Below, piece by piece: positions 1 to 46,329 of a DNA stretch of 46,329 nucleotides (within the stretch, counting starts at the first letter, position 1; each line of letters begins with the position of its first letter). The stretch comes from an uncultured Spirochaetaceae bacterium. GTDB lineage: Bacteria; Spirochaetota; Spirochaetia; Sphaerochaetales; Sphaerochaetaceae. The stretch covers positions 1 to 46,329 of the forward strand of contig CALXOL010000018.1 in the NCBI GenBank assembly GCA_944390015.1. Direction: 5' to 3'. A program made the translations under genes and the position numbers. Below the pieces are notes generated by a model that saw only the letters and a program-made list of their open reading frames with translations, was not told the DNA's origin and did no database searches.

Positions 1-1794
1 GATAGAAGAATCGATGTCTATGTAAATGAGAACCTCCCATATGCTAACGACCTCATCGATGCAAGAATCAACACATATGTAGATGAGAACATCGGTTATG
101 TAGATACAATCGTGGATGATAGGATCAATGCGTTCGTAAACGAGAATCTTCCATATGTCGATGAAATAATCGATGGAAGGATCGATGTCTATGTAAATGA
201 GAACCTCCCATATGCTAACGACCTCATCGATGCAAGAATCAACACATACGTGGATGAGAACATCGGTTATGTAGATACAATCGTGGATGATAGGGTCAAT
301 GCGTTCGTAAACGAGAATCTTCCATATGTCGATGAAATAATCGATGGAAGGATCGATGTGTATGTAAATGAGAACCTCCCATATGCTAATGATCTCATTG
401 ATGCGAGAATCAACACATACGTAGATGAGAACATCGGTTATGTAGATACAATCGTAGATGATAGAATCAATGCATTCGTAAACGAGAATCTTCCATATGT
501 TGACGAAATGATCGATGGAAGGATCGATGTCTATGTAAATGAGAACCTCCCATATGCTAATGACCTCATTGATGCGAGAATCAACACATACGTAGATGAG
601 AACATCGGTTATGTAGATACAATCGTAGATGATAGAATCAATGCATTCGTAAACGAGAATCTTCCATATGTCGATGAAATAATCGATGGAAGGATCGATG
701 TCTATGTAAATGAGAACCTCCCATATGCTAATGACCTCATTGATGCGAGAATCAATACATATGTGGATGAGAACATCGGCTATGTAGATACAATCGTGGA
801 TGATAGAATCAATGCATACGTGGATGAGAATCTCCCATACGCAGAAGATCTTGTAATCGATATTATTGATGAATATGTTCTTGAGAACATTGTATCTGAT
901 GATGGTTCTGTATATGTGACGAATCCTGATACTTCCGATATGGATGCAAGGATTCAGGAATATGTTGATGAGAACCTTCCTTACGCATTGGATATTATCG
1001 ATGAGAGAATTAACAGCTTTGTTAATGATAATATTCCTGCTGCAAAGGAATTTGTTAACGATGAAATCGATGTATATGTAAATGAGAATCTCCCATATGC
1101 TAATGACCTTATCGATGCAAGAATCAATACATATGTAGATGAGAACATCGGCTATGTAGATACCATCGTAGCAGATGGAATCAACGAGTATGTAAACGAG
1201 AATCTTCCATATGCAAATGATCTTATCGATGCAAGAATCAACACATACGTAGACGAGAACATCGGTTATGTGGATACAATCGTGGCAGATGGAATCAACG
1301 AGTATGTGAATGAGAATCTTCCATATGCAAACGATCTTATCGATGCAAGAATCAATACATACGTGGATGAGAACATCGGCTATGTTGATGACATAGTTGC
1401 AGAACGTGTAGATGCGTATGTGGATGAGAATATCGCATATGCGGATGACTTCGTAGATTCTAGAATTGATGCATATGTAAATGAGAACCTTCCATATGCT
1501 AATGATTTGATTGATTCTAGAATCGAGAAATATGTAGATGAGAACATCGGCTATATCGAGAGTGTTGTTGCCGATGAGAAAGAGGCTGAGGAGGAGAGCG
1601 TTCCTGTAGAGGAGAGTATCCCCGTGGTAAGCTCTTATGAGGATGAGCAAGAGGCTGTTGCGGAAGCTGAACCTGTAAGAGTCGTTTCTAATCCCGTATT
1701 CAGTTTCGATGAGACTTCTTCGCTCGGTTCTCAGAGCAGAGAAGATGTCAGGAACAATGCTATAAGAAGCATTCTTGATTCATTGGTTGACTGA
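1..1794 (+). CDS. Tandem 19-residue repeat protein, 5' end outside window
   Basis: The reading frame is open from base 1, so the gene starts upstream. The GTG at 112 is an ordinary valine codon inside a repeat and not a real start. About 27 units of 19 residues fill roughly the first 520 visible residues. The consensus is D-x-R-I-[ND]-x-[YF]-V-[DN]-E-N-[LI]-[PG]-Y-[AV]-[DN]-x-[IL]-[IV], for example DARINTYVDENIGYVDTIV. A degenerate stretch near residues 285-312 interrupts the array. The last 75 residues are acidic and non-repetitive (Glu/Val/Ser-rich) and end in ILDSLVD. Each unit looks amphipathic and helical, so a long rod or coiled structure is plausible. I recognise no family. Surface, filament or cytoskeletal roles are all possible. 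The stop overlaps the 3' end of the convergent epmB gene by 15 bases. Confidence 0.85.
   Translation, partial: DRRIDVYVNENLPYANDLIDARINTYVDENIGYVDTIVDDRINAFVNENLPYVDEIIDGRIDVYVNENLPYANDLIDARINTYVDENIGYVDTIVDDRVNAFVNENLPYVDEIIDGRIDVYVNENLPYANDLIDARINTYVDENIGYVDTIVDDRINAFVNENLPYVDEMIDGRIDVYVNENLPYANDLIDARINTYVDENIGYVDTIVDDRINAFVNENLPYVDEIIDGRIDVYVNENLPYANDLIDARINTYVDENIGYVDTIVDDRINAYVDENLPYAEDLVIDIIDEYVLENIVSDDGSVYVTNPDTSDMDARIQEYVDENLPYALDIIDERINSFVNDNIPAAKEFVNDEIDVYVNENLPYANDLIDARINTYVDENIGYVDTIVADGINEYVNENLPYANDLIDARINTYVDENIGYVDTIVADGINEYVNENLPYANDLIDARINTYVDENIGYVDDIVAERVDAYVDENIAYADDFVDSRIDAYVNENLPYANDLIDSRIEKYVDENIGYIESVVADEKEAEEESVPVEESIPVVSSYEDEQEAVAEAEPVRVVSNPVFSFDETSSLGSQSREDVRNNAIRSILDSLVD
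115..798 (+). repeat. Four 171-bp tandem repeats (each 3 x 57 bp)
   Basis: Copies start at 115, 286, 457 and 628, exactly 171 bases apart, and differ by only a few mostly third-position changes. Each copy encodes three distinct 19-residue units in fixed order. Bases 1-114 are the last two units of a preceding copy. The near-identity points to recent expansion or homogenisation by unequal exchange. Confidence 0.92.
1171..1398 (+). repeat. Two 114-bp tandem repeats (2 x 57 bp)
   Basis: In the same gene, copies starting at 1171 and 1285 encode the unit pair beginning ADGINEYVNENLPYANDLI followed by the DARINTYV unit. The higher-order period here is two units instead of three, so this array expanded separately from the 171-bp array. 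Confidence 0.85.
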
Positions 1795-2832
1795 TTCTGA
1801 TTTCTCTGGATAATCCCTCTTCCCTTGGAAGGGGGATTTTATTTTCCACATTCCGTTTTCCAGTCCAAGGACATAGTTTTCTGTCAGAATGACTTTTCCA
1901 CCCCCTTGAGGAAGGTCTATGGTGTACTGCGGCATGGCAATCCCGCTAAGACGCTTTCTCAGTTCTTTTTCTATTTCAAGCCCCTTTTTCAGCGAACATC
2001 TCAGATGTTTTGTTCCATCAACCAGATCACCTTGAAAGAGGTAATAAGGTTTTATTCTGTTATATAGAAGCTTGTTTGAAAGTTCTTCTAATACATCTAC
2101 ATCATCGTTAACCCCTTCAAGAAGCACAGCCTGGTTGAAGGCAGGTATCCCCATGTCAACAAAAGCACTGACGGCTTTTATCGCCTTATCATTGAGTTCT
2201 CTTGGATGATTGAATTGGCACATCAAAAGAAAAGGTGCTCCATGCATATGCTTTTTTATGATTGCCATCAGTTCAGAAGTGAATCTTTCAGGGGAGGCAA
2301 GTAGTGCTCTTGTGCATAGCCTGTATATGATATCTTCCCTTGCCGCTTTAAGCGTGCCTAGGAGCATATCGATTTCCCCGTCATTTAAGGTGAACATATC
2401 GCCACCGGTCAGAAGGACCTCCTTTATCTCCTCATGTTCCCTAAGGTATTTAGCAGCTTCCATCAACTCCGGCTCTGTAATCTTGCCGTCGTCATTCGAA
2501 GTGAACCTTCTTCTAAAGCAATGCCTGCAGTATGCGAAACACCTTGATGTAACCAGTAGGGCCGCTCTGTTATTATAACGGTGAATCAATCTGTTTGTTT
2601 TAGAGTTTGCGACCTCTTCAAGAGGATCGATACTCTCTTCGCTGGCTATGTTTTCATTGCATGTGGGTACGAATTCCCTTCTAATCGGGTCTTTCGGATC
2701 TCTCTTATCAATCAGGGACAGGATATTATCCGATATGAGCATTGAAAGGCTGGGGCCTTTTTCACTCCAGGCTTTCTCATCTTCTGTTAGATTGATTATT
2801 TTTCCTAATTCATCAAGATTTGATACTGCCAT
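1780..2832 (-). CDS. epmB: Lysine 2,3-aminomutase family, EpmB-type radical SAM enzyme
   Basis: This 350-residue protein has the radical SAM cluster motif CxxxCxxC at C98, C102 and C105, within SRCFAYCRHCFRRRF. Near the C-terminus PQGGGK carries the likely PLP-binding lysine, about K313. The length fits EpmB (about 340 residues) better than the longer catabolic KamA (about 415). EpmB converts (S)-alpha-lysine to (R)-beta-lysine, which EpmA attaches to elongation factor P. Both epmA and efp lie about 10 kb away in this window, which supports EpmB over lysine catabolism. The gene is divergent from the MFS gene and overlaps the convergent repeat gene at its 3' end. A perfect 7-bp hairpin abuts the ATG. 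Confidence 0.85.
   Translation of the reverse strand: MAVSNLDELGKIINLTEDEKAWSEKGPSLSMLISDNILSLIDKRDPKDPIRREFVPTCNENIASEESIDPLEEVANSKTNRLIHRYNNRAALLVTSRCFAYCRHCFRRRFTSNDDGKITEPELMEAAKYLREHEEIKEVLLTGGDMFTLNDGEIDMLLGTLKAAREDIIYRLCTRALLASPERFTSELMAIIKKHMHGAPFLLMCQFNHPRELNDKAIKAVSAFVDMGIPAFNQAVLLEGVNDDVDVLEELSNKLLYNRIKPYYLFQGDLVDGTKHLRCSLKKGLEIEKELRKRLSGIAMPQYTIDLPQGGGKVILTENYVLGLENGMWKIKSPFQGKRDYPEKSESVNQ
1812..1845 (+). terminator. Intrinsic terminator of the repeat-protein gene, inside epmB
   Basis: AATCCC (1812-1817) pairs with GGGATT (1833-1838), and TTCC (1820-1823) pairs with GGAA (1827-1830). A T-rich run TTTTATTTT follows. The hairpin lies within the 3' coding part of the convergent epmB gene, so it serves as coding sequence on the opposite strand. 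Confidence 0.6.
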
Positions 2833-2862
2833 TGCTAGATTTTTCTAGCACTTTACCTTCTT
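2833..2862 (-). promoter_or_regulatory. Hairpin between ribosome binding site and epmB start
   Basis: On the minus strand the order is an AAGAAGGT ribosome binding site (2855-2862), a perfect stem-loop of TGCTAGA and TCTAGCA around AAAA (2850-2833), then ATG at 2832. On the linear sequence the site is over 20 bases from the start. Folding the 18-base hairpin would bring it to a normal distance. Whether the hairpin controls translation is inference. Confidence 0.45.
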
Positions 2863-2904
2863 CTTTTCAAGGAGTATATGGTAAGCTTCTAGTATGGAGG
2901 CATT

Positions 2905-4209
2905 ATGGAAGAAGTAAAGAAGGAAAAGAAAAGCCTGAAGGGATACTGGCTTACTACATTCCTCATCGGGTTGGGATTTTTCACTATGGGGCTTATGGAT
3001 CCCCTATATGACAATTATGTTCCAATATTCCTAGGATATTATATCGAACAGAATAGCCTGATTGGATTGGTTATGACGCTAGATAACATCCTGGCTATCA
3101 TACTGATACCTATATTCAGCGCACTTTCAGACAGGACGAGAACAAGGATAGGGCGAAGGATGCCTTATATCATAACGCTCCTGCCGATTAGTGCGATATT
3201 TTTCGCTCTCGTACCTATTACCGCATATGAGAGTCTGATTCTCCTGGTAATCACGATATTCATGCTTAACATCTCCAAGCAGGCAGTCAGAGGTCCTGTC
3301 GTCGCATTGATGCCGGACATGGTACCAGGGGATTTAAGGAGTGAGGCTAACGGTGTGATCAATACAATGGGGGGAATCGCCACGATTCTCGGCACGATTC
3401 TCCTTGCTCGGCTGATGGATGTATATGTGACCCTTCCAGGACTTGGAAGAGTTGATAAGGTACTGGCTTTCCCCGTTGCTTCTATCTTTGTCATTCTTGC
3501 CGTAGTGCTTCTCTTTATCTTCGTAAAAGAGAAAAAGAGCAAGGTAAGCACGAAAGAGGACAGGGAGGAGAAGAACAATGAACCTATTTTAAAGAGTTTG
3601 AAAGCTGTAATAGCAGAAGAGGAGAAAAGTGCTCTTTTCATACTTCTTTCCCTCCTTTGCTGGTTCATAGCCTATCAGGGGATACTTCCATTCGTAGGAA
3701 AATATACGACGGAGGTATTGGGTACCAGCGCAGGAACCGCTGCTCTCTCATCAGGTATGGTAGGAGTCGCATATGCGATTTTTGCGGTTCCTTCTGGAAA
3801 ATTCGCACATAAGCATGGCAGGAAGAAGACTATAAGAATGGCCTTGATTGCAATCGTGATTGTGTTACTTCTTGTGTTCATTCACTCGGCATTCCTGACT
3901 AATCTCCCTGCGACCGTCAGACTGTTAAGTTTCTGGGTTCTTCTTTTCTTCTTTGGAATATTCTGGGTAACGGTTGTAACCAACTCATTCCCCATGCTCT
4001 GGCAGATGGCTGATTATAAGACAATCGGAATTTACACCGGGCTATACTATTTCTTCTCCCAGGCGGCATCCATCATCAGCCCGCCTCTGGCAGGTGGTGC
4101 TACGGATTTATGGGGATATCCGGCGCTCTTCCTATATGGGCTCTGCTTCATGCTTGTTGCGTTCTTCCTGATGGGAAAGGTCAACAGGGGAGAGCCTGAA
4201 GACGACTAA
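2905..4209 (+). CDS. MFS transporter, SLC45/GPH-like
   Basis: This is a 434-residue, twelve-segment membrane protein. The loop after the second or third segment reads SDRTRTRIGRRMPY, the signature of the MFS branch containing SLC45/sucrose-type and GPH-like sugar transporters. The length is typical. A GGAGG site lies seven bases before the ATG. A central hydrophilic loop (KEKKSKVSTKEDREEKNNE) separates the two six-helix halves. The substrate cannot be read from the sequence; a sugar or glycoside is the usual family role. The gene is transcribed alone, divergent from epmB, and ends in a clear terminator. Confidence 0.85.
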   Translation: MEEVKKEKKSLKGYWLTTFLIGLGFFTMGLMDPLYDNYVPIFLGYYIEQNSLIGLVMTLDNILAIILIPIFSALSDRTRTRIGRRMPYIITLLPISAIFFALVPITAYESLILLVITIFMLNISKQAVRGPVVALMPDMVPGDLRSEANGVINTMGGIATILGTILLARLMDVYVTLPGLGRVDKVLAFPVASIFVILAVVLLFIFVKEKKSKVSTKEDREEKNNEPILKSLKAVIAEEEKSALFILLSLLCWFIAYQGILPFVGKYTTEVLGTSAGTAALSSGMVGVAYAIFAVPSGKFAHKHGRKKTIRMALIAIVIVLLLVFIHSAFLTNLPATVRLLSFWVLLFFFGIFWVTVVTNSFPMLWQMADYKTIGIYTGLYYFFSQAASIISPPLAGGATDLWGYPALFLYGLCFMLVAFFLMGKVNRGEPEDD

Positions 4210-4220
4210 AAAACATTTAG

Positions 4221-4256
4221 GAGCTTCTTTCTTTTGAGGGAAGCTCTTTTTTTTTT
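4221..4256 (+). terminator. Intrinsic terminator after MFS gene
   Basis: GAGCTTC (4221-4227) pairs with GAAGCTC (4240-4246), followed by an unbroken run of T to 4256. Confidence 0.85.
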
Positions 4257-4267
4257 GTAAGAAATTA

Positions 4268-4385
4268 ATGACCTCTTTTCCTTATTTTGTTGACTATGTA
4301 ACGAAAATCATATTTAATCGTTTACTGTTGTGAAACCAACAAAAATATTTTTTCTGTTGGTTTTTTAGAAGAGGTCATAAAGCAA
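4268..4385 (+). promoter_or_regulatory. Leader of the surface operon: long-range inverted repeat around a terminator-like hairpin
   Basis: ATGACCTCTT (4268-4277) is the exact reverse complement of AAGAGGTCAT (4369-4378), which contains the likely ribosome binding site. Between the arms lie a TTGACT -35-like box (near 4290) with an AT-rich -10-like box, then a hairpin AAACCAACA (4333-4341)/TGTTGGTTT (4355-4363) ending in a T run. If transcription starts upstream of 4268, the left arm could mask the ribosome binding site and the hairpin could terminate early. If it starts at the internal promoter, only the hairpin is in the leader. The arrangement resembles an attenuator, but its function is inferred. 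Confidence 0.5.
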
Positions 4386-7300
4386 GTGAGAAAGCTATCA
4401 TATATATTGGCTATCTTGATAGTCATTTTATTTTCATCGTGCCCTGCGACACCACCTTCAATACCGCCAAGCGGTCTTAAGCCCCATAGGGCTCCTGATA
4501 TCCCCCAGAATGTTCAGGTTACGAGCGGACTTAGAGACAAGTTGATCGTCTCATGGGATGCGGTTGAGAACGCAGATTCCTACAGGGTTTTCTATGTTGA
4601 TGCCGGCAATCCATCGGGTAAGGAGATGCCTCTTACAGCGAAAGCTGTGACAGGTACAAGTGTAAGCGTTGATTTGACTTCAAATTACAAGGCAGATCTA
4701 TCTTCTGGAACCAGCTACTATTTTTATGTGACTGCATATCGTGCCATAGATGGAGAGCAGTTGGTCTCTTCTCCCAGCCTTTATGTGGAAGGTGCCATAG
4801 CTCCTCACAGCGAAGATATTTTCTATCATGGGTATATCACGAAGACCATGATAAACCTTTATTGGAACTGTTCGACGCTCTTTTCAGTAGATGATCCAGA
4901 GAGAATGCTTTATGGTGCTGACTTCTCCATCGAATACAGGATAAAAGGGGAGAATTCATGGATTCCAATAGAGAGGAAAACTGGTAATGAAACAGACGGT
5001 CCATGGCTCAATGAAGTTCTTAATTTAAACAGATGGCCGCAGAATACGACTCTTGAGTTCCAGATAAAGGCCGAGATAACAGCCAGTGACGGAAGTAAGA
5101 GCCAGGTGACAAGCAATACTCTTGAAGTGCTGGTATCCAATGACAAGACTCCATCTGCTGTTGAGAATGTGACATATACTCAAGGTGATTCTGTCGATGG
5201 AATTACAATCTCCTGGAGTATTCCAGAGTGGACTGGGATCCTCGAACCTGGTGGAGCTAATTCTTATTTTAAAATCGAGAGGGCGGAATCCGGGTCTTCT
5301 GATTTCGAGACTCTTGTCGATGAGATATCATCAGCTGTTCATGATGAGAAGATAAGCAGATCATCGGATGGCATATGTTCCTTTGTAGATAATGATGTGG
5401 ATGTGGGAAAGAGGTACATCTATAGAATAGTCAATGCTGCAAAAGAAGAAGGGCTGATGTATGTTCAGAATGAAGAGGAATACTATCTTAGCGGTGAGGC
5501 TTACCTCTTTGATGATCCTGAAGTTACGGATGCTATTGCAACTATAAGCAAAGTCAATTCCGCATCTGCCAACATCACGTTTACATGGAATTATGGTGAG
5601 AAGTATGACCTCGAATGGAAAATTGAAAGGACTGTCACGCATTCAAACGATACAATAGAGTCTACCGTTTCATTACTGGATCTCTCAATCAATGATAGTG
5701 AGAGCGGATGTAGTGCATCCTTTACGGAAACTGTCTCTTGTTTCAGCTGTGAAGACTCGCGCCATGAATATTCATATAGACTCACTCTTATGAGAAAAGA
5801 TGGAGAGGCCTATTGGAAATCTGGAACAGACTTCACCCTAACCTCTGATAACGGTGCAACTATTGCAGGTAATAAGCTTGAATTGAAAACAGAGCCTATC
5901 ATTGAGAATCTTCAAGTTACCGAAAGGCTTGGAAAAATAGAGCTTAAATGGGAAATCATAAAATTGGGGATTCCTGTTTCTAATATCTCATATAAATACG
6001 TTATTGATGAAAAAGAGAGCGATGTTAGCGATGTTATTCTTAACAGCGACGGTACATATGGTTTAATTCTCAGTTTCAGTGATGTTGAGAGTCATGACAT
6101 ATCCCTTATTGCAGAGGCAGAAGGGGGATACAGGACCGTACTTACTGCAAAGGCAAGTGCGCTAGGCTTTAATCCAGGGCTTTTTGTAATGGCTACCAAC
6201 AGTGATGAGAATGACAATACAATCAATATCATTGTTAATAATTTATATATCGCATATCCAGAGCGAGAGGTGTTCGAGATAGAGTACAAGGAGATGACTT
6301 CTGGAAACTGGACTCCTTCTGGTATCGTTGTTTCCTCAGAGAATGGGCAGTATGCGATAAGTTTGGATCAGAGCAAGGATTATCTATTCCGCCTATCTCT
6401 TTCTGACAAAGAGTATGATGATGAGCCTCTATATTCGAGTGAGGCAAGCTACATGAAGGTTACAGGTGTTTCTGCTACCAAAGGGGAGATAGGTCAGATA
6501 AATCTTAGTTGGAATGCAGTGGATAACGCCTCTGGCTATGAGATTTATAGATATGAAGAGGGTAAAGAGGTTTCTGCTTACAATCAGATAGGATTTAGCA
6601 CTGAGACCTCCTATATCGATAATAAGGCAGAGCCGGGGAATAAGTATTACTATCTGGTAAAAGCCAAGAGCGGTGAATACTCGACAGGCTATTCAATAGA
6701 GCCTTCACAAGCAGTTGAAAATCAGTTTGCAAAAGCAGAGGAAGGCAACCTTGGGTATGTATATAATTCAAATGCCGTAGTTTTCACTGTCGAGGAATCA
6801 TTTGCATCAGAGACAAAGCTTAATCCGTATTTTGTAATCAAGTTCAAAATGGATGAAACAAATTCCATTTATAAGCTTACAGCAGCTCATGATAGCGAAG
6901 GTTTTACAGTAGATCTTAACGGATTAACTACAAGAGACGGCAATATCTGGACAAATGGTCTAAGCAACACAGAAAAAGGATATGTATCTCTCAATACAGA
7001 CACTTTAGAGGCAACTGTTAATGCAGATATCGGTGTAATTGAGGATATGGCAAACTACACAATTTCCAATTTCAGCTTACAGGCATGGAGAGAAATAAAC
7101 AGTCCCGATACTACGGCTGTAAGTAGTATCGATGAACCTCATTACAAAGCCTTAGGCATATATGATTACCTTTATATTGTAAATACTGCGTTATCTCAGG
7201 AGCTTACAATAGCTAACAGCAGTGAACATTTTAATGGTGATTGGTGGTGTACTACTGGTTGGTTTGATCCAAATCCGCAAACTTATTCAGGTACAAACAT

Positions 7301-7685
7301 TACAATTGTGAATAGTTCTGAGGCATCCCAGAAGCAAGGTTCCATTACAATGACATCTTATAGTTACAATGGCTTTATTTTAAATTCTTCATATGTTTCT
7401 ACATGGGCTAAAGATGATGGTGGTGCTTTAAATTCTGGTTATAGAGGGACAGATGTTCTAGAAAGAATCGGCAACGACTCAAATAACAGAACAGTCTCTG
7501 TCACAGTAGAAAAAACAAATATCATCGGAGATAAGACAATCTCTTACGATGGCGCATCCATCTCTTATAACGATGTCTATGTAGATGGTAGTGCTGGTAC
7601 TTATACGGTAACTATCGGTGGTGTGGCTTATAATCCGATTGAGCAGGGTGATGCAAAGCTCATTAAGAAGGTTGAGTTGAATTAA
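4386..7685 (+). CDS. Large lipoprotein with fibronectin-III-like domains
   Basis: This is 1099 residues from a GTG start. A hydrophobic signal ends in LFSSC, so C19 is the likely lipidated cysteine. Several fibronectin type III-like domains follow. The clearest are near residues 37-135 (PQNVQVTSGLRDKLIVSWDA) and 690-780 (VSATKGEIGQINLSWNAVDN, then YEIYRYEEG). The final 300 residues are not FN3-like and contain WREINSP, matching the WEFINSP region of the next protein's C-terminal part. FN3 chains are typical of surface or periplasmic binding proteins; ligands are unknown. It is first in a four-gene unit, 13 bases ahead of its paralog. No frameshift is seen. Confidence 0.82.
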   Translation: MRKLSYILAILIVILFSSCPATPPSIPPSGLKPHRAPDIPQNVQVTSGLRDKLIVSWDAVENADSYRVFYVDAGNPSGKEMPLTAKAVTGTSVSVDLTSNYKADLSSGTSYYFYVTAYRAIDGEQLVSSPSLYVEGAIAPHSEDIFYHGYITKTMINLYWNCSTLFSVDDPERMLYGADFSIEYRIKGENSWIPIERKTGNETDGPWLNEVLNLNRWPQNTTLEFQIKAEITASDGSKSQVTSNTLEVLVSNDKTPSAVENVTYTQGDSVDGITISWSIPEWTGILEPGGANSYFKIERAESGSSDFETLVDEISSAVHDEKISRSSDGICSFVDNDVDVGKRYIYRIVNAAKEEGLMYVQNEEEYYLSGEAYLFDDPEVTDAIATISKVNSASANITFTWNYGEKYDLEWKIERTVTHSNDTIESTVSLLDLSINDSESGCSASFTETVSCFSCEDSRHEYSYRLTLMRKDGEAYWKSGTDFTLTSDNGATIAGNKLELKTEPIIENLQVTERLGKIELKWEIIKLGIPVSNISYKYVIDEKESDVSDVILNSDGTYGLILSFSDVESHDISLIAEAEGGYRTVLTAKASALGFNPGLFVMATNSDENDNTINIIVNNLYIAYPEREVFEIEYKEMTSGNWTPSGIVVSSENGQYAISLDQSKDYLFRLSLSDKEYDDEPLYSSEASYMKVTGVSATKGEIGQINLSWNAVDNASGYEIYRYEEGKEVSAYNQIGFSTETSYIDNKAEPGNKYYYLVKAKSGEYSTGYSIEPSQAVENQFAKAEEGNLGYVYNSNAVVFTVEESFASETKLNPYFVIKFKMDETNSIYKLTAAHDSEGFTVDLNGLTTRDGNIWTNGLSNTEKGYVSLNTDTLEATVNADIGVIEDMANYTISNFSLQAWREINSPDTTAVSSIDEPHYKALGIYDYLYIVNTALSQELTIANSSEHFNGDWWCTTGWFDPNPQTYSGTNITIVNSSEASQKQGSITMTSYSYNGFILNSSYVSTWAKDDGGALNSGYRGTDVLERIGNDSNNRTVSVTVEKTNIIGDKTISYDGASISYNDVYVDGSAGTYTVTIGGVAYNPIEQGDAKLIKKVELN

Positions 7686-7698
7686 AAAGGGAGATGGC

Positions 7699-10017
7699 AT
7701 GAAGAAGATATTACTTGTTGTATTGTTGGTTTTAACGTGTTTCATCCTATCTTCCTGCAACTGGAATGTTCTGACTGAGCAGATAGTAGAGCTGGAAGGG
7801 GAGGATTTCAACTCTTCATCGTTTGAGGTGTTTACAGGAGAGGCACCTAGGAATGTTAAGGTTTCCAAGGCTGCCTCGACTACAGAGATTGCCATATCTT
7901 TCTCATCTGTAAAAGGTGCGGATTACTATAATATCTATCGCTCTGTAATATCCAGAAGTGAGGATTTAGCTGAAGTGGATTTGCCCTCGCTTATCTGGAC
8001 ACGTATAGGTTATGTCGAGGAAGAGGGTAAGAGGCAATCCGTTTATATCGATACCATAAATGAGAATTATGTCTCTCCATCGGGAGAAAACAAGGACAGG
8101 GTTAAGTTCCTTTATAAGGTTCAGGCAGGAAGCAGTTATACGGATACATATTATTTCACGGAAGGAAAGATGTCCGAGATAGTCGAGGGCTATACTCTTG
8201 CCGCTCCTTTAAGTATTACTGCGACCAAGGGACAGTATGATGATAGAATTGAGCTTACATGGACCCAGGTTGAAGGAGTCAGGGGATATGATGTCTATTA
8301 TACCGATGACATCACGAAGGATAATATCGAGGACTGGACTCTTTTAAGTTCGAATATTCCTTATAATAAGGAGAATCCAGAAATCGGTCTTACCTTCCGT
8401 CCTAGTGCGGAGCAGGCTGGTAAGGAGCTTTATTTTGCTATCAGATCTGTGGGAAACAATATCTTAAGTGATAGAAGCAGTTACGCCTCAGGTTATACTT
8501 TTGTTCCTGGAGCTCCGAAAGAACCAGAGAATGTAACAGTATCAAAATACGAGTCTCCTAATAACATTAAAATCTGCTGGGATGCTTTTACTGATCTGGA
8601 AAGTAACCCGGAACTTGGCTATCAGTGGACGATAAAGAGAAGAACAAAGGATGGAGATGAGATTGAGATTATCAATTTCAAGAGTGCCGAAAGGGACGGC
8701 AAGGACGGTCTTGAATATGAGAATGGGCGATATACATATATCGATACGCTGAATCTTGAACCCAATGAGGTATATACGTACTCAATTTATGCTAGTTGCT
8801 ATATCGAAGGAAGTGTGGATGAGAATGGCAGTCCAATCTTATTCCCAGGCAAGGCGAAAGAGGAGGTGGGAGCCATCATATCTCCTCCGACGGATATTAC
8901 CATAAAACCAGATTATGAAGTAAACGAGTTACAGCTTGAGATAGCAAGTCCTGTTGGTTTTAAGAATCAGAACTGGGTCTATGTGATAGAAGGTAGATTC
9001 AATAATGCATTGTCCGAAGAGATTGGCAAGTGGAAGATGCTCTCAGATTCTGTAGCCGTCACTGAGCTCTCTTCTTATGTATCCTCATTTGATACGGATA
9101 ATGTCAATGAGTTCCGTATCGCAGTAAAGAATGAGGAATCTGAGATATCCGCATACTCAGAGTCCGTTACTATTACCGATAAGCTTCAAGCACCTGATGT
9201 GAGTGTTACGGCAAACTATTATGACAGCTCCCTTATTGCAGGAGAGGATGGGGTATATCCAGTATTCCTTGTCCTTCCTGATAACGATAACTTCATCGGT
9301 TATGAGGTTTCAATAACTGAAAATGGAGAGGATGTCGCATCATTCAGGGATACGAGTGATAATCTGACAGGTAGAATTAATCTTACTGAAAAAGGCTATG
9401 CACCTAAGGCATATTTTGAAGTGTATAACTATAAAATCCGAGGTGTCGATAAATTCTATTCATTCAGTGAGTGGAGTATCGGGCAGAATGGTTATGGCGC
9501 TTTGACTTTTGAGAAGTACATCAAGATATTCGAGATGTTTGCATTGAAACCTTGGGAGTTTATAAACAGCCCTGAGTATGCTGATTATCCTGATTTAAAA
9601 CAGAAATGGAGCAACTCTGAGATAAAGAAAAAGATTGATCTTGGAAACGGCAGTAGTCTCAGCGACCAAATGGGTGCTCTTACCGACGGTTACATCTATG
9701 AGAGCACGGAGTACAATAACGGTCGTATCGGATATAACGCGAAGATGCAGGGAATTGGAGGAAATATCACATTCGCATATGAGAATGCAGGTGAGGTTGA
9801 TGGAATCATCGCAAACGGTTCTTATAACATGGTCGTTAATGCAAGCGGTACGGGAGATGCTTCTGGAACAATTGAAGTTACAGGCCTCTATCCTGCTACG
9901 ATAGTCGTTCCCAAGAAGGTTACCAACAAGATTTTCTCAGGAGATTATTCTGTTACGATGAAATATTCAAACGGGGAGGTGCAGAGGAATGTCACGGCTT
10001 CTAAAAATAATTTCTAG
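7699..10017 (+). CDS. Second FN3-like lipoprotein
   Basis: This 772-residue protein has signal MKKILLVVLLVLTCFILSSC, with C20 as the lipidated residue. A GGGAGA ribosome binding site precedes the ATG. FN3-like modules occur around residues 55-165 (APRNVKVSKAASTTEIAISF), 170-270 (ITATKGQYDDRIELTWTQVE) and 275-390. The C-terminal 200 residues form a separate region with WEFINSP and a glycine/serine-rich beta-like tail (GNITFAYENAGEVDG). The arrangement parallels the preceding gene, so the two look like diverged paralogs in one operon. The 3' end overlaps the next gene by 29 bases. Surface anchoring through the lipid is inferred. Confidence 0.82.
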   Translation: MKKILLVVLLVLTCFILSSCNWNVLTEQIVELEGEDFNSSSFEVFTGEAPRNVKVSKAASTTEIAISFSSVKGADYYNIYRSVISRSEDLAEVDLPSLIWTRIGYVEEEGKRQSVYIDTINENYVSPSGENKDRVKFLYKVQAGSSYTDTYYFTEGKMSEIVEGYTLAAPLSITATKGQYDDRIELTWTQVEGVRGYDVYYTDDITKDNIEDWTLLSSNIPYNKENPEIGLTFRPSAEQAGKELYFAIRSVGNNILSDRSSYASGYTFVPGAPKEPENVTVSKYESPNNIKICWDAFTDLESNPELGYQWTIKRRTKDGDEIEIINFKSAERDGKDGLEYENGRYTYIDTLNLEPNEVYTYSIYASCYIEGSVDENGSPILFPGKAKEEVGAIISPPTDITIKPDYEVNELQLEIASPVGFKNQNWVYVIEGRFNNALSEEIGKWKMLSDSVAVTELSSYVSSFDTDNVNEFRIAVKNEESEISAYSESVTITDKLQAPDVSVTANYYDSSLIAGEDGVYPVFLVLPDNDNFIGYEVSITENGEDVASFRDTSDNLTGRINLTEKGYAPKAYFEVYNYKIRGVDKFYSFSEWSIGQNGYGALTFEKYIKIFEMFALKPWEFINSPEYADYPDLKQKWSNSEIKKKIDLGNGSSLSDQMGALTDGYIYESTEYNNGRIGYNAKMQGIGGNITFAYENAGEVDGIIANGSYNMVVNASGTGDASGTIEVTGLYPATIVVPKKVTNKIFSGDYSVTMKYSNGEVQRNVTASKNNF

Positions 10018-10522
10018 TCTTTTTATCCTGTTGTTTTTCGCGGCAGCTGTACTATGCTTCTCTTCCTGCTCCGTTGGATCAATCCCGAATTATCTGACAG
10101 GGGATTACGTTTTCGCCATGTCCGATGTGGATGCAGAGGGAAGTTATGCTTACATCAGATTCATTGAAGGAACGAATGAGTTCCTATTGCTTCAGTGTGA
10201 TTGTAATCCAACCATTGTCTTTAAGGGGAAGTACAGGTATGAAACGAAGGCCTATTCATTTTCGAAGGCAAGTGGTTTAATCTCTTTTTACGATGTGGAG
10301 AGCAATAATACCAGCTTAGGCAATTCCCTTATCTCCGATGTGGAAGGAGCTGTCAATGAATACTCCTATTACTGGTATATGACGGAAAAGGGTATAAGAA
10401 GGATCGAGATGGAGACAACGACTCCAAATCTCTCAGTGGATTTGTTCAATGGCCGCCAGGTTCCCGATTATGAGTTTGACTCTTATCTCCCTGAAGGCTG
10501 GGATAAGGAGGTTGTCTTATGA
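9989..10522 (+). CDS. Small lipoprotein of the FN3 operon
   Basis: This is 177 residues with a long hydrophobic signal ending in CFSSC, so C27 is the likely lipidation site. A GGGGAGG site lies upstream of the ATG inside the previous gene. The mature part has no family I recognise. It is rich in tyrosine and acidic residues and carries YVFAMSDVDAEGSYAYIRFI and a C-terminal LPEGWDKEVVL. It overlaps both neighbours (29 bases upstream, ATGA downstream), so the products are probably translationally coupled and may work together. Confidence 0.75.
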   Translation: MSRLLKIISSLFILLFFAAAVLCFSSCSVGSIPNYLTGDYVFAMSDVDAEGSYAYIRFIEGTNEFLLLQCDCNPTIVFKGKYRYETKAYSFSKASGLISFYDVESNNTSLGNSLISDVEGAVNEYSYYWYMTEKGIRRIEMETTTPNLSVDLFNGRQVPDYEFDSYLPEGWDKEVVL

Positions 10523-11091
10523 GGAAATTCTTAATAATTCTGCTCATCGTTTTTATTCCATTGTTTCCCGTTTTCTCTGATGGAGAGGAGATATCTCTAA
10601 ATCCCGAGTCATGGTGGTCAGAACTCTGGACGGATGCACATTTCTCGTATGATGTCTTTGTCCGCTCAACCCTTTTAAGAGGCGATTATAATGTAGGTGG
10701 TGGTCTTTCTCTGGGAGTTACGACGGATCGTTTCCGCTTCGAGTCATATTTCCAAGGAGATTATTTCTTCACACCTATGGGAAACACATACATCTCCCCT
10801 TTGGAGTTCGATTTGGAAACAGGTCTTACCTTAGGATGGAAATTCCTCGAGGTAGGCAATTTTGATGTCTATATCGCCGGGGATATCGGGTATTTCATGC
10901 AGTTTACCTCTTACCATGAGCCGTCTGGCATATTCATGAATGAGAATGGCTTCATGGTGAGGGCAAAGCTTGTTACGGAGCTTCCTATCGTAAGATATTA
11001 TTCAATCTCCCTTGGGGTTTACTACCAGACGCCTATCTTCCCTCATTATCAGGACTACAGCGGATTGGGTATCATGTTCAGCATTGCCTGA
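10519..11091 (+). CDS. Small exported barrel-like protein
   Basis: This 190-residue protein has a cleavable-type signal (MRKFLIILLIVFIPLFPVFS, then DGEE). The start overlaps the previous stop as ATGA. The mature part alternates hydrophobic and polar residues with many aromatics (RFRFESYFQGDYFF, LEFDLETGLTLGWKFLEVGNF), as in small outer-membrane beta-barrels. It ends in GIMFSIA instead of a terminal aromatic residue. Last in the operon, it could anchor or export the three lipoproteins, which is inference. I cannot name a family. Confidence 0.7.
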   Translation: MRKFLIILLIVFIPLFPVFSDGEEISLNPESWWSELWTDAHFSYDVFVRSTLLRGDYNVGGGLSLGVTTDRFRFESYFQGDYFFTPMGNTYISPLEFDLETGLTLGWKFLEVGNFDVYIAGDIGYFMQFTSYHEPSGIFMNENGFMVRAKLVTELPIVRYYSISLGVYYQTPIFPHYQDYSGLGIMFSIA

Positions 11092-11095
11092 TTTT

Positions 11096-11113
11096 GTGTT
11101 TTTTTAAAAACAC
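11096..11113 (+). terminator. Weak hairpin after the surface operon
   Basis: GTGTTTTT (11096-11103) pairs with AAAAACAC (11106-11113) across TT. The stem is mostly A-T and no long T run follows, so this is only a weak terminator candidate. Confidence 0.35.
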
Positions 11114-11147
11114 TTAACAATCATTAACCTTTTGGAGCTATATTAAT

Positions 11148-11987
11148 ATGCACGATGTAGATTCCAAGGTAAAAATGATACTGGATGAAGAGACGCTTTT
11201 AAGCGATTTCACATTCAGAATAGTCTGTGAATGCTTCCCTGATTTTCCCTCATATATAATTTCTATTATCACTGGTGATGATGTTGACGTGGAGCATGTC
11301 AGGACACAGGTCAGAATCATGAACCCTGGAGGGCGGGATATCATAGCCGATGTTCTTGTATATGCAAAGGATGGATGCGTATATGACATCGAGCCGAATA
11401 GCTATAGGGAAGGTGAGAGCGTTGAGAGGGGACTATACCATACGCATTTATTGGGGGCTAAGATGCTTGCGCCGGCAAGTGCTTGGCAAGAGAGAAAACG
11501 ATGTTGCGTGATCATGCTCAATAAGCATGATGTGATGGGAGAAGGTAGACAGATTATAAGAATTGAGGCACTCGACACTGAGAGCGGAAAGAGAGTCTCA
11601 GAAAAAGATGCACTGCTATTCATGGCCTTTGTGTCTGCCTAAGGAAAAGAGAGTGAGCGTGATGCGCTTTTCAGGGATCTCAGCGTGAAATACTCACAGC
11701 AGTCAATGATGTTGCTGAAAACCAAAAAGGTGGTAGAATATTTAAAGGAAAGAGGAGTTAGGAACAGTATGTACGATTATATCAAGGCCTATTTTGCAGA
11801 GGAACTTGCCGAGGGAAGGGCGAAAAGTATGGCTGAGGGAAGAGCTGAAGGTATAGCAGAAGGTAAAAGAGAGGCTACCGTCAGCAATGCAAAGGCGATG
11901 CTTTTTGACGGACTTCCTGCAGATCGTGTTGCGCGTATTCTAGGCTTGTCTCTGGATGAGATTGAGAACATAAGGAAAGAGGCCTGA
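11148..11987 (+). pseudogene. Rpn-type PD-(D/E)XK nuclease, interrupted by one in-frame stop
   Basis: The first 164 codons end at TAA (11640-11642). The same frame then continues without another stop to 11987, giving GKESERDALFRDLS and a tail with EGRAEGIAEGKREA and a helix-turn-helix-like end. The joined product, about 279 residues, matches the architecture of Rpn/PF12784-type proteins: N-terminal PD-(D/E)XK nuclease, then a charged helical tail with the EGxAEG motif. A single base change from a tyrosine codon would explain the stop. The nuclease core keeps an acidic IE pair but has IEPN where the family usually has IEVQ. A TTGGAG site precedes the ATG. Downstream GTG 11685 could in principle restart translation of the tail. 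Confidence 0.75.
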
Positions 11988-12011
11988 AGGCTTGTAATTT
12001 TCTGAAAAAAT

Positions 12012-12034
12012 AAAGGCGGATGATTCCGCCTTTT
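12012..12034. terminator. Bidirectional terminator between Rpn gene and efp
   Basis: AAAGGCGGA (12012-12020) pairs perfectly with TCCGCCTTT (12025-12033) around TGAT. A-rich and T-rich flanks serve both the plus-strand Rpn gene and the minus-strand efp operon. Confidence 0.85.
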
Positions 12035-12040
12035 GCTTTC

Positions 12041-12604
12041 TTAGCCGTTAACCCTTTCGAGATATTCCTTTGTCTCTGTGTTGACCCTGACCTTCTCTCC
12101 CTGCTTGATGAAGCCTGGAACTCTGATCTTAAGGCCTGTCTCGAGAACAGCGTCTTTTGTAACACCCTGAACCGTATCACCTCTTGCGGCATCCTCGGTC
12201 TCTGTTACAACGTAAACGACCTTTGATGGGATCTGGATGTCAAGAACCTGATCCTCCCACATCGTAATTCTGTAGCTCTCGCCTTCTTTCATAAGGAATT
12301 CATAGCCATCGAAACTCTTCATTGGAACTTCAATCTGCTCGTAGTTCTCTGTGTTCATGAAGCTGAAGTTCTCACCATCGTTGTAAAGGTACTGGAAATC
12401 CCTATCCTCAATCGTGATGTCCTCTGCGTTGTCCTGGCTCTTCATCGTCTCAGAAAGAGTCTGTCCAGTTGCTGGGCTCTTCAGCTTCAGACGAACGAAA
12501 GCGGATCCCTTTCCTGGGTTTACGAATTCACGCTCGATGCAGAGAAATGGCTGTCCCTTGATAAGTAAGGCTGTTCCTTTCTCAATCTGTCCTGCTTTAA
12601 TCAT
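12041..12604 (-). CDS. efp: Translation elongation factor P
   Basis: At 187 residues this is the full EF-P length, with the KOW-like N-domain and two OB domains. The modified loop reads NPGKGSAF, placing the acceptor lysine at K32 in the slot of E. coli K34. Conserved segments include YLYNDGE, VPGFIKQGEKV and C-terminal EYLERVNG. EF-P rescues ribosomes stalled at polyproline stretches. A lysine acceptor, with epmA and epmB nearby, indicates beta-lysylation. AAGAGGT precedes the ATG on the minus strand. It is last in the epmA/AbrB-like/efp group, but an 88-base gap before it could hold its own promoter. Confidence 0.97.
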   Translation of the reverse strand: MIKAGQIEKGTALLIKGQPFLCIEREFVNPGKGSAFVRLKLKSPATGQTLSETMKSQDNAEDITIEDRDFQYLYNDGENFSFMNTENYEQIEVPMKSFDGYEFLMKEGESYRITMWEDQVLDIQIPSKVVYVVTETEDAARGDTVQGVTKDAVLETGLKIRVPGFIKQGEKVRVNTETKEYLERVNG

Positions 12605-12692
12605 TATCTTACCTCTTAAAATTAATCAATTTTAAATACAAACAACAGATAACATATCAGAAAGAAGGGGTAAAAGTAAAGAAGGTAATGCT

Positions 12693-12950
12693 TTAGTTGT
12701 TTTCTGCCAGATATTCTTCAATGATCTGGTAACAATCGTTTTCATCAAGCCCCATGATAGATGCATATTTTTTTGCCTCATCCAAGAGCCTCTCATAATC
12801 ATCTTCTGTAATCTTTTTCTTCCTCTCCATTATGAGTTTGCCATCCTCAACCTGGAGAGAAAGTGTGTCTCCTTTTTTCAGGCCAAGGAGTGCTAATACT
12901 TTTTCCGGTATGATTACTGCGCCGTCTGAATCGATGGAGATTTCATACAT
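12693..12950 (-). CDS. AbrB/MazE-type DNA-binding protein
   Basis: This 85-residue protein has an N-terminal swapped-hairpin AbrB fold signature: ISIDSDGAVIIPEKVLALLG, then LKKGDTLSLQVEDGKLIME. A helical C-terminus (DDYERLLDEAKKYASIMGL) resembles antitoxin tails that bind a toxin. No toxin gene lies beside it. It starts inside the end of epmA (8-base overlap), so the two are probably co-translated, and it sits between epmA and efp. It could be a repressor of this operon or an orphan antitoxin. Neither role is proven. Confidence 0.85.
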   Translation of the reverse strand: MYEISIDSDGAVIIPEKVLALLGLKKGDTLSLQVEDGKLIMERKKKITEDDYERLLDEAKKYASIMGLDENDCYQIIEEYLAENN

Positions 12951-13917
12951 TGAGCATCTTCCTAAAGGAAAATGGCAGAACCTCTTCGATATCGGTCTTG
13001 CCTGTTTCTGCCATTAAGAGGCGGTCTAAGCCGATAGCGACTCCGCTTGATGGTCTCATATCTATGTCGCAGAATGAAAAGTCCGCATCAGGAATTACCT
13101 CTTTGCTTATCTTTCTTTCTTCCTTCAGTTTTGCATACTCCTTCTCGTAATACTCCCTCGCTCTTCTCTTGTCCGTCTCTTCCTTATAACAGTTGGCGAT
13201 TTCCATCCCGTTTATATACATCTCCCAGCGGGCACGATAGAAATCATTTTTCTTTGCAGCAAGGCATTCAATCTGCTTAGGGTAATCTTTCAATATTACA
13301 GGACGGCCATTTGGAAGGTTTGGCTCCACATCGGTGATGAAAATACGGTTGAAAGTATCATCCCAGCTTTCACCCTCTGGCAGGACATGTCCTTTCTCCT
13401 TTGCTATCTCTCTGATTGCTTCAATTTGCTGTGCCTTATCCAGATCGAAGTGGGAATATTCCAAGATGGCATCTCTCACGCTCATTATTATAGGATCCTC
13501 TTTTATTGCCTTTTCTGAGTCCTTGATGGCAGTCTCTCTCAGCATCTCTATCGTAAGAGCGATTGAATCCTCCTCATCAAAATCCATGCTATAGTATTCA
13601 AGCATCGAAAATTCCGGGTTATGAAGAGAGCCAAGCTGCTCTGCATTCCTGAAGCACTGGCTTATCTGGAAGATGGAGCCAGATCCGTTTGCTATCATGC
13701 GCTTCATGAAAATCTCAGGGGAAGGAATAAGATACAGTTTTCTCTGGGTGAGAAATTCATTTATGAATGTCGTTTCAAAATTCTTTATCGTCGGCTCTGG
13801 TATCAGGGAATCTGATAGAGTCGGGGTGAAGACCTCGAGATATCCACGCTCTAAAAAGAACTTCCTGATGTTCATATATAGTTCGGATCTTTTTCTCTCT
13901 ATGCTGAAATCAAACAT
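12943..13917 (-). CDS. epmA: EF-P beta-lysine ligase EpmA (GenX/PoxA)
   Basis: This 324-residue protein equals the length of EpmA and lacks the N-terminal anticodon-binding domain of true LysRS. Class II synthetase motifs are visible: motif 2 FQISQCFRNAEQLGSLHNPEFSM (conserved FR, E) and motif 3 GVAIGLDRLLM. EpmA activates (R)-beta-lysine from EpmB and ligates it to the EF-P acceptor lysine. It is first in the minus-strand unit that also encodes EF-P, divergent from mnmE. Confidence 0.94.
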   Translation of the reverse strand: MFDFSIERKRSELYMNIRKFFLERGYLEVFTPTLSDSLIPEPTIKNFETTFINEFLTQRKLYLIPSPEIFMKRMIANGSGSIFQISQCFRNAEQLGSLHNPEFSMLEYYSMDFDEEDSIALTIEMLRETAIKDSEKAIKEDPIIMSVRDAILEYSHFDLDKAQQIEAIREIAKEKGHVLPEGESWDDTFNRIFITDVEPNLPNGRPVILKDYPKQIECLAAKKNDFYRARWEMYINGMEIANCYKEETDKRRAREYYEKEYAKLKEERKISKEVIPDADFSFCDIDMRPSSGVAIGLDRLLMAETGKTDIEEVLPFSFRKMLNV

Positions 13918-13994
13918 GAGTTAAGGATATTTCATTTATAAATTTACGCCAAGAGCGTTGCTAAAAGGATGGTAATTCCTTAATATTCCTTGAT

Positions 13995-15308
13995 ATGGCA
14001 AATTATGAGACAGAAGAGAGGATTTATGCATTAGCCACGGCCTATTACCCTGCGGCACTGGCAATAGTCAGGACAAGCGGGGAGGGGACTATAGAGGCGC
14101 TTTCCAGGATTTTCTCATCCCCCGAGAGGCTGCTTAAGAGCAGGAGTAATACGCTATGCCATGGCTACCTGCTGGATACAGACGGGCGCAAGATAGATGA
14201 GGTCGTTCTCTCCGTATACCGTAAGGGGCATGGATATACATCGGAGGAGGCGGTTGAGATTTCAATGCACGGCTCTCTTCCCCTTATAAACAGGTTGTCC
14301 CTCACTCTTGAACAGATTGGATTCAGGAAGGCCCTGCCTGGAGAGTTCACATATAGGGCATTCATGCATGGCCGCCTTGATCTGACAGAGGCTGAGGCGG
14401 TTGAGGAGATTGTAAGTGCTAAGAGCCAGGAAGCGGCAGCAAGCGCTTTAGATCGTCTTGGCGGTAATCTCAGCGCTCTTATCTGCCAGATGAAGAGTGC
14501 ACTTATAGATATCCTCTCATCACTTGAGGTGCAACTGGATTATGCCGAGGATGAGATTCTGGAGGACTGGGTATATCCGGAGGATGAAGTTAGGTCAATC
14601 CTGACTACTCTTGACAATCTCATCGGCACTTATGAATCTTCAAGAATCTATAGCCAGGGTGCGAAAGTAGTTCTTGCCGGTAAGACAAATGCGGGAAAGA
14701 GCAGTTTCTTCAATGCCCTTTTAAAAGAGAGGCGTGCAATAGTATCTGAGATAGAGGGGACTACGAGGGATTATATAGAGGCCGAGTGCGTGATAAGGGG
14801 AATCCCTGTCCGCCTTTTTGATACCGCAGGGCTGAGGGTGGCAAAAGAGGAGATTGAAGCTGAAGGCATAGAGCGCTCAAAGACCTTGATCCGTGATGCT
14901 GATCTCGTGCTTTATATAACAGATGGAAGTGATGATTCACTCCCTGTGTGTGATGAGAAGACCATCATCATATACTCAAAACTTGATGAAGGACGGAAAG
15001 GGGAAGGTCTTTCGTTCTCATCGGTCACGGGAGAAGGTATAAAAGAAGTTATCGATGAGATAGAGCGCCGTCTTGTCCGTCATAAGGATTATGATGGAAG
15101 GGTGATGATAGACAGTCAGAGGCAGAGGGACGGACTCATCGAATGTCGGGATATTCTAAAAGAGAGCATGGTTAATCGTAATATGAGTGTCGATCTGATG
15201 GCCATGTCTTTCCAAGCTGCGATAAGAAGTCTTAATACGCTTATCGGAGATGTGAGCTCTGAGGAGATACTCGACAACCTCTTCTCAAAATTCTGTCTTG
15301 GAAAATAA
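13995..15308 (+). CDS. mnmE: tRNA modification GTPase MnmE
   Basis: This 437-residue protein has an N-terminal tetrahydrofolate-binding domain, a helical domain and an inserted G domain. G1 is GKTNAGKS (229-236), G2 contains EGTTRDY, G3 is DTAG (276-279), and G5 is SSVTGEG. The terminal CLGK motif is intact. G4, usually NKxD, reads SKLD (328-331), so Asn is replaced by Ser while Asp is kept. MnmE and MnmG install carboxymethylaminomethyl groups at tRNA wobble uridine 34. mnmG follows after 12 bases. No strong ribosome binding site lies close to the ATG. An AAGGA about 24 bases upstream can pair with nearby TCCTT. Confidence 0.96.
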   Translation: MANYETEERIYALATAYYPAALAIVRTSGEGTIEALSRIFSSPERLLKSRSNTLCHGYLLDTDGRKIDEVVLSVYRKGHGYTSEEAVEISMHGSLPLINRLSLTLEQIGFRKALPGEFTYRAFMHGRLDLTEAEAVEEIVSAKSQEAAASALDRLGGNLSALICQMKSALIDILSSLEVQLDYAEDEILEDWVYPEDEVRSILTTLDNLIGTYESSRIYSQGAKVVLAGKTNAGKSSFFNALLKERRAIVSEIEGTTRDYIEAECVIRGIPVRLFDTAGLRVAKEEIEAEGIERSKTLIRDADLVLYITDGSDDSLPVCDEKTIIIYSKLDEGRKGEGLSFSSVTGEGIKEVIDEIERRLVRHKDYDGRVMIDSQRQRDGLIECRDILKESMVNRNMSVDLMAMSFQAAIRSLNTLIGDVSSEEILDNLFSKFCLGK

Positions 15309-15320
15309 CCGGTGGATATT

Positions 15321-17114
15321 ATGTATGATTATGATGCGATAGTAATTGGTGGAGGGCATGCGGGAATAGAGGCTTCTCTTGCCGTCTCCAGGATGGGTTT
15401 TAGGACCCTCTTGATAACCCAGAGCCTTGATGCGATTGGTCGTCTTTCATGTAATCCTGCGATCGGAGGACTGGCCAAGGGCAATCTTGTAAGGGAGGTC
15501 GATGCTCTCGGTGGAGAGATGGCTCACCTGATTGACAGCAGCATGATACAGTTCAGAATCCTTAATCGCCGTAGGGGGCCCGCAGTTCAGGCATATAGGG
15601 CTCAGGCGGATAAGTTCTCCTATTCCAGGCTTGCGAAGGAAACTCTTGAAAAAGAGAGGAATCTCGAGCTCTTCATGGATACTGTCGTCGATATCATCGT
15701 CCGTGACGGCAAGATTATCGGAGTCGTTACGGAGAGGGGATGGAGTATCTATTCGAAGGTCGTTATCTTGACCACCGGTACATTCATGTCAGGCAAGATA
15801 TTCATCGGCGAATATGAGCATGAGTCGGGACGTCTTGGTGAGGAGGCGGCAAAAGGACTCGGGGATGCGCTTAGAAAAAAGGGGTTCAGCGTAGGTAGGA
15901 TGAAGACAGGAACTCCTGCAAGGGTGAAGATGAGCAGTCTCGATTTCTCCCGCCTTGAAGTTCAGGATGGGGATGAGCAGATGCGTCCTTTCTCGTTTTT
16001 GACGAAGAAGGTAGAGCGTCCGAATCTAAAGTGCTACATAACATATACCAATGAAAGAACACACGAGATAATAAGGGCTAATATCCATCGCTCTCCTCTA
16101 TATGGGGGCAAGATTGTCGGAAAAGGTCCAAGATACTGTCCGTCGATTGAAGATAAGGTCGTACGTTTCCCGGACAGGGAGCGTCATCAGATCTTTGTTG
16201 AGCCGGAAGGGGTCGGCAGTGAGGAGATGTATCTGAACGGACTCTCTTCATCTCTTCCAGAGAGCGTTCAGAACGAGTTCATAAGAACTCTGCCAGGCCT
16301 TGAGAATGTCGTAATCATGCGTCCTGCATATGCCGTTGAGTATGATTATCTGGATCCTTTGGATCTCTATCCCTCACTGGAGAGTAAGATTGTTAAAAAT
16401 CTTTTCATCGCAGGCCAGACGAATGGTACAAGCGGTTACGAGGAGGCTGCCGCCCAGGGGATTATTGCTGGAATAAACGCAGCTTTGCGCCTGGAGAATA
16501 AGGAGGCGCTCATACTTAAGAGGAGCGATTCATACATAGGGGTACTCATCGATGACCTTACTACCAAGGGTACGAAGGAGCCGTACAGGATGTTTACAAG
16601 CCGTGCCGAGTACCGCCTATTCCTTCGTAATGATAATGCGGACTCACGCCTTACACCTTTATCTCCGCTCGCATCAGATGAGCGCAAGGAGGCGTTAAAA
16701 GAGAAGCTACTTGCCATGGAGGAGATCAAGGAGCTTCTAAAAGCGAGGAAGGAGAGGGGGAAAAACGGGCTTGAACTCATAAGAGAGCCTGAAGTTACTA
16801 TAGACAGCCTTCTGCCCTCTGATGCGAATAACTTCTCACCTGAGGTCAAGGAGGAAGTTGAGCTTGATCTCAAATATGAGGGGTACCTGAAAAGACAGGA
16901 GAGGGAGATTGCCAGATTTGAGAAAAATGAAAGTGTAGCAATTCCCGAGGATTTCGATTATGATAGTGTAGATGGATTAAGTCAGGAGTCGCGTGAGAAG
17001 TTCAAAGCCATCCGTCCTAAGAGTGTCGGTCAGGCTGGAAGAATCTCTGGGGTGCGTGTCTCGGATATAGCAGTGCTGCAGGTGGCTCTGCGGGGGGTGA
17101 GAAGTGGAAAATAA
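15321..17114 (+). CDS. mnmG: tRNA uridine-5-carboxymethylaminomethyl enzyme MnmG
   Basis: The protein is about 597 residues. It begins MYDYDAIVIGGGHAGIEA, the FAD-binding dinucleotide fold. Other family marks are SCNPAIGGLAKGNLVREVDALGG, MKTGTPAR and GYEEAAAQGIIAG. I chose ATG 15321 because GGTGG sits six bases before it; GTG 15312 would add three residues. MnmG pairs with MnmE, encoded just upstream, in wobble-uridine modification. The 3' end overlaps rsmG by 11 bases. The length is slightly below the E. coli 629 residues. Confidence 0.96.
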   Translation: MYDYDAIVIGGGHAGIEASLAVSRMGFRTLLITQSLDAIGRLSCNPAIGGLAKGNLVREVDALGGEMAHLIDSSMIQFRILNRRRGPAVQAYRAQADKFSYSRLAKETLEKERNLELFMDTVVDIIVRDGKIIGVVTERGWSIYSKVVILTTGTFMSGKIFIGEYEHESGRLGEEAAKGLGDALRKKGFSVGRMKTGTPARVKMSSLDFSRLEVQDGDEQMRPFSFLTKKVERPNLKCYITYTNERTHEIIRANIHRSPLYGGKIVGKGPRYCPSIEDKVVRFPDRERHQIFVEPEGVGSEEMYLNGLSSSLPESVQNEFIRTLPGLENVVIMRPAYAVEYDYLDPLDLYPSLESKIVKNLFIAGQTNGTSGYEEAAAQGIIAGINAALRLENKEALILKRSDSYIGVLIDDLTTKGTKEPYRMFTSRAEYRLFLRNDNADSRLTPLSPLASDERKEALKEKLLAMEEIKELLKARKERGKNGLELIREPEVTIDSLLPSDANNFSPEVKEEVELDLKYEGYLKRQEREIARFEKNESVAIPEDFDYDSVDGLSQESREKFKAIRPKSVGQAGRISGVRVSDIAVLQVALRGVRSGK

Positions 17115-17730
17115 CCTTCTCGCAAAAGGACTTGAAAGATTGTCTATCCAGTTCAGCCTTAAGCAATTGGGACAGCTTGAGACAATGGTGGATGAGATAA
17201 TGCTCTTCAATCCTGCATACCGCCTTGTCTCCAACACTGATAGAACCGAGATAATCATAAGGCATGTCCTTGATTCAGCTTCAGCTCTCGCTTACTTCAT
17301 CCAGAAAGGAAAAACCGAGATAATTGATTTAGGAACGGGTGCGGGCTTCCCGGGACTTGTTCTGGCCGTTTTCTTATCCTCAAGGATTACCTTGTGCGAG
17401 CGTATGACGAGAAGGGTGAATTTTCTTAAGAGCCTCATCGTAAGGATGGGACTGGAGAATGTCGTAGTCGATCCCAGGAGCGCCGAGGATATCGATGCTC
17501 AGTTCGACATAGTGACTTCCAGGGCTTTTCATCCCCTCTCGGACTGCTATCCATATATGTCCGCTTTGAAAAAAGAGGGCGGGTGCATCGCCCTATATAA
17601 GGCGGGAAAGGACTCGATAGAAAGGGAGATTAAGGATTTAAGGAACACGGGTTATTCACCATCTTCTTCGATTGTTGAACTGGAGGTTCCATTTCTTGAG
17701 GAGAAAAGAAACCTTCTTGTTCTGACTTAG
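17104..17730 (+). CDS. rsmG: 16S rRNA (guanine-N7) methyltransferase RsmG
   Basis: This 208-residue protein begins at GTG inside the end of mnmG, with GGGGGTGA directly upstream. The SAM-binding loop IIDLGTGAGFPGLVLA and the following CERMTRRVNFL identify RsmG, which methylates G527 of 16S rRNA. The mnmE-mnmG-rsmG order is a classic bacterial arrangement. In many genomes parAB and the origin come next, but here ftsK follows. Confidence 0.94.
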   Translation: MENNLLAKGLERLSIQFSLKQLGQLETMVDEIMLFNPAYRLVSNTDRTEIIIRHVLDSASALAYFIQKGKTEIIDLGTGAGFPGLVLAVFLSSRITLCERMTRRVNFLKSLIVRMGLENVVVDPRSAEDIDAQFDIVTSRAFHPLSDCYPYMSALKKEGGCIALYKAGKDSIEREIKDLRNTGYSPSSSIVELEVPFLEEKRNLLVLT

Positions 17731-17738
17731 GGGTGAAT

Positions 17739-20700
17739 ATGAAGAAAGGTGGCATTATTACTAATTTGTTTTCTCTGCTCCTCTTTGTATATGGAGCATT
17801 TCTCATAGTCTCCGGCTATGTGGAACTTCCCATGTTTCTATATGGCATAATAGAGTTCTCAATAGCCAATCTGGCTCTCGACTTAGGTAGACATCCACTC
17901 CTGATTCCAGGCGTGTTCCTTGTTTTCGAGGCCCTTTCAATCCTTCTTTGCAGAAAGAGGAAACCTTATACCCTGATAGTCCTATTCTATCTTTTCTTCG
18001 TTTATTTTACCCTTGTAGCATTCACTCACCTTAGGATGAAGCTTGCAACACCTGCATTTCTGATGAGTCGGATCGACCCGTCACGTATTCCTCTGCTTGG
18101 TGTTCTAATATTTCTTGAGGCAATTCTTGCTTTTGTCCTTCTATACGTATCGAGTGCCTTAAACAGCAGGAGAAATGCTAAGATCCGTTCAAGTGCGAAT
18201 GATGGCTCAGCAGATGATGAGATTCCAGTAAAAACAGAAGGGCGCTATATGAGCCGCAAGAAGATGAAGGCTCTTGAAGCAAAAGAGAAGAGAAAAGAGG
18301 AGAAGGCGGCCCTCAAAGAGAAGAGAAAGGAAGAAAAGAGGCAGCAGAAGCTCGATGCCAAAGCGGAGGCCGAGGCTGAGAAGGCTGAACGCATAGCAAA
18401 AGCAGAGGCGGAGAGAGAAGAGAAAAAGCTTAAAAAGAAAGAAGAAAAGCTGTTAAGAAAAGAGGCGAAGAAGAAGGCTAAAGAAGAGGCCGATGTTACA
18501 GAAGATGTTGAGGAAAGCTTCTCAAGCGAGGATTTAAATGCCCAGATAAGCATACCAAAGAGGGCGATAAGTCTTGATGAGCCGCTATCGTTTCCTGAGT
18601 TTTCTGATATCCCACGCCTTAAGACGATCGACCACTCGGAGGATCTTGATAGGGTATCTCCCGATCCTCAGACGAGATTTAAAGAGTCCATGGGGCTTAT
18701 CGAGAATGAAGAGTCCACTCTTCATGAGAGCCGGTTTGCTCCCGATATGACTTATGAGGATGAGGATAATTTCAGTATTCAGCATACGCCGAAATATGAT
18801 CCTGCTCAGGCTGGAAGCCATTTTAAGAAGGGTGGAATCCTTGAGGCTACGATAGAGAGCATGAATAATTTCGAGGCAAAGAATACCCCACGCCCGACAA
18901 GCCCTATCTTAGGTCTGGATGAGAAGAGGAGTGAGAGCCATAGCTTTAAAAAGAGTGAGGAGAATTTTGCACCGAGCAATCTTTCTAAAGACCATCCACG
19001 CTATAAGCTGTTTGAGTCTCTGAGAAAGAGTCCGAGCAATCAGAATGCGAATGTATCACACGTTCCCAGCATGCCTTTCTCCGGTTCCAAGACTCCTGTG
19101 GAGCCTGTTTCTTCCGTCAGCTATGATTCTACCTTTAAGAATGAGGAGCAGCAGAAGAGGAGGCTTTCAGAGCGTCTTGATGAGATGAAGAGGGAGAGTA
19201 TAAAAGCCACCCCTTCATTTGTCTCATCACCCGCTCCTGCTGCTCCTATAGTTGATGAAGTACCATTCAAAGAGGCAGATAGAAAGAGGGAAGAGCCGTC
19301 TTTCTCGGCTCCCCCTGCTGAAGTTAAGAGACCTCTTAAGGCGGAGGAAATCGAATCTGTTGACCAGAAGAACAAGGGAAAATACGATGATGGCTCAGAC
19401 TATGTGGATCCAAAACAGGAGAACGAAATCTATTATTCCGTTGGAATCGGAGGGCTTGAGTCCAATGATGCGGGAATGACTGGAATCAGGGAGAGGGCGA
19501 GGATGCGTTACACTCCTCCTACTCTTGATATCCTGGTGGATTATCCTGCTGCGGACAGGGAGATTGACCAGTTCACCATCTCCCGTGGAAATGAGATTCT
19601 GAATACTCTCCATGAGTTTAAAGTTGATGTCAGCCTGGATAACATCGTAAAAGGGCCGACAGTCACGATGTATGAGCTCAAACTTGCCGATGGCGTACCT
19701 GTTTCAAAGGTAAAGGCAAGATATGATGATCTGCAGTATGCGCTCGGGGTAAGGAGCATAAGAATCCTAGCTCCAGTTCCTGGAAAACAGGCAGTCGGAG
19801 TCGAGGTTCCGAATACGAAGCGTGCGACGATCGGATTTAAGGATATGATGTATGCCTTCAATGCGGATAAGGAGAACTCAAAGATGGCCGTGCCCATGAT
19901 TCTTGGACGCACGATTACCGGTGAGCCTATCAGCATAAATGTGGCAAAGGCCCCTCATCTCCTGATTGCTGGTAGTACCGGCAGTGGTAAGAGTGTCGGT
20001 ATCAACAGCCTTATTGCTACGATTCTCTATAACAAGAGTCCCCGTGATGTACGCTTGATAATGGTAGATCCAAAGGTCGTAGAGCTTAAGATCTATAACG
20101 GCATTCCGCATCTTCTTACCCCTGTAATAACCGACAGTAAGAAGGTACAGAAGGTACTGGCATGGCTTACTGAGGAGATGGACAGGCGTTATGAGATGAT
20201 AAGCCGTTTCAATGTCAGGAACATCGAAGCATTCAATGATAAACTCAAGAGGGAGAGGATTGCGGCTGAGAAGCTTCCTTATATCGTCCTCATAATGGAT
20301 GAGTATGCGGATCTGATGAGTACCATTGGAAAGGACATCGAGTACTATGTTGGACGTCTCACAGCCATGGCGAGAGCAGTCGGCATACATCTTGTACTTG
20401 CCACTCAGCGTCCTAGTGCCGAGGTCGTCACGGGAACGATTAAGAACAACATACCGTCCCGTATCGCATTCGCAGTCGCTTCCGGTGTGAACAGTAAGAT
20501 CATTTTGGACGAGATGGGTGCCGAGTCCCTGCTTGGAAAGGGTGACATGCTTTATAAGACACCAACAAGCATAGAGACTTTAAGAATCCAAGGTGCGTTC
20601 CTCTCGGATGGAGAAGTTGAGAAGATAGTGGAGCAGGTCAAGATGAACGGGGAGCCGGATTATCTTGATGAGTCGATTTTTGAGGATCATGACGAGAAAG

Positions 20701-20930
20701 AAGATGACTTTGCCGATGAGGATTTTGCCTATATGGACTCTGAGGAAGAGGAGTATGAGAGGGCGAAGCAGATCGTATATGAGAAGAAAAGCGCATCCGC
20801 ATCCTACCTGCAACGTCGCATGAAGATCGGATATAACAAGGCCGCAAGGTACGTTGAAAGAATGGAAGAGGATGGAATAGTCGGACCTCAGAATGGAAGT
20901 AAGCCAAGAGAGATTATAAAGATGATATGA
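17739..20930 (+). CDS. ftsK: DNA translocase FtsK/SpoIIIE
   Basis: This is about 1063 residues. Four hydrophobic segments occupy residues 1-150. A long charged linker follows (residues 165-560), including a Lys/Glu/Ala-rich stretch (KEEKAALKEKRKEEKRQQKL). The alpha/beta motor follows, with Walker A AGSTGSGKS (about 744-752) and Walker B VLIMDEYADL (about 852). The C-terminal winged-helix gamma domain (SASYLQRRMKIGYNKAARYVERME) normally reads KOPS-type polar DNA motifs. It pumps DNA at the division septum and activates dimer resolution. I prefer ATG 17739 over GTG 17733 because GGGGTG is then the ribosome binding site. It is last in the mnm operon and is followed by a strong terminator. Confidence 0.95.
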   Translation: MKKGGIITNLFSLLLFVYGAFLIVSGYVELPMFLYGIIEFSIANLALDLGRHPLLIPGVFLVFEALSILLCRKRKPYTLIVLFYLFFVYFTLVAFTHLRMKLATPAFLMSRIDPSRIPLLGVLIFLEAILAFVLLYVSSALNSRRNAKIRSSANDGSADDEIPVKTEGRYMSRKKMKALEAKEKRKEEKAALKEKRKEEKRQQKLDAKAEAEAEKAERIAKAEAEREEKKLKKKEEKLLRKEAKKKAKEEADVTEDVEESFSSEDLNAQISIPKRAISLDEPLSFPEFSDIPRLKTIDHSEDLDRVSPDPQTRFKESMGLIENEESTLHESRFAPDMTYEDEDNFSIQHTPKYDPAQAGSHFKKGGILEATIESMNNFEAKNTPRPTSPILGLDEKRSESHSFKKSEENFAPSNLSKDHPRYKLFESLRKSPSNQNANVSHVPSMPFSGSKTPVEPVSSVSYDSTFKNEEQQKRRLSERLDEMKRESIKATPSFVSSPAPAAPIVDEVPFKEADRKREEPSFSAPPAEVKRPLKAEEIESVDQKNKGKYDDGSDYVDPKQENEIYYSVGIGGLESNDAGMTGIRERARMRYTPPTLDILVDYPAADREIDQFTISRGNEILNTLHEFKVDVSLDNIVKGPTVTMYELKLADGVPVSKVKARYDDLQYALGVRSIRILAPVPGKQAVGVEVPNTKRATIGFKDMMYAFNADKENSKMAVPMILGRTITGEPISINVAKAPHLLIAGSTGSGKSVGINSLIATILYNKSPRDVRLIMVDPKVVELKIYNGIPHLLTPVITDSKKVQKVLAWLTEEMDRRYEMISRFNVRNIEAFNDKLKRERIAAEKLPYIVLIMDEYADLMSTIGKDIEYYVGRLTAMARAVGIHLVLATQRPSAEVVTGTIKNNIPSRIAFAVASGVNSKIILDEMGAESLLGKGDMLYKTPTSIETLRIQGAFLSDGEVEKIVEQVKMNGEPDYLDESIFEDHDEKEDDFADEDFAYMDSEEEEYERAKQIVYEKKSASASYLQRRMKIGYNKAARYVERMEEDGIVGPQNGSKPREIIKMI

Positions 20931-20936
20931 TTCATG

Positions 20937-20972
20937 AAGCCTTCCCGAAAAACATAAAGGGAAGGCTTTTTT
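20937..20972 (+). terminator. Intrinsic terminator after ftsK
   Basis: A perfect ten-base stem, AAGCCTTCCC (20937-20946) with GGGAAGGCTT (20959-20968), is followed by T to 20972. Confidence 0.93.
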
Positions 20973-20994
20973 ATCGTCTAAAAGTACGTAAATG

Positions 20995-21022
20995 TTGACA
21001 GGAAAAAAAAATACCCTACTTT
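20995..21022 (+). promoter_or_regulatory. Promoter of the leucine-rich lipoprotein gene
   Basis: A consensus TTGACA (20995-21000) is followed after 16 bases by TACTTT (21017-21022) as the -10. AGGGG lies ten bases before the ATG at 21053. Confidence 0.55.
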
Positions 21023-21052
21023 TTAACCATCAAGGAATTATAGGGGTATACC

Positions 21053-24000
21053 ATGAGAAAATCCTGGCTTTCCGTCGTTTTGATATCACTTGCATTAGTA
21101 TTGCTTTTTTCCTGTTCTCCGACTCCTGAGAGTGAAGAGAATGGTAATAACATAGTTTTTAAGGATGAAGATGGCAATGAAATTCAAATCGAAGGATTTG
21201 ACATTGAAAAGCCTATTGGCTCGATTATAAGCAGCGATCCACTTTACGTTTATTCCTTCATCATCGATGGAGAGGAGTATCCATACTACGAATATGACTG
21301 GGAGGGAAATCCCGTAATAGATGAGAATGGAGAGCCCAAGGTTAACCCTGTGCTGAATGAGACGTATCTATCCGGCAGGGTGAATATAACGATAAAAAGG
21401 GAGAAGGTAAAGGTCAATGTCCGATTTAATTTAGGCTCAGGCTACTATGATGAGAACGGTAATCCTCTTCAGCAGTATATAGATAGAACAGTAGATAAGG
21501 GAAGTGAGGTTAATGACCCAGGGATAAAGGCAACAACCTTAAATGGTTTTATTTTAGGAGGATGGCGTTATTCTGGAGAAGAAGTTGATTTTCCTATCGT
21601 AGCAGATAAAAGCATGACGCTTTATTCATGGTCCAAAGCACCTGAGAAGTATAGAGTCAGTTTCAATGCACAAGGTGCATCAGAAATAATCTATTCTCAG
21701 GAGATAACCGAAGGAGGTCTTGCTGAGAGGCCGAAAGACCCTGTGAGGAAAAACTATATTTTCTCCCATTGGTATGTAACAGGGGGTGATCCTGATGTCC
21801 CATATGATTTCTCAACTCCCGTCACCTCTGATTTCTCTCTCACTGCAGCCTGGATTGATGAGTATTACAAAGTCGAATTCGAAGGATCTTTTGGAATAGA
21901 GCCTATAATGATAGCAAAAGGGGCCACAGACAGGACTTTCACATTCCCCGATATAATCCCTGAGAAAGATGGGTATGAGTTCAAGGGATGGAAGACATTA
22001 TATGACAATAATATCTATGCAGCGGGAAGTGATTACACCAAACAAGTCAGTACGGATATGGTCTTTACTGCAGAGTGGGAGGAACTGCCACCTCCAAGAG
22101 AGTTTGAGATATCCTTCGTCTATGTTGACTGGGAAGGAAATGTAAAATATACGGATACGAGGACTGTGAAGGAGGGTGAAGAACTTACTGCTCCTACTCT
22201 TGAGGAAATCTATGCCATAACGGGAAGAAAAGATTATTTTGAACCTGATTACTGGGCTTATACACAATTTTATTCATTAAAATTCGGTGAGACTTTCACT
22301 GCGACTATGAATGCTGAATATAAATGCACATGGAGTGAGTATGCTAAAGAGGAAATCATACTTAAGAGTAATACCATCCTGAACTTTGATGAAATAGTCA
22401 TACACCAGAAGGACCTGGCGATAGACGTCAAAGAGCTTGAGCGCTATCTGCCTTCCCTCCCTGACGGGTATCGTTTAAAGGGATACAGGATAGGAGAAAG
22501 CGATGAAATATCCTCATCTCTTTCCTCCGCTCTTTATGATTACAGCATTGAGGGACAGCGCAATTTCAAGCTCGAACTCGTTTTAGAAGTGGAAGTGAGT
22601 CTCACCGATGCCGATTACAATGAGACAACAGAGTGGATTGAGGGTGGAGAGACATTCGTATATCCCGATACCTATAATGTAGATGGTTTCATCCATGAGG
22701 GATGGTATGAGGAGAGCGATTTTATAACAAGCCCCGTGGATCTTGATAAAGAGTCCGTTATCTTAGAGAAGCCGATTACCCTCTATGAGAAGAAGATCGA
22801 CAGCAAGATTGTTCTCTCTGGTCATGAGATCGGAGGTCTGATAGCTGGAGATAGCCCTGAACTCACCATTCCTGACAGGATACATGGAGAGGATGTTGTA
22901 ATTGAAGGCGGTGTCCTTCAGGGAATAGAGGGTATTACTTCGATATTCGTGCATGAAGGAACGCTGAGCTCACTTAGACTTTCAGCCTTCCCCGATCTTG
23001 AGAGGATATATCTTTCCTCCACAGTGTCGCATGCGTATGTGAAAGACTGTCCGAGCCTGAATTTCATTGATGCTTCTGAGGGTGTGAAGACTCTTGATTT
23101 AAGCGGCCTTGAAAGCTTTGGTGCCATTACCCTCCCATCTACGCTTACGACTTTCAATGCAAGAGACATGGCTTCTCTCTCTAAGGTATTTTTCAAATCT
23201 TATCCTTCGCTGAATATCTCGAATTGTCCGGAGCTGGAAGCTATTACGTTAACAGGTACGAATATAACTGCTGCTAATATCACGCTGACTGATTTGCCAA
23301 AAGTATCGCATATAAAGTTTGAGGGTGAGGGAACGATAGGAGATCTTAGAATAGATAATCTCCAGGAGATCTATTCAATAGAAAGCACATCAGGTGCGAA
23401 GATGAGTGCTGATTCCGAGATTGTAGTTAAGGATACTCAGAATCTGAGCAAGGTCTCCATACCTGATGGAATTGAAAGAATTACGGATGATGCGTTCAGT
23501 GAAAGCAAAGCTGTTAATCTCTCAACCATAAACATTCCCAATAGTGTGAAGGTGATAGGAGTCTCCGCATTCGAAGGGCTTACGGCGCTTAATAAGATTA
23601 ATATTCCTTCCGCTTTAACCGATATCTGTGATAGTGCGTTCAGTGGCTGCACTGCATTGGAGGAAATCAATCTTGGTAATATCGAATATCTTGGGGCGGG
23701 AGCTTTTGATGGATGCGTATTGCTTACCAATGTGGATATAAGCAATGCAACGGAAATCTGCGATATGGCATTCCATGGTTGCACGGCACTGGAGAGTGTT
23801 ACTCTTTCCGTGGATGTAAAGAATCTTCCTGCATCATTCCTCTCAGGGTGCTCAGCACTTAAGAGTGTGAATACAACCTCTTTGGAAACGATAGGAAACA
23901 GCGCTTTCCGTGCCTCAGGCATTGAAACTATAAATATTCCGAATGTAATAGAGATAGGGGAATACGCATTTGGGGATGCCAAGAACCTTAGAACCATCAT

Positions 24001-24550
24001 ATTGAGCGATGTCGAGAACTCAGTAACTCTGGGAAGATATGCGTTTGCAGGTTGCTCATCCCTAGAGTCGGTAGGAGTGCCTGGTATAAGCTTCTCCGCT
24101 TTTAAGAACATTCCCGATCATGCGTTCTATGGATGCTCAAGCCTGAAGCAGGTCGTCGGCATAAACGTTGATATCGGACTTTACGCATTCGGAGGAACGA
24201 ATAATCTTGAGAAAATCAGCATTGAGGAAGGATGTAAGAGTATCGGAAATTATGCGTTTGCAATGACGAAAGATCCCGTAGGACTCATTGAAATCTACTT
24301 GAATTCTGATTTGGTGAGCATAGGGGAGCGTGCGTTCGATGAAAGGATTTTTAGAGATCTCAGGATTCCTCCTCTCGTTGAATCCATCGGATTCAAAGCG
24401 TTCTTAACAACATTGGATACCCTGGAACTTGAAGGTCTTCTAGGAACTGATTTGGATGGAAATTTGAATCATCCTGAGATTGAAGCTCCGAGCAGATTTG
24501 AAGAAGATTCATCATGGCACGACTCTGTCTTCCATGTCGTATACTATTGA
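21053..24550 (+). CDS. Surface lipoprotein with InlB-type and BspA-type leucine-rich repeats
   Basis: This 1165-residue protein has signal MRKSWLSVVLISLALVLLFSC, with C21 lipidated. Residues about 195-345 hold InlB B-repeat (Flg_new-like) modules of the form YRVSFNAQG...W...F...T..W, for example RKNYIFSHWYVTGGDP and GYEFKGWKT. Residues about 580-780 are irregular leucine-rich. Residues about 800-1130 are BspA-type LRR_5 units with the repeating pattern IP..V..I...AFSGC..L, for example SALTDICDSAFSGCTALEEI. Such proteins typically bind host or partner-cell ligands in gut and oral bacteria. It is transcribed alone from its own promoter, and the lipid anchor suggests surface display. Confidence 0.87.
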   Translation: MRKSWLSVVLISLALVLLFSCSPTPESEENGNNIVFKDEDGNEIQIEGFDIEKPIGSIISSDPLYVYSFIIDGEEYPYYEYDWEGNPVIDENGEPKVNPVLNETYLSGRVNITIKREKVKVNVRFNLGSGYYDENGNPLQQYIDRTVDKGSEVNDPGIKATTLNGFILGGWRYSGEEVDFPIVADKSMTLYSWSKAPEKYRVSFNAQGASEIIYSQEITEGGLAERPKDPVRKNYIFSHWYVTGGDPDVPYDFSTPVTSDFSLTAAWIDEYYKVEFEGSFGIEPIMIAKGATDRTFTFPDIIPEKDGYEFKGWKTLYDNNIYAAGSDYTKQVSTDMVFTAEWEELPPPREFEISFVYVDWEGNVKYTDTRTVKEGEELTAPTLEEIYAITGRKDYFEPDYWAYTQFYSLKFGETFTATMNAEYKCTWSEYAKEEIILKSNTILNFDEIVIHQKDLAIDVKELERYLPSLPDGYRLKGYRIGESDEISSSLSSALYDYSIEGQRNFKLELVLEVEVSLTDADYNETTEWIEGGETFVYPDTYNVDGFIHEGWYEESDFITSPVDLDKESVILEKPITLYEKKIDSKIVLSGHEIGGLIAGDSPELTIPDRIHGEDVVIEGGVLQGIEGITSIFVHEGTLSSLRLSAFPDLERIYLSSTVSHAYVKDCPSLNFIDASEGVKTLDLSGLESFGAITLPSTLTTFNARDMASLSKVFFKSYPSLNISNCPELEAITLTGTNITAANITLTDLPKVSHIKFEGEGTIGDLRIDNLQEIYSIESTSGAKMSADSEIVVKDTQNLSKVSIPDGIERITDDAFSESKAVNLSTINIPNSVKVIGVSAFEGLTALNKINIPSALTDICDSAFSGCTALEEINLGNIEYLGAGAFDGCVLLTNVDISNATEICDMAFHGCTALESVTLSVDVKNLPASFLSGCSALKSVNTTSLETIGNSAFRASGIETINIPNVIEIGEYAFGDAKNLRTIILSDVENSVTLGRYAFAGCSSLESVGVPGISFSAFKNIPDHAFYGCSSLKQVVGINVDIGLYAFGGTNNLEKISIEEGCKSIGNYAFAMTKDPVGLIEIYLNSDLVSIGERAFDERIFRDLRIPPLVESIGFKAFLTTLDTLELEGLLGTDLDGNLNHPEIEAPSRFEEDSSWHDSVFHVVYY

Positions 24551-24566
24551 TGCTTCTCTTGTCATA

Positions 24567-24614
24567 GGAGGGGGAGAACTTTTCAGAAAACTTTCTGGAA
24601 TATTTTCTCCCTCC
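24567..24614 (+). terminator. Imperfect hairpin after the leucine-rich lipoprotein gene
   Basis: GGAGGGGGAGAA (24567-24578) pairs imperfectly with TTTCTCCCTCC (24604-24614), and the loop contains a second short stem (TTCAGAAA with TTTCTGGAA). No T run follows directly. It ends just before the tRNA promoter. Confidence 0.4.
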
Positions 24615-24616
24615 AC

Positions 24617-24646
24617 TTGACTAGTTTTAAAATTCTGTGTTATTTT
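24617..24646 (+). promoter_or_regulatory. Promoter of the initiator tRNA
   Basis: TTGACT (24617-24622) and TATTTT (24641-24646) are 18 bases apart. The tRNA begins 15 bases after the -10 box. Confidence 0.5.
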
Positions 24647-24661
24647 ATTCCAGTTAATCGA

Positions 24662-24734
24662 CGCAGGGTAGAGCAGTTGGCAGCTCGTCGGGCTCATAAC
24701 CCGGAGGCCGTAGGTTCGAGTCCTACCCCTGCTA
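24662..24734 (+). tRNA. Initiator tRNA-fMet (CAT anticodon)
   Basis: This 73-base tRNA has anticodon CAT in the loop CTCATAA. Initiator hallmarks are present: an unpaired first acceptor position (C1 opposite U72), an A11-U24 pair in the D stem (GAGC/GCTC), and three G-C pairs (GGG/CCC) next to the anticodon loop. The T arm is GTAGG-TTCGAGT-CCTAC. The 3' CCA is not encoded, since A73 is followed by AAA. Confidence 0.96.
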
Positions 24735-24851
24735 AAAAGATGTTTGGACTTCAGGATCGAGTAATCCGACTGAAGATAGGGTCTCCAGACCATCTAAGAT
24801 GGGCACTCTTAGCCTCAGAGCAATGGCTCTTTGGCGGAGTGCCTTTATTAT
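24735..24851 (+). ncRNA. Candidate structured RNA directly downstream of tRNA-fMet
   Basis: Four stem-loops are packed in about 100 bases. They are CTTCAG/CTGAAG (24749-24775), GGTC/GACC with a TCCA loop (24780-24791), a weak CATC/GATG (24791-24801), and a long stem GGCACTC/GAGTGCC (24802-24843). The long stem encloses GCC/GGC and AGAGC-AATG-GCTCT, and TTTATTATT follows. No ribosome binding site or convincing reading frame is present. It could be a cotranscribed processed small RNA, or just an elaborate terminator for the tRNA and the convergent ATPase gene. I do not recognise a known RNA family. Confidence 0.45.
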
Positions 24852-26206
24852 TCCTTGTATATCTCTTTGCCTGAAATCTGCCTGATGGGTAACTCGTTAG
24901 CTTCAAAACCCGAGGAGGCTATCATTCCGAAATTAGAAACTGACAATCCTTCAAGGCGTGTTGCTTTCTCGATTTCCTCTCTCATAAGAACCTCTGGCAA
25001 TGGTTTTTCATAATATTTTACCTCATAGATCTCATAGCCGTCCAAGGTTTCAAGCGCTATGTCGAATTCTCCGTTTGTTTTTTTAATCCTGTCATCATAC
25101 CAGTATGTCCCTATGGCTATTACATCTTCTCTATCCAATTGGCTGAAATATTGTTTTGCAATGTCTTCAAAACGATAGCTTATGAATGTATTAAGGCTTG
25201 GAGAGATATACTTTTCAAAGTATGCTCTTTTTGATCCTGTAATTTGTGCTCCGATTACGTAAGTCATATAGAATCTGATTAGGTTTGAACTTATGAAATA
25301 GAATGTTTTCTTTTTATCATCAGGCTTATTTATCGGGTTCATCTTCTCAATCAGATGTGTCTCTGTTAATTCCTTCAAGATTTTTGAAAGCTGTCTTCTC
25401 TTTTTCTCATCAGAAATGCTGGATTCTATCTGGCTGTAATGCTTTTTCCCGTTCCCAATTCGTTTAATGATGATTTCTCCGTTGTTAATAGGAGATATTT
25501 CCTTGTCTATTACGCTCTCAACATAATAACGTGCAAATCCTTCTTCTGCGAGTATTAGATCCTCTATATTACCTTCAATGCCTTTTTCAGGAATGATCTG
25601 GGAAAGAATATTCGGCAGTCCGCCAAATACGGCATAGTAAGCGATTTTCTCCATGATTGGAGTGTTCTTATAAAAATTAGAAGCCTCCAGGTAATTCAGC
25701 TCTTTGAGATTAATTATGGTTGAAAATCTCATAAAGAGTGGATTTGAATTATCTATTATCAGATTTTCAAGAACCCTAACGGCACTTCCTGAGATTATGA
25801 CATTTATGTTGTCTTTCGAGTAATCAATGAAATCTCTTATCAATGCATCAACTAACACGGCTTCTGCTTTGTTATTTCCTCTGAAATCCTGATACTCATC
25901 TATGACCAAGGTTATGTTCTCATCTCTTTTACTTAAATATTGGAAGTATTTTCTTGGATCGCTGAATTCAATCCATGGTTCATTTAACGCTTCGCTTGTA
26001 ACGAGGGAAAGATTTCTCATGTTGCCACTTATTTCATCTGGTGTGGCAGTGAATACTATCTTTACTCCGGTGTAGTCTTTCAGTGCTTCAAGGATGAGAC
26101 TTGTTTTTCCTATTCTTCGTCTCCCATAGACCAGTATGGCCGCTTTACTCCTGCTCTCTATTGCCTTCTTGATTATATCGAGTTCTTTTTTCCTGCCGAC
26201 AAACAT
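24848..26206 (-). CDS. AAA ATPase with C-terminal DUF234-type domain
   Basis: This 452-residue protein begins MFVGRKKELDIIKKAI, the usual opening of archaeal-type ATPases. Walker A is GRRRIGKT (28-35) and Walker B is TLVIDEYQDF (about 99-108), followed by an IISGSAVR sensor-like motif. A winged-helix-like middle (KRRQLSKILKELTETHLIEKM) leads to a C-terminal nuclease-like region with GEFDIALETLDGYEIYEVKYYEK, whose D...E.K pattern resembles PD-(D/E)XK enzymes. The cellular role of this family is unsettled. It is distinct from the two DUF4143 ATPases near 40-43 kb and has no repeat array at its 5' end. Its 3' end meets the structured region after the tRNA. Confidence 0.85.
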   Translation of the reverse strand: MFVGRKKELDIIKKAIESRSKAAILVYGRRRIGKTSLILEALKDYTGVKIVFTATPDEISGNMRNLSLVTSEALNEPWIEFSDPRKYFQYLSKRDENITLVIDEYQDFRGNNKAEAVLVDALIRDFIDYSKDNINVIISGSAVRVLENLIIDNSNPLFMRFSTIINLKELNYLEASNFYKNTPIMEKIAYYAVFGGLPNILSQIIPEKGIEGNIEDLILAEEGFARYYVESVIDKEISPINNGEIIIKRIGNGKKHYSQIESSISDEKKRRQLSKILKELTETHLIEKMNPINKPDDKKKTFYFISSNLIRFYMTYVIGAQITGSKRAYFEKYISPSLNTFISYRFEDIAKQYFSQLDREDVIAIGTYWYDDRIKKTNGEFDIALETLDGYEIYEVKYYEKPLPEVLMREEIEKATRLEGLSVSNFGMIASSGFEANELPIRQISGKEIYKE

Positions 26207-26302
26207 GATTTTTACCTATTAATTTTTTACTAAATTATTTTTAAGTAAATTATAATTATGTAAAGTTAGTTCGTCAATCTTTTGTTTCTATGGGAGACAT
26301 TG

Positions 26303-26782
26303 TCATCCTCTTTGGAATGCAAGTCGCATCTGGCCATTTTTCAGCGTTATCTTTCCGCAATATCTGAAGCCATACTTTTTTATCAGGGCCTGCATTACCT
26401 TGTTGTCTTCATGTGTATCAATTCTGATTACAGAAGAGAGCTTGGAAGCGGTCTCTATTGCGCTTTTGAGCACATGATGGGCCTCTCTCTTTCCCGCAAC
26501 ACGGTGTATGGTCACGTATTCATAGTCCCCTTCGGGCCATGATCCATCATAGATCGTATCATATGTGGGCTCTTTTCCTATGATCGAGAATGCAGCGATT
26601 ACTTTTCCATCCTGCTCAATCACATGGAGAAATCCTGCTTCAATTTCACTTTCAATGAGGGAGAGAGGAGGATATCCTGGAGCCCACTGTCTCGGGTTTC
26701 CACTATCAATCATCCTCTCTCTTGCCTCATCATAGACAAGCCTCAATGCATCGATATCTTCTACTACGGCTTTTCTTATCAT
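26303..26782 (-). CDS. GNAT-family N-acetyltransferase
   Basis: This 159-residue protein begins MIRKAVVEDIDALRLVYDEARERM, the standard GNAT opening strand and helix. It shows VIEQDGKVIAAFSI (beta4) and VAGKREAHHVLKSAIETA in place of the acetyl-CoA loop, then IRIDTHEDNKVMQALIKKYGFRYCG, typical of the C-terminal fold. The substrate is unknown. The gene lies two bases after the UPF0210 stop on the same strand, so it is probably the last gene of that unit. Confidence 0.85.
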   Translation of the reverse strand: MIRKAVVEDIDALRLVYDEARERMIDSGNPRQWAPGYPPLSLIESEIEAGFLHVIEQDGKVIAAFSIIGKEPTYDTIYDGSWPEGDYEYVTIHRVAGKREAHHVLKSAIETASKLSSVIRIDTHEDNKVMQALIKKYGFRYCGKITLKNGQMRLAFQRG

Positions 26783-26784
26783 GA

Positions 26785-28149
26785 TTAATTCTTGAAGCTG
26801 TGAATCGGAGCTGGGATTCTTCCCCCTCTTTTAATGAAGGATGCACATGAGAACTGATTCACCTTCATTATCGGGGCCTCTCCCAGAAGTCCTCCGAACT
26901 CGGCTTTCTCTCCCTCTTTCTTGCCATAGGCTGGAATGACTCTGACCGCTGTCGTCTTCTGGTTTATCATACCGATTGCCATCTCATCCGCGATTATTCC
27001 GCTGATGGTCTCTGCGCTCGTGTCCCCGGGGATTGCTATCATATCCAGTCCTACTGAGCATACGCTCGTCATTGCCTCAAGCTTCTCTATATTAAGAGAG
27101 CCTGCGTTTACAGCATCGATCATCCCATGATCCTCGCTTACAGGGATGAATGCACCGCTTAGGCCTCCGACTGAGGAGGATGCCATTATTCCACCTTTCT
27201 TGACGCTGTCATTTAAAAGTGCCAGTGCCGCAGTCGTGCCTGGAGCTCCGACCCTCTCTATTCCCATCGCCTCTATTATCTCTGCGATACTGTCGCCGAT
27301 CGCAGGGGTGGGGGCTAATGAGAGATCGACTATTCCAAAAGGTATTCCAAGGCGCTTTGAGGCCTCCTCTGCGACAAGAACTCCAAGCCTGGTAATCTTG
27401 AACGCAGTCTTCTTTATAAGCTCGCACAGTGCGCAGAAATCGAGATTCTCCGCACCTTGGAGTGCTGTCTTTATAACCCCTGGACCACTTACTCCAACGT
27501 TTATGACCGCATCCGACTCTGTAACGCCGTGGAAGGCTCCAGCCATGAACGGGTTATCATCAGGGGCGTTCGTAAATACTACGAGTTTTGCACATCCTAT
27601 GCTGTCTCTTTCTCTTGTAAGGTATGCAGTCTTCTTGATTATCCTTCCCATCAGAGCAACCGCATCCATGTTTATTCCGGTTTTTGTGGATCCGAGATTG
27701 ATGGAGGCACAGACATTATCGGTCTGGCTGAGTGCCTCTGGTATGCTTTCAATCAGGAGGCGCTCACTTTCGCTTATACCCTTTGCCGGTATGGCAGAAA
27801 AGCCTCCAAGGAAGTTTACTCCCACTTCTTTTGCTGCTTTATCGAGGGTCTTTGCAATTTTCACATAATCATCACTCGTTTTCGCACAGGATGAGGCGAT
27901 TATCGAGATCGGTGTTACCGATATCCTCTTATTTATGATTGGAATGGCATACTCTTTCTCTATCTCAGCTCCTGTCTTTATGAGGTCTTTTGCCTTCCTC
28001 GTAATCCTCTCATAGATGTTTTCACATGTTTTATCCACATCATCCGTTTCGCATCCGAGCAGTGAGAGTCCCAGCGTTATCGTCCTGACATCGAGGTTCT
28101 CCTTCTCGATCATGCGGTTGGTTTCGATTACTTCATTAATGTTTATCAT
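26785..28149 (-). CDS. UPF0210 (DUF711) family protein
   Basis: This 454-residue protein is full length for the UPF0210/DUF711 family, whose fold is related to pyruvate formate-lyase-type barrels. Recognisable blocks are [27 protein letters not shown], the glycine-rich [21 protein letters not shown] and [15 protein letters not shown]. The biochemical role is not established. It starts one base after the stop of an upstream ACT-domain gene, a pairing (UPF0237 with UPF0210) seen in many bacteria, which suggests an amino-acid or metabolite-responsive pair. Confidence 0.92.
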
Positions 28150-28150
28150 C

Positions 28151-28423
28151 TCAGATCCTCTGCATCTTCTCGAATATCTCTTCCCTCTGGAGCTTTATCT
28201 GCACACCGATGCTCTTTCCAAGCTCTTCCAGCTCATCGGATAGAACAGAGAAGCTTTTTGTAGCCTCATTCGTATCTGTGATCATCATCATTGTGAAGAA
28301 TCCATCGACGATTGTCTGGCTTATGTCCTGGATGTTGATATTGTTTTCGGCAAGGTAGGTGCAAACTTTTGCGATTATTCCGACCTGGTCCTTTCCGACG
28401 ACGGTTATAATGCTTTTTTTCAT
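28151..28423 (-). CDS. ACT-domain protein, UPF0237
   Basis: This 90-residue protein is a single ACT domain: [21 protein letters not shown], then [21 protein letters not shown] set the start at 28423, where AAGGAA lies six bases upstream; a longer frame from 28507 lacks a ribosome binding site. ACT domains bind amino acids as regulatory dimers. It is first in the minus-strand unit with UPF0210 and the acetyltransferase, divergent from the GT8 gene. Confidence 0.9.
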
Positions 28424-28484
28424 CTTTATTCCTTTATGTGAGTTTTTTGCTATTATTATATAGTAAAGAGGGATTTTGGAACAT

Positions 28485-29300
28485 ATGAACATCTTGCTTA
28501 CGCTCAATCGAAATTATCTATCTGTCGCCCTTGTGATGCTTTTTTCTCTGATAGCAAACAACAAAGATGTTGATTTAAGAATATATGTGCTCTCAAAAGA
28601 TCTTAGGGAGGAGGATTTTCTCCCTTTCAAAAGCCCAAAAGTCCTTTTCTTCCTTATAAAACCCTCTCTTAATCTGGATGATGCCATGACTACAAAGCGC
28701 TATCCAGAGGAGATGTACTACCGCCTTTTTGCGTTCTCCCTGCTCCCTGACAGTGTTGATAAGATCTTATATCTGGATCCCGATATAATAGTGAACGGGA
28801 GCCTGAGAGAACTGTATGATACACCTCTTGGCTCAACATATACCGCGGGATGCTCGCATGTGAAAGAAATGCTTACTAAGATAAACTCTCTCCGTCTTAA
28901 CACGGAGAGTGCCACCGCTTATCTCAATACCGGTGTTCTTTTGATGAACCTTGCCCTCATAAGAAAAGATTTCACAAAAGAGATGATAGAGCGCACTATA
29001 GCGGAGAACAGGTCGAGGCTGCTGCTTCCCGATCAGGATATCATGGTGATACTTTTCAAAGAGAGGATTACGGTTCTCGATAGCCTTAAATATAACCTCT
29101 CCGACAGGATATTAACCCTTGCCAGGCTAAGTGGAATCAAGGGGCTTACACTTGATTATGTGAAAAACAATACTGTGATAATCCATTATTGTGGAAGGAA
29201 CAAACCGTGGCGTGAAGGCTATCATGGCAATCTTGGCAGGTTCTATTTCCATTATAGGGATAAGCTGGCTGAGAGCATTGGCTCAGATGGTTTTGTTTGA
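28485..29300 (+). CDS. Family 8 glycosyltransferase
   Basis: The protein is about 271 residues. MNILLTLNRNYLSVALVMLFSL matches the N-terminal nucleotide-sugar binding strand of GT8 enzymes. The metal-binding DxD appears in ILYLDPDIIVNG, AYLNTGVLLMN is the conserved acceptor-side motif, and IHYCGRNKPW the C-terminal one. Family members transfer glucose or galactose to lipopolysaccharide-like or protein acceptors. I chose ATG 28485; an in-frame TTG at 28476 has a closer AGAGGG and is possible. It heads the plus-strand run of four genes before enolase. Confidence 0.88.
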   Translation: MNILLTLNRNYLSVALVMLFSLIANNKDVDLRIYVLSKDLREEDFLPFKSPKVLFFLIKPSLNLDDAMTTKRYPEEMYYRLFAFSLLPDSVDKILYLDPDIIVNGSLRELYDTPLGSTYTAGCSHVKEMLTKINSLRLNTESATAYLNTGVLLMNLALIRKDFTKEMIERTIAENRSRLLLPDQDIMVILFKERITVLDSLKYNLSDRILTLARLSGIKGLTLDYVKNNTVIIHYCGRNKPWREGYHGNLGRFYFHYRDKLAESIGSDGFV

Positions 29301-29323
29301 CAAAAACGATTAACTCTTATTAC
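29297..29323 (+). promoter_or_regulatory. Possible promoter overlapping the GT8 stop codon
   Basis: A consensus TTGACA (29297-29302) overlaps the GT8 stop. TATTAC (29318-29323) is the nearest -10-like box, with a 15-base gap that is short. The next ATG is at 29333 without a visible ribosome binding site, so transcripts could be almost leaderless. Confidence 0.35.
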
Positions 29324-29332
29324 CATTTTCGT

Positions 29333-29584
29333 ATGAGAAAATTAATTAAACTGATTTTGAAACTCGTAACGATACTTATTGCCCTTGCGATAATCTATGC
29401 CGCATACCTATTCGTCTCTTCAGGATTCGATCTTAATGCGGTAAAGAGCGGTTTCATGCGCCTTTTCAACCAGGCCGAGCCATATGTTGAGAACATCGAT
29501 GTAGATGCGATCAAAGGCGGTGTTGAGAATGCGTTGGACAGCCTCGGGGGCACTATTGAAAGCGCTGTAGACAATATAGGATGA
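29333..29584 (+). CDS. Small single-pass membrane protein
   Basis: This 83-residue protein has a basic start (MRKLIKLILK), one transmembrane segment (LVTILIALAIIYAAYLFVSS) and an amphipathic acidic tail with VENIDVDAIKGGVENALDSLGG. I recognise no family. The next gene follows after four bases, suggesting co-transcription with the CoA-binding and oxidoreductase genes. The start is uncertain because no ribosome binding site is visible; a TTG at 29297 would add 12 residues. Confidence 0.65.
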   Translation: MRKLIKLILKLVTILIALAIIYAAYLFVSSGFDLNAVKSGFMRLFNQAEPYVENIDVDAIKGGVENALDSLGGTIESAVDNIG

Positions 29585-29588
29585 GGCT

Positions 29589-29972
29589 ATGGAGAGCATT
29601 GTTTTAAAAGGGAAAAAGAATTTTGTCGTCCTTGGAAAGACAGAGGATGAGACGAAATATGCATATAAGATAAAGAAAGCACTGCTTGATAACGGATATA
29701 ACGTGATTGCCATACCTGAGGATGCGGATGCGATCGACAAAGTTGCTTTTGATATCGATCTTATCGATTTCTGCATCAATCCAGTAAAGGGGCTTGAATT
29801 ATTAAAGGCATCAGGAAAGAAGATTTCCTATGCGGTCATACAGCCTGGTGCCGGCTCGAATGAGATTGAAGATGCTCTTTTTGAAAGAGGAATTCCTTTC
29901 ATTAACGGGTGTGTGCTCAGGGAGCTGGAGAAAGAGGGGAGGTACTCCTTTGAAGATAGTAATCATAGGTAA
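29589..29972 (+). CDS. CoA-binding (YccU-like) domain protein
   Basis: This 127-residue protein has the Rossmann-type CoA-binding pattern: KNFVVLGKTEDETKYAYKIKKALLDNGYNVIAI, then AVIQPGAGSNEIEDALFERGIPFINGCVLREL. The length fits stand-alone CoA-binding domain proteins, whose function is unclear. It overlaps the oxidoreductase by 23 bases, pointing to translational coupling. Confidence 0.85.
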   Translation: MESIVLKGKKNFVVLGKTEDETKYAYKIKKALLDNGYNVIAIPEDADAIDKVAFDIDLIDFCINPVKGLELLKASGKKISYAVIQPGAGSNEIEDALFERGIPFINGCVLRELEKEGRYSFEDSNHR

Positions 29973-31086
29973 TGGCATTTCAGCAGAGCGGGCTCTTACC
30001 GAGCTTTTCAAATCAGATGGCCTTGATGTGACGCTCATCAAAGGTGAGGAGTATGGACCATACCCGAGGCCGAGGCTTCCTGAGTTCATCAAAGGGGCAG
30101 TGGATGTATCTCTCTTTAAGAAAGATAAGCTCTCACCTTTCATCTTGAAAGGTTTAAAAGTAGTGAGAGGCGCTGTAATCAGCCTGGATACAAAAGAAAA
30201 GACCATCATCCTTAAGGATGGTGATGAAATCTCCTATGATAAGCTGATTATCACAAGCGGGGCTGATTCAAACCGTCTTACAATAGCAAACGACGGCCTT
30301 GATGTGCTCTCTTTGAGAACAATAGCGGATGCTGAGAGGATAATAGCGGAGCTTGAGAGGAAAAAGAGGCCTGTGGTAATAGGTGCGGGCCTCCTTGGTC
30401 TTGAGCTGGCTGCCGCTATAAGCATAAGGACTGGAGGAGGCGTATCTGTAATAGAGGGAGCCGATCATATCCTTCCAAAACAGTTGGATGAGAAGGCATC
30501 GCTCTTTTTTGAAAAGCTTTTGAAAGAAAAAGGTATATCCATCATCAAGGGCAGTTATCCGAAGTGTTATGAGAAGGATGCGGTAGTTCTATCCGATGGA
30601 AGACGGATTCCCTCAGATCTTGCACTTGAGTCAGTCGGCATCCGTCCATCCATCGAATTTGCCGCCAATGCGGGACTCGATATTGCCCGTGCCATAAAAA
30701 TAAACAGCAGGGCAGAGACGAGTGCGAAAGATGTCTATGCAGCAGGGGATGCCTCTGAATATGATAAGCTCTCTCCCGGCCTTGTATATTATGCGCTTGA
30801 GACTGCCCGAGTGGCGGCAATAAACGCAAAAGGTGGAGATGCCGTAATCTCTCTTTCTTCCCCTTCGGCTTCAATCGAGGCATGTGGAATTGCCGCATAC
30901 AGCCTCGGTGATATAAAAAATGCTGCAAGGGTGGAGTCTAAGGAGAGCAGAGAGCGCTATGAGGCTCTATATATCAGCGAGGATGGAATTCTTCTTGGCG
31001 CTATCGCAGTAGGCTCAAGGGCCAACATGATGAGAGCGCAGAAGAACATCGGAGAGCCTGTTGATTTGAGCCTTCTAGATTTTTAA
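29950..31086 (+). CDS. NAD(P)/FAD-dependent oxidoreductase
   Basis: This is 378 residues from a TTG start. GAGGGGAGG lies just upstream, and the reading begins exactly at the FAD fold (KIVIIGNGISAERAL). A longer frame starting at 29830 would carry an implausible N-terminal extension through the neighbouring gene. The second nucleotide-binding motif is PVVIGAGLLGLELAAAI, and DVYAAGDASEY is the FAD-pyrophosphate motif. It resembles NADH:rubredoxin reductase/nitrite-reductase-like flavoproteins. No redox-active CxxxxC is seen, so it is not a classical disulfide reductase. The electron acceptor is unknown. Confidence 0.88.
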   Translation: MKIVIIGNGISAERALTELFKSDGLDVTLIKGEEYGPYPRPRLPEFIKGAVDVSLFKKDKLSPFILKGLKVVRGAVISLDTKEKTIILKDGDEISYDKLIITSGADSNRLTIANDGLDVLSLRTIADAERIIAELERKKRPVVIGAGLLGLELAAAISIRTGGGVSVIEGADHILPKQLDEKASLFFEKLLKEKGISIIKGSYPKCYEKDAVVLSDGRRIPSDLALESVGIRPSIEFAANAGLDIARAIKINSRAETSAKDVYAAGDASEYDKLSPGLVYYALETARVAAINAKGGDAVISLSSPSASIEACGIAAYSLGDIKNAARVESKESRERYEALYISEDGILLGAIAVGSRANMMRAQKNIGEPVDLSLLDF

Positions 31087-31127
31087 TGCTCAATAGATTA
31101 AAATTTATCGATAGTGCATTAGTAAGT

Positions 31128-31156
31128 TTGACTAATTGCTTCTATATAGGTAATAT
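31128..31156 (+). promoter_or_regulatory. Strong promoter of enolase
   Basis: TTGACT (31128-31133) and TAATAT (31151-31156) are exactly 17 bases apart. An AAGGAG ribosome binding site (31166-31171) lies ten bases before the ATG. Confidence 0.75.
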
Positions 31157-31163
31157 TTCATAA

Positions 31164-32477
<1,314 letters not shown>

Positions 32478-32496
32478 TCTTAGAAAATCTCAGTTT

Positions 32497-32530
32497 TGGC
32501 CATCCTTTTTTTGACGGGATGGCCATTTTT
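32497..32530 (+). terminator. Intrinsic terminator after enolase
   Basis: TGGCCATCC (32497-32505) pairs with GGATGGCCA (32517-32525), followed by TTTTT. Confidence 0.93.
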
Positions 32531-32572
32531 GTCAAAAAATTTTTAAAATTTTTTAGACCATTTAAAAAAGAC

Positions 32573-32724
32573 AAATTCACATCTTTCTAACACAATTTTA
32601 TATTTTAGATAATAAAATATAGCTAAGAGCATAACTATAAAACCTAAAGTTACAATACATCAAAAAATACAGAAAACCAATTAAGAACAAAATACAAATT
32701 GAATTGTGTAGGAAAGATGAATTT
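32573..32724. repeat. Long-range inverted repeat upstream of OMP1
   Basis: The gap from enolase to OMP1 (32478-32829) holds the enolase terminator, A/T-rich DNA, this inverted repeat and the OMP1 promoter. CATCTTTCTAACACAATT (32580-32597) is matched in reverse complement by AATTGTGTAGGAAAGATG (32702-32719), 16 of 18 bases. The pairing extends outward (AAATT/AATTT) with a two-base bulge. The arms enclose about 104 bp with no reading frame. It may be a small mobile-element relic, a cruciform or a protein-binding pair. The right arm ends four bases before the OMP1 -35 box. Confidence 0.6.
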
Positions 32725-32727
32725 AAC

Positions 32728-32757
32728 TTGACGGGTGTTTGTAGCGATGTTTATAAT
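32728..32757 (+). promoter_or_regulatory. OMP1 promoter
   Basis: TTGACG (32728-32733) and a perfect TATAAT (32752-32757) are 18 bases apart. The 65-base leader contains GGGG/CCCC and GTGC/GCAC complementary segments and a GGAGGAAG ribosome binding site. Confidence 0.75.
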
Positions 32758-32829
32758 ATCAATCGTATAACGGAAAAAAAGGGGAAAAACGTGCCCTGAG
32801 GTGCGCACCCCGTATTATTTGGAGGAAGT

Positions 32830-33921
32830 ATGAAAAAGATACTTACAATTCTTACAGTTGCACTTCTCGCATGTACAACTGTATTCGCAGCTTTAAATGT
32901 AAGTGGTGAGTTCGAAGCTGGTTACAAGTTTAGCTTTGACGGTGGCTTTACAGCAGCACCTGAGGATGACGAGGGTAAAGAAGGTAAAGTAACATTAAAA
33001 ATTACAGATGATGCAGGAATCTGGACTGTTAACATAAAAGCTCTTGATGAGCTTGATTCAGGCAACGCTCTTAAGGCAAATCTTTCACTTAACGTAGCAG
33101 CTCTTCTTGCAGCTAATGGCGTAGACATGGGAGATGTAAGCCTTGCTCTCAGCCTTGGTGGAAATGATAAGCTTACAGCGCTTTCTGCTTATAATGATGT
33201 AACAGGTGACGGTGGATTTAAGTTCAAGAATAATTCTAAGGGCTGGGGAAAGTATGGTTATTCAACTGAAATATCTGTAGGTTACGGAGATCTGATTCAG
33301 GCAAAGTTTGGAATCGATCCTGTTTATGAACCAACATCAGAAATGCCAATAGTAGCAAGTGTAATGTCAGCTCCTGTCGATGGAGTTAAGGTATCTGTTG
33401 CTTATTCTCACAATGCAGTAATTTACGCATTAGGTAGCGATGGAAATGCAGTTAATGTAACAAATGCATTTGGTGGTGCTGTTGACTTGAACATTGGCGC
33501 TCTCCTTGATAGCGATTTTGCTCTTGGTGTAACTGTTTACGACAACTTCGGATGGGGCGGATTCACAAGCTCAGCTAAAGGTGTAGATCCTATAGGAGAT
33601 ACATACAATGCATTCGCAGCTGCTGTTTATGGTGGAGTTGATGTAGTTGACGCTTTCTTCGAGCTCAGAATGGATAATGCAACTAGCGCAAAGAAGACAA
33701 CTACCACTCTTGGTATGAAGACTCAGGTTAACCTCAACGTCGTTGAAAACCTCGGACTTGATGTTTATCTTGCTGCTAGTGACTTCTCTGATTTCGGTAA
33801 TACATTCGCAGTTGGTGGAGATGCTTCTTACACAATCTCTGGTGTAAAGTTTGCTGCAAACCTCGAGTATGGTGCAACAGCAGGATTCTCAGTAACACCG
33901 AAAGTTGTTATTACATTCTAA
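32830..33921 (+). CDS. Outer-membrane barrel protein, paralog OMP1
   Basis: This 363-residue protein has the signal peptide MKKILTILTVALLACTTVFA, cleaved after VFA. The mature part is rich in alternating beta-strand patterns, Gly and aromatics, and ends VTPKVVITF, a C-terminal beta-signal with terminal Phe. Blocks shared with its paralogs are ALSAYNDVTGD, VYGGVDVVDAFFE and NVVENLGLDV; the segments between vary. This suggests a porin-like major outer-membrane protein with variable surface loops. It has the strongest promoter of the family and lacks the leader hairpin of OMP2-OMP4. The first 89 bases are identical to OMP2. Confidence 0.85.
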   Translation: MKKILTILTVALLACTTVFAALNVSGEFEAGYKFSFDGGFTAAPEDDEGKEGKVTLKITDDAGIWTVNIKALDELDSGNALKANLSLNVAALLAANGVDMGDVSLALSLGGNDKLTALSAYNDVTGDGGFKFKNNSKGWGKYGYSTEISVGYGDLIQAKFGIDPVYEPTSEMPIVASVMSAPVDGVKVSVAYSHNAVIYALGSDGNAVNVTNAFGGAVDLNIGALLDSDFALGVTVYDNFGWGGFTSSAKGVDPIGDTYNAFAAAVYGGVDVVDAFFELRMDNATSAKKTTTTLGMKTQVNLNVVENLGLDVYLAASDFSDFGNTFAVGGDASYTISGVKFAANLEYGATAGFSVTPKVVITF

Positions 33922-33944
33922 TAGTTATCAACTATCTACTTATG

Positions 33945-33972
33945 CCGGATCCATGTGGGTCCGGTTTTTTTT
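33945..33972 (+). terminator. OMP1 terminator (family type)
   Basis: CCGGATCC (33945-33952) pairs with GGGTCCGG (33957-33964, one G-U pair), then eight T. The same stem with different loops follows OMP2, OMP3 and OMP4. Confidence 0.93.
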
Positions 33973-33999
33973 GTAGAATTCTATAAAAATCGCTAATCA

Positions 34000-34141
34000 T
34001 TCGTCATTAAAATCTTTGTACTGTATACTTTTGTTGACAAGTACGAAAAAATGACGAAAAAAAAGCATAGGTAATTCAGCCTTCGCCATGAAACTTTCCC
34101 TTCAAGATTTCGAGAAAGATAATATTGCATAACTACTAACC
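34000..34141 (+). pseudogene. Relic of a DUF4143 ATPase module
   Basis: TTCGTCATTAAAATC (34000-34014) is one orphan unit of the repeat found three times before the ATPase at 41609. About 45 bases on, an open stretch (34061-34132) encodes KSIGNSAFAMKLSLQDFEKD and then NIA before a stop. This resembles the family C-termini QAIRLSRKNVGEEGK and AGIKLTTGNIGVENN. The 11 bases after the stop (AACTACTAACC, 34131-34141) recur after the C-terminal remnant of the broken ATPase (38772-38782). The body of the gene is missing. A few dozen bases of similarity make this suggestive, not certain. Confidence 0.5.
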
Positions 34142-34212
34142 TTTATAAAAATCAGGCAATTCTTATAAACGTCAAAGAAATCTTTATAGAAAAACTATAT
34201 TTCTTATAATAA
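34141..34212. repeat. Four 20-21-bp degenerate repeats at the 3' end of fic1
   Basis: CTTTATAAAAATC, CTTATAAACGTC, CTTTATAGAAAAAC and CTTATAATAATC begin at 34141, 34162, 34182 and 34203, about two helical turns apart. Similar TATAAA-type words 20 bp apart (35361 and 35381) lie just upstream of the fic1 start, so the motif flanks the gene. AT-rich chance similarity cannot be excluded. Confidence 0.45.
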
Positions 34213-35307
34213 TCAATGATCAACTTTTAAAGAATCTGTATCCAAGTCCGTAAGTGTTTCCATCATACTTACATTCACGTAATAACTATCTCTTCCTATA
34301 CGGATCTTCGCTAGGAGATTATCTGAGGTAAGAATATCAAGGTATTTCCTTGCAGTAAGATAGGAAACACCAAGCTTCTCCTTGAGAATCCCTATTCTTG
34401 AATATGGATAGGAGAACAGGACATTTATCAAATCTTGGCTATAAAACGATGGATGGTTATCCCGTATTCTGTGTTTATACTCCATCATCATGGTTTTAAG
34501 AGAAGTCACAAGATCTCTTGTCAGCCTGGATGTGCGAATAACCCCTTCCAGCATGAAGAGTACATATTTCTCCCACTGCTCTGCACTGCCGGAATCCCTG
34601 ACAGACTGAAGATATCTGTAATACAATCCCTTGTTGATGTTGATATACCTAGACAAATACAATACCGGATAATCCAACAATCCCTCATGTAGCAGATAAA
34701 GTATATTCAATATCCTACCCGTTCTTCCATTGCCATCGTAAAATGGATGTATACTTTCAAACTGATAATGCAATATTGCCATCTTAACCAATGGGTCTGC
34801 TTCCCAAGCTGAATCATCATTGAAGTAGAGTAAGAAATTATCCATTAAAGCAGGAAGTTCGTCAGGCATTGGCGGCTCATATACAATCTCATTCGTTCTA
34901 TCATTCACCAAAGCAGTACCGGGAAGCTTACGCAATCCCGCATTATTGCACTCGATAGTAGCCTGTATTTCTTCGATACAACTAAGAGAAAGGATTTTCC
35001 TTTGACTGTATATATGATATCCACGCATTATAGCATCAACATAATGAAGTACTTCCTTTGTAGCTGTTTTTATCTCAGAAAACTCTGGGTTGGCTATAGC
35101 AGTATAGATATCTGCATGTGTCGTGATTATGTTCTCTATCTCTGAGCTGTCCTTGGCTTCCTGAAGCGCAAGTGTATGCACAAGCACAGCTTGGTTTGGG
35201 ATTGAAGCACATATGCCATTGAGAAGCGCCAGCTCTCTATGGGCGGCAATCAACTTCTTAAGAATCTCTGTTGTTTCAAAATTAAAAGATACTGGTAATT
35301 TATTCAT
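34213..35307 (-). CDS. Fic-domain protein with Fic_N and winged-helix parts
   Basis: This is about 364 residues from MNKLPVSFNFET. The Fic_N-type N-terminal domain includes AHRELALLNGICASIPN and the inhibitory-helix motif SSEIEN (S54, E58, N59), which normally blocks ATP binding. The catalytic motif HPFYDGNGRTGR (187-198) is complete, including the histidine. The C-terminal third contains a winged-helix-like FSYPYSRIGILKEKLGVSYL. Such proteins AMPylate target proteins; targets are unknown. An upstream in-frame ATG (35346) would add 13 residues. It sits alone between OMP1 and OMP2, in reverse orientation to both. Confidence 0.88.
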   Translation of the reverse strand: MNKLPVSFNFETTEILKKLIAAHRELALLNGICASIPNQAVLVHTLALQEAKDSSEIENIITTHADIYTAIANPEFSEIKTATKEVLHYVDAIMRGYHIYSQRKILSLSCIEEIQATIECNNAGLRKLPGTALVNDRTNEIVYEPPMPDELPALMDNFLLYFNDDSAWEADPLVKMAILHYQFESIHPFYDGNGRTGRILNILYLLHEGLLDYPVLYLSRYININKGLYYRYLQSVRDSGSAEQWEKYVLFMLEGVIRTSRLTRDLVTSLKTMMMEYKHRIRDNHPSFYSQDLINVLFSYPYSRIGILKEKLGVSYLTARKYLDILTSDNLLAKIRIGRDSYYVNVSMMETLTDLDTDSLKVDH

Positions 35308-35418
35308 GGTACGTACTCTTAAACAGTATCTGGCACAAACCATCACAAGTCAATAATATTTATAAATTTCATTATATTTTTATAATTTAAATTAAAAAAT
35401 ATATGTAAATCTGAAAAT

Positions 35419-35515
35419 ATTGCACTTGAACTAGCTCTTTTTTCTGTTTTTATTGCAGTTTGGAAACTTAATTTTTCTATTTTATTGCAGTTGGAGAAAA
35501 AGTACTGTATGTACT
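35419..35515 (+). repeat. Three 32-33-bp direct repeats upstream of fic1
   Basis: The gap between fic1 and OMP2 (35308-35664) holds AT-rich DNA, these repeats and the OMP2 leader hairpins. ATTGCACTTG (35419), ATTGCAGTTTGG (35452) and ATTGCAGTTGG (35484) are spaced 33 and 32 bases, and the second and third share TTTTATTGCAGTT exactly. The period matches the arrays before the ATPase genes, but the word differs. The array lies 112 bases before the start of the divergent fic1. Confidence 0.6.
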
Positions 35516-35533
35516 TACTATCATTGATTGTTC

Positions 35534-35660
35534 AATCAGAGAGTTATTTTTCTGATTAAAAAAATTAAACAATATCATAGAAAATAACAGCACTTTACAC
35601 TTCATCATCTATATAAAAGTGCGGTTATTCCTATTAAAATCCTCGCTTTTCATGCCGAGG
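35534..35660 (+). promoter_or_regulatory. OMP2 leader hairpins
   Basis: Three stem-loops occur in order: AATCAGA/TCTGATT (35534-35557), GCACTTT/AAAGTGC (35590-35622), and CCTCG/CGAGG (35641-35660). The last places the GAGG of the ribosome binding site in its 3' arm, five bases before the OMP2 ATG. The exact promoter is not clear. Confidence 0.6.
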
Positions 35661-35664
35661 AAGT

Positions 35665-36777
35665 ATGAAAAAGATACTTACAATTCTTACAGTTGCACTT
35701 CTCGCATGTACAACTGTATTCGCAGCTTTAAATGTAAGTGGTGAGTTCGAAGCAGGTTACAAGTTTTCCTTTATAGATGGAAAATATGCCGCTGAAAGCC
35801 AGGATGCAAAAGAAGGTAAATTCGTATTAAAGGTTACAGATGATGCAAACATCTGGACAATCAACATCAAGGCTCTTGATAAGCTTGATTCAAGCAACAA
35901 GCTTGATGGAAACCTTGCACTCGACTTAGACGCTCTTCTTGCTGCAAACGGCGTTGATATGGGCGATGTAAGCCTTGCACTCAGCATCGGTAACAACAGT
36001 GCAATGACAGCACTTTCTGCTTACAATGATGTAACAGGTGATGCTGGATACAAGTTTAAGAATAACGGAAACTACTCAACAGAACTTGCTGTAGGATATG
36101 GCGATTACATCCAGACAAAGATTGCATTCGACCCTGTTGCAACTGTAAAGGATTTAGATGGTAAGGTTAAAAAAGAGGGAAATGGTTCTTTAGTACTTAG
36201 TGCAATGACTGCTCCTGTTGATGGAGTTAAGGTATCTCTCGCATATTCACGCGATGCTATCATCTATGCAAAGGGAAGCGATGATAATGCTATCTATGCA
36301 GTAAACGCATTTGGCGGTGCTGTTGATTTAAATGTTGGCGCTCTTGCTGGTCTTGACTTCGACCTTGGTGTAAGCGTTTATGACAACTACGGTTGGGGCG
36401 GTACAAGTGTAAAAAATGAAACAACGGAAAAGTTGGAGCCAAAAGGAAAAGCATACAATGCATTAGCAGCTGCTGTTTATGGTGGTGTTGATGTAGTTGA
36501 TGCATTTGTTGAGTTCAGAGTTGATAGTAACATTGATGCTAAAGCAGTTACAACTGTTGGAATGAAATCACAGGTTAACTTCAACGTAGTAGAGAACCTC
36601 GGACTTGATGTGTTCTTCAATATCGGCAATTTTGATGAATTCAAGTCAACATATGAGGTCGGCGGCGATGTTTCCTATACACTCTCTGGTGTAAAGTTCG
36701 CAGCAAACCTCAAGTATGCTGGAGATACAGGAAATGGTGTATTCTCAATCACACCAAAGGTTGTTGTAACATTCTAA
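35665..36777 (+). CDS. Outer-membrane barrel protein, paralog OMP2
   Basis: This 370-residue protein has the same signal peptide as OMP1, and 89 identical bases from the start codon (35665-35753). The mature protein ends ITPKVVVTF with terminal Phe. Shared blocks are TALSAYNDVTGDAGYKFKNN, VYGGVDVVDAFVEFRVD and NVVENLGLDVFFNIGNFDEF. The segment around residues 155-175 (DLDGKVKKEGNGS) and one near 250 (NETTEKLEPKGKA) are specific to this copy and are probably surface loops. A leader hairpin hides the ribosome binding site. The 3' flank is nearly identical to that of OMP1 through the terminator. Confidence 0.85.
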   Translation: MKKILTILTVALLACTTVFAALNVSGEFEAGYKFSFIDGKYAAESQDAKEGKFVLKVTDDANIWTINIKALDKLDSSNKLDGNLALDLDALLAANGVDMGDVSLALSIGNNSAMTALSAYNDVTGDAGYKFKNNGNYSTELAVGYGDYIQTKIAFDPVATVKDLDGKVKKEGNGSLVLSAMTAPVDGVKVSLAYSRDAIIYAKGSDDNAIYAVNAFGGAVDLNVGALAGLDFDLGVSVYDNYGWGGTSVKNETTEKLEPKGKAYNALAAAVYGGVDVVDAFVEFRVDSNIDAKAVTTVGMKSQVNFNVVENLGLDVFFNIGNFDEFKSTYEVGGDVSYTLSGVKFAANLKYAGDTGNGVFSITPKVVVTF

Positions 36778-36800
36778 TAGTTATCAACTATCTACTTATG

Positions 36801-36825
36801 CCGGATCCATATGGGTCCGGTTTTT
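36801..36825 (+). terminator. OMP2 terminator (family type)
   Basis: CCGGATCC (36801-36808) pairs with GGGTCCGG (36813-36820), then TTTTT. Confidence 0.92.
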
Positions 36826-36946
36826 AATTTTAGTTTTCAGAAGATATTCTTCTATTTTCATATACCATTCAATTTCTGATTATAAAATATATATTCTCTT
36901 CAAATTTTGACTTGAATATTTAATCTTTCTCTTCTATCTTTTAATC

Positions 36947-38050
36947 ATGAGCAGCATATATATCTGGCAGAGAGATGACTGGCCATCATTTACATGGGAT
37001 ATCGAGAAGCTATTACCACTCCTTTATGACACGGTAAGAAAGGAATCTCTTTTTCTTGGACGTATCTCTTCATTAAACAATGAAGTGAAAGAGTCATCGT
37101 TTTCAAATGCTCTTACCGATGAAATCATTTCATCAAGTGCGATAGAGAACATCACTCTTAAAAGAGATTCTGTCCGCTCTTCCCTATTAGCTCAATTAGG
37201 TTTCGATAATCAGGGGAAAACAAATTCCGATCATTATATAGAAGGTGCTGTAAGTATAGCTCTTGATGCCGTTAACAATAATGATATGATGCTGACGAAA
37301 GAGAGGCTTTTCGGATGGCATTCCATGCTGTTTCCAAATGGATTATCTGGGGGAAAGAGAATCATTGTTGGAAACTGGAGAAAAGGCGACATGTATGTCG
37401 TCTCAGGAAACCTCGGGAAAGAGATAATCCATTATGAGGCTCCTCCTGCAGAAAGAATCGATAAGGAAATTGATACTTTTCTTTCCTTCATAAATGAGAA
37501 TAATGATGTGAATCCTTTAATCAAAGCTGCGGTTGCGCATCTATGGTTTGTGACAATCCATCCATTCGGGGATGGCAATGGAAGAATTGCAAGAACCATA
37601 TCTGAAATGCTCTTAGCAAGAGCGGATGGAATGAGACAAAGGTATTACAGCTTATCTGCAGAGATCATGAATAACAGGAAAGCATACTATGATGTTCTTG
37701 AATACAGCCAGAAGAGCACACTGAATGTTACGAAGTTCATAGAATATTTCTTGAAAACACTTCAAGAAGCAATAGCAAGAGCAGATGAGAAAGTAAGCCA
37801 TACATTATCAAAAACGGCTTTCTGGGATTCTATCAGGCTGATACCTCTTAATGAGCGTGAGGTCAAACTTATAAACAAGCTGTATGATGGCTTTGAAGGA
37901 AAGTTGACTACGGAAAAATGGGCAAAACTTGCAAAATGCTCCCACTCTACCGCATTAAGGGATATCAAGGATCTGATAGAAAAAGGCATCCTTGTTGAGG
38001 ATGGCTGCAAAAGCAAGAACACAGGATATCTTTTAAAGCAAGTCCCATAG
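36947..38050 (+). CDS. Fic-domain protein with DUF4172 N-terminus
   Basis: This 367-residue protein begins MSSIYIWQRDDWPSFTWDIEK, the DUF4172 opening (aromatic Q-x-x-W-P-x-F-x-W). The inhibitory motif is SSAIEN (S63, E67, N68), followed by the typical LKRDSVRSS. The catalytic motif HPFGDGNGRIAR (205-216) is intact. The C-terminus has a winged-helix-like segment (KWAKLAKCSHSTALRDIKDLIEKG). It is presumably an AMP-transferase with built-in autoinhibition. The last two codons and stop (CCATAG) lie inside the first unit of the downstream 33-bp repeat array, so the present 3' end may have been created when that module arrived. Confidence 0.9.
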   Translation: MSSIYIWQRDDWPSFTWDIEKLLPLLYDTVRKESLFLGRISSLNNEVKESSFSNALTDEIISSSAIENITLKRDSVRSSLLAQLGFDNQGKTNSDHYIEGAVSIALDAVNNNDMMLTKERLFGWHSMLFPNGLSGGKRIIVGNWRKGDMYVVSGNLGKEIIHYEAPPAERIDKEIDTFLSFINENNDVNPLIKAAVAHLWFVTIHPFGDGNGRIARTISEMLLARADGMRQRYYSLSAEIMNNRKAYYDVLEYSQKSTLNVTKFIEYFLKTLQEAIARADEKVSHTLSKTAFWDSIRLIPLNEREVKLINKLYDGFEGKLTTEKWAKLAKCSHSTALRDIKDLIEKGILVEDGCKSKNTGYLLKQVP

Positions 38051-38142
38051 AAAAATGTGATTCTCTCCTTATTATTCGCCTAGAAAAGTGTAATATTTCT
38101 ATTGTTATTCCCATAGAAAAGTGTAGACTTACTATATGGAAA
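38044..38142 (+). repeat. Array A: three 33-bp repeats before the broken ATPase
   Basis: Units start at 38044, 38077 and 38110. The cores are CCCATAGAAAAATGTGATT, CGCCTAGAAAAGTGTAATA and CCCATAGAAAAGTGTAGAC. Units 1 and 2 also end alike (TTATT). The first overlaps the stop of the upstream Fic gene and the last runs into the ATPase start codon at 38136. Confidence 0.75.
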
Positions 38143-38766
38143 GATTTATATACAAAGAACTTATTGCATGAAAAAAACAGCAAGGAAAGAAAACCATTAA
38201 TACTTGAGAGTGCCCGACAGGTTGGAAAGACTTGGATTCTCAAGGAATTCGGGAAAAAAGAGTACTCAAAACTTGCGTATATAAACTGTGATAATAATGC
38301 CCAGATGAATTTGCTGTTCTCTGATTTCGATACTTCAAGGCTAATCAGAGGATTCTCTGCAATCTCAGGAGTAACGATAACACCTGATGATACGCTATCG
38401 TTCAGGATGAGGTGCAGGAAGTTCCACTCGCCATCACGACATTAAAATACTTTCAGGAGAATGCGCCTGACTATCATATAGCAGTTGCAGGATCTTTCCT
38501 TGGAATACTTTTGCACGGAGGAACGGGCTTCCCTGTTGGAAAGGTAGATAGTCTTACGTTATACCCTCTATCTTTTTCTGAATTCATGCTGGCCAATAAC
38601 AAAAAACACCTTTTAGATGCTTTGAGAGATTATAAGTTCGTTGAAACAAAACAGTGAACTGAAAGGAATGAGGTTCTCCATGGCTCCATACGAGGAGCAG
38701 GAAAACATAATAAACATTCCCCTGCTTTTTGCTAAAGAATACTTAAAAATGTTAATGAAAGAATAG
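38136..38766 (+). pseudogene. DUF4143-type AAA ATPase, frameshifted and internally deleted
   Basis: The frame opens MERFIYKELIA, shifts at an A7 run (38171-38177) and continues KERKPLILESARQVGKTWIL with an intact Walker A. It shifts again near 38395-38400 (one base lost in CTATCG), then reads QDEVQEVPLAITTLKYFQEN (Walker B region) to ALRDYKFVETKQ. The central and nuclease-like part, about 240 residues, is missing. A third frame from 38659 supplies the C-terminal end (KGMRFSMAPYEEQENIINIP) up to the stop at 38766. Three independent lesions make it non-functional. It belongs to the group typically beginning MERKIYKxLLxWK, a different subgroup from the two intact ATPases downstream. Confidence 0.88.
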
Positions 38767-38822
38767 TTTAAAACTACTAACCCGTACTGAACTCTATTCT
38801 TCATTCTTTAAGTAAAATTCCA

Positions 38823-38863
38823 ATAAAACATTCATAATTCCTCGCTTTTCATGCCGAGGAAGT
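38823..38863 (+). promoter_or_regulatory. OMP3 leader with ribosome-binding-site hairpin
   Basis: CCTCG (38840-38844) pairs with CGAGG (38855-38859), five bases before the ATG, covering the GAGG ribosome binding site. From 38823 into codon 8, 65 bases are identical to the OMP4 region. Confidence 0.65.
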
Positions 38864-39925
38864 ATGAAAAAGATACTTACAATTCTTTTAGTAGCTATTC
38901 TCGCTTCTGCTACTCTCTTTGCTGTAGACATCAGCGGAAGATTCAGAGCTGGTTACACATTTAATTTCAATGAAGGTGTTACTGTAACTGAATGGAAGTC
39001 AGAGGAAGCAAAGTTCACATTCAAGGTTTCTGATGATGCAGGAATCTGGACAATCAACATCAAAGATTTCAGAGGAGATCTTGATTCAAACGATAAACTT
39101 GGTGCAAACCTCTCTCTTAACATGGCCGCTCTTCTGGCTGATAATGGTGTTGATCTTGGTGACGTAAGCCTTGCTGTAAGCATTGGAGCTAACGACCAGA
39201 TGACAGCTCTTTCTGCATATAATGATGTTACAGGTGATGGTCTCTTTAAACTCAAGAATGACGGCCTGCATTCAACAGAAATCGCAGTTGGCTATGGTAG
39301 CGTCATCCAGACAAAGATTGCAGTCGATCCTACTTCTGAAGTAACAAAGAAGATGCCTCTTGTTGTCAGCGCAATGACAACTCCAGTTGAGGGTGTAAGC
39401 CTCTCTGTTGGTTATGCATATAATGGATATATGTACACTGCGAATAAAGCAGCCTGGGGAACAAAAACGGAAGGGTCTGTTGATCATGGTGTAACAGTAG
39501 CTACTAACGTTAACGTTGGAACACTCGCAGGCCTTGATTTCGACCTTGGTGTAACAGCTTATGACAACATTGGATTTGTTGGAAAGGATAGCACATACAA
39601 TAGCTTCGCAGCAGCAGTTTATGGCGGCGTAGATGTTGTTGATGCATACTTCGAGTTCAGAATGGACAACACAAAGGATGCAGATGTTGCTGCTGATAAC
39701 GTATTCGGAATGAAATCTCAGGTTAACTTCAACGTAGTTGAGAACCTTGGTCTTGATGTATTCTTCAACATTGGCAACTTTGAGACAGTTGGTGAAACAT
39801 TCGAAGTTGGAGGAGATGTTTCTTATACAGTCTCTGGTGTAGAGTTTGCAGCTAACCTTAAGTATGCTGGTGGTGGTGATGAAGCTGGATTCTCAGTTAC
39901 ACCAAAGGTAATCGTAGTATTCTAA
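38864..39925 (+). CDS. Outer-membrane barrel protein, paralog OMP3
   Basis: This is 353 residues. The signal MKKILTILLVAILASATLFA is the most diverged of OMP1-OMP4; only the first 24 bases match. The mature part begins VDISGRFRAGYTFNF and ends VTPKVIVVF. It shares with OMP4 the block TTPVEGVSLSVGYAYNGYMY and DHGVTVATNVNVGTLAGLDFDLGVTAYDNIGF, so OMP3 and OMP4 form a subgroup apart from OMP1 and OMP2. The interior differs between copies mainly around residues 180-200. The leader hairpin is present and the terminator is of family type. Confidence 0.85.
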   Translation: MKKILTILLVAILASATLFAVDISGRFRAGYTFNFNEGVTVTEWKSEEAKFTFKVSDDAGIWTINIKDFRGDLDSNDKLGANLSLNMAALLADNGVDLGDVSLAVSIGANDQMTALSAYNDVTGDGLFKLKNDGLHSTEIAVGYGSVIQTKIAVDPTSEVTKKMPLVVSAMTTPVEGVSLSVGYAYNGYMYTANKAAWGTKTEGSVDHGVTVATNVNVGTLAGLDFDLGVTAYDNIGFVGKDSTYNSFAAAVYGGVDVVDAYFEFRMDNTKDADVAADNVFGMKSQVNFNVVENLGLDVFFNIGNFETVGETFEVGGDVSYTVSGVEFAANLKYAGGGDEAGFSVTPKVIVVF

Positions 39926-39952
39926 GCTTTAGAAGAGATAAGATTTATCTGA

Positions 39953-39978
39953 CCGGATCCGTTTGGGTCCGGTTTTTT
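39953..39978 (+). terminator. OMP3 terminator (family type)
   Basis: CCGGATCC (39953-39960) pairs with GGGTCCGG (39965-39972), then TTTTTT. The sequence between stop and stem differs from that after OMP1, OMP2 and OMP4. Confidence 0.92.
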
Positions 39979-40001
39979 GTTTGAAAAAACAAGTATAATT
40001 A

Positions 40002-40097
40002 GCTCATTTTTTAGTAGTTAAATTCAATTATTCGCTCTTTTTTTAGTGATTCTTGATAGATATTCACTCATCTTTTAGATTATTATTGAATTATTTC
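40002..40097 (+). repeat. Array B: three 32-bp repeats before the first intact ATPase
   Basis: Units start at 40002, 40034 and 40066. Cores are GCTCATTTTTTAGTAGTTA, GCTCTTTTTTTAGTGATTC and ACTCATCTTTTAGATTATT. The junctions read ATTATTCG, ATATTCA and ATTATTTC. The array ends 25 bases before the ATPase ATG at 40122. Confidence 0.65.
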
Positions 40098-40121
40098 TTC
40101 TCTGGTAATAGAATATCTTAT

Positions 40122-41468
40122 ATGTACTTAAAAAGGAAAATTGATGACTATTTGGAACAGTGGAAAAACAATTCCGATAGAAAGCCTTTAATCATTAAAG
40201 GATCCAGACAGGTTGGCAAAACGGAATCTGTCCGTAATTTTGCAGCTAAGCACTATTCCAGTTTCATAGAAATCAATTTCGTAGAAGAGCCGTATTACGC
40301 TTCAATAGTCGAGCGAGGTTATAAAACAGATAACATAATCAAGGCAATCTCCTTTATTGATCCTGACAAGAGATTCATTGCAGGAGAAACACTGATTTTC
40401 TTTGATGAGATACAGAATTTCCCTGACATAGCAACAAGTTTGAAATTCTTCAAGCAGGATGGCCGCTTTGATGTAATCTGTAGCGGTTCACTTTTAGGAA
40501 TAAACTACCATACGATAGAAAGCAACAGCGTGGGATATAAAACAGATTATGAAATGAATTCTTTTGATTTTGAAGAATTCCTATGGGCTAACGGAAGAGA
40601 AGGAGATAGGGAGAACATTCTTTTCCATATGCATAATCTTAATCCGTTCTCTCAGCTGGAACTTGATATCTACAACGATTTATTCATGTCATTTTCCATT
40701 CTTGGAGGGATGCCGGAAGTAGTACGCAATTATGTGGAAAAAAAGACTTTTGAAGGATCCCTTGCAACACAGAAACAGATTCTACTTGATTACAAGGAAG
40801 ATATCAAAAAATATACCAAGGGTATTGAGCAGACTAGGATTCTAAACGTATTCAACAGTATTACACCCCAGCTTGCGAAAGAGAATAAGAAGTTTCAGAT
40901 ATCAAAAGTTGCAAAAGGCGCAAAATCAAATGATTACTGGGGCTGTGTTACCTGGCTGGAGCAATCTGGAATAGTAAAGCTATGCCACAATCTCAACTTC
41001 CCTGAACTGCCATTAAAAGGCAATGCAGATGAAGATACCTTCAAAATATACTTCTCTGATGTAGGCATCTTGATAGCAAGCCTGGATGATGAGGCCCAGG
41101 ATGATTTAAGAACAAATAAAAACATGGGAATATATAAAGGGGCAATTTACGAGAACATTGTTGCAGATGCTTTTGCAAAGGAAGGATATGATCTCTTCTA
41201 CTATAAGAAACCTGATTCCACTTTGGAAGAAGATTTCTTCATAAGAGGTAAATCACATCTCATTCCAGTCGAAGTCAAAGCAACCAACAGGAAATCTAAA
41301 TCGCTTATTACTTTGATAAAAAGTGAGAGGTATAAGGATATCGAAGCTGGAATAAAACTAACAACTGGAAATATAGGCGTTGAAAATAACATCTATACAT
41401 TCCCCTTATTCTGCGCGTTTCTGCTTAAAGAGTTCATACAGGATACGAATAGAAGTGATTTGTATTGA
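40122..41468 (+). CDS. AAA ATPase with C-terminal DUF4143 nuclease-like domain (first copy)
   Basis: This is 448 residues from MYLKRKIDDYLEQWKN, aligned with the start of the next gene; an upstream in-frame TTG (40053) would run into the repeats. Walker A is GSRQVGKT (27-34) and Walker B is LIFFDEIQNFP (91-101). SGSLLGINY is the sensor-like segment, and FEEFLWA follows. The C-terminal part has the nuclease-like LIPVEVKATNRKSKSL (E-x-K). Such proteins are abundant in anaerobes and their role is unsettled. No good ribosome binding site is visible. It lies between OMP3 and a second ATPase of the same subgroup. Confidence 0.9.
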   Translation: MYLKRKIDDYLEQWKNNSDRKPLIIKGSRQVGKTESVRNFAAKHYSSFIEINFVEEPYYASIVERGYKTDNIIKAISFIDPDKRFIAGETLIFFDEIQNFPDIATSLKFFKQDGRFDVICSGSLLGINYHTIESNSVGYKTDYEMNSFDFEEFLWANGREGDRENILFHMHNLNPFSQLELDIYNDLFMSFSILGGMPEVVRNYVEKKTFEGSLATQKQILLDYKEDIKKYTKGIEQTRILNVFNSITPQLAKENKKFQISKVAKGAKSNDYWGCVTWLEQSGIVKLCHNLNFPELPLKGNADEDTFKIYFSDVGILIASLDDEAQDDLRTNKNMGIYKGAIYENIVADAFAKEGYDLFYYKKPDSTLEEDFFIRGKSHLIPVEVKATNRKSKSLITLIKSERYKDIEAGIKLTTGNIGVENNIYTFPLFCAFLLKEFIQDTNRSDLY

Positions 41469-41477
41469 AAAGTACAA

Positions 41478-41576
41478 TTCGTCGTCAAAATCGATACAGA
41501 AGCCCAAATATTCGTCGTTAAAATCGATGTAAAAGGCTGATTATTCGTCGTTAAAATATTAAATTCTAGTTGTAAT
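41478..41576 (+). repeat. Array C: three 33-bp repeats before the second intact ATPase
   Basis: Units start at 41478, 41511 and 41544. Cores are TTCGTCGTCAAAATCGAT, TTCGTCGTTAAAATCGAT and TTCGTCGTTAAAATATTA. The first two match in 17 of 18 bases while the remaining 15 bases of each unit are largely unrelated. The array starts nine bases after the stop of the first ATPase and ends 32 bases before the ATG of the second. Confidence 0.82.
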
Positions 41577-41608
41577 TGCTTATATAATAGTATATTATAA
41601 ATTATACC

Positions 41609-42991
41609 ATGCTAAATAGAAAAATTGATGGATATCTAAAAGAATGGAAATCTGATTCTGATAAGCTGCCACTCATCATTGAAGGGGCACGGCAAGTCGG
41701 AAAGACAACTTCCATAATGGCTTTTGCTAAAAAAAACTATAAAACCGTATATGAGCTTAATTTTTTCACTCATCCTGAACATGTTTCCATATTTTCAGGT
41801 TCCTTGGAAAGCGATGAAATTCTATTCAGATTGTCATTAGCATTTCCCGATAAAGAATATATTGCGGGAAGCACATTAATTTTTCTTGATGAGATACAGG
41901 ATTGCCCAAATGCAAGAACTGCTTTAAAGTTTCTTGCTCGCGATGAAAGATTTGATGTCATTGCTTCAGGTTCATTACTTGGGATAAATTACAAGTCAGT
42001 TCCTTCTTTTCCTGTGGGTTATACAAGAACTATAAAGATGTATCCTCTGGATTTTGAAGAGTTCCTCTGGGCGATGAAAATAAAAAACGAGATTATAGAA
42101 GCCTTGCATGAATGTTTTATAAATCGAACAGCGGTTGATTCATACGTTCATGAATCCATGCTCCGCCTTTTTTCCCTATATATTGTAATCGGCGGAATGC
42201 CTGCAGCCGTGAATCAATTTGTTAAGGAAAGAAATTATGCAAAGGTAAGAATCATACAGAAAAACATTCTTAATGATTACAAGAAAGATGTAATTAAATA
42301 TGCAGATGAAGCTGAGAAAGTAAAAATAATACGCTGTTTAGAGTCCGTCCCAGCCCAACTGGCAAAAGGATACAAGAAATTTCAATATTCTGTAGTTGAA
42401 AAAGGATCCAGTTCTTCAAAATATGGAGGAGCGCTTTTATGGCTCAAAGATTCAGATATTATTTCTTTTTGCAATAATTTATCTTTGCTTGAAAGTCCGT
42501 TATCTGCTTATTCAATAGAAAAAGAATTTAAAGTGTATATGAACGACAATGGCCTTCTTGTGTCGATGTATGAAAACGATACTGCCAAAAAACTGATGGA
42601 AGGAGAACTTGGCTTATTCAAAGGTGCATTTTATGAGAATGTCATAGCCACAAACTTGATAGCTTTGGGGCACAGGCTTTTTTACTTCTCACCTTCTGAT
42701 ACCCTTGAAATCGATTTTATCATAAACTACAAAGGTGCTCCTTGCTTACTAGAAGTGAAAAGCGGAGAAAATACAAAATCTAAATCGTTGAACACGGTAT
42801 TGAATAATCCAAAGTATAAAGTCAATCAGGCCATACGGCTCTCTAGAAAGAATGTTGGAGAAGAAGGAAAAATTCTAAGTCTACCTCTATACATGATAAT
42901 GTTCTTAAAAGATGAAATTGATAACAGCTGGGAGAACAATCTTCCAGATCCAGAACAACTGTTAGAAGCACTAAAAAAGCAAATGAAGTAA
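41609..42991 (+). CDS. AAA ATPase with C-terminal DUF4143 nuclease-like domain (second copy)
   Basis: This 460-residue protein begins MLNRKIDGYLKEWKSDSDKL. Walker A is GARQVGKT (26-33) and Walker B is LIFLDEIQDCP (90-100), with SGSLLGINY shared exactly with the upstream copy. The C-terminal nuclease-like motif is PCLLEVKSGENTKSKSLNTV. The two proteins align throughout yet are clearly diverged, so this is an old duplication or two separate acquisitions and not a recent tandem copy. A TATAAT box (41583-41588) lies 20 bases before the ATG, and no ribosome binding site is apparent. The gene has its own 33-bp array. Confidence 0.9.
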   Translation: MLNRKIDGYLKEWKSDSDKLPLIIEGARQVGKTTSIMAFAKKNYKTVYELNFFTHPEHVSIFSGSLESDEILFRLSLAFPDKEYIAGSTLIFLDEIQDCPNARTALKFLARDERFDVIASGSLLGINYKSVPSFPVGYTRTIKMYPLDFEEFLWAMKIKNEIIEALHECFINRTAVDSYVHESMLRLFSLYIVIGGMPAAVNQFVKERNYAKVRIIQKNILNDYKKDVIKYADEAEKVKIIRCLESVPAQLAKGYKKFQYSVVEKGSSSSKYGGALLWLKDSDIISFCNNLSLLESPLSAYSIEKEFKVYMNDNGLLVSMYENDTAKKLMEGELGLFKGAFYENVIATNLIALGHRLFYFSPSDTLEIDFIINYKGAPCLLEVKSGENTKSKSLNTVLNNPKYKVNQAIRLSRKNVGEEGKILSLPLYMIMFLKDEIDNSWENNLPDPEQLLEALKKQMK

Positions 42992-43054
42992 TAAGAAACA
43001 TCTGCACCTGTAACTTCATTATTAACGCTGAAACACCATAAAACATTCATAATT

Positions 43055-43078
43055 CCTCGCTTTTCATGCCGAGGAAGT
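43055..43078 (+). promoter_or_regulatory. OMP4 leader hairpin over the ribosome binding site
   Basis: CCTCG (43055-43059) pairs with CGAGG (43070-43074) around a ten-base loop. The 3' arm carries the GAGG that should pair with 16S rRNA. Confidence 0.65.
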
Positions 43079-44167
43079 ATGAAAAAGATACTTACAATTC
43101 TTACAGTTGCACTTCTCGCATGTACAACTGTATTCGCAGCTTTTAATGTAACTGGTGAGTTCGAGGCTGGTTATAAATTCGGATTCAACGGTGGTTTTTC
43201 AGCTGAAGCGCAGGATAATGCAGAAGGTAAGGTTACTTTTAAAATCACAGATGATGCAGGAATCTGGACTGTTAATGTAAAGGCTCTTGACGAGCTTGAT
43301 TCAAGTAACAAGCTTGATGCAAACCTTTCTCTTGATATTGCAGCACTTCTTGCCGCTAATGGAACAGATCTTGGAGATTTTGATCTTGCTTTAAGCATTG
43401 GTGCTAACAGCAAGATGACAGCACTTTCTGCTTACAATGATGTTACAGGCGATGAGCTCTTTAAGCTTAAGAGTAACGGAGAATACTCAACAGAGTTAAC
43501 AATTGGTTATGGTAACCTTGTTCAGGCAAAAATTGCTGTTGATCCTACAGCAAAAGTTTCAAAAGAAATGCCTATCATCGTAAGTGCCAAGACAACTCCA
43601 GTTGAAGGAGTCAGTGTATCAGCTGGTTATACATATCAGGGATATATGTATCTTGCTGCAATCAATCCATTAGAGTGGGTAATTGTGGCAACTGAACCAG
43701 GTAAGGAAAACGAAGAAAAGGCTGAAGGTGTTGTTGATCATGGTGTAACAGTAGCAGCAGATGTTAATGTTGGAACACTCGCTGATCTTGACTTTAACCT
43801 TGGTGTAACAGCTTATGATAACATTGGATTTAAAGACAAAACCGTATTTAACACACTTGCTGCTGGCATATATGGTGGCGTAGACGTAGTAGACGGTTTC
43901 TTTGAATTCAGAATGGACAACTATACTGTAGACAAGGCTCCTACAACAACTGTTCTCGGAATGAAGACACAGGTTAACATCAATGTAGTTGAGAATCTTG
44001 GTCTTGATGTTTACTTCAATATTGGCAACTTTGATGAATTCAAGACAACATATGCAGTTGGAGGAGACGTTTCTTACACACTCTCTGGAGTTAAATTTGC
44101 TGCAAACCTCGACTACGCTGGCACTGGTGGATTCTCTATCACACCAAAGATTGTTGTAACATTCTAA
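43079..44167 (+). CDS. Outer-membrane barrel protein, paralog OMP4
   Basis: This is 362 residues. The first 65 bases are identical to OMP1 and OMP2, giving the same signal peptide, while the interior resembles OMP3 (TTPVEGVSVSAGYTYQGYMY and DHGVTVAADVNVGTLADLDF). The copy-specific insert near residues 195-215 (INPLEWVIVATEPGKENEEK) is probably a surface loop. The C-terminus ITPKIVVTF is a proper beta-signal. The 5' end like OMP1/2, centre like OMP3 and 3' flank like OMP1/2 make this copy look mosaic. Confidence 0.85.
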   Translation: MKKILTILTVALLACTTVFAAFNVTGEFEAGYKFGFNGGFSAEAQDNAEGKVTFKITDDAGIWTVNVKALDELDSSNKLDANLSLDIAALLAANGTDLGDFDLALSIGANSKMTALSAYNDVTGDELFKLKSNGEYSTELTIGYGNLVQAKIAVDPTAKVSKEMPIIVSAKTTPVEGVSVSAGYTYQGYMYLAAINPLEWVIVATEPGKENEEKAEGVVDHGVTVAADVNVGTLADLDFNLGVTAYDNIGFKDKTVFNTLAAGIYGGVDVVDGFFEFRMDNYTVDKAPTTTVLGMKTQVNINVVENLGLDVYFNIGNFDEFKTTYAVGGDVSYTLSGVKFAANLDYAGTGGFSITPKIVVTF

Positions 44168-44190
44168 TAGTTATCAACTACATATTTAAG

Positions 44191-44215
44191 CCGGATCCAA
44201 TTGGGTCCGGTTTTT
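44191..44215 (+). terminator. OMP4 terminator (family type), touching the DMT gene
   Basis: CCGGATCC (44191-44198) pairs with GGGTCCGG (44203-44210), then TTTTT. The T run overlaps the stop codon of the convergent DMT transporter gene. Confidence 0.92.
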
Positions 44216-45077
44216 AGTTTTCTTTTCTCTTGTTGTATATAAACATGACAATGGCCATTAGTATGATTATCAGGTAGCCGATAATACTTATTGAATCTGG
44301 GATCTGTCCGAACATTATCAAGCCATAAAGTGCTGCAAATATTACTTGGGAATAATCATATACGGATATTTCTTTTGCAGGAGCATAAGTATATGCTGCT
44401 GTGACTGCAAATTGCCCTCCAGCGGCTGCAAGTCCTGCACATAATAAACAAATCAACTGCAGTATTGTCATTGGTTCATATGCAAAAAGAATATAAGGGA
44501 ACGTAACAAGGCATGAGAACGTGGAAAAGAAGAAAACTATTCTACTGCTCTTCTCTCCTTTCGTTCCTAGTTTTCTAACACACGTGTAAGCTAATCCTGC
44601 TCCAAGACCTCCTAAGAAGCCTATTGCTGCAGCTAATAAATTAACGTTATCAAAAGTAGGTTTTACAACAAATAATGCTCCGATAAAAGCACAAATTACT
44701 ATTAGGGATTGAGAAAGAGATACCTTCTCATTCATTAGGAATATGCTGAAGATAATAGCGAAAAACGGGCTTAACTTATTCAACATCGTTGCATCAGAGA
44801 GCATTAAATGATCTATTGCGTAAAAGTTTCCTAAGATGCCAACTGTACCAGCAATAGCCCTTACCATCATTAAAGATAAATTACCCTTATTCCATTTAAA
44901 GCCATCATTATTCTTAACTATCAAAAGGAAAGAGATGATCATAGCTACGAAGTTTCTGAAAAAGCTTTTTTCTATTGATGGCAGATCTCCTGCAAGACGA
45001 ACAAACATATTCATCGTTGCAAAACAGAAAGCAGAGGTAAGGATGCAGAGTATTCCTTTGTATTTTTGATTCATCAT
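44214..45077 (-). CDS. EamA/DMT-family transporter
   Basis: This 287-residue protein has ten hydrophobic segments in two EamA halves. The first begins KYKGILCILTSAFCFATMNMFVRLAG and contains the typical MLNKLSPFFAIIFSIFLMNEKVSL (P-x-x...E). The second shows AYTYAPAKEISVYDYSQVIFAALYGLIMFGQIP. Substrates of this drug/metabolite superfamily range from amino acids to nucleotides, and none can be assigned here. A second ATG three bases downstream is an equally good start. It lies convergent to OMP4 and downstream of OMP5 on the same strand, with a terminator between. Confidence 0.88.
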   Translation of the reverse strand: MMNQKYKGILCILTSAFCFATMNMFVRLAGDLPSIEKSFFRNFVAMIISFLLIVKNNDGFKWNKGNLSLMMVRAIAGTVGILGNFYAIDHLMLSDATMLNKLSPFFAIIFSIFLMNEKVSLSQSLIVICAFIGALFVVKPTFDNVNLLAAAIGFLGGLGAGLAYTCVRKLGTKGEKSSRIVFFFSTFSCLVTFPYILFAYEPMTILQLICLLCAGLAAAGGQFAVTAAYTYAPAKEISVYDYSQVIFAALYGLIMFGQIPDSISIIGYLIIILMAIVMFIYNKRKEN

Positions 45078-45154
45078 GATAATTTCTTAAAGCAAGAACC
45101 TAATACGGTCAATAATTAAAAAGTAGTATGAAATAAAAATTATAAAGATAAAAG

Positions 45155-45186
45155 AAATAGAAATACCCCTCACCGAAGCAAGGGGT
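45155..45186 (-). terminator. OMP5 terminator with UUCG tetraloop
   Basis: Read on the minus strand, ACCCCTTGC and GTGAGGGGT pair around TTCG (45186-45165), then ATTTCTATTT. It is unrelated to the CCGGATCC stem of OMP1-OMP4. Confidence 0.85.
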
Positions 45187-45208
45187 TTCAAAACTTCCTT
45201 TGATAATA

Positions 45209-46297
45209 TTACCAAGAGAAGGATACGCTTGGAACAATGTTGAATCCGCTGAGATCGAATTCTTTTGCTGCGTCTGGAGCAGAGTATTCAATACCAACAT
45301 TGAATGTCATGCCAGAAAGGACATAGCCAACATTTCCACCTACGTAGAAGGAATCACCAAATGCAGCAAGGTTGCTTGCACCAACGTAAGCATTGAGAAG
45401 AAGATTCTCAACAACGTTCAAGTCAGCTCCAACATGGAGATGATGTGTCGTGTCATATGCATACTCAACAGAAACGCTTACTAAATCAACACCACCATAT
45501 ACTGTTGCTGCAATTGTATTACCCTTTGTAAAATCATACTTATCTGCAACAGATACGCCAACAGAGAAGTCAAGATCAAGAAGTGATCCAAGATTGATGT
45601 CAGCAGCTGCGCCAAAGAGTCCATCACCAGCGCCATCTCCCTTAAGAGCATAGTCTACAGATACCTTTACTCCATCAATAGGAGTTACGAGTGCAGATGC
45701 AAGGAAATCAGATGTTGTCTCTATTCCATCATCATATCTTGTGTTTCCTGCATCAGCTCCTGTAGCACTCGTATCTGGTGCATCGCTATTACCATTTAGA
45801 CCAGGATCAGCAGCAAGCTGTACTTCTACGAAACCGCCATAGCCTACACCAACCCATGCAACATAGCTGTTATCTGCAGTTCTGATGCGGTCAAAGTCGT
45901 TTCCAGCCTGATTTGTGTAAGCTCTGAGCGTTGTGTATCTTCCATTACCAACCATACCTGCTGTGAGCTTCCAATCCTCAAGACCAAAAAGCTTTGCGAA
46001 ATCAATTGTAACGTTTCCACCCATGCTTCCGGCGTTATCAACAGTTGCATCTAAGCTCTTGAAGCCAGTCTTGATTCCAACAGACCAGATGCCGTTCTCA
46101 TCTGAAATATTTGCCTTTAAAGTATTGACGTCTGTGTCGTCTCCATCATCTCCATAGAAGAGCTGAGTCCACTTATCTGCTACATGACCATAGTTGAACT
46201 GGTAACCGATTGTGGAGCTTCCTGAGAAATTTACTGCTGCGAATACAGTTGAACATGCGAGAAGTGCAACTGTAAGAATTGTAAGTATCTTTTTCAT
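45209..46297 (-). CDS. Outer-membrane barrel protein, paralog OMP5
   Basis: This is 362 residues with signal MKKILTILTVALLACSTVFA; the first 45 bases are identical to OMP1, OMP2 and OMP4. The mature part is much more diverged (VNFSGSSTIGYQFNYGHVADKW) but keeps VYGGVDLVSVSVEY and NVVENLLLNAYVGASNLAAFGDSF. It ends IVPSVSFSW, with Trp as the terminal aromatic. It is on the opposite strand and has a different terminator, so it is an outlying member whose 5' end has apparently been homogenised with the others. Confidence 0.85.
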   Translation of the reverse strand: MKKILTILTVALLACSTVFAAVNFSGSSTIGYQFNYGHVADKWTQLFYGDDGDDTDVNTLKANISDENGIWSVGIKTGFKSLDATVDNAGSMGGNVTIDFAKLFGLEDWKLTAGMVGNGRYTTLRAYTNQAGNDFDRIRTADNSYVAWVGVGYGGFVEVQLAADPGLNGNSDAPDTSATGADAGNTRYDDGIETTSDFLASALVTPIDGVKVSVDYALKGDGAGDGLFGAAADINLGSLLDLDFSVGVSVADKYDFTKGNTIAATVYGGVDLVSVSVEYAYDTTHHLHVGADLNVVENLLLNAYVGASNLAAFGDSFYVGGNVGYVLSGMTFNVGIEYSAPDAAKEFDLSGFNIVPSVSFSW

Positions 46298-46309
46298 ACT
46301 TCCTCGAGG
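46298..46309 (-). promoter_or_regulatory. OMP5 ribosome binding site in a collapsed hairpin
   Basis: The ATG is preceded by CCTCGAGG (46309-46302 on the minus strand) and AAGT. This is the OMP2-OMP4 hairpin with its loop removed, leaving a palindrome that cannot fold as a hairpin. Confidence 0.5.
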
Positions 46310-46329
46310 TAGAAATAGAAGAAATTTGT

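What the first reader, a model, noticed from the sequence alone, without database searches (positions are those of the whole stretch)
38044..41576. Each DUF4143-type ATPase is preceded by its own three-unit repeat array with a 32-33-bp period
Three separate loci show the same design. Array A (38044, 38077, 38110; period 33), array B (40002, 40034, 40066; period 32) and array C (41478, 41511, 41544; period 33) each end within about 35 bases of an ATPase start codon. Within a locus roughly 17 bases are conserved and the rest drifts. Between loci the word differs but the edge (ATTATTCG[CT]C) recurs. This resembles locus-specific iterons: each ATPase may bind its own array for autoregulation, partition-like handling or as an addiction/immunity label. 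I know of no description of this pairing.
Basis: partly seen in the sequence, partly recalled or inferred. Interest (0 to 1): 0.75.

Follow-up and report, generated by a model that had tools for sequence, protein, structure and literature searches.

The report
Private repeat operators before defence-candidate ATPases
Each gene of a very common but unexplained bacterial ATPase-nuclease family (a suspected anti-phage gene) carries directly in front of it a short row of three or four evenly spaced DNA words that, where tested, occur almost nowhere else in the genome, most likely so that the protein can bind there and keep its own gene under control.

Summary
Arrays A, B and C are real (p 0.001, 0.008, 0.001 against dinucleotide shuffles). 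Of 77 homologues of the window ATPase from Bacteroidales, Bacillota, Spirochaetes, other bacteria and archaea, 77 have their best direct repeat in the 200 bp before ATG at 32/33 bp or twice that (other upstream regions: about 9%). The modal number of copies is three. Each unit is a roughly 20-bp bipartite word (left word, A-tract, right word) plus a drifting 13-bp spacer. Four words tested genome-wide occur essentially only in their own array. Words are shared by ATPases over 60% identical, even across phyla, and differ between paralogues in one genome. The period is a clade trait: 33 bp in PDC-S01 ATPases like the window's, 23 bp in the KWCGK clade, 15 bp in PDC-S27 ATPases; 4 changes on the tree against 34-39 after shuffling. 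The protein is AAA+ plus winged helix plus an intact PD-(D/E)xK motif. In 20 of 20 Bacteroidales loci the promoter box keeps one fixed phase with the array. Best explanation: a private autoregulatory operator bound by the ATPase itself. Binding and phage defence are unproven. I found no paper describing the pairing.

The parts
38044..38131 (+). Array A: three units, period 33; word TTCGCCTAGAAAAGTGTA-like; first unit overlaps the stop codon of the Fic gene 36947-38050
   Evidence: lag 33, p 0.001
38136..38766 (+). Relic of a DUF4143-type ATPase: P-loop and AAA_14 pieces in broken frames (38164-38445, 38412-38657), DUF4143 lost
   Evidence: pieces 62-75% identical to intact ATPases L164 and L213
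39995..40097 (+). Array B: units at about 40002, 40034, 40066 (period 32); word TATTCGCTCTTTTTTTAG
   Evidence: p 0.008
40086..40114 (+). Promoter-like hexamers TTGAAT (40086-40091) and TAGAAT (40109-40114), overlapping the last unit of array B; weak match, close to the ATG
   Evidence: consensus match only
40122..41468 (+). ATPase B: AAA_14 + DUF4143 (PDC-S01 type), 448 aa
41477..41560 (+). Array C: three units, period 33; word ATTCGTCGTTAAAATCGAT
   Evidence: p 0.001
41559..41588 (+). Promoter-like hexamers TTAAAT (41559-41564) and TATAAT (41583-41588); the -35-like box abuts the last word of array C
   Evidence: consensus match only
41609..42991 (+). ATPase C: AAA+ (1-235), winged helix (236-311), PD-(D/E)xK (312-432); 460 aa, PDC-S01 type
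33999..34015 (+). Isolated degenerate copy of the array-C word (2 mismatches) in an intergenic region; probable relic of a lost array
24848..26206 (-). Second kind of the same design: ATPase_2 + DUF234 ATPase (PDC-S27 type)
26210..26264 (-). 15-bp-period array directly upstream of the PDC-S27-type ATPase
   Evidence: lag 15, p 0.02

Best explanation
The array is an autoregulatory operator that belongs to one ATPase only. The ATPase, an AAA+/STAND-like protein with a winged-helix domain and a PD-(D/E)xK nuclease domain, binds the three to four bipartite words upstream of its own start codon through its winged helix, probably cooperatively, one protomer or dimer per unit. Occupancy blocks its own promoter and keeps a potentially dangerous nuclease at low level; loss of binding (for example when the ATPase is recruited or activated by a trigger such as phage) would derepress it. 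Words have diverged so that the many paralogues in one genome do not cross-regulate each other, which makes each gene a self-contained unit that works after horizontal transfer. Shown here by computation: the arrays, their clade-specific period, privacy of the words, co-inheritance with the ATPase, promoter overlap, fold and motif of the protein. Inferred: binding by the ATPase, repression rather than activation, cooperativity. Not shown: phage defence and its trigger.
For: Period: 77/77 homologues with best lag 33/32 or double, 74/77 p<0.02; control upstream regions 17/185 at lag 31-34. Of 173 unique loci, 128 have a 33-array; 79 have three copies and 33 have four; spacing 33 (227), 32 (64), 31 (11). 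Period follows the ATPase tree: 4 changes, shuffled 34-39. Words are private: array C word only in its own array plus one 2-mismatch relic; 5/5 hits of the L012 word in its own array; 3 of 4 hits of the L256 word, the fourth with 3 mismatches elsewhere; 3/3 hits of the L247 word. Word tracks protein: similarity 0.59-0.74 above 60% identity, about 0.23-0.32 below 50%. Blind test: the best match to the array-A word among all loci is L213, from another phylum, whose ATPase is second nearest (62%) to relic A. Word identity between orthologues 0.73, spacer 0.43, upstream flank 0.36; TAnnTTTG in 20/20 Bacteroidales loci (expected 1.35), always at the same phase of the 33-bp unit. No neighbour gene family is shared by more than 4 of 77 loci, so the ATPase is the only constant partner. 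Winged helix at 236-311; nearest folds 2qen and 2fna, then STAND and Orc/Cdc6. Residues 263-274, entering the predicted recognition helix, are the protein window that best tracks the word in pooled pairs, rank 1 of 212; residues 262-284 hold 14 of the top 100 covarying pairs from 23 of 404 columns.
Against: No binding or expression data. The recognition-helix signal is modest and is lost among close relatives (about rank 33-35 of 212); other regions (121-146, 355-404) also score. Direct repeats could equally serve activation. Several DUF4143 subfamilies show no direct repeat. The 15-bp period is not a whole number of helical turns, so simple helical phasing does not explain all clades. In four Bacteroidales loci the promoter box lies one period before the first detected word rather than inside the array.
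Confidence: 0.74

Rival explanations
1. The array is more than an operator: it is the ATPase's own docking site or identity label, which holds the STAND-like ATPase-nuclease in an inactive assembly and turns DNA damage, phage takeover or loss of the array into nuclease activation (a tether or addiction switch).
For: ATPase of STAND/NLR-like fold with intact nuclease motif; strong word conservation; word privacy in the genome; PDC-S01 is a defence candidate.
Against: Nothing here tests activation. Promoter overlap already explains the array as an operator. Relic array A persists without an intact ATPase, and array-less relatives exist.
Confidence: 0.13
2. The arrays are bound by a host transcription factor or nucleoid protein rather than by the ATPase.
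For: Operators are usually bound by separate regulators; there are no binding data for the ATPase.
Against: Words are private to one gene in the genome, differ between paralogues of one genome, and go with the ATPase across phyla; no neighbour gene is conserved.
Confidence: 0.05
3. The array works as RNA in the 5' untranslated region (leader control or small RNA).
For: In Bacteroidales part of the array lies downstream of the promoter box.
Against: No Rfam match. In other phyla the -10-like box is mostly downstream of the last word (73%; median 7 bp), so the array would not be transcribed. Direct, not inverted, repeats with a strict 33-bp pitch suit DNA binding.
Confidence: 0.04
4. Iterons of a replicon or partition site: the ATPase is an initiator or partition protein.
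For: Direct repeats with regular pitch next to an AAA+ winged-helix ATPase; Orc1/Cdc6 among fold matches.
Against: Many copies per genome (up to 26-28 and more) on chromosomal contigs, each solitary; no conserved neighbour genes; the C-terminal domain is a PD-(D/E)xK nuclease fold.
Confidence: 0.02
5. Chance periodicity of AT-rich upstream DNA, or a CRISPR-like or insertion-site artefact.
Against: Shuffles and same-locus controls; period conserved by clade; words conserved more than spacers; units drift and have short 13-bp spacers, unlike CRISPR.
Confidence: 0.01

Closest known systems
PDC-S01 (PADLOC phage-defence candidate, single gene) and PDC-S27
   Same: The window ATPases match PDC-S01 models (E 1e-147 and 2e-152), and the 24848-26206 ATPase matches PDC-S27. 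Both are described as ATPases fused to a PD-(D/E)xK nuclease and are abundant in archaea and bacteria (PMC12988326).
   Different: The passages I read and my searches mention no upstream array, operator or autoregulation; function is unvalidated there.
Iterons and DnaA/Orc boxes of replication initiators
   Same: Several direct repeats next to the gene of a DNA-binding protein, with autoregulation in many cases (own knowledge).
   Different: Here there are many solitary chromosomal genes, each with a private word; no replicon; a nuclease domain; pitch of 33, 23 or 15 bp by clade.
Controller (C) protein operators of restriction-modification systems and toxin-antitoxin autoregulation
   Same: Mobile genes with dangerous products keep their own expression low through a private operator (own knowledge).
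   Different: There a small separate regulator binds a dyad. Here no second gene is present and the array is made of direct repeats, apparently read by the effector protein itself.
STAND ATPases with DNA-binding parts (MalT-like regulators; archaeal SSO1545 and PabY2304)
   Same: Fold: ATPase plus winged helix; 2qen Z 16.9, rmsd 4.3 over 265 residues; 2fna Z 16.1, rmsd 4.5 over 267. MalT binds direct repeats (own knowledge).
   Different: MalT is an activator with a separate C-terminal DNA-binding domain and no nuclease; I found nothing on DNA targets for 2fna and 2qen.

Membership tests
PDC-S01 | Matches PADLOC PDC-S01 profile over full length | tested here: met
   E 1e-147 (C, residues 1-439) and 2e-152 (B, residues 1-438)
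PDC-S01 | ATPase fused to PD-(D/E)xK fold | tested here: met
   Walker A; invariant E367, E382, K384; modelled fold
PDC-S01 | Solitary gene | tested here: met
   no neighbour family in more than 4 of 77 loci
PDC-S01 | Protects against phage | not testable with these tools
   needs bench work; [quoted passage not shown]
Iteron system | Regularly spaced direct repeats beside the gene of the binding protein | tested here: met
Iteron system | Repeats bound by the encoded protein | not testable with these tools
   only indirect: private words, co-inheritance, modest recognition-helix covariation
Iteron system | Part of a replication origin of a replicon | tested here: not met
   many solitary copies per genome on large contigs, no conserved neighbours
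Autoregulatory operator | Sites overlap or abut the gene's own promoter | tested here: met
   promoter box at one fixed phase of the array in 20/20 Bacteroidales; elsewhere -10-like box a median 7 bp after the last word; promoters are consensus matches, not mapped starts
Autoregulatory operator | Expression changes with the gene product | not testable with these tools
   needs a reporter assay
CRISPR array | Near-identical repeats separated by unique spacers of similar size to the repeat | tested here: not met
   drifting about 20-bp words with 13-bp spacers, 3-4 copies, before the ATPase ATG
STAND NTPases | ATPase followed by winged helix in STAND arrangement | tested here: inconclusive
   2qen and 2fna best, CED-4/NLR Z 13.5-14.6 over about 260 residues; STAND sequence motifs not tested

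The most novel reading that the evidence does not exclude
A very widespread class of solitary ATPase-nuclease genes (PDC-S01, PDC-S27 and relatives) carries its own address: a clade-specific, fixed-pitch array with a gene-specific word that the nuclease itself reads, serving both as operator and as the docking site that holds the nuclease silent until a trigger. This would be a self-contained one-gene immune or addiction unit with a DNA identity tag.
Probability: 0.2. Interest if true: 0.92.

Novelty: new variant of a known kind. Interest (0 to 1): 0.77.

Why it matters
PDC-S01 is reported as the fourth most common 'defence system' across prokaryotes, yet its mechanism is unknown (PMC12988326). 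The arrays give a concrete handle: a defined DNA ligand for each protein, a prediction about regulation, and a way to sort members by word and pitch. They turn 'what does this ATPase do' into simple binding and reporter assays, and the large set of naturally distinct protein-word pairs could be useful for synthetic gene circuits.

Tried and rejected
Phage-borne copies of the commonest Bacteroidales word: none in 2.9 million viral contigs. Relatives of the protein in viral contigs: only 5, all with the 32/33-bp array. Known RNA element: no Rfam match. Mapping specificity by mutual information: suggestive only, also hits outside the winged helix. Test for extra word divergence between paralogues in one genome at equal protein identity: small effect, too few pairs (0.260 against 0.316 at 40-50% identity, n=13). 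Helical phasing as the general rule: rejected as a full account because of the 15-bp class. Universal claim for all DUF4143 genes: rejected; the GIRRCGKS, GPRQSGKT and GPRMTGKT groups mostly lack direct repeats, and 21 of 58 loci without a direct repeat show a significant dyad. Papers on PDC-S27 and related names gave nothing on arrays. The genome search could not be centred on loci; the whole genome was not available as a file.
Full report
WHAT WAS CHECKED. The three arrays are present at the stated coordinates. Scored by the best ungapped self-match over lags 15-70 in the 150 bp before the start codon, and compared with 999 dinucleotide-preserving shuffles, array A gives lag 33 (p 0.001), B lag 32 (p 0.008) and C lag 33 (p 0.001). 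The genes after B and C are intact AAA_14 + DUF4143 ATPases (40122-41468, 41609-42991). The gene after A is a relic: two AAA_14 pieces in different frames and no DUF4143 domain. Its first repeat unit overlaps the stop codon of a Fic gene (36947-38050).

80 named homologues of ATPase C (35-49% identical) were fetched from Bacteroidales, Lachnospiraceae, Erysipelotrichaceae, Acholeplasmatales, Coriobacteriaceae, Kiritimatiellae, Spirochaetes and methanogenic archaea. In 77 with usable upstream DNA the best lag was 33 (64 loci), 32 (6), 66 (6) or 64 (1), that is 77 of 77 on one period; 74 had p<0.02 by shuffling. Upstream regions of other ORFs in the same loci had lag 31-34 in 17 of 185, and random windows in 8%. 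The five relatives found in viral contigs have it too. The homologues are not independent of each other (about 63 effective sequences among the 123 used for covariation), but they span several phyla.

GENERALITY AND CLADES. The window's genome holds 21 DUF4143 matches, genomes of the same genus 3-28, and one of the same class 42. Over 253 loci, including 22 ATPase_2 (PF01637) genes, the significant arrays fall into three pitches: 33 (134 loci), 22-24 (26) and 15 (13). The KWCGK-type P-loop clade has about 23 bp in 19 of 20; PF01637/DUF234 ATPases mostly have 15 or 16 bp; the RQ[VICT]GKT group has 33. On a FastTree tree the period changes only 4 times, against 34-39 with shuffled labels. Other subgroups lack direct repeats; some of them have a dyad. 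The tree, start codons (nearest suitable ATG) and clade labels by P-loop are approximate.

ANATOMY OF THE UNIT. Of 173 non-redundant loci, 128 carry a 33-bp array: three copies in 79, four in 33; spacings 33 (227), 32 (64), 31 (11), 34 (5), 35 (3); the last copy ends a median 33 bp before the ATG. Aligned units share a skeleton: a left word (GTCGCCC, ATTCGTCGT, CCTTT and others), a central A-tract, and a right word (GTGTA, TGACA, TGCA, CGTGA), about 20 bp together, then about 13 bp of spacer. Between orthologues of 60-85% protein identity the word is 73% identical, the spacer 43% and the DNA upstream of the array 36%.

PRIVACY AND CO-INHERITANCE. Four words were searched through whole genomes with 2-3 mismatches. 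All strong hits lie in the word's own array; exceptions are one 2-mismatch relic for word C (window 33999-34015) and one 3-mismatch site for L256. Paralogues in one genome have different words. Word similarity tracks protein similarity, 0.59-0.74 above 60% identity and near background below 50%. As a blind test, the best match of the array-A word among all loci is L213, a gene from a different phylum, and its ATPase is the second closest to the relic after array A (62% identity). No neighbouring gene family recurs in more than 4 of 77 loci, so the ATPase is the array's only constant companion.

PROMOTERS. In 20 of 20 Bacteroidales loci the box TAnnTTTG, the Bacteroidetes -7 element (own knowledge), is present (expected 1.35). 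Its distance to the first word is always 17-21 plus a multiple of 33 (including minus one unit), so it sits at one fixed phase at the end of a word; in four loci this is one period before the first detected word, in three directly at the end of the last word, otherwise inside the array. In other phyla a sigma70-like pair is found in 70 of 103 loci, with the -10 box a median 7 bp after the last word, so that the last unit covers the -35 region. This is the layout of an operator; whether it represses or activates is inferred.

THE PROTEIN. AlphaFold2 on an alignment of 59 window and locus proteins gives pLDDT 93 and pTM 0.90: AAA+ 1-235, winged helix 236-311, PD-(D/E)xK 312-432 (domain borders read from the secondary structure). 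Walker A and the nuclease residues E367, E382 and K384 are invariant. Closest solved folds are the archaeal ATPases 2qen (Z 16.9, 265 residues, rmsd 4.3) and 2fna (Z 16.1), then CED-4/NLR STAND proteins and Orc1/Cdc6. The protein segment whose identity best tracks word similarity beyond overall identity is 263-274, entering the predicted recognition helix (rank 1 of 212 windows over all pairs, rank 2 among distant pairs, but about rank 35 among close pairs). The mutual-information test points the same way, weakly.

WHAT IS KNOWN. The ATPases match PADLOC PDC-S01, and the 24848-26206 gene matches PDC-S27. [quoted passage not shown] Searches for DUF4143, COG1373, PDC-S01, PDC-S27 and related terms in 5.4 million open papers gave no description of upstream arrays; subscription papers and preprints were not searchable.

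VERDICT. A real, strongly conserved and, as far as I can find, undescribed feature: private, fixed-pitch, bipartite operator arrays before solitary ATPase-nuclease genes. The most likely role is autoregulation by the ATPase itself (0.74). A further role as docking site or safety catch for the nuclease is open (0.13 as the main role).

Noticed in passing
window 24848-26264 (-): A PDC-S27-type ATPase (ATPase_2 + DUF234) in the same window has its own 15-bp-period array directly upstream; most of 22 relatives examined have best lag 15 or 16.
   Followed up: yes
window 33999-34060: Lone copy of the array-C word followed by TTGACAAGTACGAAAA, as upstream of paralogue L007: probable scar of a lost array and ATPase.
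   Followed up: partly
window 38864-39925 and 43079-44167 (also 32830-33921, 35665-36777): ORFs of about 350-370 aa with signal-like starts and no Pfam match (38864, 43079 and 32830 and 35665 tested); the first two share an identical leader (CATAAAACATTCATAATTCCTCGCTTTTCATGCCGAGGAAGT) and the ATPase genes sit in the gaps between them. Porin-like is a guess.
   Followed up: no
window 34213-35346 (-) and 36947-38050 (+): Two Fic genes of different build (Fic_N + Fic + SoFic-like C; DUF4172 + Fic) close to the ATPases; the second matches PADLOC SoFic.
   Followed up: no
window 1-1550: ORF 112-1794 is built of 57-bp (19-aa) tandem repeats with 114- and 171-bp higher-order periods.
   Followed up: no
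L007, L010, L051, L093, L100 and others: The left word often begins TTCG or GTCG in unrelated phyla, so part of the word is common to the 33-bp clade while the rest is gene-specific.
   Followed up: partly
L008, L015, L017, L019, L031, L162: Some DUF4143 genes without a direct repeat have a strong dyad near the start codon: an alternative operator layout.
   Followed up: partly
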